From Agmasoma carcini (nom. nud.) (Eukaryota > Microsporidia > Thelohaniidae): a DNA stretch of 50,046 bases. Below are positions 1 through 50,046 of this stretch, piece after piece. The stretch covers positions 1-50,046 of the forward strand of contig JAOXFI010000028.1 in NCBI GenBank assembly GCA_029232285.1, given 5' to 3'. The number at the start of each line of letters is the position of its first letter. The stretch's first letter is position 1. Position numbers and translations under genes: made by a program. The notes below the pieces were generated by a model. It ran no database searches. It was not told the origin of the DNA and worked only from the letters and a program-made list of their open reading frames with translations.

Positions 1-316
1 ATAGTGTTATAACCTTTATATGTAACACGAATCATATTATAATAATCTATACTCATATAATTATGTCCATATACAAATTCTACTTGAGATCACTGGTTTG
101 AAAAGCGTAAGCGTGTACAAAACCTACAATCCTAAAATATCAGGGGTAGTAAATATTGGTTCTTAACAACGATCATACAACTAGAACACCTTTGATTACT
201 AACTTGTGTTAGTACAAACATGTATTAATTGTATATAAAATTAAGTCTAAATTTTTGAATAAATACCCCAACCTTCATAAAAAAAATTTATCAAAAAAAA
301 CTAAAAAGTAAAAATT
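1..316. other. Spacer 3' of EF-1alpha
   Basis: AT-rich DNA downstream of the EF-1alpha stop codon. I see no open frame, RNA gene or clear repeat in it. Confidence 0.5.
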
Positions 317-1768
317 TTAATTCTTCTTCTTCTTCTTGTCAATCAATTTTGGATCAAATTGTTCACCGAATTGTTTAAGAGCCTCATCAAAAGTATAAGC
401 CTTAGCTACAGCACCTGCAGCTACAACCTTGTTAGAATCTCTGAAAAGAACACGTGATAAGGTTGGGAAATTAGTAGCATCTTCAATCAATACAGGGTTG
501 CTTGGAACAATAAGTGCCTCAAATGGATGATTTGGTAAAATATATGCAGGCTCTTCAGTTTGTCCTTTCTTAGGAAGGAACTTAGCGAAACGAGTTGACA
601 CGTTAGCAGTACCAACTGATAGGGTTGGTGTGTAACCAATTTTGATACCACTCTTGCTAGAGTCATCCTTTGCCTTCTTACCACCTTTCAAGTTAATGGC
701 CTTGATAGAATAAACATCGTTGATCTTGAATGAGTTATCAGCAGGACCAGCAATATTACCAGTCTTGATATCTTCAATACCAACAGTACTAGTTGACTTA
801 ACCACAAAACCAACCTGTGTACCACAGCTGGCAACAGATACTTTCTTGTTGAATGATTCTATGGATTTAACAACACCTTGGAAATTAGAAGGTAAGCACT
901 TGATAGCGGTATTGGTCTCTAATGAACCGGTATCAACACGACCACAAATGACTTTACCAATACCTTTAATGTCAACAACATTAGAGACAGGAAGTCTTAA
1001 TGGCTTATCTGTAGGTCTCTTTGGAATTGGTTGGATTTCTAGGAAATCTTCAATACAGTAGACCATTTCAGGAGCATCTTCTCCGTAAATTTTCTTGTTG
1101 ATTTTAATACCTTCGAAGAATTTATACCTTGGGCAATCTGCGAAGACACCTGTACCATCAAGACTGGAGATTGGGAAGAAGCAAGAGTTAGCGATATCGC
1201 ATTTGAACTTCTTCATAAGTTTTTCAATAGCAAGCTTAGCAGCCTTGAACTTTTCACATAAACTGGACTCATCACCACCTTCACCGATCATGACATCACA
1301 CTTTGAGATGGCAACGCAATATCTTCTGTCACTACATGGTAATAAGATTGAAGAGATGGCGATGTGGGACTCTAAAGTACCACCATCACAAGATTGTTCG
1401 AAGTTGACTGGACACACAATAAGACAAAGATCTGCTTGTTTACAACCTAGCGTAGCATTTTTCAAGAAATCCTCGTGACCAGGACAGTCAACGAACTGAA
1501 CGATTCTGTTTTTAAAGTTTACTTCGACTGTAGTTGAAGTAATAGTGATACCCTTTTGTCTTTCTTCTGCTGTTCTATCTAAGAAGTAAGCATTTGTGAA
1601 AGATTTTTTGTTAAGAGATTCAGCGATCTGCTCGTTCTTAGCTCTTTGTTTAGCAGAGCAAGTTCCCTTCTTAACACAAATAAGACCGGTAAGGGAGGAT
1701 TTACCGGAATCTACGTGACCCATTACAGCGATAGAATAAGATTTTGATTTTTGCTCTATTTCTGACAT
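317..1768 (-). CDS. TEF1: Translation elongation factor EF-1alpha
   Basis: GTPase that brings aminoacyl-tRNA to the ribosomal A site in the cytosol. The 483-residue protein shows the P-loop GHVDSGKS (about 17-24), the switch region RQKGIT (70-75) and DCPGH (94-98). The guanine-specificity motif reads SKCD (155-158) instead of the usual NKxD. Domains 2 and 3 follow, with the familiar GxxGTVxxGRVxxG region altered to GIGKVICGRVDTG. The C-terminus is a lysine run. Length is slightly above the 440-460 of most eukaryotes, as in other microsporidia, which carry insertions. The start is supported by an AAATTTT block and CCC just 5' of the ATG. Codon use and GC are richer than the surroundings, as expected for a highly expressed gene. 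Confidence 0.97.
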   Translation of the reverse strand: MSEIEQKSKSYSIAVMGHVDSGKSSLTGLICVKKGTCSAKQRAKNEQIAESLNKKSFTNAYFLDRTAEERQKGITITSTTVEVNFKNRIVQFVDCPGHEDFLKNATLGCKQADLCLIVCPVNFEQSCDGGTLESHIAISSILLPCSDRRYCVAISKCDVMIGEGGDESSLCEKFKAAKLAIEKLMKKFKCDIANSCFFPISSLDGTGVFADCPRYKFFEGIKINKKIYGEDAPEMVYCIEDFLEIQPIPKRPTDKPLRLPVSNVVDIKGIGKVICGRVDTGSLETNTAIKCLPSNFQGVVKSIESFNKKVSVASCGTQVGFVVKSTSTVGIEDIKTGNIAGPADNSFKINDVYSIKAINLKGGKKAKDDSSKSGIKIGYTPTLSVGTANVSTRFAKFLPKKGQTEEPAYILPNHPFEALIVPSNPVLIEDATNFPTLSRVLFRDSNKVVAAGAVAKAYTFDEALKQFGEQFDPKLIDKKKKKN

Positions 1769-2557
1769 TGGGATGAAAATTTTTTGTAAATTTATAGTAA
1801 AAAAATTTCTAGAAAAAAAACACTAAACAAAAGTTTTAGAATGTTGTTCAATGAGGATAAAGTTGGATGAAAATGACCAATTGATGAGAATGATGATTTA
1901 ATTATAGTTAATTAATTAGTTAGTTAGTCAATAATTGATCAATTAATCAGTTAGTTGGTCAATAATCGATCAATTAATCAGTTAGTTAGTCACTTAATTT
2001 AGTTAATTAGTCACTTAGTTAGTTAGTCACTTAATTTAGTTAGTTAGTCACTTAGTTAGTTAGTCAATAATCAGATTTTAGTTAGTTAATAAAATGAGAT
2101 TAAGAATAACAATATGTTAAAATAAAGTAAAAGACTTTTGAAAATAATTATATATTTATTCAAAGTATATTTCATTTTTGAAATGACGTAATTCAAAATA
2201 TTTTATAAAATTCTTTAAAGTTCTAATAATTTGATTAAAGTTAAATTTTAGTTTTAATAACAAGTGAAAATGATAAAAATAATATTTATAAAAGTCTGAA
2301 ACTGATTTTGAAAAATATAAATTTTAAGTCAATAAATCAAATATTATAAAAAATAAGATGAATTTTTGTTATTGCTTTTTATTTTTGGTTAACTTGAAAT
2401 AAATCAATTAATGTCATTGGTTTATTTATGCAATTTCAAAATATCAAATATTTTAATATTATTAAAAGGGGTAATATTTGATTATTTTCAAAAAATATTT
2501 TTATGCATATAATTTTCTTTCATGCATAAATAACAAAATAAAATAATCTATTGTAGG
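1769..2557. other. Divergent spacer between EF-1alpha and SPO11
   Basis: Shared 5' region of two divergent genes. The first half carries the GTTAGT array listed separately. The rest is AT-rich with no convincing frame. Confidence 0.5.
1905..2090. repeat. GTTA/GTCA tandem array upstream of EF-1alpha
   Basis: Imperfect tandem repeat built from TTAGTTAGTCA, TTAATTTAG and CAATAATCGATCAATTAATC units. It lies 140-320 bp upstream of the EF-1alpha start and upstream of SPO11. The same tetranucleotide alphabet (GTTA, GTCA) recurs at 33.8, 37.3 and 47.1 kb. Confidence 0.9.
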
Positions 2558-3382
2558 ATGGAAAGCGATGTAATGATAAAAAGGATAGAAAAGGAGATTA
2601 TAGACCTACTGAATCAAAGAAGTACGCTAAGAATAGTAAAACCATTGAAATTTTTAAGTATTATCCATCAAATGATTAAAACAAGAACATTTAGAAATAA
2701 AAGAGAAATTTACTACATAGATGTAAATATATTCTTGAATCAGACTGCTGTTAATAAGCTTGTGGATAAATATACAAAGTTATTAAGCTGTAAAATGGAG
2801 GATCTTAACATTAAGGCTAGTCTTAAAGGATTGATATGGGGAGATGTTAAATTTTATTTCAAAAATGGTAAAATATTAAAAATCAAAAGAGAAACAAAGA
2901 TTTTAATACCAGATATGGATGATATAAGTGATATAGAGGTAAAGCATACTATAATAGTTATAGAGAAGGATACAATCTTTTCAAAGATCATGATGCCTAA
3001 CATTACAATTGTATGTGGGAAAGGCTATCCGTGTTTTAATACATTAAAATTCTTAAAAATGATAAGACATGTGAATATATATTGCTTGACAGATTTCGAT
3101 CCCCATGGACTGCACATATTTCACATATACAGCAAGCATATAAAAATTATAAGACTAGGACTTTCGATAGATGATCTTTTTAAGTATAAAATCAATATTA
3201 ATCAGTGCATACCACTCTCAAAAAATGACTTAAAGATTATAAAATTGCTTAGGTGCACTGAATGGAAGGAAGATGCATTGTTTTTGGAAGGGTTTCAAAA
3301 GAAAATGGAACTTGAAATTTTGTTTAGTAGAGAAAGTTTTAATTTTAAAGAATATTTATCAGATAAATTTGGAAAAGAATAA
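2558..3382 (+). CDS. SPO11: SPO11 / TopoVI subunit A-like meiotic endonuclease
   Basis: Transesterase that makes the double-strand breaks initiating meiotic recombination. The 274-residue protein has the winged-helix (5Y-CAP) region with KREIYYID at 49-56, where Tyr53 aligns with the catalytic tyrosine of the family. A Toprim domain follows, with the acidic residue in VIEKD (134-138) and the metal-binding DFDPHG at 179-184. It is shorter than yeast Spo11 (398 residues) but the core is complete. It is AT-rich and divergent, like its neighbours. The start is the first ATG; a second Met at residue 6 is an alternative. Its presence suggests that meiotic recombination is retained, which is inference. 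Confidence 0.9.
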   Translation: MESDVMIKRIEKEIIDLLNQRSTLRIVKPLKFLSIIHQMIKTRTFRNKREIYYIDVNIFLNQTAVNKLVDKYTKLLSCKMEDLNIKASLKGLIWGDVKFYFKNGKILKIKRETKILIPDMDDISDIEVKHTIIVIEKDTIFSKIMMPNITIVCGKGYPCFNTLKFLKMIRHVNIYCLTDFDPHGLHIFHIYSKHIKIIRLGLSIDDLFKYKININQCIPLSKNDLKIIKLLRCTEWKEDALFLEGFQKKMELEILFSRESFNFKEYLSDKFGKE

Positions 3383-5324
3383 TCATATAAAAGAATAATC
3401 ATTTAAAATAATAAGATTTTTATAAAAGAAAGCTTATTTGAGTGATATAGAAATATCATATTAAAGAAGATGTGATTTGATATAACAAAATGTGTATATA
3501 TCAAATATATATTTTATATGACACATTCACACCATATTTAAGTTTCAAATTGTGTTAATAATAGATTTATTTATTCAATATGCTTTCTCAGGCAAAAATG
3601 TATAAAAAAATGTATAAAATAACACAAACGGTACAATTTAGTATCGATTGGAAAGTTCTCAGCTCATTTTTCGTTTTCTACAAAGAATCTTAAAAATAAA
3701 TCAACCTAAAAGAGGAGAAAAACTAAACCAGCACCACAAGTGAAAACTTTTAAATCAAACAACAATAAATAAAATTAATATAGAGCGGGATATGTTGATC
3801 TACACTTGTCATGCTTTGTTAAAAGGCAGTATAAAGAATTTGATTGTTATACCGTCTTAAGCCATCTTAGATGGTGAATGTAAGACTTTAAAGGCATCAA
3901 TTTTATATTTTAAACTGGGCTTACTATTATTACGCACATCCTAACTTATATCTTTAAGAAATGATCCTTTTCTGCCAATGAAGAAGAGGTGTATGTATAT
4001 CGTTATTTAGAATGTACAAGGTTATCCGTATCCCTCACGATCCTGCATTAACCCCTGGTAGAACTAACCTTTATAGGTTAATTGGTCATTCTCTCCACTC
4101 TGATCACATTGTGGTCTGCAGAGTAATATGAATAGGTTTGTGTCGCTATGTTTAAGATTGACAATGATAAATTTAGTTATAACATAAAACATGAAAAATT
4201 AATATTAAAGATTTTATATTTGTTAATTTTTATATTATTTTTATAATTTGAATAGTCTAATAAATATAGAAAAATTATAAAAGATTTTATAACAAATATT
4301 TACTACTTTTTGATAAAAGGAATAATATTTAGCTGAATTAGATTTATTAAAATATACGAAAATCTTGAATCTAATGATCAATATTTACACAATAAACGGT
4401 TAAAGCTCTTTTTAAGAGTCAAAATTATAAAATTTAATTATTTTTAGATTCATATTGCTGTATATTTAATAAATTTTATTTTTCTTAAATGTTTAAAAAA
4501 GATACTCATGTCAGAAAAGAAAATCAATTTAAAAAAAATTATATATTACCTTTTGATAGGTTCTCTAAGTAGGAAAGAGTTGGTCTTACATTTAATGGTA
4601 TGTAGATATTTGTAAATGAAGTATTTTGTGCTACGTGCGGTTCTGCTCTTACTTTAGGGATTTGAATAATTCACTAAGATAATTTTGCTTTGATTTTGAA
4701 ATTAAAAATTGGAGAAATCAACTATACATTTTTCAATAAAAATATTTTTGAGGGTCAGAAAATAGATTTATTGATTATACTTAAGGTTATAATAAAGTAC
4801 AGCACTAGGGGTAGGTGTACTGTTCAGTATTATAAAATAATCATAAATACCATCATTTAAAAACCTATTGAGTATGTAAGAATCCAATTTTTGTATTTTA
4901 AGTTATATGGATCAGGAATTAAATTAACAATGTTTAATTACAAGTGTAAGAGTCATAGGGGGTCGGTTATTTACTAAAAGAACATTCAAAGGTTCTGAAT
5001 CTTTCAATAATATAATTAAGTCGTAAATTTAAATCTGAAAGGTGTGATAACAAATAATCAATAGGAGTGTTGTTGATGGTTTAACCATAAAATATTACTT
5101 TTTGAATATATTTTATTAAAAATTAAAAATTATTTTTATGGGGTTTAATATTGATTCAGATCATAAATTACGACTTACAATCTTAATTCACATAACTAGA
5201 ACGAAAATATTTTAAAAAATATAATTTGCTTAAAGTTGGTGCTCAAGCTAAATTTCTTAAATACTTAACAATTCTAAAATAAATTCAATAATTGTTGAAA
5301 ACTTTTACAAAAAAATTTTACCAA
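3383..5324. other. Spacer between SPO11 and the actin-related gene
   Basis: The only structure I find is the dispersed repeat copy at 3590-4110. Just after SPO11, a TATAAAAGAATAATCAT motif is repeated twice (3385-3412); it also recurs after the tyrosinase gene. From 4110 to 5320 I see no coding signal. Confidence 0.5.
3590..4110 (-). repeat. Dispersed repeat family 1, copy A
   Basis: Reverse-complement copy of the repeat at 27288-27765. Shared blocks in order on the minus strand include GCAGACC near the 5' end, CACCTCTTC..ATTGGCAG, AAAGATATAAGT, CTTTAAAGTCTTAC, CACCATCTAAGAT, TTCCAATCG.TACT and TTTTGCCTGAG near the 3' end. No open reading frame is visible inside. It looks like a non-autonomous element or solo terminal repeat of about 0.5 kb. 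Confidence 0.75.
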
Positions 5325-5345
5325 ATGTTAAAAAAAAAGCCATGA
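5325..5345 (+). promoter_or_regulatory. Start-signal ATG and six-codon uORF before the actin-related gene
   Basis: An AAATTTTACC block, typical of true starts in this window, sits directly before an ATG at 5325, not before the ATG at 5342. As read, the 5325 ATG gives six codons ending in TGA that overlap the downstream ATG. A run of eight A lies between; one more A would put both ATGs in the same frame. Confidence 0.5.
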
Positions 5346-6310
5346 CAGAAATAATTCCACATATAAATACTGTAATTCTAGATTTTGATGAGGATTATAT
5401 CAAAATTGGATCAGGTGGTGACTTTCTGCCCTCAATTGTTGTTAGGACAGATGAATTAGACCTTTTTCTAAAGTCCAGAACTGATTTTTTTGAAAACAAC
5501 ACCAACACAGCCCAAAATAAAAAATCTAAAATAAATTTTGATCATCTTGGAATAGATACCGAAACCTTTGCCCTTAAGATGGCCAAGCTCGTTGAATACT
5601 ATACAGATGATGATGCTTCTGTTCTTGTCATATACAATCACAAGTCTGAAAATATAAAAAATAACATACTAAGCTCTCTCATGTGCTATAACAATGTCAA
5701 TTCAGTCCTAATTTTAGACTCCCTTGTTTTTGATGTGATCGGTCATGGTAAGACGAACGGATACGTCATAAATTTTAAAACTGATAAAATTGTTACTGCT
5801 TTAATCCAAAATGGCTTAGTTAAAGAATTATTTACAATTCCAATTGATCTTCTAGAAATTGATGAAAATATCAAAAATAATATTTTTTTCTTAAAAGAGT
5901 TTATTTGCATGTCTTTGATTGGTGATAAATTTAATCTTAAAGAAATATCTGATCTATTTGATAATGTTGAAATAGATCCAAGTCATTTTGAGTTTAGGAA
6001 TGTATTTTTTAAAAATTTTGATGATATAACTAACTTAAATTCAAAGCAACTTCGTAGGAATGATAATAGCATTGTTCTTTCTGGTTATATTGGAAGTGAT
6101 GTGAGGGTTTATTTAGCCTTAAAGAATCATTTATTGGCTTGTAACGAAAATATAAACGTTGACAGCTTTATTTCTGAAAACAAGCCATTCCCTTCATTTC
6201 TAGGAGCCTCCATCTTTGCATCGGATAACTCTACAAAAAAATTATTTATAAGCAGTGCTGATTTTAAAAGGCACGGTGTTGATATTTTTAAGAAGAAGAA
6301 AATTAATTAA
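5342..6310 (+). CDS. Divergent actin-related protein
   Basis: Actin-fold protein, most likely a nuclear Arp. The clearest match is the C-terminus, where PSFLGASIFASDNSTKKLFI aligns with the actin segment around AWIGGSILAS. Upstream, NSIVLSGYIGSD (about 245-256) aligns with the actin phosphate-2 region (NIVLSGGTT), but its glycines are poorly kept. The N-terminal phosphate-1 loop is not recognisable as an ATP site (VILDFDEDYIKIGSGGDFLP). At 322 residues it is shorter than actin (375). The loss of canonical nucleotide-binding loops suggests a structural Arp of a chromatin-remodelling or acetyltransferase complex (Arp4/7/9-like), not a filament-forming actin. Which Arp it is cannot be decided here. 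The start may be at 5325 if the poly-A run is miscounted. Confidence 0.75.
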   Translation: MTEIIPHINTVILDFDEDYIKIGSGGDFLPSIVVRTDELDLFLKSRTDFFENNTNTAQNKKSKINFDHLGIDTETFALKMAKLVEYYTDDDASVLVIYNHKSENIKNNILSSLMCYNNVNSVLILDSLVFDVIGHGKTNGYVINFKTDKIVTALIQNGLVKELFTIPIDLLEIDENIKNNIFFLKEFICMSLIGDKFNLKEISDLFDNVEIDPSHFEFRNVFFKNFDDITNLNSKQLRRNDNSIVLSGYIGSDVRVYLALKNHLLACNENINVDSFISENKPFPSFLGASIFASDNSTKKLFISSADFKRHGVDIFKKKKIN

Positions 6311-6451
6311 ATGATTGTTTATAAAGAGAAATGTTTAATATGTGATCTTAAATGCATATATTTTTGTGTTTTGATGTAAGTTGTATACATTTTTAACTTT
6401 TTATTGTATATTAATACTCATTTAATAAAATTTAAGGTGATTATGTTATAA

Positions 6452-7093
6452 TCAATTTATTTTATTTACCTTTTGTAAAAAATTATCTACCTTTGAATAA
6501 AAATTTAACAAACAGCTTGGTGAATTGCTCATAATCCTATCAATATATGTTTTATAAAAGGCAATCACATTCTGCATCGATTTACTCTGTAGATAAAGCT
6601 GTCTAATCACAAAAATATAAAAAATCAATGTCAAAGATGTTGTTTTTCCGATTAATATGAGAAATAATCCCATACAAGCACAACCACACATAGATTTAAG
6701 TGCAATATCATATATAATATCATTGTATGGAATCAAATAACATAGAATGTCATAAATTTTAAGGTTTTTATCCTTATCAGCAGCCACTAGCATCACTGTC
6801 TGTCTAAGAGCTATTAAGTAGAAGGGAAAAAGCAGTATGAATGAAGGTCTCAGTAGAAAAAGTATTAAAGATGGTACACTTGGGTGTTTAAAAGCTAGTT
6901 TTGGGTCATTTAATATTCCTGAGATTCCTGTGAAATATGCAGCAAATAAAAAAAGATTGTTAAATAAGTTGGGAAGGCTGATGAAATAGAAACCAGTTAA
7001 CATTCTTAAGAGCCCAAATGTGTAGTTTATTAAGAAAATATAATGAAGATAGAGATATATTTTACGTTTATTTTGGCTTAGCATATTTATCAT
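6452..7093 (-). CDS. TMEM33/Pom33-like ER/nuclear envelope membrane protein
   Basis: A 213-residue polytopic membrane protein with about four hydrophobic segments (near residues 14-35, 45-60, 85-105 and 135-165). The C-terminal part, with FYIFVIRQLYLQSKS followed by a basic amphipathic stretch, resembles the TMEM33/Pom33/Per33 family of ER-shaping and nuclear-pore-associated proteins. This assignment rests on layout and loose similarity only. I set the start at the ATG at 7093 because TAAAAATTTTATCC, the start-associated block of this genome, precedes it directly. A longer reading to 7141 would need a TTG start. It is convergent with the actin-related gene, 141 bp away. Confidence 0.5.
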   Translation of the reverse strand: MINMLSQNKRKIYLYLHYIFLINYTFGLLRMLTGFYFISLPNLFNNLFLFAAYFTGISGILNDPKLAFKHPSVPSLILFLLRPSFILLFPFYLIALRQTVMLVAADKDKNLKIYDILCYLIPYNDIIYDIALKSMCGCACMGLFLILIGKTTSLTLIFYIFVIRQLYLQSKSMQNVIAFYKTYIDRIMSNSPSCLLNFYSKVDNFLQKVNKIN

Positions 7094-7108
7094 GGATAAA
7101 ATTTTTAT
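7094..7108 (-). promoter_or_regulatory. AAATTT/CC start-proximal signal
   Basis: On the minus strand TAAAAATTTTATCC runs straight into the ATG at 7093. It matches the AAATTT- and CCC-like signals described near microsporidian starts and decides the start of this gene. Confidence 0.55.
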
Positions 7109-8039
7109 AGTAACTTTCAACTTGAGATGACCAACCAGCAATTTTTTTAATTAAGTGAAAGGAGATAAAACATTGACATTTGTGGCGAACCAATGCTTTT
7201 TTTTATGTATTGTTGTTATATTTTATCATAAATATAAAATATTTGCACCTAGTTGGTGAACCAATGCATATTTTTATCTTAAGCTTAGTCTGTGCTTCTT
7301 TCCTTTATTAAAAAACGATTTTTAATTTGATAAAAAATTATATGTACAGGAATCAGCTTTAAAAGAGATAAAGTCAAAGTATTTGATAAATGTAAGTCTA
7401 TTATAGTATATTCTAATATATAAAAGTCAATAATAGGTGGTTAGATATTATAATTACAAAAGTATGTTATAAACGTTCGATTTGATAAAAAAACAATAAT
7501 TAATATTTTCACTGAAGAATTTGACTATACATGAATAATAATAGTTTATCAATTGGTAAAACACATACCTTCTATTATATTTACCATAATCTGAAAATTC
7601 GGCTTACTCCATCATAAATTTATTGTACTTTGGTAAAAAAAGTAATTTTATAGTAATACAGTCTTAAATATATATAAAGGTAGTACTAACACTTTATAAA
7701 TCATATCATAAGAGTAAATCGTTGAATATATTTAAATATAAAGCTGGTAAATATAATTTGACCGGGAAAGTCAAGAAGACCCAATTTTTTATATTTTTAG
7801 TCTCTCGCCATCAAAAATTTATTCAGAATTTTTGTAGGTTCAACCCTTTGTTAATTTAATTAAGATGATCAATAAATAAATAAACTCTCAAACCGAAACA
7901 ACCCATACCTGATCAAGAAGTAAATAAAGAGACTAATTTTCAATACTATAATGGTATGTGGTATTAATAATATAACAATGTAATATTATTGCTTCTGATA
8001 AAAAAGGCGATTTTTAAACTAAATTTTATATTTAATTAA
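7094..8039. other. Spacer, no gene seen
   Basis: AT-rich. Two copies of a GGCGAACCAATGC-like motif lie 70 bp apart (about 7182-7198 and 7251-7266). I see nothing else. Confidence 0.4.
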
Positions 8040-8370
8040 AATAAATACAATAATCAATATAAGTCTACCTTGTTAATAAGGAATGAGCAGAGACTAAAAA
8101 CAATGTAATCAATACGAATTTGATATGTTTTAAATGATTTTTATAAAATATGCTCATCAGTCCAAATTGTACTACCAGAGAAAACCTGACTACATATTAT
8201 TGGTATTAATATAGATGCTTTTTTGTCTGAAAATATTTACACAAAAACTCTTGTGATCCCTTTTTAAGACTCAACCATGAATAGGGCATCGTTTTTATTA
8301 GCAGGACTCTCTCTAATACCTTTATCTTAAAGTGTGATATAGTTTCATCAATTTGAACAAATAACCGAGT
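8040..8370 (-). pseudogene. Merlin (ISXO2-type) transposase relic R1
   Basis: Decayed DDE transposase core. Read on the minus strand, a VQIDET motif (first catalytic Asp, codon 8347-8349) is followed in another frame by DKKASILIPIICSQVFSGS and then IWTDEH (second Asp, codon 8156-8158). The same string of motifs is found in relics R3 and R7. Two in-frame stops and at least one frameshift break it. The C-terminal part is only faintly seen (FLINKVDLY). No terminal repeats were identified. Confidence 0.8.
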
Positions 8371-9076
8371 TCTTCTAATTTGCTGTTTTTAAAATCACAG
8401 AAAGACATGATACATTATTGAAATAATCAATTAATATAATTGATTTTAAGTTCTAGATAATCAAATAACAAATTAATATTGTGATTAAGTAACTAAAGTC
8501 ATACTTGAAGTGCTCAAATGAAGAATTTTTACTCTTAGAATGGTGTTAGGTATAGTCAATACAATTTACATAATACACCTTCAATCAAAATCACCAACGT
8601 TTTAAGCATATTAAGGTATTACAGGTTCTGCATACTTGTTCTCATGATATGATACAATTAATCATTAAACAATTAAGTAAATTTCTCTTATTATAACTTC
8701 TAATCTGTTGCTCTAACATATCTGCACCCTTACACTATTTTTTTAGTTTATCAATCATGTTTCCCATCTGGAGGAAAAGGGATGCTTGATTTTAAAAATC
8801 TATCATAACTTCTCCGATTTCTAAAAGTATTTTTACAATCGGTAGGCAAAAAGTAGTGTTAAATAAATCTGCTTTTTTTTTTCTATCAAACTTTTTCTTT
8901 TTTGAAATTTGATTTGCAAAATTTAATTTTTGAACATATGCAGTATCTTTTCTTAAATACCGTAAGCCATCAAAGAAGCTTTAAAATCGATTATTGGGTT
9001 TTTTTACAATTTTAGGTGCCGGTTGTTGTAATAAAGAATCAATAATGATAAAATTCAATTGACAATTCTTTAAAAA
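8371..9076. other. Decayed spacer between two transposon relics
   Basis: No intact frame. It may be the eroded body of the element whose fragments flank it, but I cannot show this. Confidence 0.35.
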
Positions 9077-9256
9077 TTAATTAAGTAAATGTGAATCAAT
9101 TTCTTGGTTTTTAAGTGATTTATATCTGAGGTTACAATTATTTAGAAAAAACAAATAAAAACAATTTTTGCTTATTTCAAAATGATCTGCTAGTTCTTGC
9201 TGTGTTGAATAATTATTTTCTACATAGAACTCATGAATTCCCCTTTTTCTAATCAT
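9077..9256 (-). pseudogene. Helix-turn-helix fragment, probable transposase N-terminus
   Basis: A 59-codon frame whose N-terminal half reads as a helix-turn-helix: YSTQQELADHFEISKNCFY (about residues 16-34) has the pattern of the DNA-binding domain of Tc1/mariner- or IS630-type transposases. The frame ends with LLN and a TAA, and no catalytic domain follows intact. It is either an eroded transposon fragment or chance. No start-associated block precedes it, so I do not call a live gene. Confidence 0.4.
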
Positions 9257-9720
9257 ATGATTTTCTTTGATATTTATCTCTTAATTAGAGTGTAATTAAG
9301 TCTTAGAAAAAAACAATTTCTAAAATAAATTATATATTTTTAAAGGGTTTAACATTTCTAATTAAATCTGATGATATCTCTTGTTTAATAAAAATCAATT
9401 ACCCTCCTTTTATACTTACATTGGATTAGAAAGATAAATCATTGCAATTTAATGATTTTGGATTAATATGTTTGTTGCTAACGTTTTATGGTTTATCAAC
9501 AATGTTTTACATCTATACAATGTGTATTATTGTAATCTAAAGTTATACCGATTCGTATTTTAACTAGCCTAAGTTTTATACAAATATTAAAGTATAATAT
9601 TTTACTTAATAAAGTTCATATATGAAATCTAAAATTGATCAAAGCCACTCATATATTCATTTGAAATTATAGAAAATAAACATAAATTTAATTAATATCA
9701 AATCACTTCTAATTTTTTAT
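9257..9720. other. Spacer, no gene seen
   Basis: AT-rich region 3' of eIF1A. No frame, RNA gene or repeat recognised. Confidence 0.4.
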
Positions 9721-10071
9721 TTATAAATTGCTAAAATCGTATCTCGTATCTTCTCCACCATTTTGGTTCAAGAACGCCTCATTTATCTCTCCGCTATCCT
9801 TTAGAATGTTTCTCTGGTCATCTGTATATGCGGCTGTTATTCTAACTTGAGAAGTGTCATCCCCATAATCGAAATCACATAAAATAAGCGTATTTACACC
9901 AATATACTGTGATCTATTCAACTTACCACATAAAGTACCCTTTCTGACTACAGAATCACTACAATACACAGTAAACCGCCCATGTCCTTCAGCTTTCTGC
10001 ACAATTCCATAGCACTGACCCACTGTTGCTGTTTTAAACTCTGTCTTAAATTTTCTATTCCTTCGGCCCAT
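9721..10071 (-). CDS. TIF11: Translation initiation factor eIF1A
   Basis: Binds the 40S A site, supports scanning and start selection, and recruits ternary complex. The 116-residue protein has the basic N-terminal tail MGRRNRKFK, an S1/OB fold (about 15-85) with GRFTVYCSDSVVRKGTLCGK, and the family helix DDQRNILKDSGEINEA (eIF1A: ADEARSLKAYGELPE). The acidic C-terminal tail is short (GGEDTRYDFSNL, compared with DDEIQFDDIG), so the protein is shorter than yeast's 153 residues. The start is set at the ATG at 10071, directly preceded by AAAAATTTTTACCAT on the coding strand. An in-frame upstream ATG at 10110 would add 13 residues that match nothing. Confidence 0.93.
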   Translation of the reverse strand: MGRRNRKFKTEFKTATVGQCYGIVQKAEGHGRFTVYCSDSVVRKGTLCGKLNRSQYIGVNTLILCDFDYGDDTSQVRITAAYTDDQRNILKDSGEINEAFLNQNGGEDTRYDFSNL

Positions 10072-10088
10072 ATGGTAAAAATTTTTTA
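10072..10088 (-). promoter_or_regulatory. AAATTT/CC start-proximal signal of eIF1A
   Basis: AAAAAATTTTTACCAT leads into the ATG at 10071 and supports this start over the upstream in-frame ATG. Confidence 0.55.
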
Positions 10089-10324
10089 CACCAACTACAT
10101 TTTTAAACATTAAGAAAGAAAATTATTAAAATAATAATAAATAAGTTTATTATTACAAAGTAAAAAGTATGGAAAAAATAACTAAATGCAGAGCAAAAGT
10201 GATTAAAAACCTTTTGTTTTATACAAGAAGATCAAAACTAATTAGTTTTTATTAAAAGATTAAACAGTAAGATTCAATAGAGAAGAAACGAATATCAATC
10301 ACACATTGATAACAAAAGCAGAAT

Positions 10325-10520
10325 TTGTGTCTTTTTAAACCATTTTAGACGTTGACAATAAAATTTTAAAGATATCTACCATAGGATAGCTTAATGTTGG
10401 GTTTTGTGATCTGTGCAACCGCCTAGCTTATATCTTAGAGATTCTGAAGTATAAGGATATGTCTATATATCAACAGCAGTTAGTTTCACAGAATAGAGAA
10501 GGTTATCTTTTTTTGTTTTT
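10325..10520 (-). repeat. Dispersed repeat family 1, partial copy F
   Basis: Same orientation as copy A and diverged. Shared elements on the plus strand include AAACCATTTTAGA, CCTAGCTTATATCTT and the spacing between them. Confidence 0.45.
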
Positions 10521-11732
10521 AGTATGCAAACCGTGTAGGTTTGAACTCTTACAAGGTTTAACTTAATAAAAATATCTTAGATAAAAAATTGCAGACTTGT
10601 GAAATCTACAATATATAACAAAACTAAGGCTTATGTATTAGCTTTTTTATTTGAAGAAGGTGAATTTTATAAATTATTAAAGTGTGTGAAGTTAAACTCT
10701 TTATTTACTCCTTGATCAGACATGGGTTTGAGACTTAATATAATTATTGATCATCTTAGACCTGTCGGTAATATTCCTTGTTATTTCAGATACGCACAAC
10801 AAAGTGATATCTTTTTCTAGGTCAATTGAATGAGACAGATCCACATGTGTTCTACGTAATAAAATTGATGTATTATTTATCAAATGTTGTATTAGAATAA
10901 CATATATATAATATATCTTCATTGTCTTAATAAAGATGTTTTCAACAATAACTAATTAATTACTTGCAGTTATCAGTTTATTAAAAAATCTATTTTTATA
11001 GCTCAAATATCTAATAAATCAATGTGAATAGCCTTAACAGTACAAAAGTTCAATATGTGGTACAAATATCTTTACTTTGATATAATATTTATAATTACAG
11101 GATTTATATGCTTATCAACCATCTCAAGATTGTGATATATCAATTGAATACAGCAATAGAAGTATAAATTTATTGAGTATAAGCATTCAGGATGACTTTA
11201 AAATCATATTGTATGATTTAATGTAGGAGATCTATTGATAAATAATCACAAAATTTGTTTAAATGATAAACTATGTCAAATATCTTAGATTTATTTAAAA
11301 ATAGGTGATAATGTATTATATTTTGCCTATTATACAAGCATTTCAGCTGCTTAATAATATATTCAGTATATAAATTTACTTCTAAACAATTAATAAATGT
11401 ATATATTCTATGAATTATGTCTATATTAATCACGTATTAACCCCTTATATCATTAATTAAGCATAAACACCCTTTTAAAACATCAAATTTATATATTTTG
11501 ATGTATTTATTAATTAATTTTTGTTTATATTATCTAACCAATCCTCTTTAAGATCATTTTTTATAAAAATATTTGATAGATAAGACTTGTGAGGTAAAAA
11601 TATAAATAGTTAATTAATTTTCATATCAAATACATATGTCATAATATATATGTGTTAATGTGAAGGATACAAATGATTTTTATTTGAAATATTAATATTC
11701 CCTATTTATATAAAAAATTATTATTTCTCAAG

Positions 11733-12290
11733 ATGACCCTTTTAACAAAATTATTTGCTAACTTCGTAGAATTCATGACAAATAATTCTTTAACTAATAT
11801 GCTGGTTTATAGCATCGATAGGATGGGCGAACCTAGTTTTGAAGATATTGTTAACAATACTTGTGTATGTCTTGATGAGCTTAAGTCGGACCTTAAACAA
11901 GAGAATGAAAAGTACAAAATAACATGCTTAGAGATAAAAAAACAATTTTCTATATATGAACAATCAATAGATGTGATGCTTTATTACGTTGATACGTTTT
12001 TTGATGACATTGATGATTTATTGAATGAAACTTATAAATATATTGAAACCCAGATATCAAATAAAAATTTTCCTCAGACAGAAGAACAAGCATTTAATAG
12101 TCTTATTATGAATTTGGACATCAAATTGAATCGAATAAGGCGCCGTTTTACGACTTTATATTTATTACTTAAAAATGAAGATCTTATTTTATATTCTAAC
12201 TTTAATGAAAATTCTGAATTAATATTATTTTTGGAAGATGGTGTAAATAATCTGATTGACATTTTTTTTAAGAAAATAGGTGCAAATTAA
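11733..12290 (+). CDS. Hypothetical helical protein
   Basis: 185 residues, not recognised. It is acidic and predicted mostly alpha-helical. The stretch from about 40 to 75 (LDELKSDLKQENEKYKITCL onward) has heptad-like spacing of a short coiled coil. A long helical region continues to about 150. There is no signal peptide or membrane segment. The first Met is followed by a hydrophobic start (MTLLTKLFANFVEFM), and Met15 is an alternative start. The frame is long for this AT content, and amino acid use resembles that of its neighbours, so I take it as a real lineage-specific gene. It stands alone between long spacers. Confidence 0.7.
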   Translation: MTLLTKLFANFVEFMTNNSLTNMLVYSIDRMGEPSFEDIVNNTCVCLDELKSDLKQENEKYKITCLEIKKQFSIYEQSIDVMLYYVDTFFDDIDDLLNETYKYIETQISNKNFPQTEEQAFNSLIMNLDIKLNRIRRRFTTLYLLLKNEDLILYSNFNENSELILFLEDGVNNLIDIFFKKIGAN

Positions 12291-13439
12291 TGAATAAATG
12301 ATGTTTATACTGCATTTTTATGTTTTAATTCCGTATTCTCACATATAATTGATTAAAATATATCCTTTAAATGTATCTTTAAATATCACAATATGAGATA
12401 TTTTTAACTGATTAAAGATATTATTGTACAGAGCAGGAGAATCAAGACGAGCATCACTCAAAGCAGCAAAAATAGACGTATTATAACATTCAAAACAAAG
12501 TGTCTAATTTTGATATCAGTAAATAGATCTAAGCCCTCGAATTATAGTAATAAAGCATATGTGTATAACTTACTATTCATTGTTCCTGTATCTGTAACAA
12601 TATATAATAATTAGAATTACAAATAGTGAGTCTAAGAATTAAAAAAATTAAAAATTAAAAAATTTTTATCAAAATCACATATAAATTCATTTGAAAATAT
12701 TATTGTTTAATTATAAAACCTCATATTAAGGGCTATAAAAGCCTAAGAATGCTCAATTAGCTTTCAATTACGTGATTATTCTAATCATTCAAATTTCTAA
12801 TCTCTTTTGATCTTAAGAATTCCTGTACAAGGTTTAAGATTTTAAAAATTTATTTATAACAAGATTACCAAATGAAAACAGCTCACATCACAATTTAAAT
12901 ATTCCTTAATTCTTCAAAAATATTATCTTTCTTTGTTCATAAATAAACCAAGTGATGATACACATACAACCTCATATATTATTGCTAAACTTAATTTATC
13001 TTTGAGTTAAATAAATCTGACCAAAATATTATTTTTCGAAGAAAGGGTTGTGTATGGCAACATGCCTAAATAATCCTTAATCACAATTTTTGCATTCCAT
13101 TTGATAAAATCAATATGTTTTGATTAATTATTAGCTATTTTAATCATACCATTAATACTGAATTATTTCCTGTTTAAAATTAGTTAGTTAGTAGATAAAG
13201 AGAATTGATATCCTAAGAAGTTTTCTGTACTATTCTAAATGTGGATAAAGTGGCATTTATTAGTTATTTTGTTAAATATCCTAAATTTTAAAAATATATT
13301 TCAATAAATTGTAATTTTTTCTATGATTGATTTAATATTAAACTTAAGAAAATCGTTGTTGTATGCTACAGTTGATTTAATATGTTCAAGTTATAAGAGA
13401 ATTATCAACCTCTAGAATGATTGTTCTAAATATTTATAA
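12291..13439. other. Spacer, mostly featureless
   Basis: No gene. The only hint is a possible Merlin N-terminal fragment on the minus strand, listed separately. Confidence 0.4.
13005..13098 (-). pseudogene. Possible Merlin N-terminal fragment
   Basis: On the minus strand a short frame reads ECKNCD, a stop, then FRHVAIHNPFFEK. This resembles the CxxC and SxRxxSFF(E/S)K stretch that precedes the DDE domain in ISXO2-type transposases. It is too short to be sure. Confidence 0.3.
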
Positions 13440-13735
13440 AAAATCAAGGTTGTTGTGTGTGAAGTATTTTGAAGATCATCCAATACACTTAGATGGAGAA
13501 AGTATGGTTTTTTAAGCGGAGAATCAATGTTTCTTTAAAACAGAAAGAGAATAAGTGGATATTTGGTATATGTGATGTTTTCAGAAGACCTTCAAATATT
13601 TTGTTACTTCAGTTCTGGATCGTAGTGCAAATACTCTTATATCAATTATTTAGAATGATATCATATTATTCAATTCCAGCTCATCTTAATCACCACACGC
13701 AATTTTATAAATCTTGATAATAATTCTAACACACA
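13440..13735 (+). pseudogene. Merlin transposase relic R2
   Basis: The frame from 13493 reads NVSLKQKENKWIFGICDVFR (the KWxFG block before the beta-strand of the DDE domain). A one-base shift near 13613 then continues as VLDRSANTLISII, the typical VxDRSAxTLxxII block. Just upstream, DGESMVF near 13491 is the frayed first-Asp motif. The second Asp region is not recognisable. Clearly a dead copy. Confidence 0.7.
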
Positions 13736-14214
13736 AACTGTTTAACCACAATGGAACAAGTTATTAAAACGTTTCAGAAACTGCAGTGAAAATTTAAATG
13801 AGTGGATGTTTGAAGATAAACATTTTGTATTATAATTTCAATGTGGTATTTGAATTTATTAAATGATTTTTATCCCTAGATCAAACTATAGGAAAATTTC
13901 ATCCCTGATACTATAATTTTTTTTGTATATATCATGTTACGTACTGATTACTTTAAATTTAAACCTTATAATACAATAAATTAGCCTTTAATAAAAACAG
14001 GAAAATATTTAACTTTATATGCTCTTTAAAGGTCTTCTTAAGTTTGCCAGCCGGACCCAAGATTCTTTAACTGGGTTCGAAAATACTTTTTGATAATTAC
14101 AGTATAAGTGAATTCATAATAGAAAATAAAAATGTTATAAACACTGTCGTAACTCAACAATCTATCTTTTTGTTTATAAAGAACGAAATTCTTATATTTT
14201 AATTTATCGCAATA
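13736..14214. other. Spacer, no gene seen
   Basis: AT-rich. Nothing recognised. Confidence 0.35.
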
Positions 14215-14560
14215 TGTACGATAAGGTTATATTTGATGAATCAATGTATGTCGCTTTCGAAGTTCCACCATATTAATTATGTTACTTGACGAATGTAATT
14301 ATAATCAGATTAATGGTATTTTAAGATTAAATAAGATTTAAGAAATTATTATTCAAAATATATTAATAAAAAAATTTGATCTGGTAGAGGGTTTGGATAT
14401 ATCTGTGGGGGTTGATGGTATCATAATAATGATAATCATGATTACAAGCAGTATAAGCGATGAACACTGGTAACTGTTTTGATAATTGGGACTTGATTAT
14501 ACCAATGAAAATAACTTTTTGGTTAAATAAATTTAGAACTATATTAAGTTAGGTGGTATT
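14215..14560 (+). pseudogene. Candidate Merlin relic R9
   Basis: Two motifs lie at roughly Merlin spacing. FDESMYVAF has its Asp codon at 14235-14237, and ISDEHW has its Asp at 14459-14461. They resemble the first and second catalytic Asp motifs of the other relics. The intervening sequence is unreadable and the spacing (about 75 codons) is larger than the 60-65 of the other copies. Confidence 0.4.
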
Positions 14561-14779
14561 CTTTATAATTAATATTACCCTTCCATAGCAGATAATTTAA
14601 GATTTCATCATAAAATAAGATTTAAAAATCTTGATAAAATGCACTCGAATAATATAAAGGGCTACTTGGTATATTTAAAACTATAAAGAGAAATGAAAAT
14701 GGCATTACAAGTTCAAATATTGACGGTATTATACTTTTAAGAGAAGATATATCATAAATGCAACAAAAAACAATATTAT

Positions 14780-14890
14780 AGGATTTCTTTATCTAATTAC
14801 AAATAAATCATACCTGTGTGTTAATTTTTAATTTATTATTAAGTATAAAAAACATGCAAATAGATACGAAATAATGAAAAATAAATTAAA
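14780..14890 (+). mobile_element. MITE-like element, copy 1
   Basis: Begins GGATTTCTTTATCTAATTAC and contains GCAAATAGATACGAAATAATG. It aligns with 18150-18262 and with the reverse complement of 37448-37597. Non-coding; the right end is not preserved. Confidence 0.55.
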
Positions 14891-15755
14891 ATATTTTGTG
14901 GTACTCAAATCATCAGAAAAGTTAGTTCTAGAATCATTAATTTCCGCGCCTATAGAAGAATAATTTTTTACCCTAATGGCCGTATACGAAGAGATATACA
15001 TAGTTGAGCTTAACCAAATCCATTAAGATCAAGTCTATCTACGTTAGATATTTACTAAGAATGGACAACCCGTGCCGCTACGGTAATATAATTACCGGTT
15101 GATGTAAAAAGTTTAAATTTGGATGGCGAACCTTATATTAATATTTTTTTTATTGACTTTGGTATATTATTTATTATTTTTGGATTTTTAATCAAAATAT
15201 ATTATTATAAAACAGAAAAGTAATAAATAATTACTTATATACATTATTTTATAGTGATTCTAGTGTTTAGATGCTCTCCAGTGAAATCATAATAGATTTA
15301 CCGTTTTTTCAAAGCTTATATATCACTAATAATGGTTGCGATCATATTCGATATGTATGTTTAAGGAGGTAAAGTAAAATATTAAAGCTTATCAAAATTA
15401 TAAATATTTTTATTCTAATTCATACTCACAACCTAAAATCTTTAAAAATTATATTATCCACTTTTTAATGTTTCTTTTACTATAATAAATATCATAAGAT
15501 TAAACGTTTTATTTTATGTTGTTCACTTGATTTCAAACTACCAGCCACTATAAATATACTAACTTAAGGTTGCAAGGATTGACTTAATTAAATCTCACCA
15601 GTTTAAAGTTTAAGAATTTAGTACAAAAATCTACTAAAGGTTACACTAAAATGTATAAACCTTAATCATTTGATCAAATTTACCCCAAATTATAAATTAC
15701 AAATAATAAACAAACTTATATTATATAATCCTTCTTCAAACACTAAATAAATAAT
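14891..15755. other. Spacer with a GC-richer palindrome
   Basis: No gene. At 15081-15097 CGGTAAT-ATA-ATTACCG forms a perfect 7-bp stem inside an unusually GC-rich patch (15069-15100). The rest is AT-rich. Confidence 0.4.
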
Positions 15756-16646
15756 TTATTTACCATTTCTTTTTATCAAATCGTGTACAGCATGTTGAAT
15801 CTTCAAATCATCAAAAAATTGACTCTTAACGCCCAAATTCTCCATTCCGAAAACAATTTTCCTTGAAATGAACTCTGCTGGATCCTTAGAGAACTCTTTT
15901 AAGTTATCAACTGTTTTTAAAATCTCTTCCTTTTTTTTATTTAAACTTTCAATCTTAGCATCCATTATTGGTATAGCATTAGAATACATTTTATCACCCG
16001 TGTTTACATCTATTTCGATGTCGTAAATCTGTAACTCACCATACTTAACATCAATTATCGCATAATCTAATGGCATTAGATGAGAATCTAATAATGTTTT
16101 AATATCATTGAAATTGAACTTATCAACTTCAAACAAATCTTTTAAGACTGAATCACACATAATGACATCATCCTCCAGTTTGTTAAGCTTATTGAGATTT
16201 ATATACTTGTGTACTTCTTTAATAACGTTTTGTCTTGGAAGGGAAAAGTGTTTGATCAGCTTCTGCAACTTTGGTGATAATTTACATGATTTTGTGGTAT
16301 TCTTCACTTTCAAAAATAATTGACAATTTGTTTGACCATCCATAAAATCAGCTGAGAATGATTGACTCTTAGATACAGAAGTCCACTCAGAAGCTCTTAT
16401 GTTATTCTCCTTGATTAATGTGGAAATACCACCAGCATTAAAGACGATCATAACTCTATCTAAATAGTCCCATACATTCTTTTTATTTGAAGTAACAACA
16501 ATTTTATTATGGAAAGGTTCGATATAGATTCTAAGAATTGATCTTTCGCTTTTGGTTTGCAATAATTCGTTCTCTAATTCGACATGTCCATCTTTAGCTA
16601 TTTCATCAACGCAATTCTCTAACTTGGAAAGAATCGAATTATTCAT
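15756..16646 (-). CDS. RSC6/SNF12 (BAF60-type) SWI/SNF subunit with SWIB domain
   Basis: Accessory subunit of SWI/SNF-type chromatin remodellers. In this 296-residue protein the SWIB/MDM2 domain is at about 121-192: KLSPKLQKLI, then VIKEVHKYINLNKL (family: IIxALWxYIKxNKLQD), CDSVLKDLFEVDKFNF and LLDSHLMP. The N-terminal region (35-115) would be the family's beta-rich module and the C-terminal 230-290 a helical tail. It is much shorter than yeast Rsc6 (483 residues) or Snf12 (566), but the order matches. An AAAAAATTTTC block precedes the ATG at 16646. Together with the actin-related gene at 5.3 kb it implies a retained remodelling complex. Confidence 0.85.
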   Translation of the reverse strand: MNNSILSKLENCVDEIAKDGHVELENELLQTKSERSILRIYIEPFHNKIVVTSNKKNVWDYLDRVMIVFNAGGISTLIKENNIRASEWTSVSKSQSFSADFMDGQTNCQLFLKVKNTTKSCKLSPKLQKLIKHFSLPRQNVIKEVHKYINLNKLNKLEDDVIMCDSVLKDLFEVDKFNFNDIKTLLDSHLMPLDYAIIDVKYGELQIYDIEIDVNTGDKMYSNAIPIMDAKIESLNKKKEEILKTVDNLKEFSKDPAEFISRKIVFGMENLGVKSQFFDDLKIQHAVHDLIKRNGK

Positions 16647-17239
16647 TGAAAATTTTTTCAGAAAAAAATTTATAAAAATTTTTGATCAAAAACTTAAACG
16701 TTTATTTGAAATATTATAATATTTCTAATAATTTAAAGATTAATAGTTGTTGCATATAATGATTAGTAATCAGTGATTGACCTAATATATTGTGTATAAT
16801 TTGTATATACACGCTGGTAAGAAATCTTATTATTGTATATGTCACTAGAATACGTTTAATACTTATGAAATAATATCAATATTTTATCATATAGCAAAAA
16901 TAGCTGATAAAAAGCTGAAAACAGTCAAACTTTCCTTTGTATCCATCATAGAACTTTATGATACCGCTTTAAACCCACAAATATTGTAATAACAAATCAT
17001 AGACATATGTGAACACATAATGCTTATTGATTTATCCACTCTATATCCAAATAGATTATTATTCTTATATATTTGAGTGTCTCTCAATCATAAATATATT
17101 TTTCAAAAGACAAATTCTCACTTAAGAGATCAAACAATTATATTTAGATTTTTATAAGTTATAATGCCCGTTATAATCCAATTAGCTATCAATTAAGATG
17201 CTTACACTCCGCGGAACAACCTTCTTGTGCTAAAATTAG

Positions 17240-17830
17240 ACAAGCAATAAATTTTATTAAGAATTTAGACCACCACAAGGAAATAACGGTTTGTTGGGCT
17301 AACACGGGACCTATGGGATACGGGATAGCCTTTTTCACTCTGGACACTAGTTTTCGTCCGATATATAATATACACATCTGTTTATTGACAAAGATATAAA
17401 CTGGTGTCTTCGTAAAACACTAAGTACCTGAAAACGCATGCTTTGTTTAGTTTTTCTGCCACAATCTAAAATGGAATAAGATGGCTGCTAATTAAGTTTT
17501 TCTACAACCTTTTACTAAAATATGGTAAATGTATGATCATAATCTCACCTTCTACATCTTTACATTCTATTTTGATTGTTATTGATTGTTTTTAGTTGAT
17601 GATTCGTCTTTTTTCCTTTTCGATGTTGATTGGTACTTAATTTTCGTAAAATATTCGAAAATGTGCAGATAAAGTTTTCAATTGATACTACTTTATACTG
17701 TTTGTATTTTTTTGACATTTTGCTAGATCAAGTATAATATAGAAATATAATTATTTTCTAGTAAATATCAAAAAGGCGAAAAGGTTTCCAATCATTTATA
17801 ATCTATTTTGTATGTTTTTCTAGGCAATTA
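17240..17830 (+). repeat. Dispersed repeat family 1, copy E
   Basis: Aligns with copy B in the same orientation. Shared elements are GGGATAGCCTTTTTCACTCT, ACACATCTGTTTATTGACA, AAAGATATAA, ACCTTTTACTAAA and a following TGTATGATCATAATCTC. The tail (AGGTTTCCAATCA) matches CTTCCAATCGG of copy B. More diverged than A compared with B. Confidence 0.6.
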
Positions 17831-18149
17831 TATAAGATATGATTATGCTATTATAAATCAGATAATAGTTATCGAAAATCTATTGTTTATTTTTATATTG
17901 ACTGGTCTATTCTCTTAGATCAATTCACAATATTTAATTTTAAGACCATATAAAATATTCTTTAACCGTTTATTAATTGACATCAGTAGAATATATTAAC
18001 AAATATATTTTTTAAAACTGCTCTCGACCAATAAATAAACTTTATAGATAAATAAAGTATATTATAAAAACTATTAAATTCATTTATATTGCAAGAGATA
18101 ATATCAATCAAACTCTTGTTTGTCATATACCTTCAATAAATAATATAGG

Positions 18150-18262
18150 GGTTCTCCATCTAATTGTAAACAATGCATATCTTTTTGTAAATTTTTAATT
18201 TATTATATGGTATAAAAGTAAGCAAATAGATACGAAATAATGAAAAAAACATGTTTAACAGT
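18150..18262 (+). mobile_element. MITE-like element, copy 2
   Basis: GGGGTTCTCCATCTAATTGT at the left end, CTTTTTGTAAATTTTTAATT in the body and AGCAAATAGATACGAAATAA towards the right. Matches copies at 14.8 and 37.5 kb. Confidence 0.6.
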
Positions 18263-18333
18263 TGATGTGAATTTTTTTAAAAGGATACAAAACCCCAATA
18301 ACACTATAATATCAATACTTTAGCTAAAACTTT

Positions 18334-20340
18334 TTAATTATTCATACCCTTTTCCTTCTTAAATTCATCAATCTTCTTCTTCAATTCAGTATTCAGCGTA
18401 AAACTACCCTCATCCAACTCCATTCGATTGAAAGGATCTGTTTTACCACCAAGAAGAATTTGGGTAAATGTCGTTTTGTCAATTGTAATGTTTGAAGTCT
18501 TCAAAATAATTGGATCATCCATCATTAAACAGGTCAAAGGATCCAAAAACTCAGCAGGAACATCAAAATCAGATACCGTCTCTAGCGGTCTTATATTATC
18601 AATAAATATTTGCAAGTCTTCTAAAAAATGCTTTGATTGATCTTTTAATAATTTTTGACATTCCAAAAATATTTCCTTTTCTCCTTGATATGACCTAAAT
18701 AAATCCAAATATATCACCAAAAGATCCTTTAAATACTTTTTATGATCAAAACCAGACCTAAGTTTGCATATAAACCTGTTGACATCGTCCTTCTCAGCAT
18801 TAACACAGGCCTTAAGCATTTTAATCGTTCTTTCAATTTGATCTACTAAAATACTAGAAAACCTGAAAATTACATTCTTATTATACAAAATATTTCTATT
18901 TAGATTTTTATAAGAATCTAAAAGAGAAATTACACTTGATAAATATGATAAATGGCTTGAATATATCTTGCTTTGTATCAACAATCGCTTTTTTAAAATA
19001 AATTCTTCTCTTTTAAAGACATTCCAGGTGGGAACTTTATAATATTTGGACGGTGATAATTCTTCATGACAAATATCACGCTTTTGGTCGTGTGTAAGTC
19101 GATCATAAGTCAAAGGAATCCTTTGAGCATCTTCATCATCAAATTCCGTCTTAAAATATGCATCATAAACACTATCAAATGAATCACTGAGTGTTGATAT
19201 CACTTTATATAAGAATTTGATATTCAAAACGGATTTTCCTAAAGATTTAGACTTAAGAACTCTATTTGCTGCAAATTTATAGTTTAAATCACATTCCAAA
19301 TAATTTACAATAATATATTTAGGATCAACTTGTGCAAAGCTAGGGAAAGGGAGTACATACTGCTTATATGTGTTTTTATAGCTTAAGAAATAGGATATTA
19401 GTTTAGTATCTATGTTGAACCTAGCCTTTTCTGCCCACACAAGGAAAGTAGTCATAAAATTTACATCACTAATCAAGCCATCCAATGATTTTGCACACTC
19501 CTCCTTCAATTCCAGGTTAAAAAGTGTATTTTCAAATTTATCAATTGAAATTTTTTTAAAAACAGTTGATTTTTTGTTTAAAAAGACCTTTTGGACGATG
19601 TCAAGGTAATAATTTAGGTTTTGTTTAATATCTTCATTGATTTTATCTATTGGTGTACAATTTAAGATTCTGTTCGTATAATAAAAGCAGAATGAAGGAA
19701 GTGATGTTTTATCAATACAATCTACAGAAAGTAGCTTGATACATAATCTTAGCATGATGTAGGCTAAGTTAAGTATATAATCATCAGAAACGTTATTTGA
19801 TGAGTCAAATTCCATCTTATGACGGTCCTGATTGCATATGTTGATTATATAATCCATAAAGTTTTGCTTGTTGATCAAAATCAGAGTATAAAAGATGTCG
19901 TACAATTTAGTGTTGAATTTTTGCATATGATTGTCTAGAAAGCATATTTTTGGTGATATTGAGTAGTCACTATGTCTAAATATCTCGAATTCACGTGATT
20001 GGATGCCAATTCTGTTTAAATTCAACCCAAATACATCTCTATTTGAGAATAAGGTCTTGTTTTTCTTAATAAATGATGATAAGCTGTTTAGATCGTTAAT
20101 TCTATACAGGAAATTATATAAGATTTTGTGGCTGGTTGTTTTAAATTTACCATTAAGAAAAAAATCTAAAAGATTCCAATAAGGGAAGGTTTCTAGATTA
20201 GCGATAGATGGGTCATCAGCAATAATTGAGATTGGTTTGTCATAGTTATCGTATTCTAAGAGTGTTATAGGTAGATTTGGGTCTTGGTTTGATAAAAGCA
20301 TGTAATAAAACTGTTCCTCGTCTTCTGGAAGTCTTTTCAT
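18334..20340 (-). CDS. UFD2: Ubiquitin conjugation factor E4 (UFD2), U-box ligase
   Basis: Extends short ubiquitin chains on Cdc48-bound substrates for proteasomal degradation. In this 668-residue protein the U-box is C-terminal (about 592-665): VPAEFLDPLTCLMMDDP, then ITIDKTTFTQILL and DPFNRMELDEGSFTLNTELK, in the family order PxxFLDPLMxTxMxDPV..DRxTI..HLL..TDPFNRxPL. The preceding 500 residues form the helical Ufd2 core, including NVLxLYxxLFRSY-like text (LLVIYLDLFRSYQGEKE). It is shorter than yeast Ufd2 (961), with loss mainly at the N-terminus. The U-box lacks the zinc-binding Cys/His of RING, as expected. The start is the only good Met, with an AAATTT-like sequence just upstream. Confidence 0.93.
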   Translation of the reverse strand: MKRLPEDEEQFYYMLLSNQDPNLPITLLEYDNYDKPISIIADDPSIANLETFPYWNLLDFFLNGKFKTTSHKILYNFLYRINDLNSLSSFIKKNKTLFSNRDVFGLNLNRIGIQSREFEIFRHSDYSISPKICFLDNHMQKFNTKLYDIFYTLILINKQNFMDYIINICNQDRHKMEFDSSNNVSDDYILNLAYIMLRLCIKLLSVDCIDKTSLPSFCFYYTNRILNCTPIDKINEDIKQNLNYYLDIVQKVFLNKKSTVFKKISIDKFENTLFNLELKEECAKSLDGLISDVNFMTTFLVWAEKARFNIDTKLISYFLSYKNTYKQYVLPFPSFAQVDPKYIIVNYLECDLNYKFAANRVLKSKSLGKSVLNIKFLYKVISTLSDSFDSVYDAYFKTEFDDEDAQRIPLTYDRLTHDQKRDICHEELSPSKYYKVPTWNVFKREEFILKKRLLIQSKIYSSHLSYLSSVISLLDSYKNLNRNILYNKNVIFRFSSILVDQIERTIKMLKACVNAEKDDVNRFICKLRSGFDHKKYLKDLLVIYLDLFRSYQGEKEIFLECQKLLKDQSKHFLEDLQIFIDNIRPLETVSDFDVPAEFLDPLTCLMMDDPIILKTSNITIDKTTFTQILLGGKTDPFNRMELDEGSFTLNTELKKKIDEFKKEKGMNN

Positions 20341-20945
20341 GGAATAAATTTTGAATATATAAAAGAAAGATATTTATTATAAATAGTTATCAAGATGGTG
20401 CAAAAGGTTGAATTTATATATTTATTAGTAATAATATTCAAATTTATTAAGGTGAAGCATGTGTATGTTATATGATAAATGATTAACTATCTATAAAAAG
20501 AAGTTAAATATGACTAGTTACCTAGAATCAAGCCAATAAGGTGTTTGTTCTCAAATCAAGAGTAAGCTTTATCAGTAATTAAAGATTATTGAAGACAAAT
20601 AAACCAATATTATTCAAAATAAAATTGGGTTGGTTTAAAATTTTGCTAGATTTGTTATCGATCAAAATAAAATCATGAATAGGTTATTAATCACTAATTA
20701 ACCTGATTGATTAACCGACTAACTAACCAGGCTAACTAACCATACTAACTAACTCCTTAATAAATAATCAAATCATCAACCTTATCAAAATATAATCTTA
20801 TAAAGTAATAAATAAATAATCTCAGAAGGTACAAATATATTAAATTTAAACTCCTTTACTCCTATAAAGCTTTTACCATCATTTTCAAAATCTACCCTCC
20901 TTTATTTTTATTGGTTTATTTTTTGATAAAAAAACTATAAAAGAA
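20341..20945. other. Divergent spacer with a CTAACTAAC array
   Basis: Shared 5' region of UFD2 and the small secreted protein. It holds the short array at 20695-20760 and is otherwise AT-rich. Confidence 0.45.
20695..20760. repeat. CTAACTAAC (GTTAGTTAG) short array
   Basis: Irregular units of TTAACC, GACTAACTAACC, CTAACTAACC and ACTAACTAACT. It is the reverse complement of the GTTAGT arrays elsewhere and lies 355-420 bp upstream of the UFD2 start. Confidence 0.75.
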
Positions 20946-21182
20946 ATGATTTTTAATTATTTCATGAATTTCAACCTTGTTATAGTATCTGTTGCCTGTT
21001 TCTTCTTTGGTGGTAGTGAATCAGAAAGTTCAAATCCTCCTACTGAAAGTTCTAACCTCTTTTCAAGTTCTACTCAAGATCCACAAGATTCTAATTTATT
21101 TGGTTCAACTTCAGATGAACCAAATCAAGAAGGATCTCAATTCTTTGGAGGAAGCGAAAATGGAGAAGAAAAAGAAGATTAA
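20946..21182 (+). CDS. Small secreted Ser-rich acidic protein
   Basis: 78 residues, not recognised. A hydrophobic N-terminus (about 9-21, FNLVIVSVACFFF) looks like a signal peptide. The mature part is Ser/Asn/Glu-rich and internally repetitive: SNLFSSSTQDP, SNLFGSTSDEP and the two copies FFGGSES and FFGGSEN at its ends. It ends in an acidic tail (ENGEEKED). The start may instead be the ATG at 20964, which gives a tidier signal peptide (MNFNLVIVSVACFFF). Such small low-complexity secreted proteins in microsporidia are candidate spore-wall, polar-tube or host-exposed factors; that is inference. The tRNA-Lys follows 73 bp downstream. Confidence 0.65.
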   Translation: MIFNYFMNFNLVIVSVACFFFGGSESESSNPPTESSNLFSSSTQDPQDSNLFGSTSDEPNQEGSQFFGGSENGEEKED

Positions 21183-21255
21183 AATAAAGATTTTGTACTA
21201 TTTTATTTAAAAGATTTTTATAATTATATTTAAAAGCATATTGTTTATTTTATAA

Positions 21256-21328
21256 GCCCGCATAGCTCAGTCGGTAGAGCACAAGACTCTTAATCTTGGG
21301 GTCGCGGGTTCGAGCCCCGCTGGGGGTG
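21256..21328 (+). tRNA. tRNA-Lys (CTT)
   Basis: Full cloverleaf without intron. The D arm is GCTC-AGTCGGTA-GAGC. The anticodon arm is CAAGA-CTCTTAA-TCTTG with anticodon CTT at 21289-21291. The T arm is GCGGG-TTCGAGC-CCCGC. The acceptor stem GCCCGCA/TGGGGGT has one G-G mismatch (21260 with 21323) and one G-T wobble. Discriminator G at 21328; CCA is not encoded. A run of T follows at 21332-21337, fitting a Pol III terminator. Confidence 0.95.
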
Positions 21329-21453
21329 CAATTTTTTACTTTTTTATAAATATTTTTTTTATAAAATTATTTATATATTAAAAATCTAATTATAATTGGC
21401 TAAAGTTATATCAAACATCTAAATTTTAATATTTATCATAAAATTTAATAAAA

Positions 21454-22152
21454 TTACTTACGTGATTTATTATGTATTTTTTTCTTGTCAATTTCAAATC
21501 CATCCTTATCGATATCAGATAGTATTTGATGTTTTGATTCATTTATCAAATGATCAAGAAAAACAATGGACTTTTGCTTGGTAAGGCTTGTAATCGTAGA
21601 AACAATGATAATAGCATCATTTTTAGTTTTCCATTTGATTTTCTTAACAAGATCTCCAATATTTACCTTAATGCACTCCTTTTCAATGAATTTCTTAAGC
21701 TTAGAAACGTTCCTTTGTGTCTCGATCTGCTCCCGCACATTTTCCTCAAAATATTTGTTAAGATCCTTCACAGACACACATTGTAATATATTTGTTTGTT
21801 TTTTAAAGTATTCATACAAATCATTATACCGGACGAAGTTCTTATCACAAGTACGTCTTATTTTTGTATTTGTAAGGTCGATTTGTGCTATTTCTTTGTC
21901 TGAAAAAGGGCCCTTAACCTCTCCTTTCACATCCACCATCCAAATACCTTCATCACTTAATCTATCCTTCTTAATAAATTTTTTTGTGGGACCAAATATC
22001 TTTCTTTTGGTAATTAAGTAATTTATGTCCTCTGGTAGTTTTACATGTAGCTTTAATGGGGATGGTTCATCGTTAAGAAGGGGGTTGTCTAAAAGATCGT
22101 CGGGCTTTTTTATATTCCTGAGATGGTCTATGTGTTCTTCTACTTTTTTCAT
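21454..22152 (-). CDS. GYF-like domain protein
   Basis: 232 residues. The middle (about 70-118) reads GIWMVDVKGEVKGPFSDKEIAQ and continues with IRRTCDKNFVRYNDLYEYF. This is the layout of a GYF adaptor domain, which binds proline-rich peptides (W.YxDxxGxxQGPFS..M, then L.VRR..DxxF..L.DL). The eponymous G-Y-F tripeptide is not conserved. Yeast relatives (Smy2, Syh1) act in vesicle transport, and others in mRNA repression and splicing, so the pathway here is open. The flanks are charged and helical with no membrane segment. TTTTAAAATTTTAATCC precedes the ATG, supporting the start. Its 3' end lies 125 bp from the tRNA gene. Confidence 0.6.
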   Translation of the reverse strand: MKKVEEHIDHLRNIKKPDDLLDNPLLNDEPSPLKLHVKLPEDINYLITKRKIFGPTKKFIKKDRLSDEGIWMVDVKGEVKGPFSDKEIAQIDLTNTKIRRTCDKNFVRYNDLYEYFKKQTNILQCVSVKDLNKYFEENVREQIETQRNVSKLKKFIEKECIKVNIGDLVKKIKWKTKNDAIIIVSTITSLTKQKSIVFLDHLINESKHQILSDIDKDGFEIDKKKIHNKSRK

Positions 22153-22170
22153 GGATTAAAATTTTAAAAA

Positions 22171-22322
22171 AAATATAAGAAAAGTGTTTGTTACTAAAAT
22201 TTAAATATTTGTATCGATGAAGATTTGAACGATTTGTACTGTTTGATATTAAATATAAGAAAGGGTTTGTTACTAAAAAGTAAAATATTTATAGCGATGA
22301 AGATTCTATACGATTTGAAGTA
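22171..22322. repeat. Tandem duplication upstream of the GYF-like gene
   Basis: Two copies of about 70 bp with period 81: AATATAAGAAAAGTGTTTGT... and AATATAAGAAAGGGTTTGTT..., each followed by GCGATGAAGATT- or TCGATGAAGATT-type sequence and CGATTTG. Confidence 0.7.
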
Positions 22323-24130
22323 TAAGATGGTTGTTTATGAAGGTAAAGGTGTGATTTATAAGATAAATGGGGTTTATCACGTATTTATACTTAGATAAAG
22401 TGATTTAAGGTGTTGTGTGTGATTTATCACACTTCTTCACTTATTTATAGGATATTTATAACAAAAATAGTGATTTATCAAATATTAGAATTCTAATAAT
22501 AGTTTTTAATTCTTACCTACTTATAAATTAAAATTGTATATTTAAATCTTGTATGTAAAAATAATAAAGATTTAATTTTTATAAAAATATTTAAATTGTA
22601 GAAATATAAAGTTAATCATAATAAGCTTTATTTGTTACTGTTGTAATCTAAGAATATGATGAGATAGTACTTGTAAGATGATATATTAATTGACATTTAA
22701 GATATCTTGAGACGTTGTTTTTTTAATTAAAATATAAAAGTTTTACAATTGGGCTATAAATTTATCTATAAACTTAGGAAAGACTTCAGACCTACACGTG
22801 TTCAGATAAGAAACATTAGAAAAAACAAGGTGAGAGGAATACGTATAGCCTTCCTATGCTGGAAGCCAGTTTAATATTGATAGATAGAACCTTGTTTAAA
22901 ATATTTTTATTAAATACATGTTGCGACTTGGATGAGAGTATCACAATTAATTAAAAATCTTGAGATATATTATTCTGATACAACTAATCTCTTCTTATTG
23001 TCAATGAAAACCACATCGTGATCTCATAAATAAAAACTATTCCATGTATGTTCAAATATATAGAAAATACATCCTTGTGTACCTTTACTTATTTATAATG
23101 TTTTGGTATATAGAAAAAGGTTATTTTTATTTTTAACAGGTAGATATAACGCCTCTAGATCATGATGTATGAAACCCCTCTCTTTTGAGTTTATTTATAG
23201 AATAACTTTCTCTTCTGTTAACTTATATAAACAAATTAATGTGTGTATAGCTCCTTATCGAATTTGATTTGTATTCTATGATAGATGTCTCGAAGATTAC
23301 TGAAAGCACTTTTTAACCTTCTATTGATGTGTCATTGTTATTACATCTGTGTCTGCTTTTCTACAATATGATAATTAGTTTTTAGAAAATATGAAAGATT
23401 TACAATTTATTTTATATTGTGTCAAAAACTTATTTTTTTATTATAAGATATTTTTGAAAAAAAATGAAATTTTGATCTAGATAAGTCATGATAACAAATA
23501 TTCATGTCAAAACAAATTTAAATATTAAAGTTATAAGTGATTTAATAAATTATCTATCAAAATGATACATATATACTTGCAATAACAAGAATTCAAACTA
23601 AACATGATATTCCTGCTATTAATCAATAAACTTAATGTTCTGATGATTGTAGGTATATACATTTTCAGCCTGATGGATGTGGTTAGAAGAGAAAAATAAG
23701 ACTAAACACTAAGTATATCATACCTTTAGTAAAGGTAAAGGTCTTTTGCAAAATTTGACTCTTTAAAATGATTAAAAATGTTTTCTCATATTATTTCAAG
23801 ATATTTTTCGGCTGAAAAACTATATCAATATAATAAGAATTATTGTTATGACACCACACAACACCATTTAACTCATATTCTTCACTATAATACTCTAAAT
23901 TATCAAACATAGCACCTCTTTTAGTTCAAATTTTAAATACCAAACAGTTTTGATTATATTTGCCAAATTATAACAAATTTTAACTATTTGATTTTATTAA
24001 AATAACTTTCTTTGTATTGACTTTAATAAACCTCTCAAAATTTCAAATCAGGTTCGAAACACCCCAAAAAAATTAATTGATTATAAATATGCGTCAAAGA
24101 AAACAAAATTCATTGAGAAATACCTGTTCT
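22323..24130. other. Gene-free spacer of 1.8 kb
   Basis: GTGATTTATCAC-type palindromic motifs lie near 22350-22440, and a partial dispersed-repeat copy lies at 22785-22915. I see no genes. Confidence 0.4.
22785..22915 (+). repeat. Dispersed repeat family 1, 5' fragment D
   Basis: TCAGACCTACACGTGTTCAG resembles the 5' part of copy B (ACAGACCTCCACGTGGTGTA), followed by TATAGCCTTCCTATG. Only the 5' portion is recognisable. Confidence 0.4.
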
Positions 24131-24136
24131 TAATAT

Positions 24137-24500
24137 TTACTTTCTTTGTTTGATTTCAATCATTAATTCATTATTGAATGATTCAAATGCTTGTGTATCA
24201 ATACCAGAAAATTGATTTACTAATTTATACTTATAACATATCTTTTCATGATCAAAATTATATTCATTATATGTCGCATAATATCAATGTTCATCAGTGC
24301 ACATGGTTGAATATGGAACTACTTGACTCATAATTATAGGAAATAGAGTATTTTTCCTCTTATCAGTAATAACAACTGTAAATACTTCTTTTTACTCTCA
24401 ACAATACAAAATGGACTTGTTTAATTTGAAAGTAAAACCCTCGATAACACTTACACTTATAGTTTAGTATCTTTCTATCAATTTGAACAATGTTATTGGG
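24137..24500 (-). pseudogene. Merlin transposase relic R3
   Basis: Minus strand, DDE core. The first-Asp motif is altered to VQIDRK (24474-24482 region). A shifted frame then has DKRKNTLFPIIMSQV and CTDEH (Asp codon 24293-24295), and a third block reads CYKYKLVNQFSGIDTQAFE followed by SFNNELMIEIKQRK, with the third acidic residue near 24183. In-frame stops and one frameshift. Closest in text to relics R1 and R7. Confidence 0.8.
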
Positions 24501-24789
24501 GCTGCTAAGAGAGTCAATTGAGAAGCCATAAGATAATCAATTTCTTAATCGCGCTTATCACTTTAGAAATCAAATTTAAATTCGCACGGAACACCTTTAA
24601 ATACAAATCTTAGAACTTTTGATGTATATTTAATCATAAGAAACACAATTAAACTCAATTCATACGAAAAATCTTTAAAGCAACTCCCAATTCTTACAGA
24701 AAAAACATTTCAATTTTCTTTATTTCTACTCATAAATCTCCAAGGTTACAAGATGTGCCAAATTTATTGCAAATATAAAAACGTTTTAT

Positions 24790-25010
24790 TAAATTTTAAT
24801 TCATAAACTCAAGTTTATCAGGTTGGCATATTTCTTCTTAAATCCATCATTGTGGGAAATTTTTAAAAATATACTTTATAGTGTTTTATCAGTCGAAATT
24901 TTGGTTTAAAATCTCTTGCATCCTTGTAATTTGTTTTATTATCTGTTGACATTGTGGTTGAATTAAATTAGAATTTCCTCTTAAAACAAGCAGTTTCATC
25001 AATTTGAAAA
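24790..25010 (-). pseudogene. Merlin transposase relic R4
   Basis: FQIDETACFKRK on the minus strand (first Asp codon 24998-25000). Only about 110 bp further on comes STDKTL (second Asp 24888-24890), followed by FLKISHNDGFKKKYANLINL. The short spacing means an internal deletion of roughly 25-30 codons. Stops interrupt the frame. Confidence 0.6.
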
Positions 25011-25088
25011 CTTCTATGATGCCTTGAATTTTCTATTTTTCAATTTATATTACCACTCTAAAAGAACCCTTTTAAAAAATCATATAGA

Positions 25089-25770
25089 TTAACTGAATGA
25101 CTTACCAGCACAAAATAAATCAAATATTTGTCCGAAATCACCTTTCAAAACATCATTTCTGCTAAGAACACATCTACCTTGGTAAATAGTAATTTTTTTG
25201 CCTTTTAATTCGAATCTTAGCCTTAGACCAACATTACTCAATATTTGAGTTGTAGGATCAACAAAGTTGACACTATGATTTACAGTATCATGTGTTGAAC
25301 TAAGTGGAGAATTGATTTTTGCATATGAACGTCGCTCATCTGAATGTATGATGGTACCTTCTCGATATACTCGTTGTATTATAGGAAGTAAATATAGTGC
25401 AATTCTATTATTAACATGTTTCATCTGCATTTTAGCAGGTCTTGATAATGTATATGCAATACCAAATATACATACGTCAATATTTTTTAAATCTTCCTCT
25501 GTTATATTTTCTCTTATGCTTAAACTGGCTTTCATCAATCTGATATATATATGGCCACCTAAATGTATTGGATTCATATCAAAATAGTCAGCATACATAA
25601 TATTAAGCTTAGAACATGTTTTAATTATTGTTTTATCATTAAAAAACACCCTTCTTGAATATAATAGTATTGTTTTAAACTCATACTGTCAGTATTTAGA
25701 CATCTTAATGATATTTTGTCTACATTTCTTGTATATTTTACAATTTGAACATCTATAGCTTTGTTTTATC
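25089..25770 (-). pseudogene. Merlin transposase relic R5, the longest copy
   Basis: An open frame of 186 codons (25089-25649) lacks an ATG at its 5' end. The same frame continues upstream past a single TGA (25689-25691) into YRCSNCKIYKKCRQN, the CxxC region before the DDE domain. Downstream it has CIFGIAYTLSRPAKM, LLPIIQRVYREGTIIHSDE (second Asp), HDTVNHSVNFVDPTTQ and a basic C-terminus. The first Asp has been lost (RLMKASLSIRE where xIDExxLSIRE is expected), and the third acidic residue region is altered (NVGLRLRFELKGKK). So it reads well but cannot be catalytically complete. It is the youngest-looking relic in the window. Confidence 0.85.
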
Positions 25771-26427
25771 AATCTTACGTTTTATAAGAGTAATACAATA
25801 TCATTAATAATCAGCTTGACATAACTTATAAAAAAATCATAAACATGATTACAAAAAAATATTTTTTATTAAATTTTCTCAATTTTATAAATTTCAAATC
25901 ATATATATGTTTTACATATCTTTGTTATGATATTGCAGCTTAATTAAGTTTATTATAAATATATAAATAAACATTAAGTATAATTCTCTTAAGGTGTATC
26001 TTGGGCTGTTCAATATCAAAATATTTATTAATGATAAATGTCTTAAAACATAAAAACTATTAAGCTATTTTTGATTGATAACACTAAAATCGGTAGTTTC
26101 TTTGTTAATATTTATCGTTTAATCAATAATCTTTAAAATAAAAAAACGGAATTATTTATAAAATTATAAATAAATAGAGAAATATTGATAAAGCAAGTAT
26201 ATTAAAAATAATTATCGGTACAATTGATGATTAAAAGTCAAATAATAGTAAAACATCAATCTACATTACCTCATTATTGTTCTATTTAACGTTACCATTC
26301 TTAATACCACTGGTGTAGATAAATACGGAACTTAAAGCATGATAGTTCTTCTCATTAGAACTATAAATTATATTATATATGTTATAGTTATATTATTACA
26401 TTATTATATAAAAATATTCATTATTTA
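25771..26427. other. Spacer, no gene seen
   Basis: Very AT-rich. Nothing recognised. Confidence 0.4.
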
Positions 26428-26748
26428 TTAATATGACGTACCTTCTTCCCCATTTACGTTATTTATGGTACTAAAATAAAACTCCAAGAAAAATATAAAA
26501 CCAATAACAAATAAAAGCATTAAAAAAATATATCTGATTATAAAATAACAAACAGAGGCAAATGAATAAGAATTATCGTTATCATCTGATTCTACACTTT
26601 GAGGAGTTAAACAATTAATATTTGGATGGCTTGGTACATTATAATAAACAGGCTGAGGAGGAACATAACAATTGTTACATCCTTTCATATGAGGTGTACA
26701 ACATGAGGGATGGTTATTATTATTATTTGAGCAGCTACAACAATGCAT
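26428..26748 (-). CDS. Tail-anchored Cys-rich small membrane protein, family member 1
   Basis: 106 residues, not a known family. The N-terminal head is rich in Cys, Asn, His and Pro (MHCCSCSNNNNNHPSCC, CNNCYVPPQPVYY). An acidic linker (SVESDDNDN) leads into a signature SYSFASVCYFIIR and a single hydrophobic helix (about 70-92), with a short C-terminal tail of about 15 residues. There is no signal peptide, so it should be tail-anchored with the Cys-rich head in the cytosol. The signature S-x-x-F-x-x-(I/V)-x-(Y/F)-F-I-I-(K/R) before the helix matches the proteins at 33390 and, less strictly, 30742. I start at the ATG at 26748; a longer reading needs TTG. TTTTTTTGGGC precedes it. Confidence 0.7.
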   Translation of the reverse strand: MHCCSCSNNNNNHPSCCTPHMKGCNNCYVPPQPVYYNVPSHPNINCLTPQSVESDDNDNSYSFASVCYFIIRYIFLMLLFVIGFIFFLEFYFSTINNVNGEEGTSY

Positions 26749-26930
26749 GCCCAAAAAAAATATTTTTTATTTTATATTAAATTTGATTTATGTCAAAATA
26801 AATAAATAAAAAGCGTATAAATAGTTAATAATTGACGTTTAAAAAATACTGTTATAATTACTAACTAACTAAGTATTATAAAAATATTAGAACATCTTTT
26901 TTATTTATAACAACTTCAAGTTTTATTTCT

Positions 26931-27095
26931 TTAGCTATATTTAATTTTTAAAAAAAGTAAAGCTAATAATAAAACTAAAATAACAAAAAATATTGTTTTT
27001 ATGCTAAATATTCTATCATTGTGAGTTTCTTCTATAAAAATGTGTGTATGATATTCATTTGGTGAATTTGAACAAGAATAATTCCAACATGTCAT
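26931..27095 (-). CDS. Very small tail-anchored membrane protein
   Basis: 54 codons, below usual gene-finder limits. MTCWNYSCSNSPNEYHTH forms a polar Cys-containing head; HNDRIFSIKTIFFVIL begins a C-terminal hydrophobic helix (about 32-49) ending in KIKYS. The layout copies the neighbouring family (short Cys-bearing head, one C-terminal helix) but the juxtamembrane signature is only loosely kept. It lies head-to-tail with member 1, 182 bp upstream on the same strand. It could be a distant member or a chance frame. Confidence 0.45.
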   Translation of the reverse strand: MTCWNYSCSNSPNEYHTHIFIEETHNDRIFSIKTIFFVILVLLLALLFLKIKYS

Positions 27096-27287
27096 AATTA
27101 TTTTTTATATTTTTTAAAAATATTATTTTATGATTGATATAAAAAAGGAAACCCCTTTTTTTATATGTCATAATGTTTATAAACTTGAATTATATAAATT
27201 TATTATTTGTTTTTATATTTTTGAACACCAATTATATATTTAAGACTTTAATTTTGTGAAAAATAATTTTTATTAACTCTATGATGA

Positions 27288-27765
27288 TTACAGACCTCCA
27301 CGTGGTGTAGAGGAGTAACGTTGGAAACAACAGCTAATTCAGCTATAACAGATAGCCTTATTTGTGGTCGATGGACAGACACCTCTTCTCTATTGGCAGG
27401 TAAGTGCCATTTCCTAAAGATATAAGTCAGGATGCACGTAATACTGCCAAACCCAATTTATAATATGAAATGGTGTCTTTAAAGTCTTACTATCACCATC
27501 TAAGATAGTATGACAATCAAATTTTTCTACTACCTTTTACCAAAGCACGAATAGTGTATGGTCATAATATCTGCTTTCGTCTCTTCTATATATTATTATT
27601 GTTCTTTTATCTAGGAGTTTTTACTTGCTTGTTCGGCTTTTCACCTATGGTAAGTTTATTGATAATTAAGACTCTTTGCAAAAAATGAGTAAAGAGGCTT
27701 CCAATCGGTACTCTTTATGTTTTTTTTTCATAATTTTGCCTGAGCAAGTATATTTTATTAAGGGT
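27288..27765 (+). repeat. Dispersed repeat family 1, reference copy B
   Basis: Best-preserved copy, about 480 bp. It starts near CAGACCTCCACGTGGTGTAG and ends near TTTTGCCTGAGCAAGTATAT. Near its 5' end TGGTGTAGAGG fits the Pol III box A consensus TRGYNNARNNG; a weak box B-like GGTCGATGG lies about 55 bp on. No open frame. Copies A, E, F and G share its internal blocks, and C and D share parts. Confidence 0.75.
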
Positions 27766-27889
27766 ATTAATTTTCTATAAAATATATGTAATTTGGCATT
27801 TCTAAAATAATTTAAATACCAATAGCAAACTTAGTGATCAATATGTAACAAATAAGAAATTTGAAAATAATTTAATCAAACAATTTTAA

Positions 27890-28194
27890 ATGTATCAAGA
27901 AAATCAATTATTACATGAATTGGTATTTTTTGATAATGGTGCATTACAGTGTTGTAAAAAATTAACAAAATTATATTTCAAAGATTTTAATAAAATAATC
28001 AAATATTTAAAATATAAAATGATCAACATTTCTAGTTTTTTAATAAAAGATACAATATTTGATCTTACAACACCTGTTCAAAACCAAATATTCTAGAATT
28101 TTTAAATGAGATTGATATATTATTAAATAAATTATATTTGAAATCGCTAGAATATTTATTATTATATCCTGATGAATTTAAGAAGGAGAAATAA
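27890..28194 (+). pseudogene. Frameshifted small unknown ORF
   Basis: An ATG at 27890 opens a 68-codon frame ending at a TAG (28094-28096). Immediately before that stop a second frame continues (from 28090) as ILEFLNEIDILLNKLYLKSL to a TAA at 28192-28194. Amino acid texture is the same on both sides (Leu/Asn/Lys-rich, helical), as if a gene of about 100 codons had suffered one indel, or an assembly error lies at 28089-28093. Not recognised. Confidence 0.35.
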
Positions 28195-28759
28195 CTTATA
28201 TAAGAATAAAAGTTGAGTTTAAAATAAAAATATTTTCATGTTAAACATTTGTTGAAAAAATTACCATGTTTAATTTTGAAAATGAGTTCGTGATAATTCA
28301 AAATAATACCACCGCTGTAAAGCTAAGGAATGAAAGGGTGTTTTTATTCATTCATTCGTTTATTGCTATGGTTGTAACACACCTCTTAGGGAAGTAAATT
28401 ATATATTCTTTTGATAATATAGCATTTATTTGTTAAAAGTCGTTGTATTAATTTTAAAAAGAATTAACATACAAACAAACAGCTTTTAGTGATTTCAAGA
28501 TACCTTTGAAAAAATAATCATTTTATGTTTTAGGTGGTTCAAGAATATACTACAATCTGAAACATTTCGAAAGTTTAATTTGTTTAAAAGTCTGGTAAAA
28601 GACTGTACCGATAGATACGAGAAAGAATAAAATTATGTTTTTATAACTTTTCAATGATGCTGAGTGATTTGGGTGTATTTGTTTGGAAATTTGGCAAAAA
28701 CCTGTACCGATAGAAAAGAGAAAGAATAAAATTATGTTTTAATAACTTTCTAATAATTC
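28195..28759. other. Spacer with a direct repeat
   Basis: Two 57-bp copies, 28594-28650 and 28693-28749, period 99 bp, both containing TGTACCGATAGA and GAGAAAGAATAAAATTATGT. They abut Merlin relic R6 and may belong to its 5' end. Confidence 0.6.
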
Positions 28760-29110
28760 TATGTGATTTGTCAAATTGATGAATCTATGTTCATATATAA
28801 GTAAAATTACCATCGGAAGAGTTGTTGATAAAGCCAATTGAGTGCTTGGTATTTCAGATAATCTATATAACCTTCAAAGTATTTTATTAAGTAATGAAGG
28901 ATATTGTTTCAGCAACTCTATTACCTATTTTCAAAATGAGTGCAGAAAGGGAATTATAGTATAAAGTGATAAATATGAAGTTATATGAAATAACTATTTA
29001 ATTTTATTTTATTCAAGACTTAATCATGGTTTTAATTTTGTTGATCTAATTGATGGTGTTCATATTTAAAACTATGAGTCTTTATAGAATAAACTAAAAA
29101 GAAAAAAATA
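28760..29110 (+). pseudogene. Merlin transposase relic R6
   Basis: Plus strand. QIDESMFIYK (first Asp codon 28778-28780) is followed by KDIVSATLLPIFKMS in a shifted frame, then SDKYEV (second Asp 28968-28970), NHGFNFVDLIDGVHI and NYESL (third acidic residue 29076-29078), ending NKLKRKK. The last block holds four stops where sense codons are expected (28962 TAA, 28986 TGA, 29067 TAA, 29085 TAG). All three catalytic positions are still readable although the gene is dead. Confidence 0.85.
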
Positions 29111-29726
29111 GGAATTCTTATTTTGGGGTGTTAAAATCATATTTACTTAAGTTGGGTATGGAAAGGCAATTTTGATTGTTTTTTGATTTTATTAAATAAT
29201 TTTAATCAATATATTTTCTTGTTTTATTAATTTAAAAATTGTATTTATTTAAGATTTCAATTAATTACATATAAAATTTAATATACTCTGCAATTTTCTA
29301 TAAATTATTTGAAAATTTAAAAATAACATTTTCATTCGATTTATTGTGATATGAGTAAAATAGGTTGTATAATTACTTTTAGGTGTTCAATTTTACAAAT
29401 ATTTTATTAACTACAACAGGAATGGATTAGTTGTAATACTTGAATTATTGATATAGTTTATATCATGTATAAGCTTGAAAATACTAAATGTTGAAATTTT
29501 ATAAAGAATTTAACAAAATTATTGTTAGAGATGAATACATTATAGATTTAATTCAATTTTTAGTGAAAATTATAGGACACACAAAAAATTCTTAAAAAAC
29601 CAAAATCATATTGATGAAAGTGATAGAAAAATAGCACATATAACCAATAAGTTAAATATTGAATGTTGTTAAATCAACATAAGAAGTTCAAGAGACGAAT
29701 GTCATATTGAAAAAAAAATAAAATGA
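29111..29726. other. Spacer, no gene seen
   Basis: AT-rich. A short frame near 29608-29680 (IDESDRKIAHITNKLNIECC) has a helix-turn-helix flavour but is too brief to call. Confidence 0.35.
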
Positions 29727-29776
29727 TTTTTACTTACATGAGTTCATGCCCGAATATAAACTCATGTAAGTAAAAA
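29727..29776. repeat. Perfect 18-bp inverted repeat with 14-nt loop
   Basis: Left arm TTTTTACTTACATGAGTT (29727-29744), loop 29745-29758, right arm AACTCATGTAAGTAAAAA (29759-29776). The arms are perfectly complementary, far beyond what this AT-rich background gives by chance. It could be fused terminal repeats of a deleted element or a transcribed hairpin. Confidence 0.85.
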
Positions 29777-30741
29777 GACACGTGAAATATTTTATCATCT
29801 CTTAATCAAACTAAAATTATTATATTTTTATCATAATTGCATATTCTAATTTACATTTTTGTTGCTTTATTCAGAAATTTAAATTTACCCTTTATATATT
29901 TGAAAAAATTTCATTAATACTCTAACCAGCACCAATCAGAGTGTTAAAGCACCGCGAGTAGTCCAGATCTCCAAGTGGTGCAGAGTGGACCCATCAGAAA
30001 TAAAGGTTAAAACATCTTAAGAAATAATGATAAGCTTGTCTATTTTGTATTATTAATTCGAGGTTGATGAATAAATACACTTTTTATTAGCAAAGATTAG
30101 AAAAATTAATAATTTTGAAGCTGTAAGCCACCCAATCTGATTAGATCAATAAAATCTGCTGCAACCGCATTTATGATAGTTCAAGAGTGTATGATATTTT
30201 TATTAGAGCACGATAAACGTATGATGCCTTTCTGTTATTATTTCTATTCTTTGATATATTCTAATTTTTGTAGTTTTTACATGCCGTTTAAACTTTTTCA
30301 TTTTCTATAGTTAAATACTATAAAGTTTTGATAGCTTGAGGGTAATTCCTCGTCCCTTTATTATTACCCTTAAACCGTTTTGATCTTATTGTGAAAATCA
30401 AACAGGCTTACAATCATTATTACTTCGTATTTTGTATATTTTTTATGATTAAATTATATTAGAAAGGAAAATATATAATTAAATCATTTGAATTATTATT
30501 TATTATATAGACATGTTTGTTTAAGGACTATTTTCATAAAAAAATAATTGTTTATTTATATTTTATTATATTAGAAGCCTTTTTCTTGTTTAAATCAATC
30601 TTTCAAATATTGAATAATCAATTCAATAATAAATAAATTATTTAAGTATTTTACATAGGCTTATAATAAAAAATTTAAATAATAATATATCAATGATAGA
30701 TGTCATTTATTTAGTATTTAAAAAAAAAGAAAAATATCCTA
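29777..30741. other. Spacer upstream of family member 2
   Basis: Contains the diverged repeat copy C and otherwise AT-rich DNA without genes. Confidence 0.4.
29960..30445 (+). repeat. Dispersed repeat family 1, diverged copy C
   Basis: The 5' part reads CCAGATCTCCAAGTGGTGCA, close to CAGACCTCCACGTGGTGTAG of copy B. Further on are TTTTTATTAGAGCACGATAA and CAGGCTTACAATCATTATTA. The middle is strongly diverged, so the boundaries are rough. Confidence 0.4.
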
Positions 30742-30936
30742 ATGGTATATTCACAAAATTGTCAAAAATGTTGCAAATTTCATCATAAAAATCATGTTGT
30801 TGTAAGTCAAATTGGTAGTCCTTTATTTTACACAATTTCGGATTTAGTTTTTAAATTAATATTTTCAATAGTTATAGTTGGTATAGTTTTTTCCATAATT
30901 TTATTGTCGGTTATCTATAGTGGTATTTTAGGCTAA
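30742..30936 (+). CDS. Tail-anchored Cys-rich small membrane protein, family member 2
   Basis: 64 residues. The head MVYSQNCQKCCKFHHKNHVV is rich in Cys and His and looks metal-binding. The juxtamembrane signature SQIGSPLFYTISDLVFK follows, then a C-terminal hydrophobic helix (about 39-59) and a four-residue tail. GSPxFxTIxxxxxK is shared with the protein at 33390, and the head-plus-helix layout with 26428. No signal peptide. Both ends of the gene sit in relic-rich DNA, and the frame has remained open where neighbouring TE frames have decayed, which argues for a real gene. Function unknown. Confidence 0.65.
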   Translation: MVYSQNCQKCCKFHHKNHVVVSQIGSPLFYTISDLVFKLIFSIVIVGIVFSIILLSVIYSGILG

Positions 30937-31459
30937 TAAATTTATTTTTAAATATTTTTATAAGTATTATTTATAAATTTTTAATGATTAACCAGTCTAA
31001 ATATAATATATATAGTATTTAAAATAGTTGTACAACCCACAAGTTAATTTAGAATCAAAAAAGTATAATCCTTAGGTTATATTAGTGATTTTAATTAAAA
31101 ATTAAAAATTATATATTTTTAATTTTAGATTTAAGTTAAACAAATGCCTAATGGGTAAACATGTTTCTGAATTCGACAAAGGTCATATTTTCTATGGAAT
31201 TAAAGAAATATAATCCAATATTGATGGGGTTTCTTAGAGGTGTCTAAATATTAATTGCCAAGATTATTATAAATATTTTTTATAACAGTAAAGGTTTTTA
31301 AGAATCCTTATATTTTGATAATATTAATAAACTTGTGATCTAAACAAGTTGAAATTCAATAAAAGGTCATTTTGATTATAATAGACTGACAATTATCAAA
31401 ATAATTGATAATTTTATTAACAAAAATTCAGAAAATTATTTTTCGATAGTAAATTATGT
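30937..31459. other. Spacer before relic R7
   Basis: Includes a possible Tc1/mariner helix-turn-helix fragment at 31151-31260. No intact gene. Confidence 0.35.
31151..31260 (+). pseudogene. Possible Tc1/mariner transposase N-terminal fragment
   Basis: From an ATG at 31151 the frame reads MGKHVSEFDKGHIFYGIKEI and then stops. SEFDKGxI is the common opening of Tc1-type DNA-binding domains (LSEFxRGxIVGLRE). Further codons in the same frame are interrupted by a second stop. Only the first helix is recognisable. Confidence 0.35.
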
Positions 31460-31935
31460 ATGTCCGGTTTAAATGTTAAAGTTGATGAAACCATGCTTAA
31501 CTTTAAAAATGAAAGTCGTAAGAGAAGATCACTATTGAATAAGACAGATGCCATTTGTATTGTTGAATGTAATGTCAAGACTATACGTGTATTTACCAGA
31601 GCCTTATCTGATAAGAAATCTTCAATTATCATTCCTATAATTTGTAGTCAAGTATTTTTTGGACCGATGAACATCGAAATTGTAACAATTTAAGTCTGTA
31701 TACCTTTGTGCATGATAGTGTTTGTCATAAATACGAATTCATAAATTCAACTACCTTGGTAAACATACAAGCTGTTGAATCCTTTAACAACGAATTAAAA
31801 CATGAAATAAAAAAAAGAAAAGGCGTATGCACTACTTTAACATCGTTTTTTTACAAAAATTTTGTTGGTTCTTTAATAATAAAGGCTATATTATTAACAA
31901 TGGTCAGATTTGATTATTTTTATTGGGAAAAATAG
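31460..31935 (+). pseudogene. Merlin transposase relic R7, one frameshift
   Basis: Two open frames cover the DDE domain. The first (31460-31693) has VKVDETMLNFK (Asp codon 31484-31486) and RVFTRALSDKKSSIIIPIIC. The second frame, readable from about 31648, has IFWTDEH (second Asp 31666-31668), VCHKYEFINSTTLVNIQAVE with the third acidic residue, and SFNNELKHEIKKRKG, ending at 31935. One frameshift near 31650 is the only clear lesion within the core. The N-terminal zinc-binding part is not open upstream. Confidence 0.85.
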
Positions 31936-33389
31936 ACATAATCCAAAAACCATATACTACATACTAAAATATCAAAAATGATCGAATATAAACAAAACAT
32001 ACGTATTTGTAATGAAAATATATGTTTTATCTATAAGAACCTCTACCTTAGATATGTTTATCATTGTTCTAAGCCAAAATTATCAAATGGGTAGTAGACA
32101 AATAATTCATAACTATTTGAAGGTAAAGATCATTTAGTTACTTTGGTTTTCCTCAACACATATAATGACTCTAATATAGCAAAAGGTGCAGGTCGAAGAA
32201 GAAAACTCAAGCTTGTTAATAAAATTATTAATTTGGTAAAAATAAAATATTTCTTTGTGCTTATATAAACATAATGAAAAATAAGTGTTAATAAAAGAAC
32301 CTTTAAATACTCCATGTTATACTCAAATATTGAATAATGATTCAAATAAGAGAGCGTGAAAGTTCTATTAAGACAATTTTTCAAAGCAATATGGCATCAA
32401 AATTTATAAATATATAAACATTAATGTATTATAGTGAACTTAACAGATTCAATCTTATATAATATTTGTGGGCTTATCTAATTATGAAAATTAGTGAAAT
32501 ATGATCTGAGATTAGTATTGTCTATTGTAGATTTCATGAGTGACAAAAAAGAAGGTATACTATCAAAAAAGAATATGTTTCATATTAAATAAAATAAACG
32601 ATTTAAAAACTAATACTGATATAATTATATTTTAATTGTCAAATTTAATATTTTCCAGCCATTAACCAACCTTTTTAGAATATTGTAATATCTATAAAAT
32701 TTGATTAAAATAGATTTTTTTTATTATTGTTATAAATATAGAAGATTAGAAAATATAATGACATGCCTTGTTTTAAATTAGTATGTGTTCCATAATAGAT
32801 ACAAATCTTTCTTGTGATTCAAATTATAATGTGTTAGTTAATGGTTAGAACTGATGTATGTGATATTTTTATAATTATAAATAATTTACTTGATTGGGTT
32901 CTAGATAATGACCAGAACTGTTATAATAAAATTATATGTTTTTATAATATTTTATTTGTTTGTTTTCTTAATATGTTACACTTCTAATCCATTTTGTATG
33001 TTTCGTCTACTCATACAATCAATATATATTACTAAATTGTATATTTATTGAACATAATAAACTCATTTGATGGTAATGTTATCCATTTATGAATATTTTG
33101 CTTGATATTTCACATAAAAGAACCTAAAAATTAATAATTATTTATAGCAGTTCAATAAGTAATATTTTTACACTGAACCTCACAAGTACAACATTTCAAA
33201 TATTATATCGTTTATAAGGTTTTTATCTTTCATAAAAACCAAAATTGTATGAATTATTACTTTTAAATTATTATATTCTAAAATATACACTTAATAAAGA
33301 TGTCTATAATAACATTTGTTATCATTCTTAACTATATCTCTAATAATATATTGATAATTCTAAAATAAATAAAAAATATAAATTTATTA
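31936..33389. other. Gene-free spacer of 1.5 kb
   Basis: A minus-strand frame at 32130-32384 would need a TTG start and shows no family features. I see no convincing gene or repeat. Confidence 0.4.
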
Positions 33390-33596
33390 TTAGATTCTAC
33401 CACCATTTAATAATAAGACAATTACTAAAAATATGATAGTTATTAATACTATAGCTATATAAGTTTTTATTATGAAGAAGAAAATTGTGGTAAATTTAGG
33501 TGAGCCAGGTGATAGCTCAACTTTAATATTTGGAATTTGTTGGATAGGAGTGCCCATGTAGCTTTGACAACTTTGTGGGTTATTATGATATTGCAT
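33390..33596 (-). CDS. Tail-anchored small membrane protein, family member 3
   Basis: 68 residues. The short polar head has one Cys (NNPQSCQSYMG), then IPNIKVELSPGSPKFTTIFFFIIK and a C-terminal helix (about 43-63) ending LLNGGRI. GSPxFxTI and FFFIIK place it between members 1 (SYSFASVCYFIIR) and 2 (GSPLFYTI). No signal peptide, so probably tail-anchored. The ATG at 33596 is directly preceded by ACCC, with AAATTT further up, as in other genes here. The GTTAGT array lies 230 bp upstream. Confidence 0.68.
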   Translation of the reverse strand: MQYHNNPQSCQSYMGTPIQQIPNIKVELSPGSPKFTTIFFFIIKTYIAIVLITIIFLVIVLLLNGGRI

Positions 33597-34135
33597 GGGT
33601 AGGTAATAAATTTTTCTTTAAATAGTACTTATGATTGATATATTATAAACAAGGAGTTGATATAGATATAAAATATTGTGTAAACAACCTTAATAAACGT
33701 TATTTATTGTTATTGTTGTTTCTTTTTTTAAATATTTCAATTATAATTGGCTAAAATCGAAATATTTTATGTAAAGGAGTTTAAAGATGTATTAGTTGTT
33801 ATGAGTGGTTATTATATGATGGTATTTGTTAGTCAATCGGGTTGGTTAGTCGGGTTAGTTAGTCGGGTTAGTTAGTCAAGCTAGTTAGTCAAGTTAGTTA
33901 GTCAAGTTAGTTAGTCAAGTTAGTTAGTCAAGTTAGTTAGTCAAGTTAGTTAGTCAAGTTAGTCAGTCATGTTAGTCATGTTAGTCATGTTAGTCATGTT
34001 AGTCATGTTAGTCATGTCAAGGTAAATCATGTCAAGGCTAATCATGTCAAGGTTACTTAGTCATAGTTTAACATTTTTATATCAAAATCTTAATAAAGGA
34101 TGAACATTCTATTATTTTTTAAATTTTTTATTATT
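33597..34135. other. Spacer containing a GTTAGTC array
   Basis: Downstream of the secreted protein gene and upstream of family member 3. The array at 33829-34070 is its main content. Confidence 0.5.
33829..34070. repeat. GTTAGTTAGTCAA minisatellite
   Basis: First GTTAGTTAGTCGG/GTTAGTTAGTCAA units of 13 bp, then a run of 9-bp GTTAGTCAT units, then GTCAAGG-type units, showing stepwise amplification of different periods. Confidence 0.92.
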
Positions 34136-34807
34136 CTAATCAATCAAATGATAGTTTCGTAAATTATCGGTTTTATTTTTACTTGGCTTTGTAAAAACAA
34201 GTGAACCAGTCACTTCTGAAAAAAACTTTCTTTTATGTTGTGGTGGTCTCCATTTAGTATCATATTTTAAAAGGTTTGGTACAAATATTGAACCATGTTC
34301 ATCCTGTCTTTGAGATTGATTAAATACGTATTTACAAATGCTTAGGTGGTCTTCATCGTAGTGAAGAGCACCAATTACTGATGTTTTAAGATTATCTTCA
34401 AAATCTTTATAATCACCAACATCAATACCAATATTAACAGATTTTTTAGTTTTAAATACATAACTTGATGATTCACCGCAGTTAAATAAAAAAATATTAT
34501 TTCCAGGTCTTTCTAAGCTTTCCTTCTCAGTCATTCTACTAATACCACCTTCATTACATAAATTTTCGTTTATAAGAGTTTGGGCCTTAGTTAAAGCTAT
34601 TTGTATAGCATAATATTGATAATCACTGTTGATTCTGTTGATTATTGTAGAAATTTTATCAATTAGCCATTGGTCTGAATCTAATGCAGGTATTGCATCT
34701 TTAGCTTCTTTTGATATTAAAAGATTGAATTTGATGATGTATTGACCATCATCTGCACATGGGAAGGTTGAAATAGCGAATATTGTTAATAAAAATATAA
34801 AATTCAT
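34136..34807 (-). CDS. Secreted protein of unknown function
   Basis: 223 residues with a clear signal peptide (MNFIFLLTIFAISTFPCADD, cleavage near 17-18) and no further membrane helix or ER-retention signal. The mature part has few Cys (about four) and an amphipathic stretch STIINRINSDYQYYAIQIAL that loosely recalls the pro-to-catalytic junction of M12/reprolysin-like metalloproteases. The HExxH zinc motif is absent, so protease activity is not supported. The C-terminal third is basic with NQS and NKT sequons. A microsporidian secreted protein exposed to the spore wall, vacuole or host is likely. Confidence 0.7.
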   Translation of the reverse strand: MNFIFLLTIFAISTFPCADDGQYIIKFNLLISKEAKDAIPALDSDQWLIDKISTIINRINSDYQYYAIQIALTKAQTLINENLCNEGGISRMTEKESLERPGNNIFLFNCGESSSYVFKTKKSVNIGIDVGDYKDFEDNLKTSVIGALHYDEDHLSICKYVFNQSQRQDEHGSIFVPNLLKYDTKWRPPQHKRKFFSEVTGSLVFTKPSKNKTDNLRNYHLID

Positions 34808-35799
34808 ATGAAATTAATTTATTAAATTTTTATATAAAAAATATAAAACAAAGCATCAAATGTTACAATTTGACTTATAATGATGATATGTGTTGATTTA
34901 GATTAATAAGTATAGTTAATGGTGTATAATTATTGTATTGTGATGTATTTATTAATATATAAAAGTTTCATATTGTTTTTAATAAAAAAATAATATTTTA
35001 TAATATATTTCATTATAGACATATATTGGTATGTTAGGAAATTGTTTTTGCAGTCTCGTTAATATTTATATAATATAAAAAGATTAGATAGAATATTGTA
35101 ATGTATGTTATTATATAATAATATTGAAAATGAAAATATTGGATTTTGGTATTTTTCACATATATTGAATAAAATTATGATTTAAATAAATACAATTATA
35201 ACAACCCGGTACAAGAAATCATCATATTTTCAATGTATTATGTGATAAATCAATGTTTTGAGTATGAACACCATCAATTGGATTAATAAAAACGCTTTCA
35301 ACTGTTGAATTATAAAAAATTACATTCATATGACCACAGAAATCATCAAATATATTATAATATCCTCTTTATATACATTTTATAAAATATGTAATAAAGA
35401 TTTTGTACTTAATCCTCAAACAGCTTAACAAAATACTTTCTAAATAAAATATATGTAATACCAAACACCCATTTGATTTCATCACCAACTTTTCCCTCTA
35501 TTCTTGTACTTGAACATAGATTTACAAATAGCTTAACATAATTGGAGAGTTATCAAATATATTTTTATTTTTGGCCTACCTTTTGGTACAATTTATTTGC
35601 TAAACTTTTAGATAAATTTAATATATTTTTAACTAAAATAATAAAAACCATAAATTATTAGATTATTAGATTAAAGCTGAAAAAGTGCATTAATCTAATT
35701 GATTTTTATAAAAATACCATTCTTAAAATTTATACAAGGTTAAATAAATTATGTGTGAGGTTTTTTAATAGAAACCCTTTGATATTAGAACGAGAAATA
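34808..35799. other. Gene-free spacer of 1 kb
   Basis: AT-rich. Nothing recognised before relic R8. Confidence 0.4.
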
Positions 35800-36140
35800 A
35801 TATTCTGGGTTGATGAAAGTCAATTTTAACATAAGCAAAATATAACAGAGAAAGAGGGGCAGTAAATGGTATCTAATTTTTGGAATTTCAGATACACCAT
35901 CTAGACCAGCCAATATTTACCTAGAATATATACAAGCACACCTCTAATACATAGAGTTTTCGACCAGATATAATAATTTATTCTGATCAGTGGAGGTCCT
36001 ATTTTAAGATAAATGAAATTTTGGATTTGGTTCATACCCAAAATATTGAATCTTATTGGACGAAACAAGGAATTAAAGAAAGGGTATGTTATCTTGTAAA
36101 ATCATGTACAAATATAATATTTCAATAAGAGAATTTGAAA
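35800..36140 (+). pseudogene. Merlin transposase relic R8
   Basis: VDESQF (first Asp codon 35812-35814) is followed, after shifts of frame, by LIFGISDTPSRPANIYLEYI, YSDQWRSYFKINE (second Asp near 35987) and VHTQNIESYWTKQ (third acidic residue 36048-36050). The usual VNHxxxFVDP segment between SDQWRSY and HTQN is missing, so about 20 codons were deleted. Stops interrupt the first two blocks. The three catalytic acids are still readable. Confidence 0.85.
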
Positions 36141-36796
36141 AAATGATCTTATTGATTTTTTTTATTTTTTCGAAAATGATACAAAAACTTTTATAACTAA
36201 TAAATGCTGTTTTATCAATTGAATATACAACTTCACCTTTATAATAGGAGTGCTACAACCACAATATTAAATAATATAATGAAAATACAATTAACTTCTT
36301 AATGTATTAAAATAAGTGATATTATTTTCAAAATTAAATATGGTAAATTTTTGGTATTTATGAAAATTACTAATAGAACCACATTGTTGTGTAAATAATT
36401 GATTTTTATATTTATATTAAGGATACAAAGTGTTCTAAGCCATATAAAGTATATGTTATAATACCAAATAATTATTATGTAAATTTTATCTTAAATATTA
36501 TATAATAAAACTTTAATACCATAAATATCAATATTTACTAAGATAAAGATCATTTTACATTTATTTTGTTATAAAAATTAACAAGGTGGCTTTAAAACAA
36601 ACATTTATTAATATAAATAATTATTATTTACAATAGCTGTTCTATATATAAATATTATATATAAAAATATCAAAACCTTATCACAATAAAATATTCTTAG
36701 ATTTATCCCAAGGTATAACCTTATACAAACTTATAACCAATACATTATAAGTTATAAGAATATTTTTATATTTGAAAGCATTTATATTTTATTAAA
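36141..36796. other. Spacer 3' of the SEC66-like gene
   Basis: AT-rich. Nothing recognised. Confidence 0.4.
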
Positions 36797-37240
36797 CTAC
36801 ATTTTCATCAACATCTCCTTTCTCTTCAAATACATAGCATGATCAAATAATTTTGTTGGTTTTGCATCAACATTAACTAACTTTCTTGCTTCTCCAAATA
36901 TCTTATCATGTTTCTCTCTCATCAATTCAATCTCTGAATCTATACAAAGCTTATCAAGATACAATCTCTCTTGTTCTTTTACTATTTCATTATAATAAGC
37001 ATCAGATATCATTCTTTCTTTATGAAGATCATAAGTTTCACTGTGTTTTTTATCAATATCAGCATTTTTTTTCATAAATATTGAGACAGCCTTAACAAAT
37101 GTTTTATATCTATTTAAATCATTAGGTTCTAAGCTAAAATATTCATCAAACAATGAACTATCTTGTACTTGCTTACCTTTAAGTGAACTAACAGCCATTA
37201 TAGTTAGTCCAACAATCATCGCAGCTATTATAATCATCAT
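36797..37240 (-). CDS. Possible SEC66/SEC71-like translocon subunit
   Basis: 147 residues. An N-terminal hydrophobic anchor (about 1-20, MMIIIAAMIVGLTIMAVSSL) is followed by a charged helical cytosolic part. SLFDEYFSLEPNDLNRY and the later MISDAYYNEIVKEQERLYLD followed by EIELMREKHDKIFGEARKLV resemble the SEC66 region where yeast has GSIGEDYWKRF, then EFKDTLQEAERL. Yeast Sec66 (206 residues) is a non-essential part of the Sec62/63 post-translational translocon and has one N-terminal anchor. The size and layout fit, but sequence identity is low. TTAAAAAATTGCCCAA precedes the ATG. It could also be an unrelated single-anchor coiled-coil protein. Confidence 0.5.
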   Translation of the reverse strand: MMIIIAAMIVGLTIMAVSSLKGKQVQDSSLFDEYFSLEPNDLNRYKTFVKAVSIFMKKNADIDKKHSETYDLHKERMISDAYYNEIVKEQERLYLDKLCIDSEIELMREKHDKIFGEARKLVNVDAKPTKLFDHAMYLKRKEMLMKM

Positions 37241-37315
37241 TTGGGCAATTTTTTAAAAAATTTACATATTTACAAACAAAAAAATTAAAGTTACTTATGT
37301 TAGGATTAGTTACTT

Positions 37316-37396
37316 ATGGTAGTTAGTTAGTTAGTTAGTTAGACAGTTAGTTAGTTAGTTAGTTAGTTAGTTAGACAGTTAGTTAGTTAGTTAGAA
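37316..37396. repeat. GTTA tetranucleotide array
   Basis: GTTA units with two interruptions by GACA, 75-155 bp upstream of the SEC66-like start. Confidence 0.92.
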
Positions 37397-37447
37397 AGGA
37401 TTATTTTTTTATAATATTAAAATTATATTAAGACATTAAAATATTAT

Positions 37448-37597
37448 AAAGTTTCTTTATCCAATTGTAAACATTACATATCAACCGGTAAATATATATA
37501 TTAATTTAATATCAGTTATTTAGTCTCTATTTGCATACTTTTATATTATAAATTTACAAAAAGGTATGAATTATTTACAATTGGATAGAGAAACCTT
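37448..37597 (-). mobile_element. MITE-like element, copy 3, with terminal inverted repeats
   Basis: Left end GTTTCTTTATCCAATTGTAA and right end TTTACAATTGGATAGAGAAA are inverted repeats of about 25 bp with few mismatches. Total length is about 150 bp. The body on the minus strand (CTTTTTGTAAATTTATAATA, AGTATGCAAATAGAGAC) aligns with copies at 14.8 and 18.2 kb. No coding capacity. Only this copy keeps both ends. Confidence 0.7.
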
Positions 37598-37624
37598 ATA
37601 TTTACCTATAAACAGTAAATATAA

Positions 37625-37790
37625 CAATCATAAATTAACTAATGCCATTTTAGATGTTAAATTTTATAAATACTTAACATATGATGATGTTGCAACTAAA
37701 TTTACTGCTCTACGCACGTCAGCTAGCATATATCTTTAAGATGAGAAGCCTGTCTATCGTTAGTTAGAGTGAATAATGTTATACATACAT
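37625..37790 (-). repeat. Dispersed repeat family 1, partial copy G
   Basis: Same orientation as A and F. GCCATTTTAGATGTTAAATT, then TACGCACGTCAGCTAGCATA and TATCTTTAAGA correspond to GCCATCTTAGATGGTGAATG and the CCTAACTTATATCTTTAAGA block of copy A. Confidence 0.5.
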
Positions 37791-37950
37791 ACCCACTACA
37801 AGCCTAATAGCTGTTGTTTTTAAAATTACCACTTATAAGTCTTTAATATTTCTAATCTGTTCATATTACAATAAATATTATTAAAGTATACATTTCTGGT
37901 TATACTCATGATCAAAGTATAGAATCTCTTATACCTTGCCCATCAACAAA

Positions 37951-38215
37951 TATCATTTTTATTAAAAATACCAAAAATATATTAAATATAAATCATTTAA
38001 CAAAATTAAAGAAAATTAATAAAAATAATATCATTTTTATTAAAAATGCCAAAAATATATCAAATATAAATTAATTAACAAAATTAATAAAAATAATATC
38101 ATTTTTCATTAAAAATGCCAAAAATATATCAAATATAAATTAATTAACAAAATTAATAAAAATAATATACATTTTTATTAAAAATACCAAAAATTTAATA
38201 AATATAAATTTATTA
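37951..38215. repeat. Tandem repeat of about 70 bp at the 3' end of MTR4
   Basis: Four units starting at 37951, 38029, 38097 and 38166, each opening TAT(A)CATTTTT(C)ATTAAAAAT and running through CCAAAAAT and AAATATAAAT. The last unit is partial and runs into the MTR4 stop codon. Confidence 0.85.
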
Positions 38216-38216
38216 A

Positions 38217-41066
38217 TCATAAATAAAGAGAATTAGCAAAAACAATATCTCTTTTGATCATAAATATTCCTTGTGTAAATTTATCACCTAACTCATTATT
38301 ACCAATCACATGTGCTGCATCGCACAACTGTCTAAGCATTTCTTCAAGTCGTCTAAACGTTCTAATAATCGATCCTTCAAAAATAGAAGTAGCTTCACAA
38401 ATTTCGTAAAAAGTATATCCACTCACCCACATCTTAACTATATCCATCATCTCATAAGAAAACTTCTTAACATAATCTTCATACACCACACCAATACCAT
38501 TCTTACTTTTAACACTCGTAATATTCTGCAAAGTCTTAAGAACAATATTTTCATACAAAACTTTGTTTTCTTCACTCAGCTGATGCTCATTCGTCCATTC
38601 TTCAAAAATAACACACGAAAGAAGCGCAACCATTGAACTTACATCAAGAGAAGGAAATTCAGTAGAAAATATCATCTCAGTCAACAAAATCTCATCACCA
38701 CTTGATATCTTAGAAGCCATTCGTCCCTTCATAAGCAAATTATCATTAGAAATATATTCTAAGTCATTTAAAACACCCAACATCTGCTTACATTCATTCA
38801 TATGATAAATTTCCTTTAACTCTTTAAGTTCTTCAACTTTCTTATTAAATCTCTTTTTATCTAACAGGCTTTGTATATGCGATACAGCTATTCTAACCTC
38901 TTTAGGCCTTTGAATACGCTTCTTTTTTACAAAATTAACTGCCACTCCATCTTCTTCAAATACGTTATCACCCTCTTCATCATAAAACGGAGAATACTCA
39001 CATTTACAAACCTTCTCATCACAAAACAAACAAATTTTATAATCAATTCTAGCAATCTTTCTAATTTTCGTCTCAATAGATTTTATATTTTTCAAAAATC
39101 CACCATCAAAAGCAACCTTTTTATATTTCCTTTCAAACGACCTTTTATCAAAATTACTTTCACCTTCGTAAATATTGAGAATGTTACAGAAACTGAAATC
39201 TTTAATCTCGAATTCATCATCAACCAATATTAAACACCTCACCTTCTCATCAATAACAGTCTTAATTATTACATTTTCAAAATAGGCAGGCACACCTTCC
39301 CTAAAAACATAAATATCAACAATTCTTTTAGGTGTTATATAATCAATCAAGGTTAGGGCCATTTCATAGTTTCTTTTACTAATAATCTCACAACGCTCCT
39401 TCATTAGATCAGCTAACTCATTCTCCTCTGATATAATAACATGCTCCAGTTGATTCTCTTGCTTACGAGCACTATTATAGGCTTGGTAGTGGTAGAAACT
39501 CTTTCCTAAGAAATCTAAAGGATTTAAATCTTCAACCGCTAACAAGTTAAGAACCATATTATATGTCAATCTAAACGAAGAATACAACTTATCAGAACAT
39601 GGTGCAAGCATCTTCTTAACCTGCCTAATGCTTAACACTTCAGAACAATTCACCACAACACATCCATGTTTATCAATACCCCTTCTACCTGCTCTACCAC
39701 TCATTTGAATATATTCACCAGATGTAAGCAACCTTCTTCTCTCCCCATCAAATTTTCTTAAATTGGTAAAGACCACAGTCTTACACGGCATATTCAAACC
39801 AATGGAAAAAGTCTCAGTAGCAAACAAAACCTTTATAAGAGACTCTTGAAACAAAATCTCTACAATTTCTCTAACTATTGGCAACAAACCACTGTGGTGA
39901 ATACCAATACCTCTCTCTAATAATGGTAACATAGATTCAATAAAAGTTAAAGATCTATCCTCCTTACGTAATGAGCTTATAGCACTATCAAAAATATATC
40001 TAACTGACTTTTTATCATCAGGGCTGTTAAAATCAGTGTTGATCATAAGGGCCAGCTTTTCACAGTCTTTTCTAGAAAAACTAAAAACCACTGCTGGTAA
40101 ACTTGACCTTTCTATGATCAAGGGTATGTTTTTCATTCTTGATTTTGGATCTATTACGGACATAGCCGAATTAAAATTTTTAGAAATGAATTCTTCCTCT
40201 GGATTTGAAAGATTTTTATCAATTGCAACCCTTTCAAAATCATTCTTAACTTCTTCCTTCCGATCTTCGTGCTCATCCTTATCACAAACCCCCTTTATCA
40301 AATACATATCGTCAGTAAAAAAATTGTGCTGAAGTGGGATAACACGCTTCTCAGTATAAACAACATGAACGGTTTGATTACAGATATAAGAGACCCATGA
40401 AGCAAATTCCTGGGCATTTGGTATTGTAGCACTTAAGAAGACCATTCTACAATGCTTAGGCATCAAAATAATAGTTTCTTCCCAGACAACACCCCTTTCT
40501 CTGTCTCTCATATAGTGAATTTCATCAAAAATAACCCAATGGACTTCTCTGATTACTTCTGATCCTCTATAAAGCATATTTCTTAAGATTTCAGTAGTCA
40601 TAACTAAACAAGAAGCATCCGGATTCAAAGTGACATCACCAGTCATCAGACCTACGTCATTAAACTCTGATTGTAGTTCTCTGAATTTTTGATTGCTTAG
40701 AGCCTTTATTGGGCTTGTGTAAACCACTCTTTGCTTATTTTTGATACTTAAAGCTATTGCATACTCAGCCACCACTGTTTTACCACAGGATGTGTGTGCT
40801 GAAACCAAAATACTTTCATCACGTTCCAAACTCAGAACAGCCAGCTTCTGAAAGGTGTCTAACTCAAATTTATATGTTTTTGCGTGACACTTTGGCTCTC
40901 CTTCAATATTTGAATACGGAGCATTTGCTGGAATGACAGCCTCATGGATTGTTCTATTTGTTATAAATTGGTCTTTGATTTCAACTCTCTCTGGTTCACT
41001 AGCTAGAACTGGATCAGCTTGCAATACTTCATCGTCATCGAACACATCAAAGTATTTCTCATCCAT
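38217..41066 (-). CDS. MTR4: Exosome-associated RNA helicase MTR4
   Basis: Ski2-family DExH helicase that feeds structured RNA to the nuclear exosome (rRNA processing, RNA decay). In this 949-residue protein the Walker A motif is AHTSCGKT (90-97), the DExH box DEIH (181-184), motif III SAT (212-214), and motif VI QMSGRAGRRG (454-463). Text such as VIFDEIHYMRDRERGVVWEE is diagnostic for Mtr4 over Ski2. The arch/KOW insertion (about 570-760) is shortened and carries a CLFCDEKVCKC cluster that could bind metal. A DSHCT domain closes the C-terminus (about 790-949). Yeast Mtr4 has 1073 residues; the low-complexity N-terminus is reduced to about 60, and an acidic opening (YFDVFDDDEVL) remains. The ATG follows an AAATTT-type block. 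Confidence 0.95.
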   Translation of the reverse strand: MDEKYFDVFDDDEVLQADPVLASEPERVEIKDQFITNRTIHEAVIPANAPYSNIEGEPKCHAKTYKFELDTFQKLAVLSLERDESILVSAHTSCGKTVVAEYAIALSIKNKQRVVYTSPIKALSNQKFRELQSEFNDVGLMTGDVTLNPDASCLVMTTEILRNMLYRGSEVIREVHWVIFDEIHYMRDRERGVVWEETIILMPKHCRMVFLSATIPNAQEFASWVSYICNQTVHVVYTEKRVIPLQHNFFTDDMYLIKGVCDKDEHEDRKEEVKNDFERVAIDKNLSNPEEEFISKNFNSAMSVIDPKSRMKNIPLIIERSSLPAVVFSFSRKDCEKLALMINTDFNSPDDKKSVRYIFDSAISSLRKEDRSLTFIESMLPLLERGIGIHHSGLLPIVREIVEILFQESLIKVLFATETFSIGLNMPCKTVVFTNLRKFDGERRRLLTSGEYIQMSGRAGRRGIDKHGCVVVNCSEVLSIRQVKKMLAPCSDKLYSSFRLTYNMVLNLLAVEDLNPLDFLGKSFYHYQAYNSARKQENQLEHVIISEENELADLMKERCEIISKRNYEMALTLIDYITPKRIVDIYVFREGVPAYFENVIIKTVIDEKVRCLILVDDEFEIKDFSFCNILNIYEGESNFDKRSFERKYKKVAFDGGFLKNIKSIETKIRKIARIDYKICLFCDEKVCKCEYSPFYDEEGDNVFEEDGVAVNFVKKKRIQRPKEVRIAVSHIQSLLDKKRFNKKVEELKELKEIYHMNECKQMLGVLNDLEYISNDNLLMKGRMASKISSGDEILLTEMIFSTEFPSLDVSSMVALLSCVIFEEWTNEHQLSEENKVLYENIVLKTLQNITSVKSKNGIGVVYEDYVKKFSYEMMDIVKMWVSGYTFYEICEATSIFEGSIIRTFRRLEEMLRQLCDAAHVIGNNELGDKFTQGIFMIKRDIVFANSLYL

Positions 41067-41319
41067 CTAGAGTAATCAAAAAAAATTTTATTTTAAAAAA
41101 CTTAAAGAGATTGAAAAAAAGATTATTTATTTCATATTTAATGATAGGAAAAGCAAAAAATATTATTGTAGAGGTTATGTATATTCATATAAGAGACTAT
41201 AATTATTTTTTTCAATATAAATTGATCATAACTCAATTATAGAATATAAAATTTTTATTCACATATAAACAATACAAAATTTATTTATAGTAAAAAATAT
41301 AAAAATCGATAGAAATAAT

Positions 41320-43341
41320 TTAAATATAAGTCACATTTTCTTTTTCCTGCTTTCTACATTTCCTTTGCAAGGCTGTTTTAAATTTTGACTTAACAACCAA
41401 ATTATCTAAAACTATACACTGATTAACATCCAAATGAGACACAAAATGAACAAAAAGCGTATCCAAAGCATTTGTATAACTAACATTGTTATACATAAGA
41501 GGATAAACATCAATTTCGCCCTTTTTAATCCTTTTACTGATCTTTTTACCAATATCAATATTAGAAAATTTACTAAGAAGATTAAGATTTTGAAAGAGCG
41601 CTAATACAATGGGCTTTATATCAGATAAATCACTTATAAAAAAGTTCATATGATCACCAGTAGCATATTCTAGCAATAATTTAGCATCAGATTCTAAAAA
41701 CCCCATTTTAAGTATTTTATAATAAGATAAGTAGTTTAGATTGTTAAAAAATGTTATATTTAGTCCAATATGACTAATAACCTTCCAAATAACCAATTTA
41801 ATAGCAGAAACAAGATCAAAACAATTATTCTCATCATTTTTTATCTCTAAAATCTCATCTTTCTTAACTCCTAAATCAACCAATTTTTTATATAAAAATT
41901 CAACAAAATCTACAATATCATTCAAATATTCACAATCATAGAAGTTTATACCACAAATTGCATCAAAGTCCCTGTCTATTATTTTCCACAATGAAATATA
42001 ACACTTAGTGATTGACTTAGGCTCTCCAACTATTGATATATTAAATTCTCTTATTAAATAAAAACTAAGGGAGGCATCATTCTTAAAATTATCAACAATA
42101 TCACCTATTCTTGAGCTGAAATCACTCTTTAATATCCCTAATATTGTTACAAAATTACAATATAGCTTATCATCCTTGTCGTTTATACTCTCAACTGTGC
42201 ATATAGAGCTATCATCATTATTAAACTTCTTCTTTATAATCAAATCCAATATTTTATTGGTAGGTTCTGGAAATTGTGCAAATTTTTTATAAAAAGTTAA
42301 AATTTCAACAATTTTGTAAAAATTCTCTTCAGAATCAAGAACAGTTATAATAATATCATAGAAGTAGTCTAAGTCATACTCAATATGATAAAACAGATCA
42401 AGGAAGCAACAATATTCATTAGAACAACATTTAGAGTCATACATGATTCTCTGCTTTAAATTATCAAAGAAATCTGATCTATAATTATCAGGAATATTAA
42501 AATTTCTAAAAATTTTTGGATCATTTCTAAGTATCAAGTGATATGGCTCAAATTCTTCAATATTTAATACTCTTTTCGACCCAAGCATTCCTTTAAGTAC
42601 TTTAATTCCAATTTTAGAGGTATGTTCAGATAATATTTTATAAATTAAAGTTTCTGAAAATATTTCATCGTCATCAAGTGATATTTTCAATATAAGATCT
42701 TTAGCCACTTCCCTTATTTTGATATTTTTATCAAATTCAGATATTTCAATAATCCTTTTCTTATATCTTTTACCAAATGCCTTGGTATTAGTAAACCTTT
42801 TTGATAATTTGAGTGCTCTTCTTCTGACTGTATCACTTTTATCATCAAAGGCTGATCCCAAGTACTTTAAATATTTGATATTTTGGAAGGCTTTGGTCTT
42901 TTTAATGATATCAGCCAAGAAGGTAATGCATAGTGTTCTAATTCCTGGACAAAAGTCTTTAGATCGAGGTACAAACACATAATTAAATATCTTGTCTATG
43001 AAAAGCTTGTCAGTAGCAGTAGCAGTGCTTTCAGTGTTTAATTTAAATTTTTTACTGTCATCCTCATCAGAATTAATTTTAGACTTATTTGTTGTTCTAA
43101 AGCAGCATTCTGATAGCTTGAATAGCAAAACGTATGTACTTATGAATCTTTCACTCCTTAAATTTGACCTTGTACATTCAATCATAGAATCTATGTTGAA
43201 ATTGTCTAAAGTCTTAATCAGATGACATAACTTGTTTATTTCCTTTCCATCAACAGTTTTAACGAAATTAATGAGGTCATTTGTTGAATCTTGCTTTGTT
43301 TTCAGCTCTTCAACAGTTTTTTCATATGTCTCTAGATTCAT
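41320..43341 (-). CDS. SCC3: Cohesin subunit SCC3/STAG-like
   Basis: HEAT-repeat subunit that loads and anchors the cohesin ring on DNA. In this 673-residue protein the stromalin-conserved domain is at about 120-190: YVFVPRSKDFCPGIRTLCIT, then YLKYLGSAFDDKSDTVRRRA and LKLSKRFTN. It matches the family pattern FVHRYRDxxxEIRxxCIxxL..YLKYxGWxLxDxxxxVRxxxLxxL. The remainder is helical repeat sequence without other motifs. It is reduced from the usual 1100-1250 residues. A Ser/Thr/Lys-rich linker at 84-111 may be disordered. CTTTTAAAAAATTTTTCC precedes the ATG. It shares strand with MTR4, 253 bp apart. Confidence 0.85.
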   Translation of the reverse strand: MNLETYEKTVEELKTKQDSTNDLINFVKTVDGKEINKLCHLIKTLDNFNIDSMIECTRSNLRSERFISTYVLLFKLSECCFRTTNKSKINSDEDDSKKFKLNTESTATATDKLFIDKIFNYVFVPRSKDFCPGIRTLCITFLADIIKKTKAFQNIKYLKYLGSAFDDKSDTVRRRALKLSKRFTNTKAFGKRYKKRIIEISEFDKNIKIREVAKDLILKISLDDDEIFSETLIYKILSEHTSKIGIKVLKGMLGSKRVLNIEEFEPYHLILRNDPKIFRNFNIPDNYRSDFFDNLKQRIMYDSKCCSNEYCCFLDLFYHIEYDLDYFYDIIITVLDSEENFYKIVEILTFYKKFAQFPEPTNKILDLIIKKKFNNDDSSICTVESINDKDDKLYCNFVTILGILKSDFSSRIGDIVDNFKNDASLSFYLIREFNISIVGEPKSITKCYISLWKIIDRDFDAICGINFYDCEYLNDIVDFVEFLYKKLVDLGVKKDEILEIKNDENNCFDLVSAIKLVIWKVISHIGLNITFFNNLNYLSYYKILKMGFLESDAKLLLEYATGDHMNFFISDLSDIKPIVLALFQNLNLLSKFSNIDIGKKISKRIKKGEIDVYPLMYNNVSYTNALDTLFVHFVSHLDVNQCIVLDNLVVKSKFKTALQRKCRKQEKENVTYI

Positions 43342-43967
43342 TGGAAAAATTTTTTAAAAGAACTTAAAAGTTAAAGTAAAGTCAAAATATTATACAGAGC
43401 GTATTAAATCGTGCTATTTTATCACAAACCAATTATAAAGATGTACACATATAAATTATATTCTATCTACAAGTCTTAAGGCTATGAATCATCATTTAGT
43501 AATTAATTCAAAGCTAAAAATATAAATTTTAGAATTATTCAAAATATATTTTCATATTGTTGCATACAACTTTCTACCAATATTTACAGATTTTGATGTC
43601 CTAATGATCACTATTGTACTATATTGTTTAAAAAACACTCCACCTCAGGCATAAACCATGGCTTGATCATAAATAATTAAAAAATAACGTTTTTATGATG
43701 ATAAGCTCGTTTATAAATCTTAATCAACAACTTATAATTGCTATTGATCAATAATATATTCCAACATTTCAGTGATTCTTAAATATGTAATCGTATTTAT
43801 CTTAAGATGAGTTCATTCTTAAATACTCTACAAATATAAAAATAGGTTAAAAACACACAACCCCATCAATCATATCGTTCAACAACCTTTAAACTTTATA
43901 AATAAACAGTTTCATTGATTGTTTCATAACATGTTTTGTGTATTTTAAAAACATTTTTTATTTACTT
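43342..43967. other. Divergent spacer between SCC3 and aminopeptidase P
   Basis: AT-rich promoter region for two divergent genes. No repeat or extra frame seen. Confidence 0.45.
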
Positions 43968-45671
43968 ATGATTAATTTTTTAGACATACTTATAAAGAAT
44001 GATATAGATGCTTATATATCACCAATCTCTGATAATCATCTTAGCGAATTTATATCTCAAAAGGATAACGTAGTTAGGCAGGTCTCACAGTTCACTGGCA
44101 CGAGTGGCACGCTAATACTCACCAAGAAAAAGAGTGGCTTATTAACTGATCCAAGATATTATGTACAATCAGGAAGAGAGCTAAATTTAGATTTTGAACT
44201 TATTAAACGAGAAGAGACCACAATTGATAAATATTTGGTATCAAATGACGTATCAAAGGTAGGATTAGACTATTCCTTATTTGAAAATAATGAATTTTTA
44301 GATCTTAAAGATACTTTAGAATCTAGAAATATTTCAGTTGTAAATATTAACTTAGTCGATGAACTATGGCCCGATAAAGAAGCATCAAGTCGTGATGGTG
44401 ATCTTACTGATTTAGAAAGCATTAAAATACAAAATATGGGCAATTTGATTTATCCTGGTAATTCTAGCGATAATATAACTGGATCGACAAGAAAAGATAA
44501 AATTTCAAAAATTATTAAAAAAATAAACAAAAAACCACTAATAGTAACCAAATTAGATACAATAGCATGGATATTAAACCATAGGGGTGTAGATATTGAT
44601 GATAATATGGTATTTTTTGCATATTTAATCATTGATAATGATGAAACAATATTATTTTCTGATCACACAGTTGATATCAAAGATATTACAATTAAAAAGT
44701 ATGATGAGTTCATTCCTTATCTGGAACGCAACAGTGATAAAGAATATCTTATTTCCGGTAAATATAATGCTTACATTGGTCAAATATTAAAAAACGTAAA
44801 ATCTATAGATGATATAGAGAATATGCAATCTATTAAAACAAATGCTGAAATATTTGGTGTTTTAAAGGCTAATGTAATGGATGGTATTAGTTTTCTTAAA
44901 TTATTTGAATATATTGAAGATAATACTGATTTAACAGAAAACGATATTTCAACCAAAATGGACGAGCTAAAGGCTGAAAATGAAGGTTTTATTAGGAGAA
45001 GCTTTAAAAATATAGTTGCTGCTGGTAAAAATGGTGGTGAAATACATCATTCCAATACATTTATTGAAATAAAGGACCAAGACACAATATTGATTGATTC
45101 AGGATCACATTATATATTTGGATCAACTGATATATCAAGAACGATTGCTAAAAAGCCAACACCTGAACAACGAAATAACTATACGAGTGTAGTTAAAGCT
45201 ATAATAGCCGCTAAAAAGTTAAATAATGATGAAATAACTGGTGATATGGTTGATTCAACAGCCAGGAAGGTTATAATGGAGGCTGGATATGATTATCCTA
45301 CTGCTACGGGTCATGGTGTTGGTATAATCGTTCATGAGCACCCACCCAGTATTACGAATGGTGGTGAAGTTATTGAACATAGTCAAATTTTAACTATAGA
45401 ACCAGGAATTTACATTGATAAGGAAATGGGAATAAGAATTGAAGATATGCAAGTATACAATAAAAACCATACAAAACAGCCAATAGTCAATCTTACATAC
45501 ATTCCTTTGCATCTTAAGCTTATAAATTCTGACTTATTAGAACAATCAGAAATTGAATTTATAAATGAATATCATAAAGTTGTTAATACATTACTTAGTT
45601 CACATGTGAAGGGTGGAACAGGGTCGAGATACTTAAGTGATAATACCACTGTATTGATGCAAGGAGATTAA
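43968..45671 (+). CDS. Xaa-Pro aminopeptidase P (M24B)
   Basis: Cytosolic metalloprotease that removes the N-terminal residue when proline is second. The 567 residues show the three-part eukaryotic APP layout: two creatinase-like N-terminal domains (about 1-155 and 160-290) and a pita-bread catalytic domain. All five metal ligands are present: Asp377 (LIDSG), Asp388 (STDISRT), His449 (TGHGVG), Glu478 (TIEPGIY) and Glu492 (RIEDM). The catalytic-region histidines in EIHHSN and VHEHPP are present too. I start at the ATG at 43968 (MINFLDILIK); the 10-codon extension to 43938 would need GTG. A C-terminal tail of about 20 residues (GGTGSRYLSDNTT) exceeds the family core. Likely role: recycling host-derived proline-containing peptides. 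Confidence 0.95.
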   Translation: MINFLDILIKNDIDAYISPISDNHLSEFISQKDNVVRQVSQFTGTSGTLILTKKKSGLLTDPRYYVQSGRELNLDFELIKREETTIDKYLVSNDVSKVGLDYSLFENNEFLDLKDTLESRNISVVNINLVDELWPDKEASSRDGDLTDLESIKIQNMGNLIYPGNSSDNITGSTRKDKISKIIKKINKKPLIVTKLDTIAWILNHRGVDIDDNMVFFAYLIIDNDETILFSDHTVDIKDITIKKYDEFIPYLERNSDKEYLISGKYNAYIGQILKNVKSIDDIENMQSIKTNAEIFGVLKANVMDGISFLKLFEYIEDNTDLTENDISTKMDELKAENEGFIRRSFKNIVAAGKNGGEIHHSNTFIEIKDQDTILIDSGSHYIFGSTDISRTIAKKPTPEQRNNYTSVVKAIIAAKKLNNDEITGDMVDSTARKVIMEAGYDYPTATGHGVGIIVHEHPPSITNGGEVIEHSQILTIEPGIYIDKEMGIRIEDMQVYNKNHTKQPIVNLTYIPLHLKLINSDLLEQSEIEFINEYHKVVNTLLSSHVKGGTGSRYLSDNTTVLMQGD

Positions 45672-45690
45672 ATAATAAATTAATTATTTT

Positions 45691-45828
45691 AAAAAAATAA
45701 TATCATTCTTACTATATGTTTTAATAAAGACAATATTTTAGTAATAATAATTTAATTATACTAAGTTTTTTTAAAAAAATAGCATCATTTTTACTATATG
45801 TTGATAAAGACAATATTTTAGTAATAAT
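45691..45828. repeat. Direct repeat 3' of aminopeptidase P
   Basis: Two copies of about 57 bp, 45691-45748 and 45773-45828, sharing ACTATATGTT and ATAAAGACAATATTTTAGTA. Confidence 0.85.
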
Positions 45829-46000
45829 ATTTGAAATCTTTGATCAATAAAAAATAATGAATAATAGACTAACTATTAACACTTATGTATTTTAACAATA
45901 TTATTTTTTAAAAAAATAGCTCACACAGGAATCGAACAGAGTCTTTAAAACCAATAAATATGTTCTAACAATATTAAATATAAAAAAACATTTAATTTAT

Positions 46001-46708
46001 CTATAAAGCCTCCTCAGCAATCGCTCTCTCAACGTTGTGGGTGGTTTCTGAGAAGCTAAAAACATTCTCAGCTACTTTAATTTCAGTAGCAGTTGTTGTA
46101 TTTCCTGTTATACAGAAATAATCATTGCAAACCAAACCTGATCCTATTGTTTTCTTACCAGAATTGATGGTGCCTTTCTGAACGTTACAGCTAGTGAAAT
46201 TAGAGATATCTTGAACATTATCACATTCTGGATGGACTAAAATGCCCTGGTTGTTCATAGAAGCGAATGTACCAACTAATTTTTCATTACCAAAGACCAT
46301 ACTTGCCACTTTAACGTCTAATGTATTACTTATTAAAGTTTTTGTAGTGGTTGTTATATCAGGAGATACAATACAAACGTGATCGTTACATATTATGTGA
46401 TTACCTAAGCAATTGTTCTTTTCATCAACTCTTACTATGTTTATATGCGGCAGTTCTGATTTTAGATAAATAAATTCGTTATCTTTGACTGTGTTTGGTA
46501 GGATTAAGCCTTTAGAGTTTCCAATTATATTTGCACCAATAACGTTAGTATCGAAAATAGATGTTTCAACAACAGGAATGGTTAAAGCCTCTTTTAGAGC
46601 ATTAATGACTGTAGAATCGGCAGAGTAACCAACTATACAATACTTATTTGTTAGTTTAATGAACTTACCAACGGTATCTTGATTTTCGAAGGATAACTTT
46701 AGATGCAT
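46001..46708 (-). CDS. TIF6: Translation initiation factor eIF6 (TIF6)
   Basis: Anti-association factor of the 60S subunit, needed for 60S biogenesis in the nucleolus and released before subunit joining. In this 235-residue protein the five-fold pentein repeats are visible as recurring short blocks: IGANIIGNSKGLILPN, CLGNHIICNDHVCIVS and TIGSGLVCNDYFCITG. Length is near yeast Tif6 (245) and covers the whole fold; the phosphorylatable C-terminal tail is shortened. AAAAATTTTCCC leads directly into the ATG at 46708, supporting the start. Confidence 0.95.
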   Translation of the reverse strand: MHLKLSFENQDTVGKFIKLTNKYCIVGYSADSTVINALKEALTIPVVETSIFDTNVIGANIIGNSKGLILPNTVKDNEFIYLKSELPHINIVRVDEKNNCLGNHIICNDHVCIVSPDITTTTKTLISNTLDVKVASMVFGNEKLVGTFASMNNQGILVHPECDNVQDISNFTSCNVQKGTINSGKKTIGSGLVCNDYFCITGNTTTATEIKVAENVFSFSETTHNVERAIAEEAL

Positions 46709-46770
46709 GGGAAAATTTTTAAATATTCAAAAAATATAAATTATGCATTTTGGATAGTGTTTTGTTATCA

Positions 46771-46915
46771 GTGAATATGTTAATATTGACTAAATAATTA
46801 TTTAAATTTTATGGAAATGCATAAATTTAGTGAGTGAATACTATTTAATGAATATGCAATATTGACTAAATTTATGTATGAAAATAATTATATAACTTTT
46901 ATGGAAATGCATAAA
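46771..46915. repeat. Direct repeat between eIF6 and the next gene
   Basis: Two copies (46771-46825 and 46848-46915) sharing TGAATATG, ATATTGACTAAAT and TTTATGGAAATGCATAAA. They lie in the shared 5' region of the two divergent genes. Confidence 0.8.
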
Positions 46916-46923
46916 AATTTTAT

Positions 46924-47118
46924 ATGTCAAAGTTAAACAATAAAGTTATAAATGAAATTCCAGAGAAAGTCAATAAATTCTTAGGAGAAGCAAAAGAAAA
47001 GTTAATTAGGTTTGTTGGTAGTGTTGAAAGTTATGATAAAGCACAACTTTGTTTGATATTTGCACTTCCTTTTGCTTGTTTACTAAATATGAAAAAATCA
47101 AAAAATAAAAGTAAATAA
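46924..47118 (+). CDS. Small tail-anchored protein, unknown
   Basis: 64 residues. A charged amphipathic helix (about 1-40, VINEIPEKVNKFLGEAKEKL) is followed by one hydrophobic segment (about 42-54, LCLIFALPFACLL) and a very basic tail (MKKSKNKSK). This layout fits a tail-anchored ER or mitosome outer-membrane protein. It does not show the GSPxFxTI signature of the family at 26-34 kb. AAAAATTTTAT precedes the ATG. Not recognised. Confidence 0.55.
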   Translation: MSKLNNKVINEIPEKVNKFLGEAKEKLIRFVGSVESYDKAQLCLIFALPFACLLNMKKSKNKSK

Positions 47119-47130
47119 TAAATAAAATAG

Positions 47131-47698
47131 TTATTTAGTCAGTTTAGATAGATAATTTAGTTAGTCAGTTAGTTAGTCAGTTAGTCAGGTTAGTCAGATA
47201 GTCAGTTAGTCAGATAGTCAGGTTAGTCAGATAGTCAGTTAGTCAGATAGTCAGTTAGTCAGGTTAGTCAGTTAGTCAGATAGTCAGTTAGTCAGGTTAG
47301 TCAGATAGTCAGTTAGTCAGTTAGTCAGGTTAGTCAGATAGTCAGTTAGTCAGTTAGTCAGATAGTCAGTTAGTCAGGTTAGTCAGATAGTCAGTTAGTC
47401 AGATAGTCAGGTTAGTCAGGTTAGTCAGGTTAGTCAGGTTAGTCAGTTAGTCAGATAGATAGTCAGTTAGTCAGTTAGTCAGTTAGTCAGTTAGTTAGTC
47501 AGTTAGTCAGTTAGTCAGTTAGTCAGTTTAGATAGATAATTTAGTTAGTCAGTTAGTTTAGTTAGTCAGTTTAGTTAGTTAGTCAGTTAGTTAGTTAGTT
47601 AGTTAGTCAGTTTAGTTAGTTAGTCAGTTAGTTAGTCAGTTAGTCAGTTAGTTAGTCAGTTAGTCAGTTAGTCAGTTAGTTAGTCAGTTAGTCAGTCA
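47131..47698. repeat. Large GTTA/GTCA/GATA array upstream of SPC1
   Basis: About 570 bp made almost entirely of GTTA, GTCA and GATA tetranucleotides in mixed order, with occasional GG (GTCAGGTTA). It starts right after the stop codon of the preceding gene and ends 54 bp before the SPC1 ATG, so any SPC1 promoter must lie within or just beyond it. Confidence 0.97.
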
Positions 47699-47752
47699 AC
47701 TCATAGAAATTGACATTTATTTTACTTAAAATAAAATATAAAAAATTTATCC

Positions 47753-48004
47753 ATGGAGCAAATAAAAAATATTTTGGATCCAAACATTGACTTAGTAGCT
47801 CAGAAAACTTCTAGAACTTTAATGAGGAATATTCTTTTTTGTGGTTGTTTAATTTCTTTAATTGTTGGATTGTTAGTTAAAGATCTTAAATTAACAATGA
47901 TTGGTGGTATTATTTCTGGAATTGTTTCATTTATGGTATCTGTACCTGCATGGTCATTTTATAGGAAGAAAAGTGTAGTATTTAAGAAGCGAAAGGAGGA
48001 TTAA
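47753..48004 (+). CDS. SPC1: Signal peptidase complex subunit SPC1
   Basis: 83 residues, the size of the SPCS1/Spc12 family (about 95-100). A short cytosolic N-terminus (IDLVAQKTSRTL), two membrane helices (about 27-43 and 47-64) with a tiny lumenal loop, then the family's PxWxxYRR motif as PAWSFYRKK (65-73) and a basic cytosolic tail. Non-catalytic subunit of the ER signal peptidase, thought to help substrate selection. AAAAAATTTATCC directly precedes the ATG. Confidence 0.85.
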   Translation: MEQIKNILDPNIDLVAQKTSRTLMRNILFCGCLISLIVGLLVKDLKLTMIGGIISGIVSFMVSVPAWSFYRKKSVVFKKRKED

Positions 48005-48153
48005 ATGTTTTTGAAGTATATTTAGTTGATAGTATTATATATAAGATAATTGATATAAATAAGGTAACTGTCATATGTCAATACATAATTTTTATATTTA
48101 TGCATTAAGAATATTTATGCAAAAACTTTAAATATAAAAAAAATCTTAAGTTC

Positions 48154-49020
48154 ATGCTTCTTCTCTCAACACTCTGTTGTCTTGTTATAAGAAAGGAAAT
48201 AAGAGACATGACTGAAGAGGAATGGAGTGACTATAAAGGAGCTGTCATGGAATTGTACAAGCTTGGTTTTTTTGAGAATTTTTCTAGAATTCACACTTTT
48301 CATGATAAATATGCTCATAACAATGCAAGATTCTTGCCTTGGCACAGAATGTTTCTTGAAGAGTTTGAAGGATACGTTCAACAAATAACAAAATCAAACT
48401 TAGGCATTCCATATTGGGACTGGACCATTGATGCAGATGATCCTACAAATTCAGATATTTTAACTAAGTATTGGAAAGTGGAAGGTTGTTTAATTATGAA
48501 CTATCCTAACACACATTGCTTAGAAAGACTTAATGAAGTGGTAGGTTGGTCCAATAAAGCTCATATAGAAAGACTTGTTAATAAAAGATGCTCATATGAC
48601 TACTTTAGAGAACTATTAGAGTTAGTACCACACGCACTTGTACATTCTAACATTGGTGGTGATATGGCACAGATGTACTCACCTAATGATCCTTTATTTT
48701 GGCATCATCATTCTTTTGTTGATTATATATGGACCATGAGAGGTGAGAATTATTCTGGAAAGATTGATGGTAAGAAAATATCAAAGGATGATGTTATGCT
48801 ACCTTTTAATAGAAAAGTAAAGGATGTGTTAAAGCAAAAACATATAAAATATAAAGAATTTAAGAATAGAATATCGGTTCAAAATATATCACAAGTGCCA
48901 CCTTTACCTATTGAATTTATAAAAAGACATAATTATGATGAAAAAAGAATAAGAGAATTAGAAAGTTTTTTTAGTAAGGAAAGTTTTATAGAAAAATTTA
49001 AAAGGAAATTATTACAATAA
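48154..49020 (+). CDS. Secreted tyrosinase (type-3 copper protein)
   Basis: Tyrosinases oxidise mono- and diphenols to quinones, leading to melanin or protein cross-linking. The 288 residues start with a short hydrophobic segment (MLLLSTLCCLVI), probably a signal peptide. CuA ligands are His47 or His50, His55 and His64, in IHTFHDKYAH and FLPWHRMFLEEFE. The exact H-x8-H spacing between 55 and 64 is the tyrosinase pattern. IPYWDWT (85-91) follows. CuB ligands are His160 and His164 (PHALVH), then GGDM and DPLFWHHHSFVDYIW with the third ligand in His184-186. So the active site looks complete. The C-terminal third (about 200-288) is basic and lacks the lid domain of fungal tyrosinases, giving a bacterial-like size. 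Base composition is like its neighbours. It lies 149 bp after SPC1. Target and role are unknown; spore-wall hardening is one possibility. Confidence 0.9.
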   Translation: MLLLSTLCCLVIRKEIRDMTEEEWSDYKGAVMELYKLGFFENFSRIHTFHDKYAHNNARFLPWHRMFLEEFEGYVQQITKSNLGIPYWDWTIDADDPTNSDILTKYWKVEGCLIMNYPNTHCLERLNEVVGWSNKAHIERLVNKRCSYDYFRELLELVPHALVHSNIGGDMAQMYSPNDPLFWHHHSFVDYIWTMRGENYSGKIDGKKISKDDVMLPFNRKVKDVLKQKHIKYKEFKNRISVQNISQVPPLPIEFIKRHNYDEKRIRELESFFSKESFIEKFKRKLLQ

Positions 49021-49029
49021 AAAAATAGA

Positions 49030-49190
49030 TTATTTAATAGAATAATCATGTTTTTTTATATAAGAGAATAATCATATTTTTTATATAAGAGAATAATTTA
49101 TATTTATATAAGAGAATAATTTATATTTATATAAGAGAATAATTTTTATTTATATAATAGATTTTTTATATAAAAGAATAATCATATTAT
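49030..49190. repeat. TATATAAGAGAATAAT tandem repeat 3' of the tyrosinase gene
   Basis: Several units of about 24-32 bp with the core TTTATATAAGAGAATAAT, some ending in CAT. A shorter relative (ATAAAAGAATAATCAT) follows SPO11. Confidence 0.85.
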
Positions 49191-49234
49191 TATTTATGCA
49201 TAAATATTATATTAATTTTTCAATTTTCATTTAT

Positions 49235-49798
49235 TTAAAAAATTCCTTTGAAAAGTTTAGACTTTGGCTTAATCATTTGTTTTACAATATAATGTCTTAA
49301 TACTCCAATCATAGGTGCAGATAAGCATGACAACAAAGCTAAGAAATTAATCAATCGTCCTAAAGACTCAGACTCCTTCTTAAGAGCCTCTTGTTTCTTA
49401 GCTACGTCCATGTTCATTATTCTTAAAGAATCCATTTCTTGTTTTAATAAGCCACAAATCCTTTCCAACTCAATCTTTGATGAATCTTTTTCTTCTACCT
49501 TTTTAAGTGATGTTGAATATAAAGCATAAGTTGCATCATTTACGTCTGCTGTTATAGTTACAGTATGAAGACCAGCAGTTTTAAATATTTTTTTAAAATG
49601 ATTACCTGTCAAGTTTTTAACTTCTGTTTCTTTGTTGGGGTATTCCAATGTCATTTCAATGGATTCACTACAATTGAAGGTCATTGAAATTTCTTCTTCG
49701 TTCTGACCAATGTTAAACATAAAAGTGTGAGTTTGTCCTTTTTCTAACTCAGCCTGAATACGTTCAGCCATAACTAAACTTAACAATAAGGCAAACAT
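49235..49798 (-). CDS. p24/EMP24 family cargo receptor
   Basis: COPII/COPI cargo receptor cycling between ER and Golgi. The 187 residues have the full p24 layout: signal peptide (1-11), lumenal GOLD domain (about 15-100, with FMFNIGQ, FKKIFKTAGLHTVTI), coiled coil (about 105-148), one membrane helix (149-168) and a short basic cytosolic tail ending KSKLFKGIF. The dilysine or FF sorting signals are not in canonical form, though Phe183 and Phe187 are present. Two Cys (43 and 115) are in the lumenal part. AAAATTTTTACCAT precedes the ATG. Which subfamily it belongs to is not clear. Confidence 0.85.
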   Translation of the reverse strand: MFALLLSLVMAERIQAELEKGQTHTFMFNIGQNEEEISMTFNCSESIEMTLEYPNKETEVKNLTGNHFKKIFKTAGLHTVTITADVNDATYALYSTSLKKVEEKDSSKIELERICGLLKQEMDSLRIMNMDVAKKQEALKKESESLGRLINFLALLSCLSAPMIGVLRHYIVKQMIKPKSKLFKGIF

Positions 49799-49845
49799 AT
49801 GGTAAAAATTTTAATCTTTATAAAAATAATAATATTAGTTATATA

Positions 49846-50046
49846 GTTATATAGTTATATAGTTATATATAGTTATATATAGCCAGAGATAGTCACACTA
49901 TCATAGTCATATTGTCACACTATCATAGTCATATTGTCACACTATCATAGTCATTGTCACACCATCATAGTTATATTGTCACACCATCATAGTCATATTG
50001 TCACACTATCATAGTCATTGTCACACCATCATAGTCATATTGTCAC
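49846..50046. repeat. Tandem array at the window edge
   Basis: ATATAGTT units followed by a 17-22-bp repeat TCACACTATCATAGTCATAT with variants (CACCATC, TCATTGTC). It begins about 50 bp upstream of the p24 start and runs off the end of the window. Confidence 0.92.

What the first reader, a model, noticed from the sequence alone, without database searches (positions are those of the whole stretch)
48154..49020. Secreted, apparently intact tyrosinase in a microsporidian
The protein keeps CuA and CuB histidines, the FLPWHR and PYWDW blocks and a signal-like N-terminus. Microsporidia have lost most of secondary metabolism, so a retained or acquired phenol oxidase suggests a specific job: cross-linking or pigmenting the spore wall, or interfering with arthropod melanization at the host interface. 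The compact 288-residue form without a C-terminal lid differs from ascomycete tyrosinases.
Basis: partly seen in the sequence, partly recalled or inferred. Interest (0 to 1): 0.78.

Follow-up and report, generated by a model that had tools for sequence, protein, structure and literature searches.

The report
Inherited secreted phenol oxidase in microsporidia
This gene encodes a complete, probably secreted copper enzyme that should oxidise phenols; related genes occur in many microsporidian parasites and look inherited from their fungus-like ancestors rather than picked up by this one species, although what the enzyme does for the parasite has not been tested.

The parts
48154..49020 (+). CDS, type-3 copper phenol oxidase (Pfam Tyrosinase), 288 aa
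48154..48189 (+). hydrophobic N-terminus MLLLSTLCCLVI, putative short signal peptide (residues 1-12; cleavage point not determined)
   Evidence: hydropathy above all 540 internal segments; mean pLDDT 61 for residues 1-10
48292..48294 (+). HisA1 (H47)
   Evidence: present in 37 of 38 microsporidian rows, the 38th truncated
48316..48318 (+). HisA2 (H55); the residue at -2 is Tyr, so no Cys-His thioether of the C-x-H kind
   Evidence: thioether description from PMC10526336 passages
48331..48348 (+). FLPWHR block with HisA3 (H64)
48409..48423 (+). PYWDW block (residues 86-90)
48487..48489 (+). C112, predicted disulfide partner of C122
   Evidence: covariation 136 both / 18 neither / 1 single of 155 rows
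48517..48519 (+). C122, predicted disulfide partner of C112
48619..48621 (+). E156, waterkeeper-type Glu, four residues before HisB1 as in V. spinosum tyrosinase
   Evidence: 38 of 38 microsporidian rows; vsTyr Glu254/Asn259
48631..48645 (+). HisB1 (H160), activity-controller position A161, HisB2 (H164)
48703..48711 (+). HHH: H184 (clade-specific extra His), H185 (conserved seventh His), H186 (HisB3)
   Evidence: H184 in 34 of 38 microsporidian rows, 0 of 13 Rozella-like, 0 of 104 other rows; ligand assignment by analogy with vsTyr H283/H284
48865..49017 (+). C-terminal extension, residues 238-288, with an LPxxxIxxHxY motif; no hydrophobic tail
47753..48004 (+). upstream neighbour: SPC12-type signal peptidase complex subunit (context only)
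   Evidence: PF06645 E 7.7e-16
43968..45671 (+). neighbour used for taxonomy: Xaa-Pro aminopeptidase (M24)

Best explanation
It is a vertically inherited, secreted type-3 copper phenol oxidase. Shown by sequence and model: an intact CuA/CuB histidine set in the four-helix-bundle fold, a hydrophobic N-terminus and a covarying cysteine pair. Inferred: it enters the ER and is loaded with copper in the secretory pathway by the candidate P1B copper ATPase found elsewhere in the genome. Outside the parasite membrane it oxidises o-diphenols, or tyrosyl groups and small phenols, to quinones. Most likely these cross-link proteins or chitin of the spore envelope or polar tube during sporulation. The copper-loading step has a genomic basis; the substrate, timing and envelope role are inference. 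I hold the biochemical class at about 0.9 and the whole statement, envelope role included, at about 0.45.
Against: No expression, localisation or activity data. No signal-peptide predictor, and 7 of 34 testable rows lack a hydrophobic stretch in the first 20 residues, some perhaps through wrong start annotation. No Ctr copper importer was found (its control genomes are prokaryotes, so sensitivity for a divergent Ctr is unknown). The copper ATPase scores below the NCBIfam heavy-metal and copper cut-offs (172 against 397 bits for TIGR01511); its HMA region passes Pfam's cut-off in the genome search (27.6 against 24.8 bits) but not as a whole protein (22.7). If the enzyme hardened the spore wall it should be hard to lose, yet Encephalitozoon, Ordospora and Vittaforma are absent from the tyrosinase lists. 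No paper listed links phenol oxidase activity to the microsporidian spore wall.
Confidence: 0.45

Rival explanations
1. It acts on the host: the enzyme is released into host tissue and competes for phenols, or diverts or prematurely consumes the substrates of the arthropod phenoloxidase cascade, so damping melanization.
For: Probable secretion. Most named carriers infect insects or crustaceans (recalled). [quoted passage not shown]
Against: Present in nematode-infecting Nematocida and Enteropsectra and fish-infecting Pseudoloma (hosts recalled). Not listed for Glugoides and Hepatospora, crustacean parasites with proteins in the database, although draft genomes make such absence weak. A quinone-former would, if anything, promote melanin.
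Confidence: 0.15
2. It is a small-molecule or peptide-modifying oxidase (o-aminophenol oxidase-like, or tyrosine-modifying as in fungal RiPP pathways), or it detoxifies host phenols.
Against: No biosynthetic cluster seen around the gene: the nearest named neighbours are a signal peptidase subunit, eIF6 and an M24 peptidase. Microsporidia have little secondary metabolism (general knowledge).
Confidence: 0.15
3. It is not used as an oxidase: an oxygen- or copper-binding relic, or a weakly expressed gene.
For: Patchy listing across microsporidia. No expression data.
Against: The six ligands and the Glu waterkeeper are conserved over long branches, with 29 invariant columns in 33 rows. No internal stop codon. 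A candidate copper pump is kept.
Confidence: 0.08
4. The clade was acquired once by an early microsporidian from another fungal lineage (for example insect-pathogenic Entomophthorales) instead of being inherited.
For: An AU test did not reject microsporidia plus four Entomophthorales rows as one clade (p 0.114). Single-sequence hits rank Basidiobolus above Rozella. In the 79-row tree the row next to the clade was a long-branched unnamed one, P0085, with weak support (94/52).
Against: The profile search ranks Rozella first among non-microsporidia. The 73-row tree puts Rozella- and Mitosporidium-like rows next to microsporidia, all of them together one side of a branch at 100/96. That tree is 33.9 log-likelihood units better than the constrained one.
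Confidence: 0.12

Closest known systems
Bacterial core-only tyrosinases (Priestia megaterium TyrBm 3NM8/3NPY, Streptomyces castaneoglobisporus 1WX2)
   Different: HisB1+1 is Ala here and Asn there (the Streptomyces Asn is read from the N191G mutant title); extra H184; a ~50-residue C-terminal extension; no caddie partner identified or searched for
Short ascomycete type-3 enzymes: Aspergillus oryzae catechol oxidase (4J3P) and Thermothelomyces thermophila PPO (6Z1S)
   Different: 25-26% identity; their solved chains are longer (371 and 381 residues)
Rozella allomycis and Mitosporidium daphniae di-copper proteins (P0055, P0077) and 11 unnamed relatives
   Same: Nearest rows outside microsporidia in the 73-row tree; same six histidines and cysteine pair in 13 of 13; similar C-terminal motif in the four read out (P0055, P0077, P0043, P0127)
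   Different: 7 of 13 such rows end in a strongly hydrophobic tail (15-residue hydropathy 2.1 or more), against 0 of 38 microsporidian rows (highest 1.32; six of the 38 have fewer than 90 residues after HisB3); none has H184
Microsporidian tyrosinases already in NCBI records (Enteropsectra breve, Vairimorpha necatrix, Hamiltosporidium magnivora, Nematocida parisii, Astathelohania contejeani, Dictyocoela muelleri)
   Same: Same clade; E. breve with P0002 is sister to this gene (100/98), 52% identity
   Different: Sequence distance; no paper characterising any of them was seen in the searches

Membership tests
Type-3 copper proteins / Pfam Tyrosinase PF00264 | Profile match above the curated cut-off | tested here: met
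   104.6 bits against 22.6
Type-3 copper proteins / Pfam Tyrosinase PF00264 | Two copper sites, three histidines each | tested here: met
   H47, H55, H64; H160, H164, H186 by alignment; metal binding itself not tested
Type-3 copper proteins / Pfam Tyrosinase PF00264 | Core fold of the family | tested here: met
Type-3 copper proteins / Pfam Tyrosinase PF00264 | Waterkeeper glutamate before HisB1 | tested here: met
   E156, 38 of 38
True tyrosinase (monophenolase, EC 1.14.18.1) | Hydroxylates monophenols | not testable with these tools
   Needs an enzyme assay
True tyrosinase (monophenolase, EC 1.14.18.1) | Asn/Asp at HisB1+1 (usual, with exceptions) | tested here: not met
   A161; 36 Ala and 2 Gly of 38. 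Apple tyrosinase has Ala too (table in PMC10526336), so this is not decisive
Typical eukaryotic tyrosinase | Cys-His thioether at HisA2 | tested here: not met
   Tyr at position 53 (HisA2-2) in 37 of 38, the 38th truncated
Typical eukaryotic tyrosinase | Large C-terminal lid domain | tested here: not met
   Only about 50 residues follow the part shared with bacterial cores
Catechol oxidase / o-aminophenol oxidase | Oxidises o-diphenols or o-aminophenols without hydroxylating monophenols | not testable with these tools
   Consistent with A161 but needs an assay
Secreted protein | Signal peptide | tested here: inconclusive
   Hydropathy test positive for this protein and 27 of 34 testable rows; no dedicated predictor available
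Copper P1B-type ATPase (candidate partner on contig C20) | CPC membrane motif, DKTG, GDGxND, CxxC metal-binding region | tested here: met
   Read in the 719-aa ORF (motifs recalled); best PDB matches are copper ATPases
Copper P1B-type ATPase (candidate partner on contig C20) | NCBIfam copper-ATPase model TIGR01511 above its curated cut-off | tested here: not met
   172 bits against 397; the general P-type model TIGR01494 is passed (146.9 against 62.3)

The most novel reading that the evidence does not exclude
Microsporidia keep an ancient, self-contained copper oxidation system (a secreted phenol oxidase plus a secretory copper pump) that tans the spore envelope. Their enzyme forms a distinct type-3 copper subfamily in which an eighth histidine (H184), next to the CuB ligand, tunes the site. 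It was freed from the cell surface by loss of an ancestral C-terminal anchor, and it was lost in lineages such as Encephalitozoon and Vittaforma.
Probability: 0.3. Interest if true: 0.75.

Novelty: new member of a known kind. Interest (0 to 1): 0.52.

Why it matters
Microsporidia are known for gene loss, yet many keep a copper phenol oxidase, and no paper listed in my searches of the open library is about it (judged by titles and abstract starts). If it hardens the spore envelope it would bear on how these spores become so resistant. It would also explain why a microsporidian keeps a copper pump, and would turn the chemistry of the spore wall into a directly testable enzyme question.

Tried and rejected
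Rejected: chance ORF, contamination and recent horizontal gain. The M24 neighbour gene and two TLC transporters place the contig in microsporidia, and the homologues form one clade. Rejected: an unusual single-genome find, since relatives occur in 14 other named microsporidia. Rejected: a tyrosinase paralogue family in this genome, since only one copy was found.

Led nowhere: the Rfam microsporidian SSU model found no match. Literature searches gave no paper on the subject, judged by titles and abstract starts of the listed papers: microsporidia + tyrosinase (18 of 18 listed), + phenoloxidase + spore wall (9 of 9), genus names (40 of 446 listed, none of the 40 holding 'tyrosinase'), Nosema + tyrosinase (15 of 15), melanin + spore wall (12 of 14), copper + P-type ATPase (5 of 5), polyphenol oxidase (10 of 17), Rozella + tyrosinase (0 papers), wall cross-linking (0 papers). 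Supplements could not be read, so published transcriptome or proteome tables were not checked. Synteny in other microsporidia and dN/dS could not be tested, because I held no nucleotide sequence of theirs.

Rows dropped: the second tree leaves out six rows of the first (P0085, P0097 and P0105 for long branches; P0039, P0060 and P0088 as well). The trees use 79 and 73 of 155 sequences held. The Rozella-like group was named after seeing the first tree. Results against the reading: AU p 0.114 for the Entomophthorales alternative; P0085 next to the clade in the first tree; no Ctr importer; 7 of 34 rows without a hydrophobic start (6 of 34 if up to 60 residues are searched); within microsporidia the cysteine pair is lost only in one trio of related rows, so its covariation rests mainly on non-microsporidian rows; residue 184 needs at least three changes on the tree; in plant, mushroom and hemocyanin rows the aligned range runs to residues 269-288, so the C-terminal extension may match part of those proteins, which I did not analyse.

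Full report
The observation. The ORF at 48154-49020 on the + strand is open and encodes 288 residues. Pfam assigns it to Tyrosinase PF00264 with E 1.2e-29. The stop-to-stop frame is 303 codons, and such a frame is expected about 1e-8 times in this window by base composition. Codon usage fits 12 other ORFs of the window: log-odds 71 bits in frame, 26 and 32 in the two shifted frames, 5 on the reverse strand. FLPWHR, PYWDW and an HHH run start at residues 60, 86 and 184. It is the only tyrosinase found in the 4.26 Mb assembly.

Whose genome. The aminopeptidase P gene about 2.5 kb upstream has Enteropsectra breve, Pancytospora epiphaga, Vittaforma corneae and Encephalitozoon as its best named hits, and the assembly has two TLC-type nucleotide transporters. 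The organism is therefore a microsporidian near Enteropsectra/Pancytospora. The Rfam microsporidian SSU model found no match in the assembly.

Relatives. A single-sequence search gave 3621 hits, 120 shown. A profile of 33 sequences gave 5696, 120 shown. I count 38 rows in the microsporidian clade, this gene included. Fourteen bear microsporidian names: Enteropsectra breve; Vairimorpha necatrix, bombi and apis; Hamiltosporidium magnivora; Gurleya vavrai; Astathelohania contejeani; Conglomerata obtusa; Binucleata daphniae; Edhazardia aedis; Nematocida parisii; Dictyocoela muelleri; Vavraia culicis; Pseudoloma neurophilia. One bears a bacterial name (a Lactobacillaceae MAG fragment that groups with V. 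apis). In the profile search the best row outside the clade is Rozella allomycis. Encephalitozoon, Ordospora, Vittaforma, Glugoides and Hepatospora proteins are in the database, since they appear, but none is in the tyrosinase lists. Because only the best 120 are shown and candidates must share short words, this is good but not final evidence of absence.

Tree. In a 79-row tree the microsporidian rows form one clade (98/92); the row next to it is P0085, unnamed and long-branched, at 94/52. In a 73-row tree without six rows the clade has 100/100, and microsporidia plus 13 Rozella- and Mitosporidium-like rows (two of them named) are one side of a branch at 100/96. I named the Rozella-like group after seeing the first tree. 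An AU test of microsporidia with four Entomophthorales rows was 33.9 log units worse but not rejected (p 0.114). Vertical descent is therefore favoured, not proven. The query is sister to Enteropsectra plus P0002 (100/98).

Clade marks. Residue 184 is His in 34 of 38 microsporidian rows, 0 of 13 Rozella-like rows and 0 of 104 other rows; the exceptions are Dictyocoela, Pseudoloma and two unnamed rows. The tree needs at least three changes. Its role is unknown. The part aligning to bacterial cores ends near residue 237, and about 50 residues follow, well modelled at 251-270, with H259 in 35 of 38 rows and gaps in 3. A similar motif is in Rozella, Mitosporidium and two allied rows read out. Seven of the 13 Rozella-like rows end in a strongly hydrophobic tail (15-residue hydropathy 2.1 or more), as in membrane- or GPI-anchored proteins. 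None of the 38 microsporidian rows does (maximum 1.32); six of these 38 have fewer than 90 residues after HisB3, and some may be incomplete.

Secretion and copper. In a length-matched test on the first 20 residues, 27 of 34 rows with a Met start and at least 8 residues before the core have a hydrophobic stretch above the 99th percentile of 540 internal segments, and this protein lies above all 540; four rows could not be tested. Cysteines 112 and 122 are both present in 136, both absent in 18 and singly present in 1 of 155 rows, as expected of a disulfide; related rows inflate this. The genome has one HMA-plus-P-type-ATPase gene, on contig C20. Its 719-aa ORF shows CxxC, CPC, DKTGTLT and GDGxND motifs (motif meanings recalled), and its best solved matches are copper-transporting ATPases. 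Its scores are below the NCBIfam heavy-metal and copper cut-offs, and its HMA region is just above Pfam's cut-off in the genome search and just below it as a whole protein. Searches for a Ctr importer, multicopper oxidase, Cu/Zn SOD and copper amine oxidase found nothing. The simplest reading is that the pump loads a secreted cuproenzyme, and the tyrosinase is the only candidate among the families tested.

Function. Three roles were weighed. Spore-envelope tanning is favoured: probable secretion, lack of a tail anchor, presence in parasites of hosts with very different immunity (insects, crustaceans, nematodes, fish; hosts recalled), and general knowledge that phenol oxidases cross-link walls and cuticles. 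Interference with arthropod melanization is less likely, because nematode and fish parasites have the gene and some crustacean parasites seem to lack it. A small-molecule oxidase cannot be excluded. None of these has direct evidence.

Literature. No paper on a microsporidian tyrosinase was seen in the full-text searches. I saw listings with abstract starts, and passages of three papers only: PMC7329392, PMC10759460 and PMC10526336. Six members carry 'tyrosinase' in their NCBI name, so the family's presence is on record. Subscription journals and supplements were not covered.

Verdict. A real, intact, probably secreted type-3 copper phenol oxidase: a new member of a known family in a widespread microsporidian clade that I found no study of.

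Noticed in passing
P0029: A partial tyrosinase labelled Lactobacillaceae MAG groups with Vairimorpha apis (100/100 and 100/98 in the two trees): probably a microsporidian fragment binned into a bacterial genome.
   Followed up: partly
P0009: The Vairimorpha apis tyrosinase is named 'kunitz protease inhibitor 1' in NCBI and UniRef, apparently a wrong name.
   Followed up: no
L013:1069-3228 (G000:C20): Candidate copper-type P1B ATPase with an in-frame run of NHSYKEGD-type repeats between the phosphorylation site and the GDGxND motif.
   Followed up: partly
window 47157-47698: (TTAGTCAG)n array of about 67 copies just upstream of the SPC12 gene; other TAGT/GTCA-rich arrays at 1910-2066, 33841-34014 and 37289-37394, and a different 22-bp array at the contig end, 49892-50046.
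   Followed up: partly
window 49030-49161: A 23-bp A+T-rich tandem array starts about ten bases after the tyrosinase stop codon.
   Followed up: no
tree: Two Streptomyces short tyrosinases group with a Conidiobolus row (99/98), which may point to gene transfer between such fungi and actinomycetes or to a mislabelled contig.
   Followed up: no
P0125, P0126: Pseudoloma-type tyrosinases are 550-598 aa long, with long stretches before CuA, between CuA and CuB, and (P0126 above all) after CuB.
   Followed up: no
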